This document shows, in pieces, positions 1 to 41,795 of a stretch of DNA of 41,795 nucleotides; position 1 is the first letter of the stretch; each line of letters starts with the position of its first letter. Below the pieces are notes generated by a model. The model made no database searches, was not told the DNA's origin, and saw only the letters and a list, made by a program, of their open reading frames with translations. A program made the position numbers and the translations under genes. This stretch comes from an uncultured Mucispirillum sp. (GTDB lineage Bacteria; Chrysiogenota; Deferribacteres; Deferribacterales; Mucispirillaceae): positions 1 through 41,795 of the forward strand of contig CALUZC010000023.1 in assembly GCA_944325215.1 (NCBI GenBank), given 5' to 3'.

Positions 1-339
1 TTTTATTTAAAGAGATTTAACAACCACTTTTTTATTTACTACTTTTTTCGCAATCGTTTTTAGAATTTACTTATTTTGTATTATAATTCAATAAAAATAT
101 AACATGATATATAGAAATAATTAAATTATTAAGATTATTTATTGTTTTACTTTCAAATTTATATCAGTAAATTAATAAAATATTTTTATTTATATATAAC
201 TTTAATAATATTTGTATTTATAATAAGGTTTACAATATAAAATAATTTAAAATAGTTATATCTTATTATTATTTCTAATAAGTTTATAAAAACATAATAA
301 AACAAACAAAACTGCTTTAAATTATTTTGTTTTTATTTG
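1..339. other. AT-rich non-coding stretch
   Basis: This stretch is almost entirely A and T, with stop codons in every frame. I see no gene, RNA or repeat in it. It lies upstream of the first promoter and gene of the window and is probably an intergenic region that continues to the left. Confidence 0.6.
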
Positions 340-372
340 TTGACATTTATTTAAAATAAATATATATATAAT
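340..372 (+). promoter_or_regulatory. candidate sigma-70 promoter
   Basis: A perfect -35 box TTGACA lies at 340-345, followed after 17 bases by TATATA at 363-368. TATAAT at 367-372 is the alternative -10 box. The promoter points to the gene starting at 478, leaving a leader of about 100 bases. The region is so AT-rich that the -10 box alone would mean little; the exact -35 box carries the call. Confidence 0.5.
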
Positions 373-477
373 TTCCCATATTTAAATAATATGATTTAAA
401 TTATTACGATATGTTGTCTTGTGTTAATTACAGTTAAACACATATATTCATATCTGCTAGGTTTTAAGGAGTTTTTT

Positions 478-1227
478 ATGATGCAGAGTAACAAATATAT
501 TGGGCAAGGTTATGTAATAGATTATCTCTTACAATATTTTTTAAAAGACAAACAGCTTCAAGTTATTAGCATTGATAATCAAAATAACACAGGAAAACTT
601 AATTTTATTGTAAAAACATCAGATAATGGTAAATCACTTGGGGTTCATGTTACTATTAATTCTGATGACAGCAAAATGGCTGCTTTTGTTAAGCGTAAAG
701 CAGATATGCTTTTAGCTGCAGATAAAGCACTTTATTTACATATTAATCTTACACTTCATGAAAATGAAAAGCTTGATGAAAATCAGCTTATTTCTAATAT
801 ACTTGATAATTCATATATTGTTGTAAAAAATTCTATTAATGATGTGGACGATACTGTTGCATATGAAGTTTCTCCATACGGTATGCAAAAACAAGATTTA
901 ACTAGAATTATGTCATATATTACTGATTATAAAAATAATCTTAACGAAAGGGTTAAAAATATTGATGAACTTGAAGGTGACCCTTTGGAAGCTTCTATTG
1001 TGAGAATAAAAGGTAAACTTATTGTTGTAGAACTAGAAGGTGGTTCTACCCATGTTGGCGTAGTAGATTATGATGCTACAAATAAAGAAGCTATATTAGA
1101 AGAAATGAATAATGCAGAAACAAATATGTATGGCAGGCTTGAAAACAATATTAGAGTTTTAGTAAAAATGGAACCTAATAAAGAACCGGGAAGACCTGAT
1201 ATGGCAAGAATTATTGCTCTACGATAA
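478..1227 (+). CDS. hypothetical soluble protein, 249 aa
   Basis: I do not recognise this protein. It has no signal peptide or membrane segment and looks cytosolic, acidic and mixed alpha/beta. Its C-terminal third (about residues 165-249) has alternating hydrophobic residues, as in a small beta-rich domain (IVRIKGKLIVVELEGG). I chose the ATG at 478 because AAGGAG at 466-471 is well spaced for it. A GTG at 421 is in frame but has no ribosome binding site. A second ATG at 481 is nearly as well placed. The gene stands alone between its own promoter and a strong terminator, so it is probably expressed as a single unit. Coding is well supported; function is unknown. Confidence 0.75.
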   Translation: MMQSNKYIGQGYVIDYLLQYFLKDKQLQVISIDNQNNTGKLNFIVKTSDNGKSLGVHVTINSDDSKMAAFVKRKADMLLAADKALYLHINLTLHENEKLDENQLISNILDNSYIVVKNSINDVDDTVAYEVSPYGMQKQDLTRIMSYITDYKNNLNERVKNIDELEGDPLEASIVRIKGKLIVVELEGGSTHVGVVDYDATNKEAILEEMNNAETNMYGRLENNIRVLVKMEPNKEPGRPDMARIIALR

Positions 1228-1255
1228 ACACACACCCTTTTATTTAAATTATTTT

Positions 1256-1290
1256 AGGGCAGCTTTTTAAAGGCTGCCCTGTTTTATTTG
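1256..1290 (+). terminator. intrinsic terminator of the 478-1227 gene
   Basis: An 8-bp stem AGGGCAGC / GCTGCCCT (1256-1263 with 1273-1280) is followed by GTTTTATTT. It lies 28 bases after the stop codon on the plus strand. Confidence 0.8.
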
Positions 1291-1333
1291 TATTTTACAA
1301 TATCCCATATATAAATTATTATATTAATAAGTG

Positions 1334-1657
1334 TTAAGCAGCTTTAATAGACAGGCTGCCATTATTTTCTTCAATATTTATAACTACACCATATTGGGCA
1401 AAAAATAATTTCCAGCGTTTTAATTTCTGGCTTCCTGCCCCATAATATTCTTCATAGTGTATTCTTGCTATATTTGAGATGCTGTCAAAATTGCCATTTT
1501 CTTCATAACATTTTCTCGAAAGTTCTTCAAAATAAACTTTTTGAAATGTGCTGTTTGCAGGCACTGATATATTATTAAAACTTGATTTACTGTTACTGCT
1601 GTCTGCAATTGAGTTTGCAGGCTCTACTGTTGCAATATATGGTATAAACAGTTCCAT
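1334..1657 (-). CDS. hypothetical protein, 107 aa
   Basis: A small protein of unknown function. The start at 1657 is supported by a good ribosome binding site (GGAGG) just upstream on the minus strand. The first 35 residues are Ser/Asn-rich and look disordered. The rest contains helical, aromatic and charged segments (KVYFEELSRKCYEENG, KLKRWKLFFAQYG). There is no signal peptide. It stands alone, convergent with the upstream plus-strand gene. Size and ribosome binding site favour a real gene, but no homology is recognisable by eye. Confidence 0.55.
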   Translation of the reverse strand: MELFIPYIATVEPANSIADSSNSKSSFNNISVPANSTFQKVYFEELSRKCYEENGNFDSISNIARIHYEEYYGAGSQKLKRWKLFFAQYGVVINIEENNGSLSIKAA

Positions 1658-1658
1658 T

Positions 1659-1698
1659 TTATGCCTCCATGCATTAAATAGCTTATGCGTCCATGCAT
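1659..1698 (-). repeat. two 16-bp direct repeats over the leader of the 107-aa gene
   Basis: TTATGCCTCCATGCAT at 1659-1674 recurs as TTATGCGTCCATGCAT at 1683-1698: 15 of 16 bases match, with a 24-bp period. The first copy overlaps the ribosome binding site and start of the minus-strand gene ending at 1657. It is either a local duplication of the translation start region or a paired binding site. Confidence 0.6.
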
Positions 1699-1745
1699 AT
1701 TTCCTACTAATACATATATCGGCATTATTTAAAATATATTTAGCT

Positions 1746-2612
1746 TTATTTACTCATGCAGGTATAATTATCATCATGACCAAACCCAAAGCCTTGTGCT
1801 GTAAAGGTTACTTTTTTTGCACCTTCAAAATAATCAGCTTTTATATCAAGCTTCATTTCAGTTTCACCTTTACAGTCAAACTTACCTATTTTACCTAATA
1901 ACTGCACAAAACCAGTGCATTTCTGATTATTGCTGTGAAAGCATTCATACGAATAATAAAACCCATTAGCTGCCCCATTAGCACTATACCTGTAACCATT
2001 TTTTGCAGGCTTATCAATATCTACTGTAAAATAATATATCTCATTAATATCTTTAAAGTAATGGCTGGTGTCAGATATTTGCATGGTAATATTATCATCT
2101 ACATTTTTTTCACACTGGGCAGCATAATCTGTTGAGTTACCCATTACATTTATAACAGTTGCACCACCATTATCTGCCTGTAATTTAACCCTTGAAAATA
2201 CCTGCCCACTACATGCTGGCTTATATGTAAATGTTGACATGCAGTTATTAGATGGTAAACCAGTATGGCATGATGTTATAACTTCTAAATTATTTGACTG
2301 AGCAGAAACTACTTCAAAAATAGATGCCTGTTTTACAGATACTGGAGATAATGCACCATTTACAAGTGTTGTTGTTTTATTGGAAGTCAATTCCACTGTT
2401 GGAAATGTAGGGTTTGTAATATCATTGCCTGTAACATATATACCTGAGGCAGCCTTTTCCACTATATCACCTACAAGTATTGGTGAATTATAAAGACCAG
2501 AACCGAAATTATTGTTATTGTTATTGTTGCTGCTGTTATCACTGTTATTTGGCATCTCGCCACAGGATACTAAAAACAGCATAACAAAAACCATAAATAT
2601 CTTTTCTTTCAT
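1746..2612 (-). CDS. putative lipoprotein, 288 aa
   Basis: The N-terminus is a clear lipoprotein signal: a positive start, a hydrophobic run, then the lipobox LVSC at residues 14-17, with Cys17 the lipidated residue. Next comes an Asn/Ser-rich linker (about residues 22-37) that probably acts as a flexible tether. The body (40-288) is beta-rich with several cysteines (CHTG, CMST, CSGQ, CEKN, CFHS, CTGF, CKGE, CMSK), which suggests disulfides in the periplasm or at the cell surface. No family is recognised. The ribosome binding site is weak (GAGATG). The gene diverges from the msrAB gene at 2735. Confidence 0.7.
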   Translation of the reverse strand: MKEKIFMVFVMLFLVSCGEMPNNSDNSSNNNNNNNFGSGLYNSPILVGDIVEKAASGIYVTGNDITNPTFPTVELTSNKTTTLVNGALSPVSVKQASIFEVVSAQSNNLEVITSCHTGLPSNNCMSTFTYKPACSGQVFSRVKLQADNGGATVINVMGNSTDYAAQCEKNVDDNITMQISDTSHYFKDINEIYYFTVDIDKPAKNGYRYSANGAANGFYYSYECFHSNNQKCTGFVQLLGKIGKFDCKGETEMKLDIKADYFEGAKKVTFTAQGFGFGHDDNYTCMSK

Positions 2613-2734
2613 ATCATCTCAAAAATAATAATAATTACTATTATTATGTATAAATTATGTAGAATATTTCTAAATATATTTAACTAACCTTTCTAATAGT
2701 ATATAAAATATAAAAATAAAGCAAGGAGGTATTT

Positions 2735-3883
2735 ATGAAAAAGTTAATAATACTTAGTGCTGCTGTCCTTGTGGTTATTATTGCTGTTTTATTTAGTCAG
2801 AGAGAAACTATGGCAAAGAAAAATGAAATAATAAATACAAATATGCCTTCAAATGTAGCAGAATTACAAGCAAACGCACCTAAAGGATATAGTGAAATTT
2901 ACTTGGCAGGTGGCTGTTTTTGGGGTGTCGAAAAATACTTTTCTTTAATAAATGGTGTTGTTTCTACTGATGTAGGATATGCTAACGGTAATACTCCAAA
3001 CCCTACATATGAAGAAGTAGTGTATAATAATACAAATCATGCAGAAACAGTTCATATTGTTTATGATGAAAATATTGTAAGTCTGCCATTTATTTTAGAC
3101 ATGTATTATAAAATTATCGATCCTACTTCTGTGGATAAACAAGGTAATGACAGAGGCAGGCAGTATAGAACTGGCATATATTATGTAAATGACAGCCAAA
3201 AACAAATTGCTGAAAAATCATTGGCAGAGTTGGCAGCAAAATATAAAGGTGAAAAAATTGCAATAGAGCTTTTACCTATTACAAATTACTATAAGGCAGA
3301 AGAATATCACCAAAAATATCTTGAAAAACAGCCATTTGGTTACTGCCATATAGGACAGGATAAATTTGAAGAAGCCAAAAAAGCAGTTGATAGAGATTTG
3401 CAAAATGCACATATAAATACTAGTGCCAGCAATGAAAAAAAAGAATACAAGCAAATGTCAGATAGTGAATTAAAAGCAACATTAACTGACATGCAGTATA
3501 AAGTTACACAAAAAAATGGGACAGAGCCTCCCTTTAGAAATGAATACTGGGATAATAAAAGAAAAGGCATCTATGTAGATATAACTACTGGAGAACCACT
3601 TTTTTCATCAAAGGATAAATATGATTCTGGCTCTGGCTGGCCAAGCTTTACAAAGCCAATAGATGGCACTGATTTAACAGAAAATACTGATACAAGCCAT
3701 GGCATGATTAGAACAGAAGTAAGAAGTAAAGCTGGTGATGCTCATTTAGGTCATTTATTTAATGATGGTCCAAGAGATAAAGGTGGCATGCGTTACTGTA
3801 TTAACAGTGCATCTCTTAGGTTTATACCAAAAGAAGATATGGTAAAAGAAGGCTACGGCCATTTGATACATTTAGTAGACTAG
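2735..3883 (+). CDS. msrAB: bifunctional peptide-methionine sulfoxide reductase MsrA/MsrB, membrane-anchored
   Basis: It repairs oxidised methionine in proteins; the MsrA domain reduces the S-sulfoxide and the MsrB domain the R-sulfoxide. Residues 4-21 are a hydrophobic N-terminal segment, so the enzyme is exported or anchored facing the periplasm. The MsrA domain (about 54-215) has the catalytic motif GCFWG with Cys61 and a likely resolving Cys204 in GYCHIG. The MsrB domain (about 240-382) has the catalytic Cys355 in [11 protein letters not shown]. The usual MsrB zinc CxxC pairs are absent. The cysteine of the common GCGWPSF motif is Ser here (GSGWPSF, about 299-305), so MsrB recycling must differ from the two-Cys PilB type. 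A near-perfect ribosome binding site (AAGGAGGT) sets the start. It is a single gene with its own terminator. Confidence 0.95.
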
Positions 3884-3911
3884 TAGTATATTTCTCATAC
3901 CTCTTCTCAAA

Positions 3912-3949
3912 GCCCCTTTTATATATTATAAAAGGGGCACTTTATTTTA
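3912..3949 (+). terminator. intrinsic terminator between convergent genes
   Basis: A perfect 12-bp stem (GCCCCTTTTATA at 3912-3923 with its complement at 3927-3938) and a 3-base loop are followed by ACTTTATTTT. It ends msrAB and, by symmetry, may also stop minus-strand transcription from the chemoreceptor gene. Confidence 0.8.
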
Positions 3950-3963
3950 AGATATAATATATA

Positions 3964-5964
3964 TTATTCAACTTTAAACTGATTTAATATACTTTCAAGG
4001 CTTGAAGTTTTAGACTGTAAATGCTCTATTGTGCTTGCAACCTCTGTAATAGCAATATTTGATTCTGATATACTTGCATTAATACTGCTGGCATTTGATG
4101 TTACATCTTGAATGGAAGCATTTTGCTCATCAACCATTGTGGTAATATTAACAATGTCATTATTAGCATTATTAATACCTTCTACAACATCTTTAAAGCC
4201 TGATAATGTTTTTTCCACTTTATTTGAGCCAGAGTCAATGGATTTTGATGTGGTTTCCATATTTTTTGCAGCACTCTCACTTTCCTGTTGGAAAGATGTG
4301 ATAATAGTAGATATTTCATTAGTGGCAGTAGATGTTCTTTCTGCTAATTTTCTAACCTCATCTGCAACTACTGCAAACCCACGTCCAGCCTCCCCTGCAC
4401 GAGCTGCCTCAATTGCTGCATTTAATGCAAGCAGATTGGTTTGGTCTGCAATATCATTAATAACCGTTAAAATTCTACCAATATCTTCAGAACTTTCAGC
4501 AAGTGTTGTAATAGTTTTTGCAAGGTTATTTGTATTTTCACTAATTAACTTCATTTCCCGCCTAATACTTGCAAGAGATACTGCTCCATCTTGAGTTAAA
4601 CTTGTAGTATTTTGCAGCCTGCTAGAACTTTGTGTTAAACTACTTGATACCTGCTCACTAAGTGAAGATAAGTTTATCATATTCATAGAAATATCTGCCA
4701 TTTGGTCAGTTTGCGAACTAAATGTGGACTGCAATTCTTCTGCCACTGAAGCAAGCTGATTACTACCAGATGTTACTTCATGAGATACCTGCTGCACTTC
4801 TTTTATAATGTGCTGAACATTACTGATAAATGTATTAATATAACCTGCTAAAAGTCCAAACTCATCTTTTGTTTTAGCATCAACTCTTTTTGTTAAATCC
4901 CCATCTCCCTCTGTTAAATTTTTAATTAAGAATATAAATTTATTTAATGGACGGACAATATCAATAATCATAAATAAAACAATAGCAAGTGCTACAAAAG
5001 AGCCAACAATCATTGATATAAATATTAAAACAAATATCCTATTAGATGTTTCTACAATACTTTTACTAGCACTTACCATTAAGTTTGATGCCATTGAATT
5101 AATTGAGTTTATGTATTCCTTTACAATACCAGATGCTGAATCCTCATCACTTTTTGCTTTATTCATTAAATTAATTTCATTATATATTTCTATAATCAAT
5201 TTATTCATTTTATTTGTTTCATCAAGGGCTTTTCTGGCAAGTTCCTTTGTAGCTGCTACTTTAGTAGAATTATGCAGCTTTTCAACTGTATTTCTAATAG
5301 ATGTAATATCTTTAATAACTTTATCTTTACTTGATGCATCTGATGTATAAATACTTTTATTTACTTCAGTTATTGTGTTTTTCATACCATCAATAACACT
5401 TACCATATCTTGAACACGCTTAATTCGTCTTTCAATTTCAGGATTTGCTGAAGTTAATATGTTGTTATAAATAGAATCTAGGAAATTGTTTGATGCTAAA
5501 ACAAATGAATTAAGGCTTTTATTTAATTGATTTTGAACATTATTTAACTGTGCCTGCTGTTTCACAAGAGATACGGAAGCACTATTAAAAATCTTAAGCT
5601 GTGTTTCAAAATCAGCCAGTATTAAAGCAATCATCTCAGCCCTAACATCATCAGAAACAAATGTTTTTAGCTCATTAAAGTGGTCTGTTAAAGCATTTAA
5701 CTGCAGCTCATATTCTTTAACCTTCTCTTCTACAGGGCTAATCATTGCCTCATTAAAAAGGTCTGATGAAATAGAAAAGTCATTATTGAGTATAATTGCC
5801 TGATTTATAATCGGTGCATAATATTCTTCACTTTCTTTTGCTGCACTTTGAAGCATATATATACCGATAATAGAAATAAAGGCTAAAAAAGATGTTGAGA
5901 TTACCAATGCTGTTGCATTAATAATAATCTTAGTTTTTAGTTTTAAATTTGATAGCCTATTCAT
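3964..5964 (-). CDS. methyl-accepting chemotaxis protein, 666 aa
   Basis: An inner-membrane chemoreceptor that passes a periplasmic signal to CheA/CheW and so steers the flagella. Residues 13-37 form the first membrane helix. Residues 38-308 are a large all-helical periplasmic sensor of the four-helix-bundle or double-bundle (HBM-like) type; its ligand is not evident. Residues 310-334 are the second membrane helix, and 336-388 the HAMP domain. The C-terminal signalling domain carries the invariant hairpin ([19 protein letters not shown], then [18 protein letters not shown]). No CheR-binding pentapeptide is visible at the end. I chose the start at 5964 because GAGGGGGTG lies just upstream; an in-frame ATG at 5979 would overlap that site. 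No che genes lie nearby, so it is an orphan receptor. Confidence 0.95.
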
Positions 5965-6004
5965 TAAACACCCCCTCATGATAATGGAATGGCTGTAAAC
6001 TAAA

Positions 6005-6409
6005 TTAAAACTCTACCTTAAAACCACTATCAGAATCAGATAATATTCCTCGTTCTATATCTATATAAAACACTCTAACTTCACTATCATCTTGAGATTT
6101 ATTCTTATAAAATTTTTCCATTATATCAGAATTTTCTCTCACATGGGCAATTAACTCTTTATCTGTTTCAAAAACTGCTTTTCCAGTAATGCGAATCCAC
6201 CTGCTTAAAGTAACTGCACATAATTCTACATTATTATCATGCATTAATTCTTTATATACAAGCTTATCTTTTGTAACTGCAAACCACAACTTATTAAGAT
6301 AAATACCCAGCACAATCATAGGGCGAATTTTTGGCAAGCCATCTTCCCCTACATTTGCAAGCATTAATACAGGGTTATGCTCTAAAAAATCTCTAGCTTC
6401 ATTATTCAC
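6005..6409 (-). CDS. pyridoxamine 5'-phosphate oxidase (PPOX) family protein, 134 aa
   Basis: A small split-barrel protein of the PPOX / general stress family, which usually binds FMN, F420 or haem. Visible family features are the N-terminal pattern [24 protein letters not shown] (about 8-31, quoted across two strands of the barrel), the middle segment [15 protein letters not shown] and the strand [12 protein letters not shown]. Length is normal for the short family members. The start is GTG at 6409, with CGGAG eight bases upstream. It lies between two chemoreceptor genes on the same strand, but gaps of 40 bp (to the receptor downstream) and 175 bp (to the receptor upstream) argue against tight coupling. 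The substrate cannot be assigned. Confidence 0.85.
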
Positions 6410-6547
6410 TTGAAATACTCCGTAATATTATAAGATTTTATATTTTAGACAACTGTCTAAAACTTATAACCAATTATAATACTAAAAGTAGTATTCTTTC
6501 AAGCCTAATTTTATTTTTGATATACTTTAATATATTATTTGAAACTA

Positions 6548-6574
6548 CCTGTATTAGTTTAAAACTAATACAGG
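6548..6574 (-). terminator. hairpin downstream of the NIT chemoreceptor
   Basis: A near-perfect palindrome pairs CCTGTATTAGTTT (6548-6560) with its complement at 6562-6574, just after the receptor stop codon. The following minus-strand bases (TAGTTTCAAA) are only modestly T-rich, so it may terminate weakly or act mainly as a 3' stabilising hairpin. Confidence 0.6.
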
Positions 6575-6584
6575 CTTTATAAGA

Positions 6585-8630
6585 TTAATCTAATTTAAAT
6601 ACTGATAATGCATTTTTAAGCTGTGTAACGTGGTTTTCAATTTCATCTGCATATGAATGCATACTTGCCATTTGATTAGCAATTTCTGTAATAGCTCCAT
6701 TGATTTGCCCAAGTCCTTCTATCATCTCTTTAGACTTGCTATCGATATTTTTTGAGCTTGTCATAGAATTTTCTGCCACATTAGCTACTTCTTTCATACT
6801 TTCTGTTAAATCAGTAGCTGTTCTTCTAACAACATCTGCAGTTTCAACCATTTTATATATTTCTTCAGAATTTGCAGTAATCGTTTTACTAGCCTTTACG
6901 ATACCCTGTAAAACACCATTTATAGTATTATTTATCTGCCCTAAAGAATCTTGAGTTTTTTCTGCTAACTTTCTAACTTCATCTGCAACCACTGCAAACC
7001 CTCTACCATGCTCCCCTGCACGAGCTGCCTCAATAGCTGCATTTAAGGCCAGTAAGTTTGTTTGGTCTGCAATTTCAGATATTACAGTTAATACATTTTT
7101 AATATCTTCTGCTTCACGTACAAGCTCATTAATATCACTTGCAATATCTTCTTCTGCTTTACTTTCTTTTTCAACTTCTTGGCTTAATTCAACAATAAGA
7201 CGCTGCATAGTTTCAAGTTCATTATGTGCTTCATTCATTAAATCCATTGTTTTTTGTGATTCAGAAATATTATCTTCTGATATACCACCAATTTCAGAAC
7301 CTATTGCAATATTACTATGGGCTAAGTGTTCACTGCTTGAAAGTGTAGATGTAACACTATTTGATGCCTCAACAAGCTTAACTGCAATACGCATATTTGC
7401 TTCGCTTTGGTTTTGAAGCTGAAACATAATATCTTTAATAGATGCTACAAAAAGATTAATAGATGTAGCAATTTTACCAATTTCATCTCTTGATTCTAAA
7501 TCAATTTCTCTTGATAAATCTTTATCTATTGCAAGCTCTGATAAATATTTTTTAATTTTATCTATTCTAAGAATTAAGTCTGAAGCAATAATAATTGCAA
7601 ATATAATATTAAAAATCATTCCAAGAAAAAAGAATGCAATAATATACGTAAGTTTTAATTTAGCATTTGCAATATTAGCATGGAGTATTTCATTTACAAG
7701 TTCTGCAATAACTATCTCAGTAATCTGCAGGTTATCAATATGCGTAGTAATATCTGTAAACCACTGGTCTGCTGTAATATTAAATGTTCCACCTATAATA
7801 TTATCTATAATATCTTTCCTATGTTGAGCAATTAATGCAGTAGAATCTTGCATTGTAACTTCATAATTCTCAATGATTTCTTTTACTTTTGGGTGATGTT
7901 TTGGAAGCTGACCAAAAAATGACTGCAAATATACATCTTGTTTTGCAATTACTGATATAAATGCCCTAAAAGCATCTTCATTTAAATCTTTAGAACGAAG
8001 TATAACATTACCATTTGCCCTTTCAAGCCCAGCATTTTCTTTGGCATACATAAAACTTGTATAACCACTTAGTATTTTAGTAATATTATTATCAGGGCTA
8101 ATATTTGATGCAATAAGAACAGAATCTATTAATGTAGAAATAGTTTTTGTGTAATATGCAATAACATCTTTACTAGTTAACTGGAAAGCATCAGCTTTCT
8201 GCCTAATAGCTGGCAATTCATTAAGAAGCTTTTCTGCATCTTCAATTTGTTTAACATAGGCAGTGTCATATTTTTTTATATTATTTCTATGTAAAACATC
8301 TTTAAATTGAACAATAATACTATCTGTATTTGCACGCTGTTCATCAATTTGAAGTTTTGAATCTGGAGAACGGTCTGCCATATAACCTGCTGTGCGGCCA
8401 CGCTCAATTTGTAACTGGTGAGAAACATTTGATACTTCAATAGATAATTCTATCATACCAGTTAATGCAGTATTGGCACTTAAATAATTATTTGTATCAT
8501 AAAAAATAAATGAGAAAAATGCAATTATACCAATCGCAGGTAAAAAAAACAGAAGAAATATCTTAACCTTAATACTAATACTACGGACAAGTGAGAAAAA
8601 CCAACCAAATAACATTTGAAATATTTTCAT
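6585..8630 (-). CDS. NIT-domain methyl-accepting chemotaxis protein, 681 aa
   Basis: A chemoreceptor whose periplasmic part matches the nitrate/nitrite-sensing NIT domain. The architecture is: membrane helix 22-43; NIT domain about 50-320; membrane helix 328-350; HAMP 351-403; signalling domain to the end with the conserved hairpin (about 519-560, [19 protein letters not shown]). The NIT signatures are [14 protein letters not shown] (ERG at 76-78) and [15 protein letters not shown] (194-208), both with the arginines that the family uses around its anion pocket. The role is probably movement toward or away from nitrate or nitrite, or a related anion. The ribosome binding site AGGAGGGC places the start at 8630. 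Nearby lie a broken duplicate of its 5' end and a second NIT-like sensor. Confidence 0.93.
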
Positions 8631-8643
8631 ATGCCCTCCTATA

Positions 8644-8665
8644 CTTTACTAGGACTTTACTAGGA
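8644..8665 (-). repeat. perfect 11-bp tandem repeat in the receptor leader
   Basis: CTTTACTAGGA occurs twice in direct succession (8644-8654 and 8655-8665) between the promoter region and the ribosome binding site of the NIT chemoreceptor. The second upstream copy near 9265 lacks it. It could arise by slippage or be a paired protein-binding site. Confidence 0.6.
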
Positions 8666-8725
8666 TATAATAACATATTTTTAAAATATGTCTATACATT
8701 TTTTATTTTATAAAATTGTTTTATT
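8666..8725 (-). promoter_or_regulatory. receptor promoter region with a 19-bp palindrome
   Basis: The minus strand shows TAGACA, a 17-base spacer and ATTATA, a plausible promoter for the NIT receptor. The spacer is covered by a perfect 19-bp palindrome (8673-8691, half-site ACATATTTT with one central base), placed like a repressor or activator operator. The same region recurs at 9284-9343 with 54 of 60 bases identical and no gaps, but there the palindrome is broken. Confidence 0.5.
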
Positions 8726-8954
8726 AAATAATAAATCAATTTTTACTTTTATATTAATAAGTTAAAAGTATATTTTTTATTTAAAGCATATATTTTCAAT
8801 TATTTTCTCTTATATTTGTCAAGTTTTAGTTTACTTTTACAACACCTTATTAATACATAGTTAAATTAATTATAAATAAAAAATTAATTATTACATTCCA
8901 CTATATATCAAATGGTTTACAATAAACTTTTCAAATATCAATTAAAAAATAATA

Positions 8955-9260
8955 TTATATAAAAGCATATCTTAAAGCATACATACTGCTGTAATTTGTA
9001 TGAACTGCAACTTTTTTATATGCTAAAAAAATATGTTTTATATAAATTTTATACTTAATAAAACTTATAAATCTTATTTTTAAATGAAAAAAAGCATGTG
9101 CAAAATAAATATTACTACAATTAATATGATTATTTAATTTTTCTAATATATGGACAATAATATTACTATATATTGATATTAAACATAATACTTTATTTTG
9201 AATACATAATAAACGGACAATAGAAAAAAACCTGCTCAATACTTTGTTACAGAATTTCAT
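8955..9260 (-). pseudogene. decayed 5' end of a NIT-chemoreceptor duplicate
   Basis: A 101-codon open frame with a good ribosome binding site (AGGGGG). Its first 25 residues resemble the N-terminus of the neighbouring NIT receptor: both start MK, share FFSxVR at residues 11-16, and have Ile20 and Lys at about 22-23 before a hydrophobic stretch. After about residue 40 the sequence is basic, Ile/Tyr/Asn-rich and typical of translated AT-rich non-coding DNA. Its upstream region is a copy of the receptor's upstream region. I read it as the remnant of a tandem duplication whose sensor and signalling parts are gone. A short functional membrane peptide is possible but less likely. Confidence 0.55.
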
Positions 9261-9283
9261 AGAGCCCCCTAAACCTAATAAAC

Positions 9284-9343
9284 TATAATAACATATTAAA
9301 AAAAAATGTCTATACCTTTTTTATTTTATAAAAATGTTTTATT
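9284..9343 (-). repeat. duplicated upstream region of the NIT receptor
   Basis: Bases 9284-9343 match 8666-8725 at 54 of 60 positions without gaps. The similarity continues more weakly upstream: the motif TATATTTGT(C/T)AAGTTTT lies at about 8811 and 9431, almost the same offset. It is evidence of a tandem duplication of promoter plus gene start. Confidence 0.8.
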
Positions 9344-9718
9344 TTTATAACATCAAAAATTAACTTGTATATAAATATGTTACACATGTATATGAATATA
9401 TTTATTTACATTTTGATTTAACTATGCCTTTATATTTGTTAAGTTTTTAAAATTTAGTATGTTTAAAATTTTTATGGTTAGTAAAATATTTTAGAGTTTA
9501 TATATTATATTAGATATCATCTTAAAAATTATAAGTTAAATGCATAAAATGACTAACAAGAATTAAAAAGATTAATTTGTTCCATTAATATACATGCTAA
9601 ACATTTATTATAATCACTTTTATATAGCTGTTTTGTAGTATTTATATAATAAGATAATTAATATAAAAGCATATATTAAAATTTTAAAGTTTGCTATTCT
9701 ATCTATAATCTAAACTAT
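9344..9718. other. AT-rich non-coding gap
   Basis: No open frame or RNA gene is visible here beyond the weak continuation of the duplicated upstream region to about 9450. It is probably scar DNA left by decay of the receptor duplicate. Confidence 0.5.
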
Positions 9719-9742
9719 AAAGCTGTATTTGCATACAGCTTT
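9719..9742 (-). terminator. hairpin downstream of the NIT-like sensor
   Basis: A perfect 10-bp stem AAAGCTGTAT / ATACAGCTTT with a 4-base loop lies 46 bases beyond the minus-strand stop at 9789, followed by TATAGTTT. It is a likely terminator, with a modest T-run. Confidence 0.65.
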
Positions 9743-9788
9743 AATGCAAAACTATTTTTAAAGCTGCACAATTTTTATTGTAATAAAT

Positions 9789-10862
9789 TTATTTCTTAAT
9801 AAAATTATCATCATTAAGTGTTACAGATGTTTTTACTATGGATTTTTTCCTATTTCGTATGGCAAATACAATAAGGAAAATAATATAAGCTATTAAAATA
9901 GCAACTAAAGCCTTAATAAATTTTTCATAAGGATTTGGTGTATGCATATTATTACCAACAAATATTTCTGTGTATAATACAATAAAATCTTTTAAAACAT
10001 CAAGCCTAAATGTAATATCGTTATAACCCATAAAATAAAAATCATCTATCTGCTGATTATTATTTTGAGATTGTGCCTTATATGAGTTATGGATATATTC
10101 TCTTAACTCTTTTACATCAAAAGAATTATTTGCTTCATTAAATACATCAAATACAAAACCATTTTCATATTCTTCTAACATTTTTTGAACAAGCGGTATA
10201 TATTCATTCTGTCTTGATATGGCTGATGTAAAATCATTATAATTATTTATAAAATCTTTTGTATAAGCCATAATTACTGAATTTCCAATTTCAAGTCCGA
10301 TATTATGGGCTAAATACATTATATTAATATAATCATTTATTAGTTTTTTTCTTTTTTCATCAGAATATATTTGTCCTAATGATTTTACTATTTCTATTAA
10401 ATTATTTGATAAATTATTATAATAAGAAAAAATATCTTTAAGTTCAGATTTTACTAAATATCCATTTTCTTTTTTTACTTTATAATCATCTAATATTTCA
10501 TTTAATCTAAAAGAGATATCCTTAAAAATTTCATACTCTTTTTCTGTTTTATTATATGATATATATTCCATATCAGATTTCATACTATTTATGTCAACTT
10601 CAATAGCTTCTGATATAGAAGATGCAGTTAATCTCAAGTATAATTCATCATATTCTTGAGAAGCACTTTTATTAATGAGTATATCATACATCTCGTTATA
10701 AATATTTGTATTAATATTTGTTATATGAAAACATATTTCTCTTATACTACTATTATTATTTCTTATTCTATTTTCATTTATATACATAGTTATAACATAA
10801 AATAAAGACATAATAATTACTATAACAGGTATAAAAAATAATATTTTTGATTTTAATTTCAT
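9789..10862 (-). CDS. NIT-like periplasmic sensor without output domain, 357 aa
   Basis: An inner-membrane protein with helix 7-27, a helical periplasmic domain (about 30-312), helix 315-336, and only about 20 cytosolic residues. Segment 145-225 aligns with the NIT domain of the chemoreceptor at 6585: SYYNNLSNNLIEIV with [14 protein letters not shown], and MYLAHNIGLEIGN (182-194) with [15 protein letters not shown]. The pocket arginines are missing: the ERG motif is not found and LER is LEI. There is no HAMP, kinase, cyclase or MCP domain. The start at 10862 has AAGGGG nine bases upstream. An in-frame ATG at 10913 lies inside the gatB terminator and lacks a binding site. It may modulate the full receptor by mixed dimerisation, or be a decaying paralogue. 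Confidence 0.8.
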   Translation of the reverse strand: MKLKSKILFFIPVIVIIMSLFYVITMYINENRIRNNNSSIREICFHITNINTNIYNEMYDILINKSASQEYDELYLRLTASSISEAIEVDINSMKSDMEYISYNKTEKEYEIFKDISFRLNEILDDYKVKKENGYLVKSELKDIFSYYNNLSNNLIEIVKSLGQIYSDEKRKKLINDYINIMYLAHNIGLEIGNSVIMAYTKDFINNYNDFTSAISRQNEYIPLVQKMLEEYENGFVFDVFNEANNSFDVKELREYIHNSYKAQSQNNNQQIDDFYFMGYNDITFRLDVLKDFIVLYTEIFVGNNMHTPNPYEKFIKALVAILIAYIIFLIVFAIRNRKKSIVKTSVTLNDDNFIKK

Positions 10863-10885
10863 AAACTTAATCCCCTTGTAGTTAG

Positions 10886-10926
10886 ATAAAAATAACCCTT
10901 TAAAATATTTCATTTAAAGGGTTATT
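10886..10926 (-). terminator. terminator of the gatCAB operon
   Basis: A 14-bp perfect stem (10891-10904 with 10913-10926, AATAACCCTTTAAA) is followed on the minus strand by TTTTTATC. It lies 20 bases after the gatB stop codon. Confidence 0.8.
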
Positions 10927-10945
10927 AAAAAAATAATAATATAGT

Positions 10946-12412
10946 TTAACTTAACTTATCTTTTAAAAGCTTATTAATAACTGCAGGGTTTGCTTTGCCT
11001 TGTGTAGCTTTCATAACTTGCCCCACAAAGAACCCAAAAAGTTTTTCTTTACCAGCTTTATATTCTTCCACATTTTTTGGGTTATCTGCAATTATTTTAT
11101 CAATAATTTTTTCTATTTCACCGGTATCTGAAACTTGTTTTAAGCCTTTTTCTTCAATAATAGCTTCCGGCTCTTTATCAGTTTCTTCTATCATTGGTAA
11201 AAGTTCTTTTGCAATACGTAAACCAATAGTGCCGTCTTCAACTAATGCAGTAATTCTGCCTAATCGTGACGGAGTTGTTTTTAAATCATAAATATTTTCT
11301 ATTTGGTTTTCACTCATATATGCTGCTAATTCAACAAGTATAAGGTTAGCTGTTTTTTTACCGTCACTTCCCTTTTCTTTCATAGCTTCTTCATAATAAT
11401 TCGCAACAGTTTTTTCAGCAGCAAGCCTTTTTGCCTCATCATCAGATATTTTATAAGTCTGCACAAATCTTGCTGCTTTTTCTTCAGGCATTTCAGGCAT
11501 ACTGTTTTTAATTTTTTCTAAAAGTTCATCTGTAACAACCAAAGGAAAAGCTAAATCAGGATCTGGAAAATACCTGTAATCATTAGCGTTTTCTTTACCA
11601 CGCATACTTCTTGTTTCTTTTTTATTAGCATTAAAAAGCCTTGTTTCCTGGTATATTTCTTCCCCATTATCATAAGCATCTACATGCCTGTTTGCTTCAT
11701 ACTCTATTGCCTGCATTAAATACCTAATAGAGTTTACATTTTTTATTTCGCATCTTGTGCGTAACTCTTTTGAACCAACAGGGCGAACTGATACGTTAGC
11801 ATCACATCTCATAGAGCCTTCATTCATATTACCATCACATGTTTCTAAATATCGGACAATGCTTCTTAATTTTGTAAGGTAAGCACCAGCTTCATAAGGG
11901 GAGCTCATATCTGGTTTTGATACAATCTCCATTAAAGCAACACCAGAACGGTTTAAGTCAATGCAGCTTTTGCCAGGCAGCATATCGTGTATCGATTTGC
12001 CAGCGTCCTGCTCTAAATGCAGCCTTTCAATACCTATTCTTTTTGTGCTGCCGTCTTCTAATTCTATATCTAAATACCCTTCTCCCACAATAGGTTTATC
12101 ATACTGGCTTATTTGATAGCCTTGTGGTAAATCTGCATAAAAATAGTTTTTTCTTGCAAAAACAGATTCTTTATTAATTTTAGCATTAAGCCCAAGCCCA
12201 GTTTTAACTGCCTGCTCTACACAAAATTTATTAACAACAGGAAGCATACCCGGAAACCCTGCATCAATAAAAGCCACATGGTCATTAGGAGTGCCGCCGC
12301 TTTCTGCTGAAGCAGATGAAAATAATTTTGCTTTAGATATTACCTGGCAGTGAACTTCCAGCCCTATTACTACTTCATAATCACAAGTTCTTCCTTTTAT
12401 TATATAGCTCAT
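10946..12412 (-). CDS. gatB: Asp-tRNA(Asn)/Glu-tRNA(Gln) amidotransferase subunit B
   Basis: The tRNA-binding and kinase subunit of GatCAB. It activates the side chain of mischarged Glu-tRNA(Gln) or Asp-tRNA(Asn) so that ammonia from GatA can convert it. The 488-residue length is normal. The family signatures are visible: YEVVIGLEVHCQ (12-23), RSGVALMEIVSKPDMSSP, GNMNEGSMRCDANVSVRP and EIKNVNSIRYLMQAIEYE, plus the C-terminal YqeY-like helical tail. The start ATG at 12412 shares one base with the gatA stop (TAATG) and has GGAG nine bases upstream inside gatA. A TTG at 12427 is a less likely start. It is the last gene of the operon. Confidence 0.98.
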   Translation of the reverse strand: MSYIIKGRTCDYEVVIGLEVHCQVISKAKLFSSASAESGGTPNDHVAFIDAGFPGMLPVVNKFCVEQAVKTGLGLNAKINKESVFARKNYFYADLPQGYQISQYDKPIVGEGYLDIELEDGSTKRIGIERLHLEQDAGKSIHDMLPGKSCIDLNRSGVALMEIVSKPDMSSPYEAGAYLTKLRSIVRYLETCDGNMNEGSMRCDANVSVRPVGSKELRTRCEIKNVNSIRYLMQAIEYEANRHVDAYDNGEEIYQETRLFNANKKETRSMRGKENANDYRYFPDPDLAFPLVVTDELLEKIKNSMPEMPEEKAARFVQTYKISDDEAKRLAAEKTVANYYEEAMKEKGSDGKKTANLILVELAAYMSENQIENIYDLKTTPSRLGRITALVEDGTIGLRIAKELLPMIEETDKEPEAIIEEKGLKQVSDTGEIEKIIDKIIADNPKNVEEYKAGKEKLFGFFVGQVMKATQGKANPAVINKLLKDKLS

Positions 12413-13872
12413 TATTTTCTGCTCCAACTATTATTTTGTTCTAAAACATAAGCACCTTTAAAAAGTGTTTCTTCATCAAAATCTTTGCCTATTAACTGCA
12501 TGCCTATGGGAAGTGCATTTTCTGCCCTTTTTATAGGAACAGATATGGCAGGAAGTTTTGCCAAGTTTATAGGCACAGTAAAAACGTCCTGTAAATAATT
12601 AGTTACAGGGTCAAAAGATTTACTTTCTTCTATTGTAAATGCTGTTGTTGGTGCAACAGGCGTTAAAATAGTATCCACCTCATTAAAAGCATTTATATAA
12701 TCCTGTCTAATTAATTTACGAACATTTAATGCTTTTAAATAGTATGCATCATAATAACCTGCTGAAAGCACGTAAGTGCCTATCATAATACGTCTTTTAA
12801 CTTCTGCACCAAAACCTGCACTTCTTGAATTTTCATACATTTCATCTAATGATGCACCTTCCACTCTTAAACCAAAACGAAGCCCATCATATCTAGCTAA
12901 ATTTGATGATGCTTCAGCTGGGGCAATAATATAATATGTTGCAAGAGCATATTTCATATTAGGAAGTGATATTTCTTTTATTTCTGCCCCACTTGATTTT
13001 AATATATTCATACTTTCTTCATAAGCAGCTGCTATTTCCTTGTTTAAATCGCCGTTTAAAAATTCTTTCACAACACCTACTTTTAAACCTTTCACACCAG
13101 ATTTAAGTGATGCAGTAAAATTTGGCACTGCTATATTTGCACTTGTTGAATCATATTCATCAAAGCCAGCCATTTTTTCAAGCATAATTGCTGCATCTTC
13201 TACAGTTTTTGTCATCGGACCTGCCTGGTCTAACGATGAAGCATAAGCTATAATACCATAGCGAGAACATCTGCCATATGTTGGTTTTATACCTACAATA
13301 CCACAAAAAGCAGCAGGCTGCCTTATTGAGCCACCAGTATCAGTTCCTGTTGCTCCTGCACACATAGAAGCAGCAACAGCAGCAGCAGAGCCACCAGAAG
13401 AACCACCAGTTACTACTTCCTTGCCGTCTGCCCTTTTTATTGGGTTAATAGTCTGCCCAAAATAACTTGTAAGGTTAGCTCCACCCATAGCAAATTCATC
13501 TAAATTTGTTTTACCAATAAATATACTTCCTGCATCAAGTAAATTTTTAGTAACAGTTGATTCATAAGGTGGAATAAAATTTTCTAAAATTCTGCTTGCT
13601 GCAGTAGTTTTTATATCTTTTGTGCAAAATAAATCTTTAATACCTAAAGGAACACCATCAAGCATAGATAATCTTTTGCCTGCAGCTATTCTATTATCAC
13701 AATCTTTTGCCTGAGCTAATGCATGCTCACATGTTTCTGTAATATAAGCATTATATTTTCTTCCCTGCTCTATATTTTTAATATAAGCATTAACAACATC
13801 AGTAGAAGAAAACTCTTTTTTATCAAACCCTGCTGATAATTCTGCAATTGTAAGTGATGTTAAATCTGCCAT
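12412..13872 (-). CDS. gatA: Asp-tRNA(Asn)/Glu-tRNA(Gln) amidotransferase subunit A
   Basis: The glutaminase/amidase subunit of GatCAB. It releases ammonia from glutamine for transamidation on GatB. The amidase-signature catalytic triad is visible: Lys79 in GVPLGIKD, Ser158 in TGGSSGGSAAA and Ser182 in GTDTGGSIRQPAAFCG. Length (486 aa) is normal. The start ATG at 13872 overlaps the gatC stop by one base (TAATG), which points to translational coupling and equal subunit output. Presence of the complex indicates that the organism makes Gln-tRNA(Gln) and/or Asn-tRNA(Asn) by the indirect route. Confidence 0.98.
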   Translation of the reverse strand: MADLTSLTIAELSAGFDKKEFSSTDVVNAYIKNIEQGRKYNAYITETCEHALAQAKDCDNRIAAGKRLSMLDGVPLGIKDLFCTKDIKTTAASRILENFIPPYESTVTKNLLDAGSIFIGKTNLDEFAMGGANLTSYFGQTINPIKRADGKEVVTGGSSGGSAAAVAASMCAGATGTDTGGSIRQPAAFCGIVGIKPTYGRCSRYGIIAYASSLDQAGPMTKTVEDAAIMLEKMAGFDEYDSTSANIAVPNFTASLKSGVKGLKVGVVKEFLNGDLNKEIAAAYEESMNILKSSGAEIKEISLPNMKYALATYYIIAPAEASSNLARYDGLRFGLRVEGASLDEMYENSRSAGFGAEVKRRIMIGTYVLSAGYYDAYYLKALNVRKLIRQDYINAFNEVDTILTPVAPTTAFTIEESKSFDPVTNYLQDVFTVPINLAKLPAISVPIKRAENALPIGMQLIGKDFDEETLFKGAYVLEQNNSWSRK

Positions 13873-14150
13873 TATTCCACCACCTTAGGAACTACAAAAT
13901 AATGCTCGTAACTTTCTGGTGCATTTTTCATTAGCTCTTCTGATAAATTACTGATTTTTACATCATCTTCCCTTTGTCTTAATGGGGTAGTATCTTCTGT
14001 AGTATTATCAACAACTGAAGTATCTGCAGATTTTAATATCTCCATCCATTTTAAAATATCATTCATATCTTTTGTCATACTTTCTACACTGCCTTCATCA
14101 AATTTAAGGCGCGCAAGTTTTGCAATGTGATTAATCTCTTTACTATCCAT
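13872..14150 (-). CDS. gatC: Asp-tRNA(Asn)/Glu-tRNA(Gln) amidotransferase subunit C
   Basis: The small subunit (92 aa) that wraps around GatA and GatB and stabilises the complex. It matches the family in length, the N-terminal helix pattern (EINHIAKLARLKFDEGS, 5-21) and the conserved late motif PLRQREDDV (about 55-63). It is the first gene of the gatC-gatA-gatB unit, with AAGGA upstream of its ATG. The gap of 66 bp to the aldehyde dehydrogenase gene upstream contains no obvious terminator, so read-through from that gene is possible. Confidence 0.95.
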   Translation of the reverse strand: MDSKEINHIAKLARLKFDEGSVESMTKDMNDILKWMEILKSADTSVVDNTTEDTTPLRQREDDVKISNLSEELMKNAPESYEHYFVVPKVVE

Positions 14151-14216
14151 AACCAGTCCTTTTATTTTTTTTGCAAGCTATTATATATAAATTTTATTAT
14201 AAATTAAAGAGTGAAT

Positions 14217-15581
14217 TTATCTATAAAACCAAAATCTAATAATTTTTTCTTTATCCTTTTTAGGAAAAAACCTTAACTTATTATCAAAAAAGGAATATTT
14301 TTTATAAATATGCTTTTGATGGGAAAAAGTTTCAAAACTGTATTTTCCATGATAAAACCCCATACCACTTGCGCCCACTCCACCAAAAGGTGCATTTGGG
14401 TTTGTTATATGTATAAGCACATCGTTGACTGCTCCACCACCAAAAGATATACTGCTTATTACTTTTTCTTCTATATTTTTATCTTTCGTAAATAAGTATA
14501 GTGCCAGTGGTTTATCCTGTTCTTTTAATTCTTCTATCATATCATCAATATTAGTATATTCTATAACAGGTAATATTGGTGCAAATATTTCTTCCTGCAT
14601 AATTCTGTCATTAAAAGTAACATTATCCATAATAGTAAAGTCAATTTTCAAACTTGGAATATCTACTGTGCCACCATAAACAATTTTTGAAGTATCTATA
14701 AGCCTTAATGCCCTTTCAAAATGTTTTTTAGATATGATTTTAGGAAAATCTTCATGTTCTGATGTGTGAGCTCCATAAATCATGGAACATTCTGCAATTA
14801 AAGCACTTATTAATTCTTTTTTAACTCTAGAATGGCATAATATATAATCTGGCGCAACACATGTTTGACCTGCATTTAATGATTTACCCCACACTATTTT
14901 TTTTGCAGCATCTTTTATATCTGCTGTGTAATCAATAATACATGGGCTTTTACCACCTAATTCTAATGTAACAGGCGTTAAATTGGCACTTGCTGATTTC
15001 ATTACTATTTTGCCTACATTTTGGTTACCAGTAAAGAATATATAATCATAACGTTCTAATAAAAGGGCAGCACCTGTTACAGCATCACCTCTAACAGCCC
15101 GCACATATTCACTAGGAAATGTTTCACTTATAAGATGAGCAAGCACACGAGATGTATTTTCTGAAAATTCTGAAAGTTTAACTACAGCACAGTTTCCTGC
15201 AGCAATTGCTGCAATTAAAGGATATAAAGTAAGCTGCACAGGATAATTCCAAGGGGATATAATAAGCACAACACCATAGGGTTCGCTGTATATCTCACTT
15301 TTTCCGGGCATTAATGTTAGGGGAACTTTCACTTTTTTAGGACGTGCAAGTTTTTTAAGATTTTTAATATAGTAATTAATTTCTTCCTGAACAATACCAG
15401 TTTCTGTCATTACAGCTTCAAAGGATGATTTATTCAAATCATCATGCAGTGCTTCAATAATTTTTTCATCATATTGAAGTAACGCTTTTTTTAATGCTTT
15501 AAGCTGTTTTATTCTAAATTTTACGCTCCTTGTTTCTCCAGTTTTAAAATACTTACGTATTGGCGCTGTAATTTCTCTCAT
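14217..15581 (-). CDS. aldehyde dehydrogenase, class 3 (fatty-aldehyde type)
   Basis: An NAD(P)-dependent oxidation enzyme of the short, class 3 ALDH branch (454 aa). Visible features are the N-terminal helices, ISPWNYPVQLTLYPLIAAIAAGN (about 108-130, given as landmark only), the cofactor-binding FTGNQNVGK (about 183-191), the general base Glu207 in LELGGKSP, and the catalytic Cys241 in NAGQTCVAPDY. The C-terminal segment FGGVGASGMGFYHGKYSFETFSH is typical of this class. AAAGGAG lies seven bases before the ATG. The substrate is probably a medium or long aliphatic or aromatic aldehyde, but it cannot be read from the sequence. Confidence 0.93.
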   Translation of the reverse strand: MREITAPIRKYFKTGETRSVKFRIKQLKALKKALLQYDEKIIEALHDDLNKSSFEAVMTETGIVQEEINYYIKNLKKLARPKKVKVPLTLMPGKSEIYSEPYGVVLIISPWNYPVQLTLYPLIAAIAAGNCAVVKLSEFSENTSRVLAHLISETFPSEYVRAVRGDAVTGAALLLERYDYIFFTGNQNVGKIVMKSASANLTPVTLELGGKSPCIIDYTADIKDAAKKIVWGKSLNAGQTCVAPDYILCHSRVKKELISALIAECSMIYGAHTSEHEDFPKIISKKHFERALRLIDTSKIVYGGTVDIPSLKIDFTIMDNVTFNDRIMQEEIFAPILPVIEYTNIDDMIEELKEQDKPLALYLFTKDKNIEEKVISSISFGGGAVNDVLIHITNPNAPFGGVGASGMGFYHGKYSFETFSHQKHIYKKYSFFDNKLRFFPKKDKEKIIRFWFYR

Positions 15582-15659
15582 TATATACTCCTTTAAATAA
15601 TGAACTACTAATTATAAAAGAATATACTTAAATAATCAAGAATAATAGTTGCGGCATTT

Positions 15660-15815
15660 ATCTGCAAAATAATCTTATTTTACTTGATATTTTAAATCAT
15701 TGACATATTCATCATTAATGACAGATTTTGCATGGGGCGATGTAGGTATTGTTGGTATGTTAGGCAGAGAAGGGGTAAATAACGAACCGCTTAAAATTTC
15801 ATTTATAAAATAGAT
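15660..15815. other. GC-richer interval, possible gene remnant
   Basis: Bases about 15720-15800 are clearly richer in G and C than the surrounding non-coding DNA. Two protein-like frames overlap here. On the plus strand, ATG 15718 to TAG 15813 gives 31 residues (MTDFAWGDVGIVGMLGREG at its start). On the minus strand, an open frame of about 50 codons without a start codon contains PSLPNIPTIPTSPHAKSVI. Neither has a ribosome binding site. I take it as a fragment of a decayed gene, strand unknown. Confidence 0.35.
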
Positions 15816-15837
15816 AACCCATTTTTAAAAAAAATTT

Positions 15838-15867
15838 AAAATCAGCAGGGTTTTCCCTGCTGATTTT
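15838..15867 (-). terminator. terminator of the SLAC1/TehA transporter gene
   Basis: A perfect 13-bp stem (15838-15850 with 15855-15867) with a TTTT loop overlaps the stop codon of the transporter gene and is followed on the minus strand by a long T-run. It is a strong intrinsic terminator. Confidence 0.9.
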
Positions 15868-16849
15868 ATTTTTCATCAACACATATTTCTTTTTTAGCTA
15901 TTGCCATTATAGTTCTTATTAATACAAGCAGCACTAAAATAGATGTCATAATTAAAGATATTACAGATAAATATTCATAAAAAGTATAAACAAATCCTGT
16001 TTTTTCATATGCTGTAATTAAAGCCATAGTTAATGCTGCCATTGGAAATGTAAAAGCCCACCATGATATAAAAAATTTAAGCTTATAAAAGTTTTTAATT
16101 AGGGCAAGTAATATAAGCCCAAAAACAATTGCCACATTTAATAAAAGAGATGCAAAAAAGTCATATTCACCTGTCAGCTTAATATAACTTAACATACCCA
16201 CAGATGGTGGTGCTATAAATATAGCTAAAGTTGGTAAAAATTTCTGCACAAGCATACCATGGAAAATTATTCTGTTAAAAAGTATAGCTGTTAAAATTAT
16301 CCAGAAAAATATCCCAAGGGAGAAAAAGAAATTTAAAAGGGCAGCATCTGCAAACCCTTCCCCAGCAATAGGGATAATAATATTACCAACTACAGGTATA
16401 AACCATGCAGGGTTAGAATGTGCCATTTCTATATTTTTATTAAGCCAGTATGTTATTGCATAAAATGTAAAAAATGTCTGCAAACCTGTGCCTGTAAGAA
16501 AAAGCGGATATGCAACATTTTTATACTCATGAAAAACCACAGCTAAAAGCAGCATAGAAATTGATATTGCTGCAAAAAAGTTTACTCTTACAGGGTGAGA
16601 AAGCTCTTTTTTTACTTCATTTATATATGCAATAATTTTAATTAAATAAAAGATACCTATTATTATTGCCAGTGCTGCTGTGATGTATGATAATACTTGG
16701 TAGATAACAGCAGGCAATAAAAGTATTTCATGGGCTTTTTTATAAGCTAGTGTAATACCTGAAAACCCCATTATTACAGCAAACATCATAACAGGGAAAA
16801 ACTTTAATCTTGAAGTTTTTTCATTATTTTGTTGTGATACTTCACTCAT
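15866..16849 (-). CDS. SLAC1/TehA (TDT) family anion channel or dicarboxylate/tellurite transporter
   Basis: An integral membrane protein (327 aa) with about ten hydrophobic segments, the usual size and topology of the TDT family. Family-like features are FFPVMMFAVIMGFSGITLA in the first helix, NPAWFIPVVGNIIIPIAG in the middle, the loop LPTLAIFIAPPSVG, and WWAFTFPMAALTMA near the end. Members act as anion channels or export tellurite, C4-dicarboxylates or sulfite; the substrate here is open. The start has AAGGAAGG upstream. It lies after the uvrB operon with a gap of about 100 bp that holds a TATTAT-like box, so it may have its own promoter. Confidence 0.85.
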   Translation of the reverse strand: MSEVSQQNNEKTSRLKFFPVMMFAVIMGFSGITLAYKKAHEILLLPAVIYQVLSYITAALAIIIGIFYLIKIIAYINEVKKELSHPVRVNFFAAISISMLLLAVVFHEYKNVAYPLFLTGTGLQTFFTFYAITYWLNKNIEMAHSNPAWFIPVVGNIIIPIAGEGFADAALLNFFFSLGIFFWIILTAILFNRIIFHGMLVQKFLPTLAIFIAPPSVGMLSYIKLTGEYDFFASLLLNVAIVFGLILLALIKNFYKLKFFISWWAFTFPMAALTMALITAYEKTGFVYTFYEYLSVISLIMTSILVLLVLIRTIMAIAKKEICVDEK

Positions 16850-16953
16850 AAAATTATCCTTCCTTATATGCCTTAAAAAAGACTTGATTTGTCTGAATAT
16901 AATACTTTTTATTTTTTTTACAAGGGGAAATTTTATAATAGTTGATAAAGTTA

Positions 16954-17388
16954 TTAATTTCTCAGATTAATTTTTATAAACTGCTCATCTTTATCTATAT
17001 TTAATTGAACATTTTTAAATGCAGGTAGTTTACCATATGAGCCAAAAAAATTGTTAGAAAACCCATAATATTCTGTTGGGTGATTTGATGAGTTTTTATC
17101 TATTTTTTTATTATCATTTTCATCATGGTAAAGGTGTATGGCATAAGTGCCTTTTGGTATAATTATTTTTGCTGTTACTTTATCTTTTTTGGCAGGAAAG
17201 AAAAAAGAATACTGGGTTTGTTTTTCACTTAAAAATTCTTCTTCATTTTGGCAAAAATATATTATAATATTTCCATTTGATGACGGAATATTATTCACTT
17301 CCATATTAATAGTAATATTTTCATCTGCAAAAACTGTAGAAGCATATGATAAACATAGTAATATTAATAATACTCTAATATATTTCAT
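16954..17388 (-). CDS. DUF2141 family exported protein, 144 aa
   Basis: A small periplasmic protein. Residues 1-21 are a signal peptide with a likely cut after VFA. The rest matches the DUF2141 pattern: a beta-rich domain with GNIIIYF (39-45), the turn PKGTYAIHLYHDENDNKKID and then PTEYYGFSNNFFG. The function of the family is unknown. The start codon lies one base after the stop of the regulator gene upstream, so it is translationally coupled as the last gene of the uvrB operon. Confidence 0.88.
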   Translation of the reverse strand: MKYIRVLLILLCLSYASTVFADENITINMEVNNIPSSNGNIIIYFCQNEEEFLSEKQTQYSFFFPAKKDKVTAKIIIPKGTYAIHLYHDENDNKKIDKNSSNHPTEYYGFSNNFFGSYGKLPAFKNVQLNIDKDEQFIKINLRN

Positions 17389-17389
17389 A

Positions 17390-18397
17390 TTATTCGTCCA
17401 TATCGTAAAGTTTTAATTTTTTATGAAGTGTATTTCTATTAATTCTAATTAATGCAGCAGCCTGTGACCTGTTATTTTTTGATAAATCAAGAGCTGCTTG
17501 AATAAGTGGTTTTTCCACTGCTTTAATATATTCAAAATATGGGTCAACCTGTTCTGAATGTATGCCACTTTCTAAAAGCCCACGTGCAAATTTATAAAGC
17601 TCATCGGTTACACTTCTATTAGCTTCCATATAACCTTGTTTACGTCGAACTTCTTTTGGAAGTGATGATGGTGTGATTATTCCATTTACTGTATGGTTTA
17701 CTGCATGATGAACTGTGTTTAATAGCTGCCTGACATTACCTGGCCATTCATAACTTAATAAAATTTCTAATGCTTCTTCACTAATTGGCACAGCTCGTTT
17801 TCCAAAATAGCCGATATCACGCATGATTATTCTAATTAAATCTTCAATATCTTCCTTTCTTTCCCGCAAGGGTGGTATATTCATGATAATAGCAAAACTA
17901 TCCTTTAACCTTTGGTTAAACTTATTTTGCATTGAAAGCTCAGTTAAATCCCTGTTAGTAGAAGATATAAGCCTTGGTGCATACATACCAAATTCTTGAA
18001 CTATTTTAATAATGGAATTGAGTAAATATTCCTGCAGTTTTAAATTAGCTGATGATATATCTGTAATATATAATGTGCCACGTTCTGCTTTTTTAAAGTA
18101 TTCAAATACTTTATTAAACCCTAATGAGCCTATAATATCATTAAGCTCAACAGGGTTTATCATTATAAATTTTCCATCTCTTTTACTCTGGTTATGGATA
18201 TATTCTGCTAACCTGTCTTTTCCAACACCATCTTCGCCAGTTATATGGATACTAACATCAATTGGTGCAACAACATCAACTAAATCATATATTTTCTTCA
18301 TTTTAGCAGATTTATTTACAATACTTCTGCTTTTATACTTAGCTATAATATGTGCATCTTCATTAAGTTCTTCTTGTTGGTTAATATTGTTTTCCAT
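17390..18397 (-). CDS. degenerate AAA+ / Fis-type transcriptional regulator, 335 aa
   Basis: It resembles NtrC-family activators: an AAA+ domain (about 22-250) and a C-terminal Fis helix-turn-helix (about 296-331, NNRSQAAALIRINRNTLHKKL). Walker A is GEDGVGKD (54-61), sensor I STNRD (146-150), and WPGNVRQL (218-225) is intact. However, the region that should hold the GAFTGA loop (about 85-105) has no such motif. The Walker B segment reads GTLYITDI instead of GTLFLDEI, and the arginine of the finger segment (LYYRLNV) is replaced (LKDSFAI, 164-170). It therefore probably cannot remodel sigma-54 polymerase and may act as a DNA-binding regulator only. There is no receiver domain. The ATG at 18397 overlaps the PBP1A stop. 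Confidence 0.85.
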   Translation of the reverse strand: MENNINQQEELNEDAHIIAKYKSRSIVNKSAKMKKIYDLVDVVAPIDVSIHITGEDGVGKDRLAEYIHNQSKRDGKFIMINPVELNDIIGSLGFNKVFEYFKKAERGTLYITDISSANLKLQEYLLNSIIKIVQEFGMYAPRLISSTNRDLTELSMQNKFNQRLKDSFAIIMNIPPLRERKEDIEDLIRIIMRDIGYFGKRAVPISEEALEILLSYEWPGNVRQLLNTVHHAVNHTVNGIITPSSLPKEVRRKQGYMEANRSVTDELYKFARGLLESGIHSEQVDPYFEYIKAVEKPLIQAALDLSKNNRSQAAALIRINRNTLHKKLKLYDMDE

Positions 18398-18399
18398 TA

Positions 18400-20946
18400 T
18401 CACTTCTTAAAATCATGTGGTTCAAAATTATTATTTTTATCAACAGGGTATAACGAAAACATTAAATCCCCAGTAATAGCATTTGTCATTTCATTTGTTT
18501 CTTTATTTACTTTAAAATAAGTTGCCCCAACAGGTGTTGGAAATATTGCTAAAGGTAAAATATTATCAATAGCTTTTATGTAATCAATAAATATTAACTG
18601 CGATGTATTTGCACCAACTGCATAGCCACCCATTTTTGTATAATCATCATAACCAACCCATGCGACAGTTACAAGGTTTGGCATAACGCCTGCAAACCAG
18701 CAGTCTTTAGAATCATTTGATGTTCCTGTTTTTCCACCAAATACTCTGTTTATATTAACACGGCTTTTCCATGCACCACCTTTTTCTACTACTTTTACAA
18801 CACTATCTGTAATTAAAGATGCTGATGATGGCTCTAACACTTTCATCATTTCAGGTGGCTGAGCCTCATAGATTGTCTTATTATCAATATCTGCCACACG
18901 TGTTACAAAAAATGGAGTTTTTGAACGCATGCCTTGGTTTGCAAAAGTGCTGTAAGCATAAGCAAGCTCTAAAGGTGATGCCGATAAACTGCCTAAACTC
19001 ACAGATAAATCTTCTGGAATATCACCAGTAAATCCAAATAATCTTGCATATCTAATAATTTTTGCAACACCAATTTTTTGTGCAAGTTTAATGGTTACAG
19101 AGTTATTAGATAACTGTAATGCACGCTCTAAAGTCATCTCTCCTCTAAACTGACCATCAAAGTTTTTTGGTCTCCAGTTTTCATCTGTATTTGAGTTCCC
19201 TTGTATAACTGGTGTATCATGAAATACACTCATAGGGTAATATCCACTTTCATAAGCTGTTGCATAAACAAGTGGTTTAAATGTGCTGCCCACCTGTCTT
19301 CTTGCCTGTACTGCCCTGTTAAAAAATGATTTAAAGTATGACATACCTCCAACCATAGCATATATTTCACCAGTTTGTGGGTTAATAGATACAATGGCAC
19401 CTTCAAGTGGAGGGTTCTGCTCTATTAAATAAACATTATTATTTTTTACTTTCTTTTTGAATGATACATATATCACATCATTTTCTTCAAATATTTTAGT
19501 AAAATTAGTTACCCACTTACCATTATAATTTGATATCCACTCGTTTTCCTTATAGTTAATAATACCTGTGCTGTTATCGTAAAGAAGAATATTTAATTTA
19601 TTTTTTTCCACTTTTGTAATAACTGCTTTTTTATAATTTAATTCTTCCAGATAGCTTGGTATATTATTATCAAGGCGAATTAATTTCGTTCCATTATCCT
19701 GCTGTTCTGCTGCCTCAATAACAGCCATTTCTTCTTCAGACATTTCCACATCTGTATCATTATCTTCTAAAAGCTTGCCTAATGCTCCTTTATAACCTTC
19801 TCTTTTACCTATTGCCATAAGGTTTGTTAAAAGGGCTTTTTCAGCAGCTATTTGATAATCTAAATTTAGTGTTGTAAATACTTTTATACCTTTATTTTGT
19901 GCATCTTCTATTTTTAATTCTTCTTCAATAAACTTATGAACATAGTCCATAAAATAACCAGCATATCTTAACCTTAAAGGAACAGACTCTGCTAATATTA
20001 CCTCTTCATTTAGTGCTTCATTATATTCTTCTTCTGTAATATAGTTCAACTCACGCATACGTTTTAATACGTGGTTTCTTCTGTTTATTGATTTTTTCAT
20101 ATTTAAATGTGGTGCATAAATTGATGGTCCTTTTGGAATACCTGCCACCATAGCAGCTTCTGCAATAGTCATATCTTTTACATTTTTTCCAAAATAATTA
20201 ATTGCTGCTGCCTGAATACCATAAGCACCACGACCAAAGTTTACCTGGTTTAAGTATAATTCTAATATTTTCTCTTTAGAAAGCTCTTTATCAAGCCTGT
20301 ATGCAATAATAGCCTCTTTAATTTTTCTTTTTAATTTTCTTTCAGGTGTTAAATATATTACTTTTACAAGCTGTTGAGTAAGTGTTGAACCACCCTCAAC
20401 CATTCTACCTGCCTTAATGTTTGCAACCATAGCACGTGCAATACCCCATGGGTCAATACCACTATGTTCATAAAACCTTGCATCTTCAACAGCTACCACT
20501 GCTTGATACACATGCTTTGGCATATCTTCAATGGCCACAGGGTATCTTCTTTCTGCACCAAGCTCTGCAATTACAGTGCCTTCTGCATCATAAACTACCA
20601 TTGGCTCATTATATTTGAACTTACTAAACTCATCAGTTGATGGCAGCTCTAAACTAATAATGTATATATAAAGAACTAAACCAAGAAAACCAAGTAAACC
20701 AAGCCCAAACATACCTGCAATACCATATAAGGCAATGCGTAATTTAGTCCATTTCTTTTTAGGTTTATTATTGTTTTCATCGTTATTGTCATTATCATTG
20801 TCATCATCGATTTCATCAGTATCATCATTAGACTTATTATCATTACTACTTATGTTATGTTTACTATCATATTCATGCTCTGCTGCACTTTGCAGCTCTT
20901 CTGATAAATCTTTAATCAGTTTATCATCTTTATTTTCTTCTGACAT
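18400..20946 (-). CDS. mrcA: penicillin-binding protein 1A (bifunctional transglycosylase/transpeptidase)
   Basis: It polymerises and cross-links peptidoglycan in the periplasm. Domains: an Asp/Asn-rich cytosolic tail (1-63), membrane helix (about 70-97), GT51 glycosyltransferase (about 120-300) with catalytic Glu154 in VEDARFYEH and GGSTLTQQLVK (185-195), an inserted OB-like region (about 380-510), and the transpeptidase with SxxK Ser554-Lys557 (STFK), SNN 613-615 and KTGT 738-741. The total of 848 aa is normal for PBP1A. The start ATG at 20946 has GGAG seven bases upstream; a TTG at 20958 would consume that site. It lies 27 bp after uvrB and overlaps the Fis-type regulator gene. The very acidic Asn/Asp tail is unusual. 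Confidence 0.96.
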   Translation of the reverse strand: MSEENKDDKLIKDLSEELQSAAEHEYDSKHNISSNDNKSNDDTDEIDDDNDNDNNDENNNKPKKKWTKLRIALYGIAGMFGLGLLGFLGLVLYIYIISLELPSTDEFSKFKYNEPMVVYDAEGTVIAELGAERRYPVAIEDMPKHVYQAVVAVEDARFYEHSGIDPWGIARAMVANIKAGRMVEGGSTLTQQLVKVIYLTPERKLKRKIKEAIIAYRLDKELSKEKILELYLNQVNFGRGAYGIQAAAINYFGKNVKDMTIAEAAMVAGIPKGPSIYAPHLNMKKSINRRNHVLKRMRELNYITEEEYNEALNEEVILAESVPLRLRYAGYFMDYVHKFIEEELKIEDAQNKGIKVFTTLNLDYQIAAEKALLTNLMAIGKREGYKGALGKLLEDNDTDVEMSEEEMAVIEAAEQQDNGTKLIRLDNNIPSYLEELNYKKAVITKVEKNKLNILLYDNSTGIINYKENEWISNYNGKWVTNFTKIFEENDVIYVSFKKKVKNNNVYLIEQNPPLEGAIVSINPQTGEIYAMVGGMSYFKSFFNRAVQARRQVGSTFKPLVYATAYESGYYPMSVFHDTPVIQGNSNTDENWRPKNFDGQFRGEMTLERALQLSNNSVTIKLAQKIGVAKIIRYARLFGFTGDIPEDLSVSLGSLSASPLELAYAYSTFANQGMRSKTPFFVTRVADIDNKTIYEAQPPEMMKVLEPSSASLITDSVVKVVEKGGAWKSRVNINRVFGGKTGTSNDSKDCWFAGVMPNLVTVAWVGYDDYTKMGGYAVGANTSQLIFIDYIKAIDNILPLAIFPTPVGATYFKVNKETNEMTNAITGDLMFSLYPVDKNNNFEPHDFKK

Positions 20947-20973
20947 TTCTCTCTCCAATATATCTATATTTTT

Positions 20974-22950
20974 CTATTTCTTTTTAGCTTTTAATTCAAA
21001 AATAATATCTCTTAATTTTGCAGCCTTTTCAAAATCAAGCTCTTCAGAAGCTTTATACATTTGTGCTTCCAATTTTTCAATATCTTTTTCACTATTACCT
21101 GATAATTTTACATCAAAATCGTCATTAACTTCAACAGTAAAATAATCTTTTTCATAAATTGATGCTAAAATATCACTTATAGCACTTTTTACAGTTTCTG
21201 GTGTAATGCCATTTGCTTCGTTATATGCTTTTTGTTTTGCCCTTCTTCTTGCTGTTTCATCAATTGTCTGCTGCATTGCACCACTTACTTTATCACCGTA
21301 AAATATGGCTCTGCCTTCTGCGTTTCTTGCAGCCCTGCCTATTGTTTGGATTAAAGATTTTGTGGAACGTAAAAACCCTTCCTTATCAGCATCTAGTATG
21401 GCTACAAGCTTTACTTCAGGAATATCAAGCCCTTCTCTTAAAAGGTTTATGCCCACAAGCACATCAAATTCACCAAGACGAAGTGATTTTATTATTTTAA
21501 TACGCTCTATTGTATCTATTTCAGAGTGTAAATATTCCACCCTTATGCCCATATCTTTATAATATCTTGTAAGTTCTTCTGCCATACGTTTAGTTAGTGT
21601 GGTAACTAAAACTCTGCCACCCTCTTTTGTTACTTTTAATATTTCATTATATAAATCATCTACTTGAGTTCTTGCAGGGCGCACTTCAATTTCTGGATCC
21701 ATTAGTCCTGTTGGGCGTATAATCTGCTCTGCAATTACCCCTTTTGCTTCATCTATTTCATATTTATCTGGTGTGGCACTTACATACAGCACCTTATTTA
21801 TTCTGCTGTCAAACTCATCAAATTTTAAAGGTCTGTTATCTAGTGCTACAGGCAGACGAAAACCAAAATCAACCAGTGTTGTTTTTCTAGACCTGTCCCC
21901 ATTATACATGCCTCTAATCTGCGGTATTGTTATGTGGCTTTCATCAATTATAACTAACGCATCTTTTGGAAGATAGCTTATTAGTGTATAAGGTGTTGAG
22001 CCGGGAAGCCTTCCGTCAAAATATCTTGAATAGTTTTCAATGCCTGTGCAGTAGCCTGTTTCTTTCAACATTTCTATATCAAACATTGTTCTTTGAGTTA
22101 ATCTTTGTTCTTCTAAAAGTTTATTTTGACTTACAAATTCACCACATCTTTCTATTAAATCTTTTTTCATCTGCTCTATTACGCTGTCCATTGTAATGGC
22201 ACTTGTTACATAATGAGTATTAGGATAAATGGATAACTCTTTTAAATCTTTTGTGGTTTTTCCTGTTAGTGCATGAAATTCACTAATTCTATCAAGGCTG
22301 TCCCCAAAAAATTCTAACCTGTATGCTGTTTCATCTTCATGGCTTGGGAAAATCTCAATAGTATCGCCTTTTACTCTAAAAACTCCCCTGTGGAAATCCA
22401 CATCGTTTCGTTCATAACGCACTTGGATTAATTTCATTAAAACATCATCAAAATTATATTCTTCCCCCAGTTCAAAGTGCTGTATCATGGTAGCATATGT
22501 TTCTGGAGAGCCAAGACCATATATACATGAAACAGAAGCAACTATTATTACATCCCGCCTTTCAATTAATGAGCGTGTTGCTCTATTTCTTAATTTTTCT
22601 ATTTCTTCATTAATGGCAGAATCTTTTTCAATATATGTATCACTTGATGGAATATATGCTTCTGGCTGATAATAATCATAATAACTTACAAAATATTCTA
22701 CAGCATTATCTGGAAAGAATTTTAAAAACTCACCATAAAGTTGAGCAGCAAGTGTTTTGTTGTGTGCTATAATAAGTGTAGGCACCTGTAGTCGTTCAAT
22801 TACATTTGCCATGGTAAAAGTTTTACCAGAGCCTGTAACACCAAGTAAAACTTGACGCATAGCACCATTATTATATGATGATACAATTTCTTCAATTGCT
22901 TCTACTTGGTCACCTGCTGGTTTATAATCTGATGATATTTTAAATTCCAA
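20974..22950 (-). CDS. uvrB: excinuclease ABC subunit B
   Basis: The central nucleotide-excision-repair protein, which verifies damage handed over by UvrA and loads UvrC. Visible are Walker A GVTGSGKT (37-44), the DNA-clamping hairpin region [19 protein letters not shown] (about 90-110), the DESH motif in VIIDESHIT, helicase motifs V and VI ([20 protein letters not shown]), and the C-terminal UVR motif for UvrC contact (about 625-656). Length (658 aa) is normal. The start is TTG at 22950, with GGAG seven bases upstream; there is no nearer ATG in frame. It is the first gene of the operon uvrB - PBP1A - regulator - DUF2141. Confidence 0.97.
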
Positions 22951-22973
22951 TATTCTGCTCCAAAAAATATTAC

Positions 22974-23040
22974 TGCTACTCTATCATATTAATTTATAAA
23001 AATAAATGATTAATCTTATATTTTACATAATAGAGTAGCA
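22974..23040. repeat. 11-bp inverted repeat upstream of uvrB
   Basis: TGCTACTCTAT (22974-22984) is the exact complement of ATAGAGTAGCA (23030-23040), with a 45-base AT-rich loop. It covers the uvrB promoter and leader region. The loop is too long for a standard terminator; an operator pair or mRNA fold is possible. Confidence 0.5.
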
Positions 23041-23077
23041 AATATAAAAATAAGAGCAGAATATTTATATATTTTAA

Positions 23078-23587
23078 CTAGCCAACTACTTCTGATGTCA
23101 CTGCTTCTATTAAACCATCACTTCTTTTACGAAGTATTATTGTATTTGCAGAATCTACTTCCCCATCTATAATATAACTTATTACAAGCATATTATCTTT
23201 ATACAGATACAATACAGTCATACTATTTATATTCTTTGATGTAGTTATTTCAGGCAGTTTCCCTATATTTTCTCCCTCATAAATTTTACCTATTTCTGCA
23301 TATACTTCTTGAAATGTTTTAGAATTATAGACATATTTTGAGTAGTATACTGTGCCACCAGCATCTGAGCAGTAATAACATTCTTTAAATCGAGTAGAAT
23401 CGCAATCTGAATTAGGTTCAAATTTATTATCAATACTTAAATATTCATCTATTACCTTTGTTGTTTCTGATATTAGGTAAGCTTCTGAATTTTTAGAAGG
23501 TTTTTTATCTTTTGAATAATATCCTTGTGCATACAGATAATTCACTGACAGCATTAAAATAAAAAATACATAAATTAATTTTTTCAT
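23078..23587 (-). CDS. hypothetical secreted protein, 169 aa (paralogue A)
   Basis: Residues 1-20 are a signal peptide (MKKLIYVFFILMLSVNYLYA). The mature part has four cysteines clustered at about 62-73 (CDSTRFKECYYC), likely forming disulfides. The second half resembles the neighbouring protein at 23695: KTFQEVY with KSFDEVY, MTVLYLYKDNMLVIS with MIVYYYQDMLAIK, and GLIEAV with GFIESI near the end. GAGGAT precedes the ATG. The pair are therefore paralogues of an unrecognised periplasmic family. No function can be assigned. Confidence 0.7.
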   Translation of the reverse strand: MKKLIYVFFILMLSVNYLYAQGYYSKDKKPSKNSEAYLISETTKVIDEYLSIDNKFEPNSDCDSTRFKECYYCSDAGGTVYYSKYVYNSKTFQEVYAEIGKIYEGENIGKLPEITTSKNINSMTVLYLYKDNMLVISYIIDGEVDSANTIILRKRSDGLIEAVTSEVVG

Positions 23588-23694
23588 AAATATATCCTCA
23601 TATATTTTATTCTATTATTAGAAGTATAATATATTGTGGTAAGTTAATATATAAATACTACCACTTACCACTAAAAGTTATTTTATATTGGTTA

Positions 23695-24147
23695 TTATAT
23701 TAAATAGGAAATAATACTCTCTATAAAACCATTTTTTGTCTTTTTAAATAAATAGTACACATCACATACTTTAATTGCCAACATATCCTGGTAATAATAA
23801 ACTATCATTTGTTCTTCAAATGTATTTTTTTTAGGTAAGCTTTCAGGTAAACCTGATGAAAAACCCTCACAAAAATAATACTGTCGCTCTTGTTTATAAA
23901 CTTCATCAAAAGATTTTACTTTATATAATCTTTTAGCATAACGATTATCTTCTATTCGTAAACGCCACTCTTTTTCAACAAATGGAGGCATATACTCAGG
24001 ATTTTCATTAAGTTCAAAATTTTGATTTTTTTCAATAGTTAATGCATCTTTAATAAAATACTTTACCCACTTAATATCTTCTTCCGTATTAGCATACCCT
24101 AACGAAGAAAAAAGGACTAGAAATAATAAAACAAATATTTTTTTCAT
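23695..24147 (-). CDS. hypothetical secreted protein, 150 aa (paralogue B)
   Basis: Residues 1-19 are a signal peptide ending in GYA. The mature protein is charged and aromatic, with only two cysteines (CEGF and KVCDVYY). It shares spaced motifs with the downstream neighbour at 23078 (see KSFDEVY, MIVYYYQDMLAIK, GFIESI). GGGAGA precedes the ATG. It is separated from rpoC by the rpoC terminator, so the two paralogues form their own small unit between the RNA polymerase operon and the uvrB operon. Confidence 0.7.
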   Translation of the reverse strand: MKKIFVLLFLVLFSSLGYANTEEDIKWVKYFIKDALTIEKNQNFELNENPEYMPPFVEKEWRLRIEDNRYAKRLYKVKSFDEVYKQERQYYFCEGFSSGLPESLPKKNTFEEQMIVYYYQDMLAIKVCDVYYLFKKTKNGFIESIISYLI

Positions 24148-24215
24148 AAATATCTCCCTTATTTTAGTAATTATTTTATTATATATTACATATATTTTTT
24201 TACAACTTTTTTTAA

Positions 24216-24242
24216 TATAAAAAAGGGAGCATATGCTCCCTT
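24216..24242 (-). terminator. terminator of the rpoBC operon
   Basis: A self-complementary stem AAGGGAGCAT / ATGCTCCCTT (24223-24242) is followed on the minus strand by a T-run of seven. It begins seven bases after the rpoC stop codon. Confidence 0.9.
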
Positions 24243-24248
24243 ATATAT

Positions 24249-27200
24249 TTAATTATCTTGATTTATAAATTTGTATTTACCGCTTATTATGTGTTTAGAG
24301 CCAGTACCTGCTGGTATTAATTTACCCATAATAACGTTTTCTTTTAAACCACGAAGTTTATCTGTTTTACCAGAACATGCTGCATCTGTAAGTACCCTTG
24401 TAGTTTCTTGGAAAGAAGCTGCTGAAATAAAGCTTTCAGTGTTAAGGGCAGCCTTTGTAATACCTTGAAGTATTGGTCTACCTTTTGGCGGCTCTTTGCC
24501 TTCTGCTAAAAGCTCATCTTGAGCTTTTTTGAAGTCGCTTTTATAAACTTCTTCATTTGGCATAAAGTCAGAATCACCTGCATCTTCAATAATAACTTTT
24601 TTAAGCATTTGGCGAACGATTACTTCAATGTGTTTATCGTTAATGCTAACCCCTGATTTTCTATAAACTATCTGAATTTCATCTACTAAGTATTTAGCTA
24701 ACGCTTCTTCACCTAATACAGATAAAATATCATGTGGGTTAATATTACCGTCAATTAATGCTTCACCAGCTTTAATTAAGTCGCCTTCGTGGGCATTAAT
24801 ATACCTTAATGTATTAATATTATAAACTTTTTTATCGCCAGTTTCTTCGTTTTCAATAGTTAATTTTTTCATACCACGAACGGCATTTTCAATTTTAACT
24901 ATACCTTCAATCTCTGCAATAATTGCAGGGTCTTTCGGTTTTCTTGCTTCAAAAAGTTCAGCAACACGAGGAAGACCAACTGTAATATCTTTCGTTTTTT
25001 GTGCTTCTCTTGGTGTTTTTGCAATAATATCACCAGGGAATACTTCATCGCCTTCGTTAAAGGAAATAATTGTTCCTGGAGTAAGCTCATAACGGTATAC
25101 AGTTTTGTTATCTGCATCTTTAATAGAAATACGTGGTCTACGTTTTTCTTTAGAATTTGCCACAACTACTTTTTGAGAAATATTTGTAGTCTGGTCAATT
25201 TCTTCTTTTAATGTTTCACCCTCTATTAAATCACCATATGCAACTGTCCCTGCATGTTCTGTCATAATAACTGCTACGTGTGGATCCCAGTCAAATAAAA
25301 GCTGACCTTGAGTTACCATATCCCCTTCTTCTACATGGATTGTAGAACCGTATGCAGGTGTGTATTTTTCAAGCACCCTGCCACTTGGGTCTTTTACTAA
25401 TATGGAACCGTTTCTGTTTAATACTACAATCTCATCTTTTCTATTACGTAAGATTTTCATACCGTCAAAGAAAACTTTACCACCCATTCTACAGCTGATA
25501 GATGATTCTATACCACCGGCTGATGCAATACCACCAATGTGGAATGTTCTCATTGTAAGCTGTGTTCCCGGCTCACCAATAGATTGTGCTGCAATTGTTC
25601 CTGCTGCCTCACCTATTTCTATCATTCTTCTTGTTGCTAAATCTAAACCGTAACATTTTCTACAAATTCCAAACTCGCTGTCGCAAGTTAAAGCTGAACG
25701 AACCATTACTTTATCAATACCTGCACGTTCAATTTTTTCTACAACTTCTTCATCTATAAATGTATCTGCTTCAACGATTAATTCATCTGTTACTGTATCA
25801 AATAAATCTTCTAATGTATATCTACCATAAATCCTTTCACCAAGTGTTTCTACAACAGATGAACCTTGGAATAATGGACCAACTTCTATACCTTTAATTG
25901 TGCCGCAGTCTTCTTCAGAAATAATCAAGTCTTGAGCAACGTCTACTAAACGACGAGTTAAGTAACCTGAGTTAGCTGTTTTTAAGGCAGTATCTGCAAG
26001 ACCTTTCCTAGCACCGTGAGTGGAGATAAAATACTGGCTCATTGTTAAACCTTCACGGAAATTAGAATCAATTGGTGTTTCAATAATCTCACCAGATGGT
26101 TTTGCCATTAAGCCACGCATACCTGCAAGCTGTGCAATCTGTGCTTTAGAACCCCTTGCACCAGAATCACTCATGACATGCAGTGTATTATAATATTTTT
26201 CTCTTTTATTTTCTTTAGAAGCATCACCACCTAAACCTTCAATAGTTTTAATGAGTTTTTCAGTGATTTTTTCGTTAGTTTTAGACCAAACGTCAATAAT
26301 TTGGTTATAACGCTCACCTTTAGAAAGTGCTGCCTCTTCTCTATAGTGTCTTTCAATTTCTTGAACTTTGCCATATGCTTCCTGCACAAGCTCGTTTTTC
26401 TCTTTTGGTATAATCATATCATCTATACAAATAGAGTAACCTGCAATTGTAGAGTATTTAAAACCTAAATCTTTAAGATTATCAAGGAATGTAACACTAT
26501 ACCAGTTGCCTAATTTTTTATAGATGTAATCTACAAGTTTACCAATTTCTTTTTTACCTAACACTTTATTGATTTGTTCAAAATCAATACCTTCTGGTAA
26601 AATACCATATAATATTACTCTACCAGCAGATGTTTCATACATTTTGCCATCAATTCTTACTTTAATTTCAGCTTGAAGGCTTAATTTACCATGGTCAATA
26701 GCGATTACTACTTCTTCAGGTGAAGAATAAGTTTTACCACTGCCCATTGCATTTTTTAACGGTCTTGTTAAGTAGTAAATACCAAGAACCATATCCTGAG
26801 TAGGAATAGCAAGTGGCTGACCATTTGCAGGTGATAATATATTATATGCTGAAAGCATTAATGTTTTTGCTTCAAGCTGTGCCTGGAATGAAAGCGGCAC
26901 GTGCACTGCCATTTGGTCACCGTCAAAGTCTGCGTTAAATGCAGTACAAACAAGTGGGTGAAGCTGTATTGCTTTACCTTCTATAAGCTGTGGTTCAAAT
27001 GCTTGAATACCAAGCCTGTGCAGTGTAGGGGCACGGTTTAATAATACAGGGTGTTCCCTAATTACTTCTTCTAAAACGTCCCATACTTCCTGTCTGCGTT
27101 CTTCCACCATTCTTTTAGCTTGTTTTACAGTAGAAGCAATGCCCCTTTCTTTTTCAAGTTTATAGTATAAGAAAGGTTTGAAAAGCTCTAATGCCATAAG

Positions 27201-28304
27201 TTTTGGTAAACCACACTGGTGCATTTTAAGGTGTGGACCTGCCACAATAACTGAACGACCAGAATAGTCAACCCTTTTACCTAAAAGGTTTTGACGGAAA
27301 CGACCGTTTTTACCTTTAATCATATCTGATAATGATTTTAACGGACGTTTATTACTTGAACGAATAATTCTGCCACGTCTACCGTTATCAAAAAGAGCAT
27401 CTACTGCTTCTTGAAGCATACGTTTTTCGTTTCTAATAATAATCTCTGGGGCATTAAGCTCCATAAGTTTTTTAAGACGGTTGTTTCTGTTAATAACACG
27501 TCTGTATAAGTCATTTAAATCACTTGTTGCAAATCTGCCACCATCAAGTGGAACAAGTGGACGAAGTTCTGGTGGTATAACAGGAACTACATCAAGCACC
27601 ATCCATTCTGGACGGTTGTTTGATTTCCTAAATGCTTCAACAACTCTTAAACGTTTTGCAAGTTTTAAACGTTTTTGCATACTGTTAGTTTCTCTTAACT
27701 CGCTTTTAAGTTCAATTAAAAGCAGGTCAAGGTCTACTTTTTTAAGTAAATCTTTTATACCTTCAGCACCGATTTTAGCCACAAAACCATTTACACCAAA
27801 ATCTTCCACTGCTTTTCTATACTGTTCTTCTGTTAATATCTGCCTTTCTTTAAGGTTAGTGTTTTTTGGGTCTGTAACAATATATGACTCAAAGTAAACA
27901 ACTCTCTCTATATCTTTAATAGATAAATCTAATATAGAACCAATACGAGATGGTGTGCCTTTGAAAAACCAAATATGGCAAACAGGGGAAGCTAAATCAA
28001 TATGCCCCATACGAACACGACGAACTTTTGACTGGATAACTTCAACACCACATTTTTCGCAGACAATACCTCTGTGTTTCATACGTTTATATTTACCACA
28101 TAAACATTCCCAGTCTTTAACAGGTCCAAATATTTTTGCACAGAAAAGACCGTCCCTTTCAGGTTTGAAAGTTCTGTAGTTAATTGTTTCAGGCTTAGTA
28201 ACTTCACCTGATGACCAGCTTAATATTTTTTCAGGTGATGCAATTTTTATACGTATTGCATCAAAAAATACTGAATTTTTATCATCTCTTACACTTTTTT
28301 TCAT
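24249..28304 (-). CDS. rpoC: DNA-directed RNA polymerase subunit beta'
   Basis: The catalytic clamp subunit of RNA polymerase, 1351 aa. The first zinc site is formed by Cys67, Cys69, Cys82 and Cys85 (CLCG, CEKC). The active-site motif [12 protein letters not shown] binds the catalytic Mg. The second zinc cluster lies in [16 protein letters not shown]. The rifamycin-independent core motifs ([31 protein letters not shown]) are intact. Length is close to that of proteobacterial beta' without large lineage insertions. The start is preceded by AAGAG. It follows rpoB by 79 bp, a gap that carries a hairpin. Confidence 0.99.
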
Positions 28305-28344
28305 AGTCTCTTATTCTACCTCATAAAATGAAGTTAAAGTATTC

Positions 28345-28369
28345 ATAAAACAGGGGAATATAACCCCTG
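28345..28369 (-). terminator. hairpin between rpoB and rpoC (partial terminator or processing site)
   Basis: CAGGGG (28351-28356) and CCCCTG (28364-28369) form a GC stem with a 7-base loop. On the minus strand TTTTAT follows directly. It looks like a weak intrinsic terminator inside the rpoBC transcript. Confidence 0.5.
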
Positions 28370-28383
28370 CATTAATAACTTTA

Positions 28384-31300
28384 TTATTCCCCTTTATCGT
28401 CCATATCAGCAGCGTCGTCATCATCTGTATCAAAAGAGATATTTTTAATAACGTCATCACTGCTTGGTATATCCTCATCTCTAATACCTGCACTCATATT
28501 GTTTAACTGCTCGTTAGTAATAAGCTCATCGCCTGTAAGCAGCTCAATATCAAGCACAAGACCTTGAAGCTCTTTTATAAGAACGTTAAAGGATTCCGGC
28601 ATGTTTGGTGTAAAACTAAAATTACCGTTTACAATAGATTCATAAACTGCTGTTCTGCCTTCCACGTCATCTGATTTTACAGTTAACATTTCCTGTAAAA
28701 TATTTGCAGCACCATAAGCTTCCAATGCCCAAACCTCCATCTCACCAAGCCTTTGGCCACCAAACTGTGCTTTACCACCAAGTGGCTGTTGTGTAACAAG
28801 TGAGTATGGACCAGTTGAACGAGCGTGGATTTTTGTATCTACTAAGTGGTGCAGTTTTAACATATACATTACACCAACAGTTACTTCCTGGTCAAAACGT
28901 TCCCCAGTTCTACCATCGTATAAAACTGTCTGCCCATCACTTTGGAAACCTGCCTCTTCAAGCATTGCTTTAATGTCTTTTTCTTTAGCACCATTAAATA
29001 CTTCTGTAGCAACATGTTTTCCAAGTTTTTTTGCTGCCCAGCCAAGATGTGTTTCTAAAATTTGCCCAATATTCATACGTGAAGGCACTGATAATGGGTT
29101 TAAAACTATCTCAACTGGTGTGCCATCAGGTAAGTAAGGCATATCTTCTTCTGGTAATATACGAGAAACAATACCTTTGTTACCGTGGCGACCTGCCATT
29201 TTATCACCAACAGATAAACGTCTGCGAATTGCAATATAAACTCTTACTGATTTTAATACACCAGCAGATAATTCATCGCCTTTTTCTATTTTTTTACGTT
29301 TATCTTGGAATTTTTCTTCTGCTTCTTTTTTAGCTTCGTTACATAATGCATCAGCTTTTGCATATTCTGCATCAAATTCTGCTTTGCTGTCTATATTTAA
29401 TGTAGACATTTCCCTTGCAGCAAGTGGAGCTAAATTTTCTTCATTTAATACTGTGCCAGCTTTTAAGCCTGCTGCATCAGCTTTTAATGTTTTACCTGCA
29501 AGTAATGATATAAGTTTATCTTTTCTTGCATTTTCAATAGCTGCCACTTCTCTTGTATAAGCTGCAGCTATTTTTTCAGCTTCTTTTTGCTCTATTAATT
29601 CAGTTCTTGAGTCTTTATTAATATCACGGCGAGTCATAACCTGCACATCTAATATTGTTCCAGATATGCCCGGTGGAACTCTTAATGATGCATCTTTAAC
29701 ATCACCTGCTTTCTCACCAAATATTGCTCTTAAAAGTTTTTCTTCAGGTGTTGCCTGAGTTTCACCTTTTGGTGTAACTTTACCAACTAATATATCGCCT
29801 TCTGAAACTTTTGCACCTATTCTAATAATACCACTTTCATCAAGGTTTCTTAATGCTTCTTCAGAAATATTTGGTATATCTCTAGTGATTTCTTCTGCAC
29901 CTAATTTTGTATCCCTTGCATCTATTTCAAATACTTCAATGTGAATAGATGTAAATGCATCTTCTTTAACAAGTTTTTCAGATACAAGTATGGAGTCCTC
30001 ATAGTTATATCCCATCCATGGCATAAATGCTACCACTATGTTTCTACCAAGGGCAAGCTCACCTCTATCAGTTGCTGCACCATCTGCTAATGTATCACCT
30101 ACTTTTACTTTTTGACCAGGTGTTACATTCGCATTATAGTTAATACATGTATCTTGGTTAGAACGGCGATATTTCACTAAATCATGAACATCTATACCGA
30201 AAGAACCATCTTCTTTAATATATCTAACAATTATAGTATCTGCATCAACATAATCTACAACACCATCATGGATAGATATTAATGCAGAACCAGAATCAAC
30301 TGCAACTTTTCTTTCTAAACCTGTGCCTACAATTGGAGCATCAGTTCTAATTAATGGAACAGCTTGACGCTGCATGTTTGAACCCATTAACGCACGGTTA
30401 GCATCGTCATGCTCTAAAAATGGTATAAGAGCAGTAGAAACGGAAACAATCTGCATAGGGGCAACGTCCATAAACTGAACTTCCGCTTTTGGCACATTCA
30501 TATTTTCGCCTTTAAACCTGCATGCTACTTCCTCAGTTTTAAAGTTACCTTTCTCATCAACTGGTGAGTTAGCTTGTGCTATATAGTAATCTTCTTCCTG
30601 TAAAGCATACATGTAAACTACTTCATCTGTTACTCTGCCGTTTTCAACTTTTCTATATGGAGTTTCAATAAAACCATACTCGTTGATTTTTGCATATGTA
30701 GTAAGAGAAGTAATAAGACCAATGTTTGGACCTTCAGGTGTTTCAATTGGGCATATTCTACCATAGTGTGAAGTGTGAACGTCACGAACTTCAAAACCTG
30801 CTCTATCCCTGTTTAAACCACCAGGACCAAGAGCTGAAAGCCTGCGTTTATGAGTGATTTCAGATAATGGGTTGTTCTGGTCCATAAACTGAGAAAGCTG
30901 ATAGCTTCCAAAAAATTCTTTTATAGAAGCTGATAATGGTTTTGCATTTAATAAATCCTGTGGAGTCATATCTTCTAAATCTTGTAAAGACATACGCTCT
31001 TTAACAGTTTTTTCCATTCTAGCAAGACCTATGCGTATATGGTTTTGTAACTGCTCACCAGCTGCACGAACACGCCTGTGCCCTAAGTGGTCAATATCAT
31101 CTATTTTCTCAATTCCTAAACGAATATTATTTAACATTCTTACTGTTTCAACAATATCTTCTTTAGTTAAAGTAATTGTTTCAAGTGAAATAATATCTTC
31201 TGTAATTTTAAGCCTTTTATTTATTTTTAAACGACCAACACGAGATAAATCATACCTTTTTGGGTTGAAAAATAAATTATAAAATTGAGTTGCTGCTGTA

Positions 31301-32454
31301 TCATCAGTAGCTGGCTCACCAGGATGAAGTTTTTTGTATATTTCTATTAAAGCTTCTTCCTTAGTTTTAATTTTATCCACTGCCATAATATCTCTAATAG
31401 CAGAGTCAGAATTTTGCCTGTTTATAAATAATAAGTAAAATTCTTTAATGCCATTAGCTTGAAATTCTTCAAGCAATTCTTCAGTAATTACTGCATTTGA
31501 TTCAGCAATAACTTCACCATTAGCATCTATTACATCTTGAGCTAAAAAGCCTTCACATAAATCTTTTGCTTCAATTTCATATTCATTTAAGCCAGATTTA
31601 ACAACCTTTTTAAAAGCCCCTTTAGTAATAGCTGTGCTTGGTTTAATAAGGTAATCACCTGTAGATGGATCTTTAATACCAAGAGTTAATTTTTGGTCTG
31701 TAATAATATGGTCTTTATTAAACTCTCTGTAATATTTTCCATCAACAAATTTAACCAGTTCTTTTTCATAATATGTATCTAATATATCCTGATTTGTCAT
31801 ACCTAATGCTTTAAGTAAAACTGTAACAGGGATTTTTTTCTTTTTATCAATACGAACATACATTACGTTTTTGGCATCAAATTCAAAATCTATCCAAGAA
31901 CCTCTGTATGGAATAATACGTGCACTATATAAGTGTTTTTCAGATACACTTTTACCAGCTGTTAAATCTTCAAAGAAAATACCCGGCGACCTGTGAAGCT
32001 GGCTTACAATTACACGCTCAACACCATTTATAACAAATGTGCCTCTCTCAGTCATAAGAGGCATATCACATAAATAAACATCACTTTCTGTAGCTGATAA
32101 TGTTATTTTTTCGCCTGTTTCTTCATTAACATCATGAGTAGAAAGACGAACTTTAACTTTTAAAGGTGCAGCATAGTTTGTATTTCTATCTATTGATTCA
32201 CGTGGTGAATATTTTGGCTTTTCAATTACATAGCTTACATATTCAAGCACAGATGTATCGTTAAAATCAGTTATAGGGAATATTTCATGAAAAACTTCTT
32301 CTAAACCTTGTAACTTACGTTTATCTTCAGGTGTAAACTGCTGAAGAAATTCTGCATAAGACTGTTTTTGTACCTCTATAAGGTCTGGTATATCAATAAC
32401 TTTCTTAATTTTTGAAAAATTGATACGTTCTATTGGTTTTTTTGTTTTAAACAT
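28384..32454 (-). CDS. rpoB: DNA-directed RNA polymerase subunit beta
   Basis: The second large catalytic subunit, 1356 aa. The rifampicin-pocket cluster spans 516-546 ([20 protein letters not shown] at 519-538). Asp525, His535 and Ser540, equivalent to E. coli 516, 526 and 531, are wild type, so the target appears rifampicin-sensitive. The residue equivalent to E. coli Ser509 is Tyr518. A helical Lys/Glu/Ala-rich insert (about 985-1070) sits before the conserved [18 protein letters not shown]. The C-terminus carries an extra acidic Asp-rich tail. GGTGGTGAT precedes the ATG. It lies downstream of rplL behind an attenuator-like hairpin. Confidence 0.99.
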
Positions 32455-32480
32455 TATTTTATCACCACCACTGGTTCGTG

Positions 32481-32523
32481 AATTTTTGCAAAAACTGGGG
32501 GAAGCCCACTAAGAGCAACCCCC
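32481..32523 (-). terminator. rplL-rpoB attenuator
   Basis: On the minus strand a GGGGG/CCCCC stem, extended past a 2x2 internal loop by four more pairs (32513-32523 with 32497-32507), is followed by AGTTTTTGC. It lies in the 121-bp gap between rplL and rpoB, the classical place for partial termination that lowers polymerase output relative to ribosomal proteins. Confidence 0.65.
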
Positions 32524-32575
32524 TATAATATTTTAAACACATAAAGTGTTATAATTAAATACTTGGAAAACTGAA

Positions 32576-32956
32576 TTATTTAACTTCAGCTGTTCCGCCT
32601 GCTTCAGTAAGTTTTTTAGCAATTTCTTCAGCTTCTGCTTTAGCAATGCCTTCTTTAACTGGTTTTGGTGCTTCATCAACTAATGCTTTAGCTTCTTTTA
32701 AGCCTAAGCCAGTGATTTCACGAACAACTTTAATTACTTGAACTTTTTGAGCACCACCGTTAGTTAAAATAACATCAAATTCAGTTTTTTCAGCTGCTGC
32801 AGGAGCTGCGCCGCCTGCTGCTGGAGCTGCTGCTACTGCTACAGGTGCAGCTGCAGAAACACCGAATACATCTTCTAATTCTTTTACGAAATCTGCAAGT
32901 TCAATTACAGACATATTTTTTAAAAATTCTAAAACTTGATCTTTAGTTACAGCCAT
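32576..32956 (-). CDS. rplL: 50S ribosomal protein L7/L12
   Basis: The stalk protein that recruits translational GTPases, 126 aa. The N-terminal dimerisation helices (about 1-32) are followed by an Ala/Pro/Gly-rich hinge (about 33-56) and the C-terminal factor-binding domain ([20 protein letters not shown], about 71-90). GGAGG lies upstream of the ATG. It follows rplJ by 15 bp, as expected for the L10-L12 pair. Confidence 0.98.
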
Positions 32957-32971
32957 TTTTAAGCCTCCAAT

Positions 32972-33511
32972 TTACTGTTCGTTTTCTTTTTTAGTTTTTA
33001 ATGCATTAAGCACATTTACGAGACCGCGTGGAATATTCGCAAGCACGGACACGAAATTCGTAATCGGCGCGTTCATGCTGCCGAGAGCTTTCGCCAAAAG
33101 TTCTTCTCTGGAAGGTAAATCAGCGATTTTTTCAACGCCGCTTTGGTCAAGTGCCATTCCATCAAAATAACCACCTTTAATAACGAAAAATTTAGACATT
33201 ACTGCATCTTTAGCATATTTTTTAGCTAATTTGGCAGCAGCAGCAAAGTCATTTTTAACTACTACTAATGCAGTGGGCTCTACAAGAGTATAGTCGATAT
33301 CAGTAATATTCTCAGCGTTTAACGCTTTTTTGAGAAGTGTGTTTTTAATAACACGATAGTCATTACCAGCATCTTTAAAGCTTCTGCGTATTTCGTCCAT
33401 TTGGTCAAATGTCAAACCTTTATAGTTTGTAACAATAACGCCAGCAGACTCTTTTATTTCAGCTGCAATACTATTAACAAGTTCTATTTTCTGCTCTTTA
33501 CGCATTTTCAA
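32972..33511 (-). CDS. rplJ: 50S ribosomal protein L10
   Basis: The stalk base protein that binds 23S rRNA and the L12 dimers. Family landmarks are VTNYKGLTFDQMDEIRR, the RVIKNTLLKKAL strand-helix and the C-terminal helix that binds L12. The strong site GAGGTGAT is eight bases before a TTG at 33511 but fourteen before the ATG at 33505. I therefore prefer TTG (179 aa), with ATG (177 aa) as the alternative. An open frame reaches up to 33622, but that part is the L10 leader RNA and not protein. Confidence 0.93.
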   Translation of the reverse strand: MKMRKEQKIELVNSIAAEIKESAGVIVTNYKGLTFDQMDEIRRSFKDAGNDYRVIKNTLLKKALNAENITDIDYTLVEPTALVVVKNDFAAAAKLAKKYAKDAVMSKFFVIKGGYFDGMALDQSGVEKIADLPSREELLAKALGSMNAPITNFVSVLANIPRGLVNVLNALKTKKENEQ

Positions 33512-33529
33512 GGTAATCACCTCATAAAT

Positions 33530-33612
33530 AACAGAGCCGGTTGAATATATCACGATAGTTTCCACAGGCCTTATACTGCTCACTGAAGGCAGACCCTGTT
33601 TCTTCAACCCGC
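33530..33612 (-). promoter_or_regulatory. L10 leader (autoregulatory mRNA structure)
   Basis: The 143-base gap between rplA and rplJ is GC-richer than usual non-coding DNA here and can fold. On the minus strand GGTTGAA (33603-33609) pairs with TTCAACC (33539-33545). Inside, ACAGG pairs with CCTGT, flanked by purine-rich bulges (GAAGAAACAGGG) as expected of the kink-turn of bacterial L10 leaders. Known leaders of this class bind L10(L12)4 and repress rplJL translation. The assignment rests on position and pairing, not on a covariance search. Confidence 0.65.
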
Positions 33613-33654
33613 TTTTTGTCAATTTAATTAAATAATAATATTTCTAATATATCA

Positions 33655-34344
33655 CTAGAAATTTTTAGGGTCTATTTTAACACCAGGCCCCATAGTTGTT
33701 GATACATTAATGCCTCTTAAATATATACCTTTACTTGATGCAGGTTTTGCTTTAACAAGTGCATCAATAAGAGTTTTCATGTTTTCAACTAATTTGCTTG
33801 TTTCAAAGTTTTTTCTGCCGATAGGTGCATGAACTATACCAGCTTTATCAACTCTAAATTCCACCATACCAGCTTTTAATTCTTTAACTGCTTTAGCTAC
33901 ATCATTTGTAACTGTGCCTACTTTTGGGTTAGGCATAAGCCCGCGTGGTCCTAATACTTTACCAAGTTTGCCCACCTTAGCCATCATATCAGGAGTTGCC
34001 ACAACTTTATCAAATTCCATATAGCCACCCTCAACCTTAGTGACTAATTCATCACCGCCAACGATTTCTGCGCCAGCAGCTTCAGCTTCCTTAGCCTTTT
34101 CGCCTTTTGCAAATACTGCAACACGAATAGTTTTACCTGTTCCGTTAGGGAGAACAACAGCACCTCTAACCATTTGGTCAGAATGGCGTGGGTCTACACC
34201 TAATTTAACTGCAGCATCAACACTTTCGTCGAACTTGGCAAAGGCTGCCTTTTGAGACAGTGCAATAGCTTCTTCTAAATCATATAATTTAGTTCTATCA
34301 ACTAAACCAAAAGCTGTTGCGAACTTTTTACCTTTTCTGGACAT
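33655..34344 (-). CDS. rplA: 50S ribosomal protein L1
   Basis: The L1-stalk protein that helps release deacylated tRNA and is a translational repressor of its own operon in many bacteria. 229 aa, normal length. Signature motifs are visible: the [17 protein letters not shown] segment, [16 protein letters not shown] (about 132-147), and [24 protein letters not shown] precedes the ATG. It is co-transcribed with rplK 29 bp upstream. Confidence 0.98.
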
Positions 34345-34373
34345 TTCCGTGCTCCTCTTGCCAGTTTTCTACA

Positions 34374-34799
34374 TTAGCCTTCAATCTCATAACCCATACT
34401 TCTAGCAGAACCAGCTATAATTTTTATAGCTTGGTCTATATCTTTAGTATTGAGATCAGGCATTTTAATTTCTGCAACGCGTTTTAAACTCTCTCTTGAG
34501 ATAACGCCAAGTTTTGCTTTACCAACATTACTAGAACCTTTCTGAATTTTCATTTCTTTTTTGATTAATTCAGTAGCAGGTGGCATTTTAGTAATAAATG
34601 TAAAGCTTCTGTCTTCATATACTGTAATAATAACAGGTATTGAAGAATCACCTAAATTTTGAGTCTGTGCATTAAATGCTTTACAGAACTCCATAATATT
34701 TACACCACGTTGACCAAGTGCAGGACCAACAGGTGGTGAAGGGTTTGCTTTACCAGCAGCTATCAGCAGTTTTATCTGCCCTAGTACCTTTTTTGCCAT
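34374..34799 (-). CDS. rplK: 50S ribosomal protein L11
   Basis: It forms the GTPase-associated centre with 23S rRNA and is the target site of thiopeptides. 141 aa. The N-terminal domain ([20 protein letters not shown], residues 10-29) and the C-terminal rRNA-binding domain (about 70-141, ending [12 protein letters not shown]) are complete. GAGGT precedes the ATG. It follows nusG by 54 bp. Confidence 0.98.
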
Positions 34800-34853
34800 T
34801 TGGCACCTCTAAAATAATCGTCTATAAGACTAATTTATAACTTATTAATCAGG

Positions 34854-35381
34854 TTATTTATCTTTTCTTTTAACCTGTAAATAATCAAGCTCAATTGGAG
34901 TTTGACGCCCAAAAATACTAACTATAACACGAACTTTTTCTTTTTCTGGTGTAACTTCATCAACAACACCTTCAAAGCCTTGAAATGGACCGTCTACAAC
35001 TTCCACTATATCATTTTTAATATATGTTGCAGCTATTCTTGGTGCTTCAGATTTTGCAAGTGCAAGCATAGCATTAACATCATTTTCTGATATAGGCACA
35101 GGGTCAACCCCGCCTACAAAACCAGTAACTTTTGGCAGGCTTTTTACAACATGCCATAAATTTTTATTCATCTCCATATTAACTAATATGTAGCCAGGAA
35201 ATGTTTTCTTTTTACTAATTTTTCTTTTACCATTTTTAAGTTCTACAACATCTTCTGTAGGAATAAGAACTTCGCCTATTTCTTCATGTAAACCTTGAGT
35301 CTGCACTTTGTTTTCCAAAAGGGTTTTAACGTGCTTCTCAAAACCAGAATATGTGTGAACAACATACCATTGTTTTGCCAT
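34854..35381 (-). CDS. nusG: transcription termination/antitermination factor NusG
   Basis: It binds the RNA polymerase clamp and couples transcription to Rho or the ribosome. 175 aa with the NGN domain (1-115: QWYVVHTYSGFE at the start, PGYILVNM, VTGFVGG) and the C-terminal KOW domain (about 122-175: VDGPFQGFEGVVDEV). The ribosome binding site is modest. The ATG lies four bases after secE, so the two are coupled. Confidence 0.98.
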   Translation of the reverse strand: MAKQWYVVHTYSGFEKHVKTLLENKVQTQGLHEEIGEVLIPTEDVVELKNGKRKISKKKTFPGYILVNMEMNKNLWHVVKSLPKVTGFVGGVDPVPISENDVNAMLALAKSEAPRIAATYIKNDIVEVVDGPFQGFEGVVDEVTPEKEKVRVIVSIFGRQTPIELDYLQVKRKDK

Positions 35382-35385
35382 ATAA

Positions 35386-35574
35386 CTAACCTATAACCTG
35401 CTGAGCCAGTTTTGAAACTATAAAATCTACCACACCTAAATATGCAGTGATTAAACCTACAACTACTAACACAACAAGAGATGTTGTTATTGTTGCCTCT
35501 TTAGTAGGCCAGCTAACTTTCTTTAACTCATCTTTTACTTGATTGTAAAATACAACTGGTTTAAAACTTTTCAC
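35386..35574 (-). CDS. secE: preprotein translocase subunit SecE
   Basis: The small clamp of the SecYEG channel. 62 aa, with the conserved amphipathic motif VKDELKKVSWPTKEA (13-27) and one membrane helix (about 29-52). The start is GTG at 35574, with GAGGA upstream. It is the single-helix form, typical of most bacteria other than enterics. Confidence 0.97.
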   Translation of the reverse strand: MKSFKPVVFYNQVKDELKKVSWPTKEATITTSLVVLVVVGLITAYLGVVDFIVSKLAQQVIG

Positions 35575-35598
35575 AATAAATCCTCATTTAAAAGTTGA

Positions 35599-35674
35599 TG
35601 GCAGACCAAGAGGGATTTGAACCCCCAACCCCCGGTTTTGGAGACCGGTGCTCTGCCAATTGAGCTATTGGTCT
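35599..35674 (-). tRNA. tRNA-Trp (CCA)
   Basis: A full cloverleaf on the minus strand: acceptor AGACCAA / TTGGTCT, anticodon loop CTCCAAA with CCA, and a normal T-arm. Discriminator G is followed by an encoded 3' CCA. It lies between rpmG and secE, its usual place. Confidence 0.97.
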
Positions 35675-35796
35675 AAACTATTTCTTCCAACAACTAGAGT
35701 TTATTTAAAAAACTTCTTTCTGCCTTAATTGGCAGCAACCTTTACTTATACAATAATGTATAAATTCCCTAATGAACTACAAACTAAAAACTACTG

Positions 35797-35946
35797 CTAT
35801 TTTGTTTCTTTATGCAGAGTATGTTTCTTGTCAAACTTGCAGTATTTTTTAATTTCAAGTTTGCCAGTCATAGTTTTCTTGTTTTTAGTAGTAGTGTAAT
35901 TACGACGCTTACATTCACTGCAAGCTAGAATGACAATTTCTCTCAT
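35797..35946 (-). CDS. rpmG: 50S ribosomal protein L33
   Basis: A 49-residue ribosomal protein: [19 protein letters not shown] at the start and KHTLHKETK at the end. It has the CxxC pair at 10-13 and one further cysteine in KKYCKFD, so it is a three-Cys form whose second zinc pair is incomplete. AAGG precedes the ATG at 35946. The frame stays open to 36036, but that part is a structured leader with no match to L33. Confidence 0.95.
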
Positions 35947-35959
35947 TGAACCAAACCTT

Positions 35960-36030
35960 CTATTTATTAACGCTGTCACACCATTTAAGGCTCCCAGCTC
36001 CCGCTCGATTTGGAGCGGTAAGTTATGCTT
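35960..36030 (-). promoter_or_regulatory. GC-rich structured leader of rpmG
   Basis: In very AT-rich surroundings this segment holds a perfect 6-bp GC hairpin (CCGCTC 36001-36006 with GAGCGG 36013-36018), followed on the minus strand by the G-rich GGGAGCTGGGAGCC. It precedes the L33 start by about 55 bases. It may be an L33 leader or a remnant of the segment that once carried tuf. Confidence 0.4.
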
Positions 36031-36080
36031 ATACACTTAAATATTTTTAAATGCAAGCTGTTTTTTTATTTTTTTTGTAA

Positions 36081-36103
36081 AAAATTATTAAAACCATAAT
36101 TTT
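36081..36103 (-). terminator. weak AT-only terminator-like hairpin after tRNA-Thr(GGU)
   Basis: AAAATTAT (36081-36088) pairs with ATAATTTT (36096-36103), with a T-run on the minus strand. The stem has no GC pair, so it is weak. It sits where tuf would normally follow. Confidence 0.3.
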
Positions 36104-36124
36104 TACATATTTTATCATAATAAA

Positions 36125-36198
36125 AGCCCGAACCCGGAATTGAACCGGGGACCTCGTCCTTACCAAGGACGCACTCTAACCGACTGAGCCATTCGGGC
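36125..36198 (-). tRNA. tRNA-Thr (GGU)
   Basis: A cloverleaf on the minus strand with acceptor GCCCGAA / TTCGGGC and anticodon loop TTGGTAA (anticodon GGT, reading ACC and ACU). CCA is not encoded. Confidence 0.97.
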
Positions 36199-36238
36199 AG
36201 TTCATTCCAGTATATTAATTAATACTTATATTATGATA

Positions 36239-36312
36239 AGCGGGCGACGGGATTCGAACCCGCGACCCTCAGCTTGGAAGGCTGATGCTCTAGCCAACTG
36301 AGCTACACCCGC
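36239..36312 (-). tRNA. tRNA-Gly (UCC)
   Basis: A cloverleaf on the minus strand with acceptor GCGGGTG / CGCCCGC (one G-U pair) and anticodon loop CTTCCAA (anticodon TCC, reading GGA and GGG). CCA is not encoded. Confidence 0.97.
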
Positions 36313-36322
36313 ATAATAAAGA

Positions 36323-36407
36323 TGGTGGGGAGAGGAGGATTCGAACCTCCGAAGGAAATTCCAGCGGGTTTACAGCCCGCCCCCTTTGGCCACTCGGGTA
36401 TCTCCCC
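36323..36407 (-). tRNA. tRNA-Tyr (GUA)
   Basis: A class II cloverleaf with a long variable arm on the minus strand, acceptor GGGGAGA / TCTCCCC and anticodon loop CTGTAAA (anticodon GTA). Discriminator A is followed by an encoded CCA. Confidence 0.97.
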
Positions 36408-36436
36408 GTAAAAAACACCGCCTTAAATTAAGGCGG
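36408..36436 (-). terminator. terminator-like hairpin inside the tRNA cluster
   Basis: A perfect 9-bp stem CCGCCTTAA / TTAAGGCGG (36418-36426 with 36428-36436; the loop opens to a few bases) is followed on the minus strand by TGTTTTTTAC. It lies between tRNA-Thr(UGU) and tRNA-Tyr. It has every feature of an intrinsic terminator, although the cluster is expected to be one transcript. Confidence 0.65.
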
Positions 36437-36447
36437 AGTTTATATAA

Positions 36448-36520
36448 AGCTGGTGATAGGAATTGAACCCACAACCTGCTGATTACAAGTCAGCTGCTCT
36501 ACCGTTTGAGCTACACCAGC
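36448..36520 (-). tRNA. tRNA-Thr (UGU)
   Basis: A cloverleaf on the minus strand with acceptor GCTGGTG / CACCAGC-type pairing (36449-36455 with 36514-36520) and anticodon loop CTTGTAA (anticodon TGT, reading ACA and ACG). CCA is not encoded. It is the first gene of the cluster. Confidence 0.97.
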
Positions 36521-36544
36521 ATTCGCTTTACTAAGCGGAAATAG

Positions 36545-36573
36545 TATATATTATGAATTTAGAATTTTGTCAA
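36545..36573 (-). promoter_or_regulatory. proximal promoter of the tRNA operon
   Basis: On the minus strand TTGACA (36568-36573), a 17-base spacer and TATATA (36545-36550) lie 25 bases upstream of tRNA-Thr(UGU), with the expected start point in between. The consensus -35 box and spacing fit a strong stable-RNA promoter. Confidence 0.75.
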
Positions 36574-36626
36574 GAACTTTTTTCATTTTTTTGTCTTTAT
36601 TTTTACAAGTAATCTTGACGTTGATA

Positions 36627-36655
36627 TTTCTACATAAACTTATCTATTTTGTCAA
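36627..36655 (-). promoter_or_regulatory. distal promoter of the tRNA operon
   Basis: A second TTGACA (36650-36655) with 17 bases to TAGAAA (36627-36632) on the minus strand, 82 bases upstream of the proximal promoter. The -10 box is weaker. Tandem promoters are common before stable RNA operons. Confidence 0.5.
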
Positions 36656-36759
36656 TAGTTTTTTTTCGTTTTTTAAAAAAATGTAGTTTTATTTTATAAT
36701 TACATTGATAATTTTTAATTTATTTGATATATATTATACAATATCAGTAGGAGGATACA

Positions 36760-36975
36760 ATGTTATACCTGCTTAATTACATTTCGAATTTTTTATGGGT
36801 TAATTTTTCCATGCAGATTAGCCCAAATTATGAGGCAGCAAGCAAACATATGGCAACAAAAAGTGTTTCTGGTAAAGATATGTTTGTATTTATTATTTTT
36901 GGTATAATTGCACTGGTGTTCGTTATTTTTCTTGTTTTTGTATATTTCAAAGAACGTAATAAACCTAGATACTAA
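36760..36975 (+). CDS. small membrane protein, 71 aa
   Basis: An unrecognised small protein with an excellent ribosome binding site (GGAGG seven bases before the ATG) and a strong terminator after it. The N-terminal 18 residues are hydrophobic and aromatic, 19-40 polar, and 41-63 form a clear membrane helix (FVFIIFGIIALVFVIFLVFV), followed by a basic tail (KERNKPRY). The likely topology is a cytosolic C-terminus. It lies divergent from the tRNA operon and upstream of amt. A regulatory or complex-stabilising micro-protein is conceivable, but nothing identifies the partner. Confidence 0.7.
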   Translation: MLYLLNYISNFLWVNFSMQISPNYEAASKHMATKSVSGKDMFVFIIFGIIALVFVIFLVFVYFKERNKPRY

Positions 36976-37017
36976 AATTATAACATAATATAATATTTTA
37001 TTGTTCGCACATTTTTA

Positions 37018-37046
37018 TGAGCAGTTAAGCTGCTCATTTTTTTTAT
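37018..37046 (+). terminator. terminator of the 71-aa gene
   Basis: An 8-bp stem ATGAGCAG / CTGCTCAT (37018-37025 with 37031-37038) with a 5-base loop is followed by a run of eight T. Confidence 0.9.
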
Positions 37047-37171
37047 TTATCTACACTTTTTTATTACATTTATTATCCTTTTTTTATTAATTTTTACAAT
37101 TTTGTAAAACTATTTTCTTTTTTATTTTTAATTTTTCCTTTGTTATCAATTAATTATATCTTTTAATGTTT

Positions 37172-37187
37172 TGGCATACTATTTGAC
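37172..37187 (+). promoter_or_regulatory. sigma-54-like promoter of amt
   Basis: TGGCAT, five bases, then TTGAC matches the -24/-12 sigma-54 layout (TGGCAC-N5-TTGC) except for T for C at the end of the -24 box and GA for GC at -12. The expected start point near 37198 leaves a short leader with GGAGG before the amt ATG. Nitrogen-controlled ammonium transporters are often sigma-54 dependent, which fits the position. Confidence 0.5.
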
Positions 37188-37213
37188 TTTATATTGTCAT
37201 ATGGAGGTTTACT

Positions 37214-38500
37214 ATGAAAATAAGATGGTTAATAATTTTCTTTTTTATGGCTTTAGTTTCTATTGCTGGTTTATTTATTCCTGAAAGCAGCTCACTTTAT
37301 AATGTTGTTGATGAAAACATTAATTATGCTGATACTGCATGGATGATTACAGCTACCGTATTAGTTCTTTTAATGACACCGGGTGTTTCATTTTTCTATG
37401 GTGGAATGGTTAGAGCAAAAAATATTATATCTACTATGCTTCAAAGTTTTATAGCTATGGGTATAATAAGTGTTATATGGGTTATTTTTGGTTTCAGCCT
37501 TGCTTTTGGTGATGATATTGCAGGTATTATTGGCAATCCTTTAACATTTTTTATGTTTGATGGTGTAGGCTATAATACCCATGAACTTTTATCACCTACT
37601 ATTCCACTTGTTGTATTTGCTCTTTTTCAAATGAAATTTGCAATTTTAACACCTGCATTAATTACAGGCTCATTTGCTGAAAGAGTGCATTTTTCTGCTT
37701 ATATTTACTTTATTATTCTTTTTTCCATATTTGTATATTCCCCTATTGCCCATATGCTTTGGCATCCTGAAGGCTTATTTAAACAATGGGGTGTTACTGA
37801 TTTTGCTGGTGGTTTAGTTGTCCATACTACTTCCGGTATTGCTGCTCTTACTGGTGCTATCTTTCTTGGAAAACGTAAAAATACTTCATCAGTCCCAGTA
37901 AATATTCCATTTGTATTACTTGGTGTTGCATTTTTATGGATAGGCTGGTTTGGGTTTAATGCAGGTTCTGCCTTAGCTGTAAACTCTGTTGCTGTTAAAG
38001 CACTTGTTAATACAAACACGGCTGCAGCTACTGCTATGCTTACATGGATTGCATATGATTACCTTCGCGGTAGAAAACCCGGTGCAGTATCAGCTTCAGT
38101 TGGTGCTGTTGCAGGACTTGTTGGTATTACACCTATGGCAGGTATGGTTTCTGTTGGAGTAAGTTTCTTTATAGGGTTTATAACTGCACTTATTTGTAAC
38201 ATTGCTATACACTATTTTTCTAAATCAGTTGATGATGCTTTAGATGTTTTTCCAACCCATGGCATTGGTGGAATTGCAGGAAGCCTTTTAACAGGCGTAT
38301 TTTACAATGGTCTGCTTGCTGGAAATACTCATGAATTTTTTATGCATATTGCTGCTCTTGTTATTACTGTTGCATATAGTTTTATTGTTAGTTTTCTGCT
38401 CTATTATATAATCAATAAATTTATACCATTTAGAGTTTCTGATGTTAATGAAGAAATTGGGCTTGATGTAAGCCAGCACAATGAAAGCTATAAAAATTAA
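37214..38500 (+). CDS. amt: ammonium transporter (Amt family)
   Basis: A trimeric inner-membrane channel that takes up ammonium. 428 aa. An N-terminal hydrophobic segment (5-22) looks like a signal peptide, then comes the standard core of eleven helices. Landmarks are AWMITATVLVLLMTPGVSFF with YGGMVRAKN (about 42-70), the outer Phe gate in FALFQMKFA, the pore histidines in VVHTTSGIAALTGA and DVFPTHGIGGIAGS, and WFGFNAGSA. The ribosome binding site GGAGG is strong. No glnB/glnK gene follows, unlike the common glnK-amtB pair. A sigma-54-like promoter precedes it. Confidence 0.97.
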   Translation: MKIRWLIIFFFMALVSIAGLFIPESSSLYNVVDENINYADTAWMITATVLVLLMTPGVSFFYGGMVRAKNIISTMLQSFIAMGIISVIWVIFGFSLAFGDDIAGIIGNPLTFFMFDGVGYNTHELLSPTIPLVVFALFQMKFAILTPALITGSFAERVHFSAYIYFIILFSIFVYSPIAHMLWHPEGLFKQWGVTDFAGGLVVHTTSGIAALTGAIFLGKRKNTSSVPVNIPFVLLGVAFLWIGWFGFNAGSALAVNSVAVKALVNTNTAAATAMLTWIAYDYLRGRKPGAVSASVGAVAGLVGITPMAGMVSVGVSFFIGFITALICNIAIHYFSKSVDDALDVFPTHGIGGIAGSLLTGVFYNGLLAGNTHEFFMHIAALVITVAYSFIVSFLLYYIINKFIPFRVSDVNEEIGLDVSQHNESYKN

Positions 38501-38554
38501 TTAAATTAAAGTATTCCCCTTTGTTGACCGATATTATAATACAAGGGGGATACT

Positions 38555-39442
38555 ATGCCTATTAATGAAATTAATAATACTGCACTACAGCAGAGTAAAA
38601 ATAATCCTGTTAAAGCATATGAATCTATAAAAAATAATGAAAAAAATAATGTCAGTATAGAAAAACCTGAATTAAATAACCCAAAAAGTGATTCCTTAAA
38701 TGTTTCACAGCTTTCAGCTAATAAGGCAGAACAAAAACAATATTATGATAACTCTGCTAAATCTGAAGGAAGTAAGGCTATTACTGATAATTATATGTCT
38801 GATATTGTGAAAAAAGGAAAGGAAGTTCCAAAACCTGATAATGTGGAAATGGATGATGTTTCATGGGGACTGCTTGTTCAAATGGGCGAAAAAATGGGGC
38901 TTACTGATGCCGACAGGCTTGCAAAATTAACTGTTGAAGATGTGGAAGCATATTTTTATAATAAAAATATTTTAGAGCGTGGTAAAAATCTTATAAAAGA
39001 TAATTTGACAGCAAATGAATATGTAAAATATAAAAAAGAAACCATGAGTGATAAAGAATACTGGGATATGGTTTTTGAAGCAAAAGCTAAAAATGAACCA
39101 TACAGTATATCTACTATTAATAAAACAAATACAGGTTTAAAACTTTCTGCAAATGAATTTTTCTCAAATAAAGGTAATATTAGTGTTACTAATGTGTCTG
39201 CATCATCACTGCATAATGTTTTAATGGCTATTGAAAGTGAAGATACTGCATTATTTACATATTCTATTAATAATTTAAAAACTACTTCTAAAGAAAAAAC
39301 TATTGAGCAAAATCAAAAAGAAATGATTGAAAGTTATGATGCTCTGCAGGAATACGCTCAAAAAGCCTTAAGCCCATATGAGCAACTGCAAATTATAAAA
39401 AATAATTTAAAAAATGGCAGTCTTGTTGCCTATAATGTATAG
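38555..39442 (+). CDS. hypothetical soluble protein, 295 aa
   Basis: I do not recognise this protein. It has no signal peptide or membrane segment. The first 75 residues are Asn/Lys/Ser-rich and look disordered (with the LNVSQLSANKAEQKQYYD stretch). Residues about 95-175 and 240-295 are predicted by eye to be helical (WGLLVQMGEKMGLTDADRLAKL; YDALQEYAQKALSPYEQL). The polar N-terminus followed by helices recalls secreted flagellar or export-apparatus-associated proteins, but that is only a resemblance in composition. AAGGGGG precedes the ATG. It starts 54 bp after amt with no terminator between, so it may be co-transcribed. Confidence 0.75.
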   Translation: MPINEINNTALQQSKNNPVKAYESIKNNEKNNVSIEKPELNNPKSDSLNVSQLSANKAEQKQYYDNSAKSEGSKAITDNYMSDIVKKGKEVPKPDNVEMDDVSWGLLVQMGEKMGLTDADRLAKLTVEDVEAYFYNKNILERGKNLIKDNLTANEYVKYKKETMSDKEYWDMVFEAKAKNEPYSISTINKTNTGLKLSANEFFSNKGNISVTNVSASSLHNVLMAIESEDTALFTYSINNLKTTSKEKTIEQNQKEMIESYDALQEYAQKALSPYEQLQIIKNNLKNGSLVAYNV

Positions 39443-39451
39443 TAAACAAAA

Positions 39452-39479
39452 TAAAAAAAGGGCAGTTTATACTCTGCCC
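39452..39479 (-). terminator. bidirectional hairpin between convergent genes
   Basis: GGGCAG / CTGCCC (39460-39465 with 39474-39479) has its T-run (seven T) on the minus strand. It therefore terminates minus-strand read-through from the peptidase gene, and it lies just past the stop codon of the 295-aa gene on the plus strand. Confidence 0.65.
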
Positions 39480-39604
39480 CATATAAATTATTTTATTAGT
39501 TTATTTAATAATAAAATATCTTATCCATACATATAGCAATATTTCATGCTATTACACCACAAAATTTGTATCCTGTATTTGTTATAAAATATTCAGTATT
39601 AAAT

Positions 39605-39628
39605 ATGAACAGCTTATAGGCTGTTCAT
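39605..39628 (-). terminator. hairpin just after the M13 peptidase gene
   Basis: A perfect 9-bp stem ATGAACAGC / GCTGTTCAT with a 6-base loop lies nine bases after the minus-strand stop codon, followed by ATTTAAT. It is a probable first terminator of the peptidase gene. Confidence 0.7.
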
Positions 39629-39637
39629 AATATTATA

Positions 39638-41632
39638 TTACCAAATTGATGGCCTTACTTCTTTTGGTTTATACATTCCATCAGTTTCTTTTATATCAAA
39701 AGCAGTGTAGAAATCATCTGTGGCTGAAAGAACAGCATTAGCTCTTATTTTTCCTGGAGCATGATTATCTATTAACAGCTGACTAGCCAAATATTCAGGA
39801 CGTGCTTTAATAGCCCATATCCTTGCATAGGCTATATATATTGCTTGAAGATTATAATTATTATTTTTTGCATATTCTGTAACACAGGATACAGCACCTA
39901 AATCTGCAATATTCTCACTTAAAGTAAGTGTACCATTAACATACTGATTTTCTATCTGAAATCCATTATAATAATCAATAGCTTTTTGTTGTAGTTTTTT
40001 ATATTCATCTATATCTTCTGCAGTCCACCAGCTATTACCGAAATTGAAATTACCATTTGCATCAAATAATGCACCATTTGAATCAAAAGCATGAGTTATT
40101 TCATGGGCAATTATTGTTCCTATACCACCAATATTTTCTTCTATAGTTGCATCTTTAGAGTAAAATGGTGACTGTAGAATTCCTGCTAAAATAATTATTT
40201 TATTATGCTGTTGAGAATAAAAAGCATTTATAGTCTGCGGTGTTTGACTAACAACATTTTTATTAACAGGTTGGGCTTTATTGTCAAACATATAATTCAT
40301 GGATGCTTCTGATTCTGCAAGAACATTATTAATATAAATACCACCCTCGTTTTTATTTGTGTAATATAATACATAAAGATCCTGTGGCCATGTTGCATTT
40401 TTATCATATCCAACTACAACCTGCATTTTATCAAGCTTATCTATTGCTGCTGCTTTAGTTTCTGCTCCCATCCAGCTAAGGTTATTAATACGCTGTCTGT
40501 AAACAGCTCGTATATCATCAACCATTTTTGTTATATTTGTTATTATGTCACCACTTACATACTTTTCGGCATACATTCTGCCAAGCTCATAAGTTAGTCG
40601 ATTACGAAGCTGTTCCCGCATAACTTTATCTACTGATTCTACTTCTGGTAAACCACGTATTTGAGCCTGATATTGTAAATATGCATTATATGATTCCAGC
40701 CCAACTTTATCAGCAAGTTCCTGATAAATTACTGTTTTCATATAGTTTTTCAGAAGCAATAAATTATCTTCTGTTAAATATTCTGCCAATTTAGCTAATG
40801 CAGCTGTCTGAACAATAATTACAGTATCATTTGCACTTCCACCATAATATTGTATTAAGTCATCTATTATAACACTGTTATTTAATTTTGCTGGAATTTC
40901 TGACATTTCAACTGGATTATAAATCTTTTCTGGATTTCCTAATTCATCAGCATTAAGACCTTGTTTTGCAATTTCTATCATCATGTTTGTTACATCTTGC
41001 ACAACCTGCTCTGCATTTTGCTGCTTATCATTTATACTCCATAATTTTTTTATAAATTCTTGAAAAGAAGTTTTAAATAAAGGATCTTCTGCCAGCCATT
41101 TCTCTTTTTCTAAAACAAAATTTACCTGCATATAATATACATTTTGATTTGAGTTCATTATATCAGCCTGCACAGCAATTGCATAAATAGGTGCAATTCC
41201 ATACTTCCTGTTTAGATCCATATTAACCTTTAATAAATCTTTAACAGTAGTAGCTGAATCTATATTATCTAAATATGGCTGTAACTGTCCAAATCCGCTT
41301 ACATTTCTTGTGTTCCAGTCCATAGCTGTTTCATATAATGCTTTTATATTATATGCATCTTTATCTTGATCTTTTACAGGATTAGAAGATACTGCCTGTT
41401 CAATAAGTCCATTAAGCCTGTTTGAAACTATATCGTCCATATTAGAGATATGACTTATTGATGATTTATCAGCAGGAATAGTCCATGATGATAATAGTTC
41501 ATAATTAACTGCTTCATAAAAATCATCTTTAAGATTAACAGTTGGAGTAGAATTTCCTGACTTACTATTACTACATGAAATAAATAATATAGAAGAAAAA
41601 ATTAAAAGAGTAAAAATAAAAAATTTTTTCAT
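39638..41632 (-). CDS. M13 family zinc metallopeptidase, lipoprotein (PepO/neprilysin type)
   Basis: A zinc endopeptidase for small peptides, probably anchored to a membrane and facing the periplasm. The lipobox FISC gives lipidated Cys20. The N-terminal M13 domain covers about 35-420. The catalytic domain has NAFY (about 469-472), the zinc motif HEITH (510-514, with Glu511 as base), and the third ligand Glu573 in ENIADLGAV. The C-terminus is standard for the family: NHAPGKIRANAVLSATDDFY and a terminal Trp. I chose the start at 41632 because it directly precedes the lipoprotein signal. An ATG at 41671 is in frame but would bury it. 664 aa is normal length. The gene appears to stand alone. Confidence 0.95.
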   Translation of the reverse strand: MKKFFIFTLLIFSSILFISCSNSKSGNSTPTVNLKDDFYEAVNYELLSSWTIPADKSSISHISNMDDIVSNRLNGLIEQAVSSNPVKDQDKDAYNIKALYETAMDWNTRNVSGFGQLQPYLDNIDSATTVKDLLKVNMDLNRKYGIAPIYAIAVQADIMNSNQNVYYMQVNFVLEKEKWLAEDPLFKTSFQEFIKKLWSINDKQQNAEQVVQDVTNMMIEIAKQGLNADELGNPEKIYNPVEMSEIPAKLNNSVIIDDLIQYYGGSANDTVIIVQTAALAKLAEYLTEDNLLLLKNYMKTVIYQELADKVGLESYNAYLQYQAQIRGLPEVESVDKVMREQLRNRLTYELGRMYAEKYVSGDIITNITKMVDDIRAVYRQRINNLSWMGAETKAAAIDKLDKMQVVVGYDKNATWPQDLYVLYYTNKNEGGIYINNVLAESEASMNYMFDNKAQPVNKNVVSQTPQTINAFYSQQHNKIIILAGILQSPFYSKDATIEENIGGIGTIIAHEITHAFDSNGALFDANGNFNFGNSWWTAEDIDEYKKLQQKAIDYYNGFQIENQYVNGTLTLSENIADLGAVSCVTEYAKNNNYNLQAIYIAYARIWAIKARPEYLASQLLIDNHAPGKIRANAVLSATDDFYTAFDIKETDGMYKPKEVRPSIW

Positions 41633-41725
41633 AGCATTTCCATGTTTTATATTTTTTATGGGTAAACCCATATTGCATTATATTATATATACTATATATA
41701 ATATATAGTAAAATAAAGTAATCAT

Positions 41726-41748
41726 AACTACCCGTTAAACGGGTAGTT
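41726..41748 (-). repeat. strong hairpin at the window edge, possible IS end
   Basis: A perfect 9-bp stem AACTACCCG / CGGGTAGTT with a TTAAA loop lies 11 bases downstream of the stop codon of the edge gene. A T-run is weak in either direction, so it is not a typical terminator. Subterminal hairpins of this kind mark IS200/IS605 elements, but that reading is inference. Confidence 0.45.
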
Positions 41749-41758
41749 TGCTCTTTGG

Positions 41759-41795
41759 CTATAAGCCACTACCACCTGCAGCATCTAAAGGTGCT
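41759..41795 (-). CDS. 3' end of a gene entering from the right edge (last 11 codons)
   Basis: On the minus strand the frame APLDAAGGSGL ends at TAG (41759-41761). Base use is richer in G and C than non-coding DNA nearby. The Gly/Ala tail and the hairpin just downstream would suit the end of a mobile-element protein such as a TnpB-type accessory protein, but eleven residues cannot prove it. A small hairpin GGCT/AGCC overlaps the stop codon. Confidence 0.35.
   Translation of the reverse strand, partial: APLDAAGGSGL

Follow-up and report, generated by a model that had tools for sequence, protein, structure and literature searches.

An NtrC-type regulator stripped of its sigma-54 activation parts and retained under selection in Mucispirillum and related gut bacteria

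What is left for an NtrC-type regulator to do once the parts that couple it to sigma-54 polymerase have disappeared? The question is raised by a gene of an uncultured Mucispirillum sp., carried on a 41,795-nucleotide stretch of DNA (contig CALUZC010000023.1), hereafter the window. An initial annotation, made from the letters of the window without database searches, had suggested that the product may be an enhancer-binding protein (bEBP) turned repressor or architectural DNA-binding protein and had hinted at control of envelope genes. Here, the gene is set against its orthologues in the same bacterial order, against the nitrogen genes of the same genomes and against the GAFTGA-defective regulators already known.

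The gene lies on the minus strand, a point on which the initial annotation was silent, and the plus strand across the same interval is full of stops (Table 1). An in-frame GTG at 18403, two codons upstream of the ATG, offers an alternative start that overlaps the stop codon of the PBP1A gene and is seen again in several relatives. The description of the gene as locked in place by overlaps stands only in part: it abuts both neighbours (+2 nt to PBP1A from the ATG, +1 nt to the DUF2141 gene), but a true overlap, of -4 nt with PBP1A, arises solely with the GTG start. Pfam recognizes Sigma54_activat (in two pieces), Sigma54_activ_2, AAA_lid_14 and HTH_8, all above cut-off (PF00158 scores 62.8 bits against a cut-off of 20.2; PF14532 and AAA_lid_14 are also over theirs), and finds no receiver, sensory or other N-terminal domain, as had been proposed.

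Table 1. Positions, strands and basis of the features of the window discussed in the text
Feature	Position	Strand	Basis
SLAC1/TehA-type transporter gene, following DUF2141	15866..16849	-	Pfam/profile
DUF2141 gene; in the genus alone it, not rnr, follows the regulator	16954..17388	-	Pfam and synteny
Stripped NtrC-type regulator (AAA+ remnant plus Fis-type HTH), 335 aa; ATG at 18397, last stop base at 17390	17390..18397	-	Pfam; orthologues in 10/10 genus genomes
Fis-type HTH, residues 292-334, recognition helix INRNTLHKK	17396..17524	-	Pfam and alignment
Degenerate Walker B, T-D in GTLYITDI, residues 112-113 (canonical D-E)	18059..18064	-	Alignment
Walker A GEDGVGK, residues 54-60	18218..18238	-	GxxGxGK in 19/19 stripped orthologues
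PBP1A gene, immediately upstream of the regulator	18400..20958	-	Next to the regulator in both stripped families, as far as contigs reach
Presumed uvrB, first gene of the ancestral uvrB-PBP1A-(kinase)-regulator-rnr order	20974..22950	-	Sequence and synteny
Palindrome TTTTACAATTTTGTAAAA before amtB; core as at genus glnN	37092-37109	+	Motif search
Sigma-54-like element TGGCATACTATTTGAC before amtB	37172-37187	+	Motif search
Ammonium transporter gene amtB (PF00909), no PII partner	37214-38500	+	Pfam

The surroundings of the gene hold two further items. Between rpoC and the gene that we take, from its sequence, to be uvrB lie two minus-strand ORFs without a Pfam match (23078-23587 and 23695-24147); of the compared neighbourhoods, only that of G001 contains a match to the first. 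On the other side, the region before the SLAC1 gene carries a TATATT box and, just past it, an inverted repeat, AGAC-N7-GTCT (16880-16894, minus strand); the stretch holding the repeat is well conserved across eight aligned genus genomes, and the repeat looks like a putative operator.

Motifs were compared in an alignment of 35 sequences. These comprise all 19 stripped orthologues, of which 15 belong to the Mucispirillaceae (ten from the genus and five from the groups g2 and g3) and four to a sister family, f4, together with 16 orthologues from the 26 genomes of other families of the order, here called canonical, the other ten being left unaligned. The losses noticed in the window recur in all ten genus members and, with variations, in the five other family members and the four f4 genomes. 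Both motifs said to survive do so throughout, Walker A as GxxGxGK in 19/19 stripped proteins and the RNTL of the HTH without exception in the same 19. GAFTGA is missing from every stripped protein and present, as G[AS][FY]TG[AS], in all 16 canonical ones; in the ten genus members it is deleted, and Walker A and Walker B lie 58 residues apart in the genus, 60 in g2 and g3 and 48-53 in f4, versus 71 in 16/16 canonical proteins. Upstream, 31-60 residues precede Walker A in the stripped set versus 161-172 in the canonical set. The Walker B motif of the window does read LYITDI, with TD for canonical DE: its Asp is replaced in 10/10 genus members (Thr in four, Ser in five, Ala in one), the next position staying acidic (D or E), and by Asn in three of the four g2 proteins, while G010, G011 and G031 keep it; the Glu position holds D or E in 17 of the 19. 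Where a single arginine finger had been thought replaced, both are, the positions of PspF R162 and R168 (numbered after the relevant passages of PMC7175178 and PMC4132715) being Asn and Ser in all ten genus members. Across the stripped set the first finger is lost in 18/19, surviving only in G011 (g3), and the second in 19/19. Unremarked until now, the window's regulator keeps the switch Asn, the sensor I Asn and the sensor II Arg; the last is retained in 15/15 Mucispirillaceae and the switch Asn in 14/15, including the genus, and both are lost in 4/4 f4 proteins. The residue after RNTL is Arg in 16/16 canonical proteins, His in the genus, Ala in g2 and Ser in g3.

The predicted structure agrees with the profile matches. 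In an AlphaFold2 model built on the 35 aligned sequences (mean pLDDT 84, pTM 0.65), residues 22-254 match the AAA+ domains of bEBPs, with FleQ (6jdi) at Z 24.7 (rmsd 2.4, 227 residues aligned) and NtrX, FlrC, LuxO, PspF and VpsR as other close folds. As a prediction, the model supports a bEBP AAA+ fold and says nothing on function. The AAA+ remnant spans about 230 residues, so the regulator is no free-standing HTH protein.

The origin of the protein can be read from its locus. The order uvrB-PBP1A-kinase-regulator-rnr is found in families f2, f3, f5, f7 and f8, and the Mucispirillaceae and f4 share it minus the kinase, the regulator following PBP1A directly wherever the contig allows. PBP1A, kinase and regulator are consecutive in nine of the 16 canonical loci; in six loci, from family f6, the kinase lies elsewhere, and one contig ends too early for gene order. 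Where contigs allow, rnr is still downstream of the regulator in g2, g3 and f4, and DUF2141 has that position in the genus. The canonical orthologue is a REC-AAA+-Fis protein (domains from one genome; lengths and motifs from 16). A full-length match to the cognate kinase (E < 1e-47) occurs in 25 of the 26 canonical genomes, the exception (G034) being 73% complete, and in none of the 19 stripped genomes, the best values in 15/15 Mucispirillaceae being only 1e-11 to 1e-19. Synteny, tree and shared C-terminal region together show that the regulator is orthologous to a REC-AAA+-Fis response regulator, and the proposed descent from an enhancer-binding protein is upheld, with the sigma-54 activation parts lost and the DNA-binding part and P-loop kept under selection. 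The ntrC model of NCBIfam (TIGR01818) is the best match of three canonical orthologues, at 421-450 bits, below its cut-off of 558.6, and gives the window's regulator 135.5 bits, likewise below cut-off; that even the canonical proteins score beneath it (450 versus 558.6 bits) counts against the NtrC assignment.

The losses are old. Orthologues occur in all nine other genus genomes (75-95% identity), in 5/5 other family members (37-42%) and in the four f4 genomes. In a tree of RpoB plus RpoC, with three of the four f4 genomes represented by partial sequences, Mucispirillaceae and f4 form one clade (97/99), and because of this clade the losses are shown to trace to one ancestor in the gut lineage, which on this reconstruction shed kinase, receiver domain and GAFTGA loop. 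With RpoB alone the best tree does not unite the two families (AU p 0.491). In the regulator tree they come together at 79/94, and the protein stands apart from the three other bEBPs of its own genome at 100/99. In G045 and G046, 1.3-Mb genomes of family f9 in the same class, the best matches of the regulator are 500-aa bEBPs (E 9e-26).

Long stems lead to the stripped lineages (0.6-0.98), reflecting rapid change at first and constraint that later resumed. Estimates of dN/dS follow the Nei-Gojobori method, and several of the pairs are close to dS saturation. Across nine genus pairs the whole gene gives 0.031-0.131, its AAA part 0.013-0.111 and its HTH 0.028-0.119. Neighbouring genes in genus pairs give 0.079-0.233 (PBP1A), 0.022-0.081 (UvrB, eight pairs) and 0.104-0.371 (DUF2141); the AAA part gives 0.06-0.09 in g2 and 0.017-0.053 in canonical proteins (five pairs with finite values). 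The reading frame is open in all 19 stripped genomes, and strong purifying selection has acted on the regulator since the stripping. Orthologues with intact GAFTGA and Walker B, which the initial annotation would have taken as the mark of a recent mutant, do exist, in 16/16 cases from other families; this copy is no such mutant, because the losses are ancient and fixed in 19/19 genomes of two families. Together with conservation in 10/10 genus members, the low dN/dS (0.03-0.13) rules out chance, a recent mutant and a pseudogene alike.

What the ancestor controlled is suggested by a recurrent box. In four of six f6 loci, alignment of the upstream regions reveals a 17-bp palindrome, TGATTA-N5-TAATCA, lying 33-34 bp ahead of the regulator; two of the four copies are exact. 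Genome-wide, TGATTA-N5-T[AC]ATCA has 97 strand matches in the 26 canonical genomes versus 10 for the reversed pattern, a control that preserves base make-up and not dinucleotides; the figures are 43 versus 34 in the 15 AT-rich Mucispirillaceae genomes, hardly an enrichment, and 2 versus 0 in the four f4 genomes. Several of the sites are some 100 bp upstream of a PII gene. The box, at 11/12 positions or better, falls within 250 bp upstream of 17 of the 27 canonical PII genes (shuffles gave a mean of 0.095 and at most 1), and a sigma-54 promoter match of at least 10/11 lies upstream of 14, eight of which carry the box too. We infer that the canonical regulator binds TGATTA-N5-TAATCA. Because this box and sigma-54 promoters precede PII genes, the ancestor was very probably an NtrC working from enhancers, as part of an NtrBC system. 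The hint of envelope control, drawn from the neighbouring genes alone, finds no support: the PBP1A neighbourhood predates the stripping, since the regulator sat between PBP1A (and the kinase) and rnr while its probable box lay at PII genes, and DUF2141 adjoins it only inside the genus.

Searching the Mucispirillaceae genomes with the ancestral box identified no binding site for the stripped protein. As a shared Mucispirillum regulon the box was rejected, its positions disagreeing between species: exact palindromes lie upstream of a DUF302 gene in G000 and G007 and elsewhere in G004, G005 and G008, one of them inside a coding sequence. The DUF302 palindrome is no footprint, since the entire upstream stretch is similar in G000 and G007. 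An attempt to footprint the region before uvrB in the genus, where the upstream genes vary between species, gave no clear shared site. The E. coli-type NtrC box, TGCAC-N7-GTGCA, was discarded as well, with 0-2 sites per genome in 20 genomes, about as many as its reversed control; its sole match in the window (1903-1919) is within an ORF.

The stripping was accompanied by the dismantling of a nitrogen circuit. PII is found in none of 15 Mucispirillaceae, in 25 of 26 canonical genomes (the one without is 64% complete) and in 4/4 f4 genomes, once weakly. Full-length glutamine synthetase I (GSI) is present in 15/15 canonical genomes tested and in G031, and in none of the nine Mucispirillaceae tested; in the Mucispirillaceae, G017 and G024 the search for it returns only a protein of about 700-745 aa, identified by Pfam in G000 as glutamine synthetase III. 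The Mucispirillaceae thus lost kinase, PII and GSI alongside the stripping. One f4 genome, G031, combines a stripped regulator that has Walker B DE intact with PII and GSI, and its regulator is an apparent intermediate; neither the ancestral box nor a sigma-54 promoter stands upstream of its PII gene.

Other components are still in place. Sigma-54 is encoded in G000 (PF04552, E 2.0e-58), and three intact bEBPs are present besides the regulator, two of them response regulators and one of GAF type. In 6/6 genus genomes tested, glnN, the gene for glutamine synthetase III, has a perfect sigma-54 promoter upstream, preceded at about 102-105 bp by the palindrome TTACA-N4-TGTAA. Among five other stripped genomes only G024 has this box at glnN; g2 and g3 are without it. 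The same palindrome and a sigma-54-like element also precede all three amtB genes found, those of the window, G001 and G007 (the window and two of the five other stretches searched). In 149,800 background bases of genus sequence TTACA-N4-TGTAA occurs once, at amtB. It recurs 43 bp before the gene of the intact GAF-type bEBP (L002), near gltD, gltB and glnN; on the stretch G000:C5:57000-72000 (L301) its two copies, at 3473 and 10875, lie before that bEBP's own gene and between gltB and glnN. The genes called gltB, gltD and aminotransferase here are presumed to be such from their sequences. This distribution suggests that nitrogen control has moved to the GAF-type bEBP, the centre of a candidate replacement circuit.

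We therefore hold, with moderate confidence, that the protein is an NtrC relic, uncoupled from sigma-54 and probably unable to hydrolyse ATP, that serves as a DNA-binding repressor or architectural protein. The constraint on the HTH suggests that it would still bind DNA through this domain. With GAFTGA gone, it should no longer recruit or remodel sigma-54 polymerase; with the Walker B Asp and the arginine fingers gone, it should hydrolyse little or no ATP. Because the P-loop is the sole catalytic motif kept in 19/19, the protein likely still binds nucleotide, in aid of folding or assembly, and gating is possible; bound nucleotide may still shape folding or oligomer state. At a small and altered set of sites it would most likely act as an architectural protein or a repressor of the sigma-70 type. 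Such a function is plausible for a DNA binder that has no activating surface, and Caulobacter NtrC, which also lacks GAFTGA, represses sigma-70 promoters (PMC10274813). Against this reading counts the recognition helix, in which one residue has changed (from Arg to His in the genus). Operon linkage to PBP1A may partly explain why the gene persists. More tentatively, and short of calling it probable, we propose the full history. A master nitrogen activator would have been replaced, and its old gene, severed from kinase, receiver, sigma-54, PII and the ancestral boxes, would have lasted as long as the two gut families themselves. Its product would be a DNA binder of new specificity that bears a P-loop and is hydrolysis-dead, a living intermediate between NtrC and a Fis-like protein of repressor or architectural type, and nitrogen control would now belong to a GAF-type activator and a new box.

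The strongest alternative, unlikely in our estimation, is a sigma-70 regulator, activation included, whose DNA binding is switched by ATP/ADP or c-di-GMP bound without hydrolysis. The P-loop is invariant in 19/19, the genus retains the switch Asn and sensor II Arg, the AAA part is as constrained as the HTH, FleQ and VpsR are among the closest folds and GAFTGA-less R. capsulatus NtrC, in the part of PMC10274813 concerned with it, offers a precedent. Set against these points are the missing Walker B Asp and arginine fingers and the case of f4, which keeps the P-loop after losing the switch Asn and sensor II Arg, so that the P-loop may serve folding only. It is improbable that the protein is instead a trans-acting inhibitor, a defective AAA+ subunit that joins the cell's intact bEBPs and poisons their rings: three such bEBPs and sigma-54 are available, and the missing parts are exactly those that make a subunit active, but a pure inhibitor would not need an HTH as constrained as the AAA part, the residues of the arginine-finger interface are gone and the paralogues are distant in the regulator tree. 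More doubtful again is a protein that still senses the nitrogen state, by some other route, and acts at sigma-54 or sigma-70 promoters to repress or fine-tune nitrogen genes; although it descends from a PII-linked regulator and the genus nitrogen genes retain sigma-54 promoters, the TTACA-N4-TGTAA box before the GAF-type bEBP gene, glnN and amtB points to the GAF-type protein, and g2 and g3 possess the stripped regulator yet lack that box at glnN. A decaying pseudogene or functionless passenger of the PBP1A operon would account for the long stems and is very improbable given the open frames and the low dN/dS, in the AAA part of g2 as elsewhere.

Our search, which left subscription journals mostly out of scope, found no literature on this gene or on sigma-54 or NtrC in Mucispirillum, and the available portion of the main text of the Mucispirillum genome paper (PMC5285517) contains neither 'two-component' nor 'histidine kinase'. 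The nearest precedents to the relic that we favour are the NtrC proteins of R. capsulatus and Caulobacter, whose L1/GAFTGA loop is deleted and which, in the relevant passages of PMC10274813 and PMC12421884, are reported to act at sigma-70 promoters, the Caulobacter protein as both activator and repressor. By the former account R. capsulatus NtrC requires ATP binding, and residues of both Walker A and Walker B are needed by Caulobacter NtrC. An increase in sigma-54 transcripts is described for some mutants of Caulobacter NtrC that have no GAFTGA (PMC12421884, in part), so loop loss leaves some sigma-54 effects possible. Like these two proteins, the regulator appears to be an NtrC descendant that lost GAFTGA and kept its HTH; unlike them, with their phosphorylatable receiver and NtrB, it has no receiver, kinase, Walker B Asp or arginine fingers. 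TyrR, DhaR, HupR, VpsR and YplP mostly keep sensory or receiver N-terminal parts, whereas the regulator is a bare AAA+ domain plus HTH. All five appear as GAFTGA-defective bEBP homologues, with TyrR, DhaR and HupR sigma-70 dependent, in the pertinent part of PMC3162934. Against the TyrR model the regulator scores a weak 77.8 bits, versus the 135.5 bits for ntrC.

PspF shares the receiver-less AAA+ plus HTH layout and the AAA+ fold; unlike the regulator it has GAFTGA, Walker B and arginine fingers intact and is an active sigma-54 activator, as the corresponding sections of PMC7175178 and PMC4132715 state. Fis has a related HTH (E 7.5e-6 to 1ety; 5.8e-10 for PRK00430) and, unlike the regulator, is a protein of 98 aa with no AAA+ domain. 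It is thought to have derived from the DNA-binding domain of NtrC. The regulator would thus be more stripped than the named GAFTGA-defective bEBPs, as these are described in the portions of the papers cited, with its ancestor and intermediates visible. GAFTGA-less activators have been known singly, mostly with receiver and ATPase intact; here, a single order with conserved gene order holds the ancestor together with two families of stripped proteins and intermediates of graded loss (Walker B intact in one f4 protein, one arginine finger kept in g3), and the sequence of losses therefore becomes readable and testable. The loss is, moreover, tied both to a dismantled nitrogen circuit (kinase, PII and GSI) and to the candidate circuit that would have replaced it in the same genus. 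The swapping-out of a master regulator, and the role of its remains, are thereby opened to experiment.
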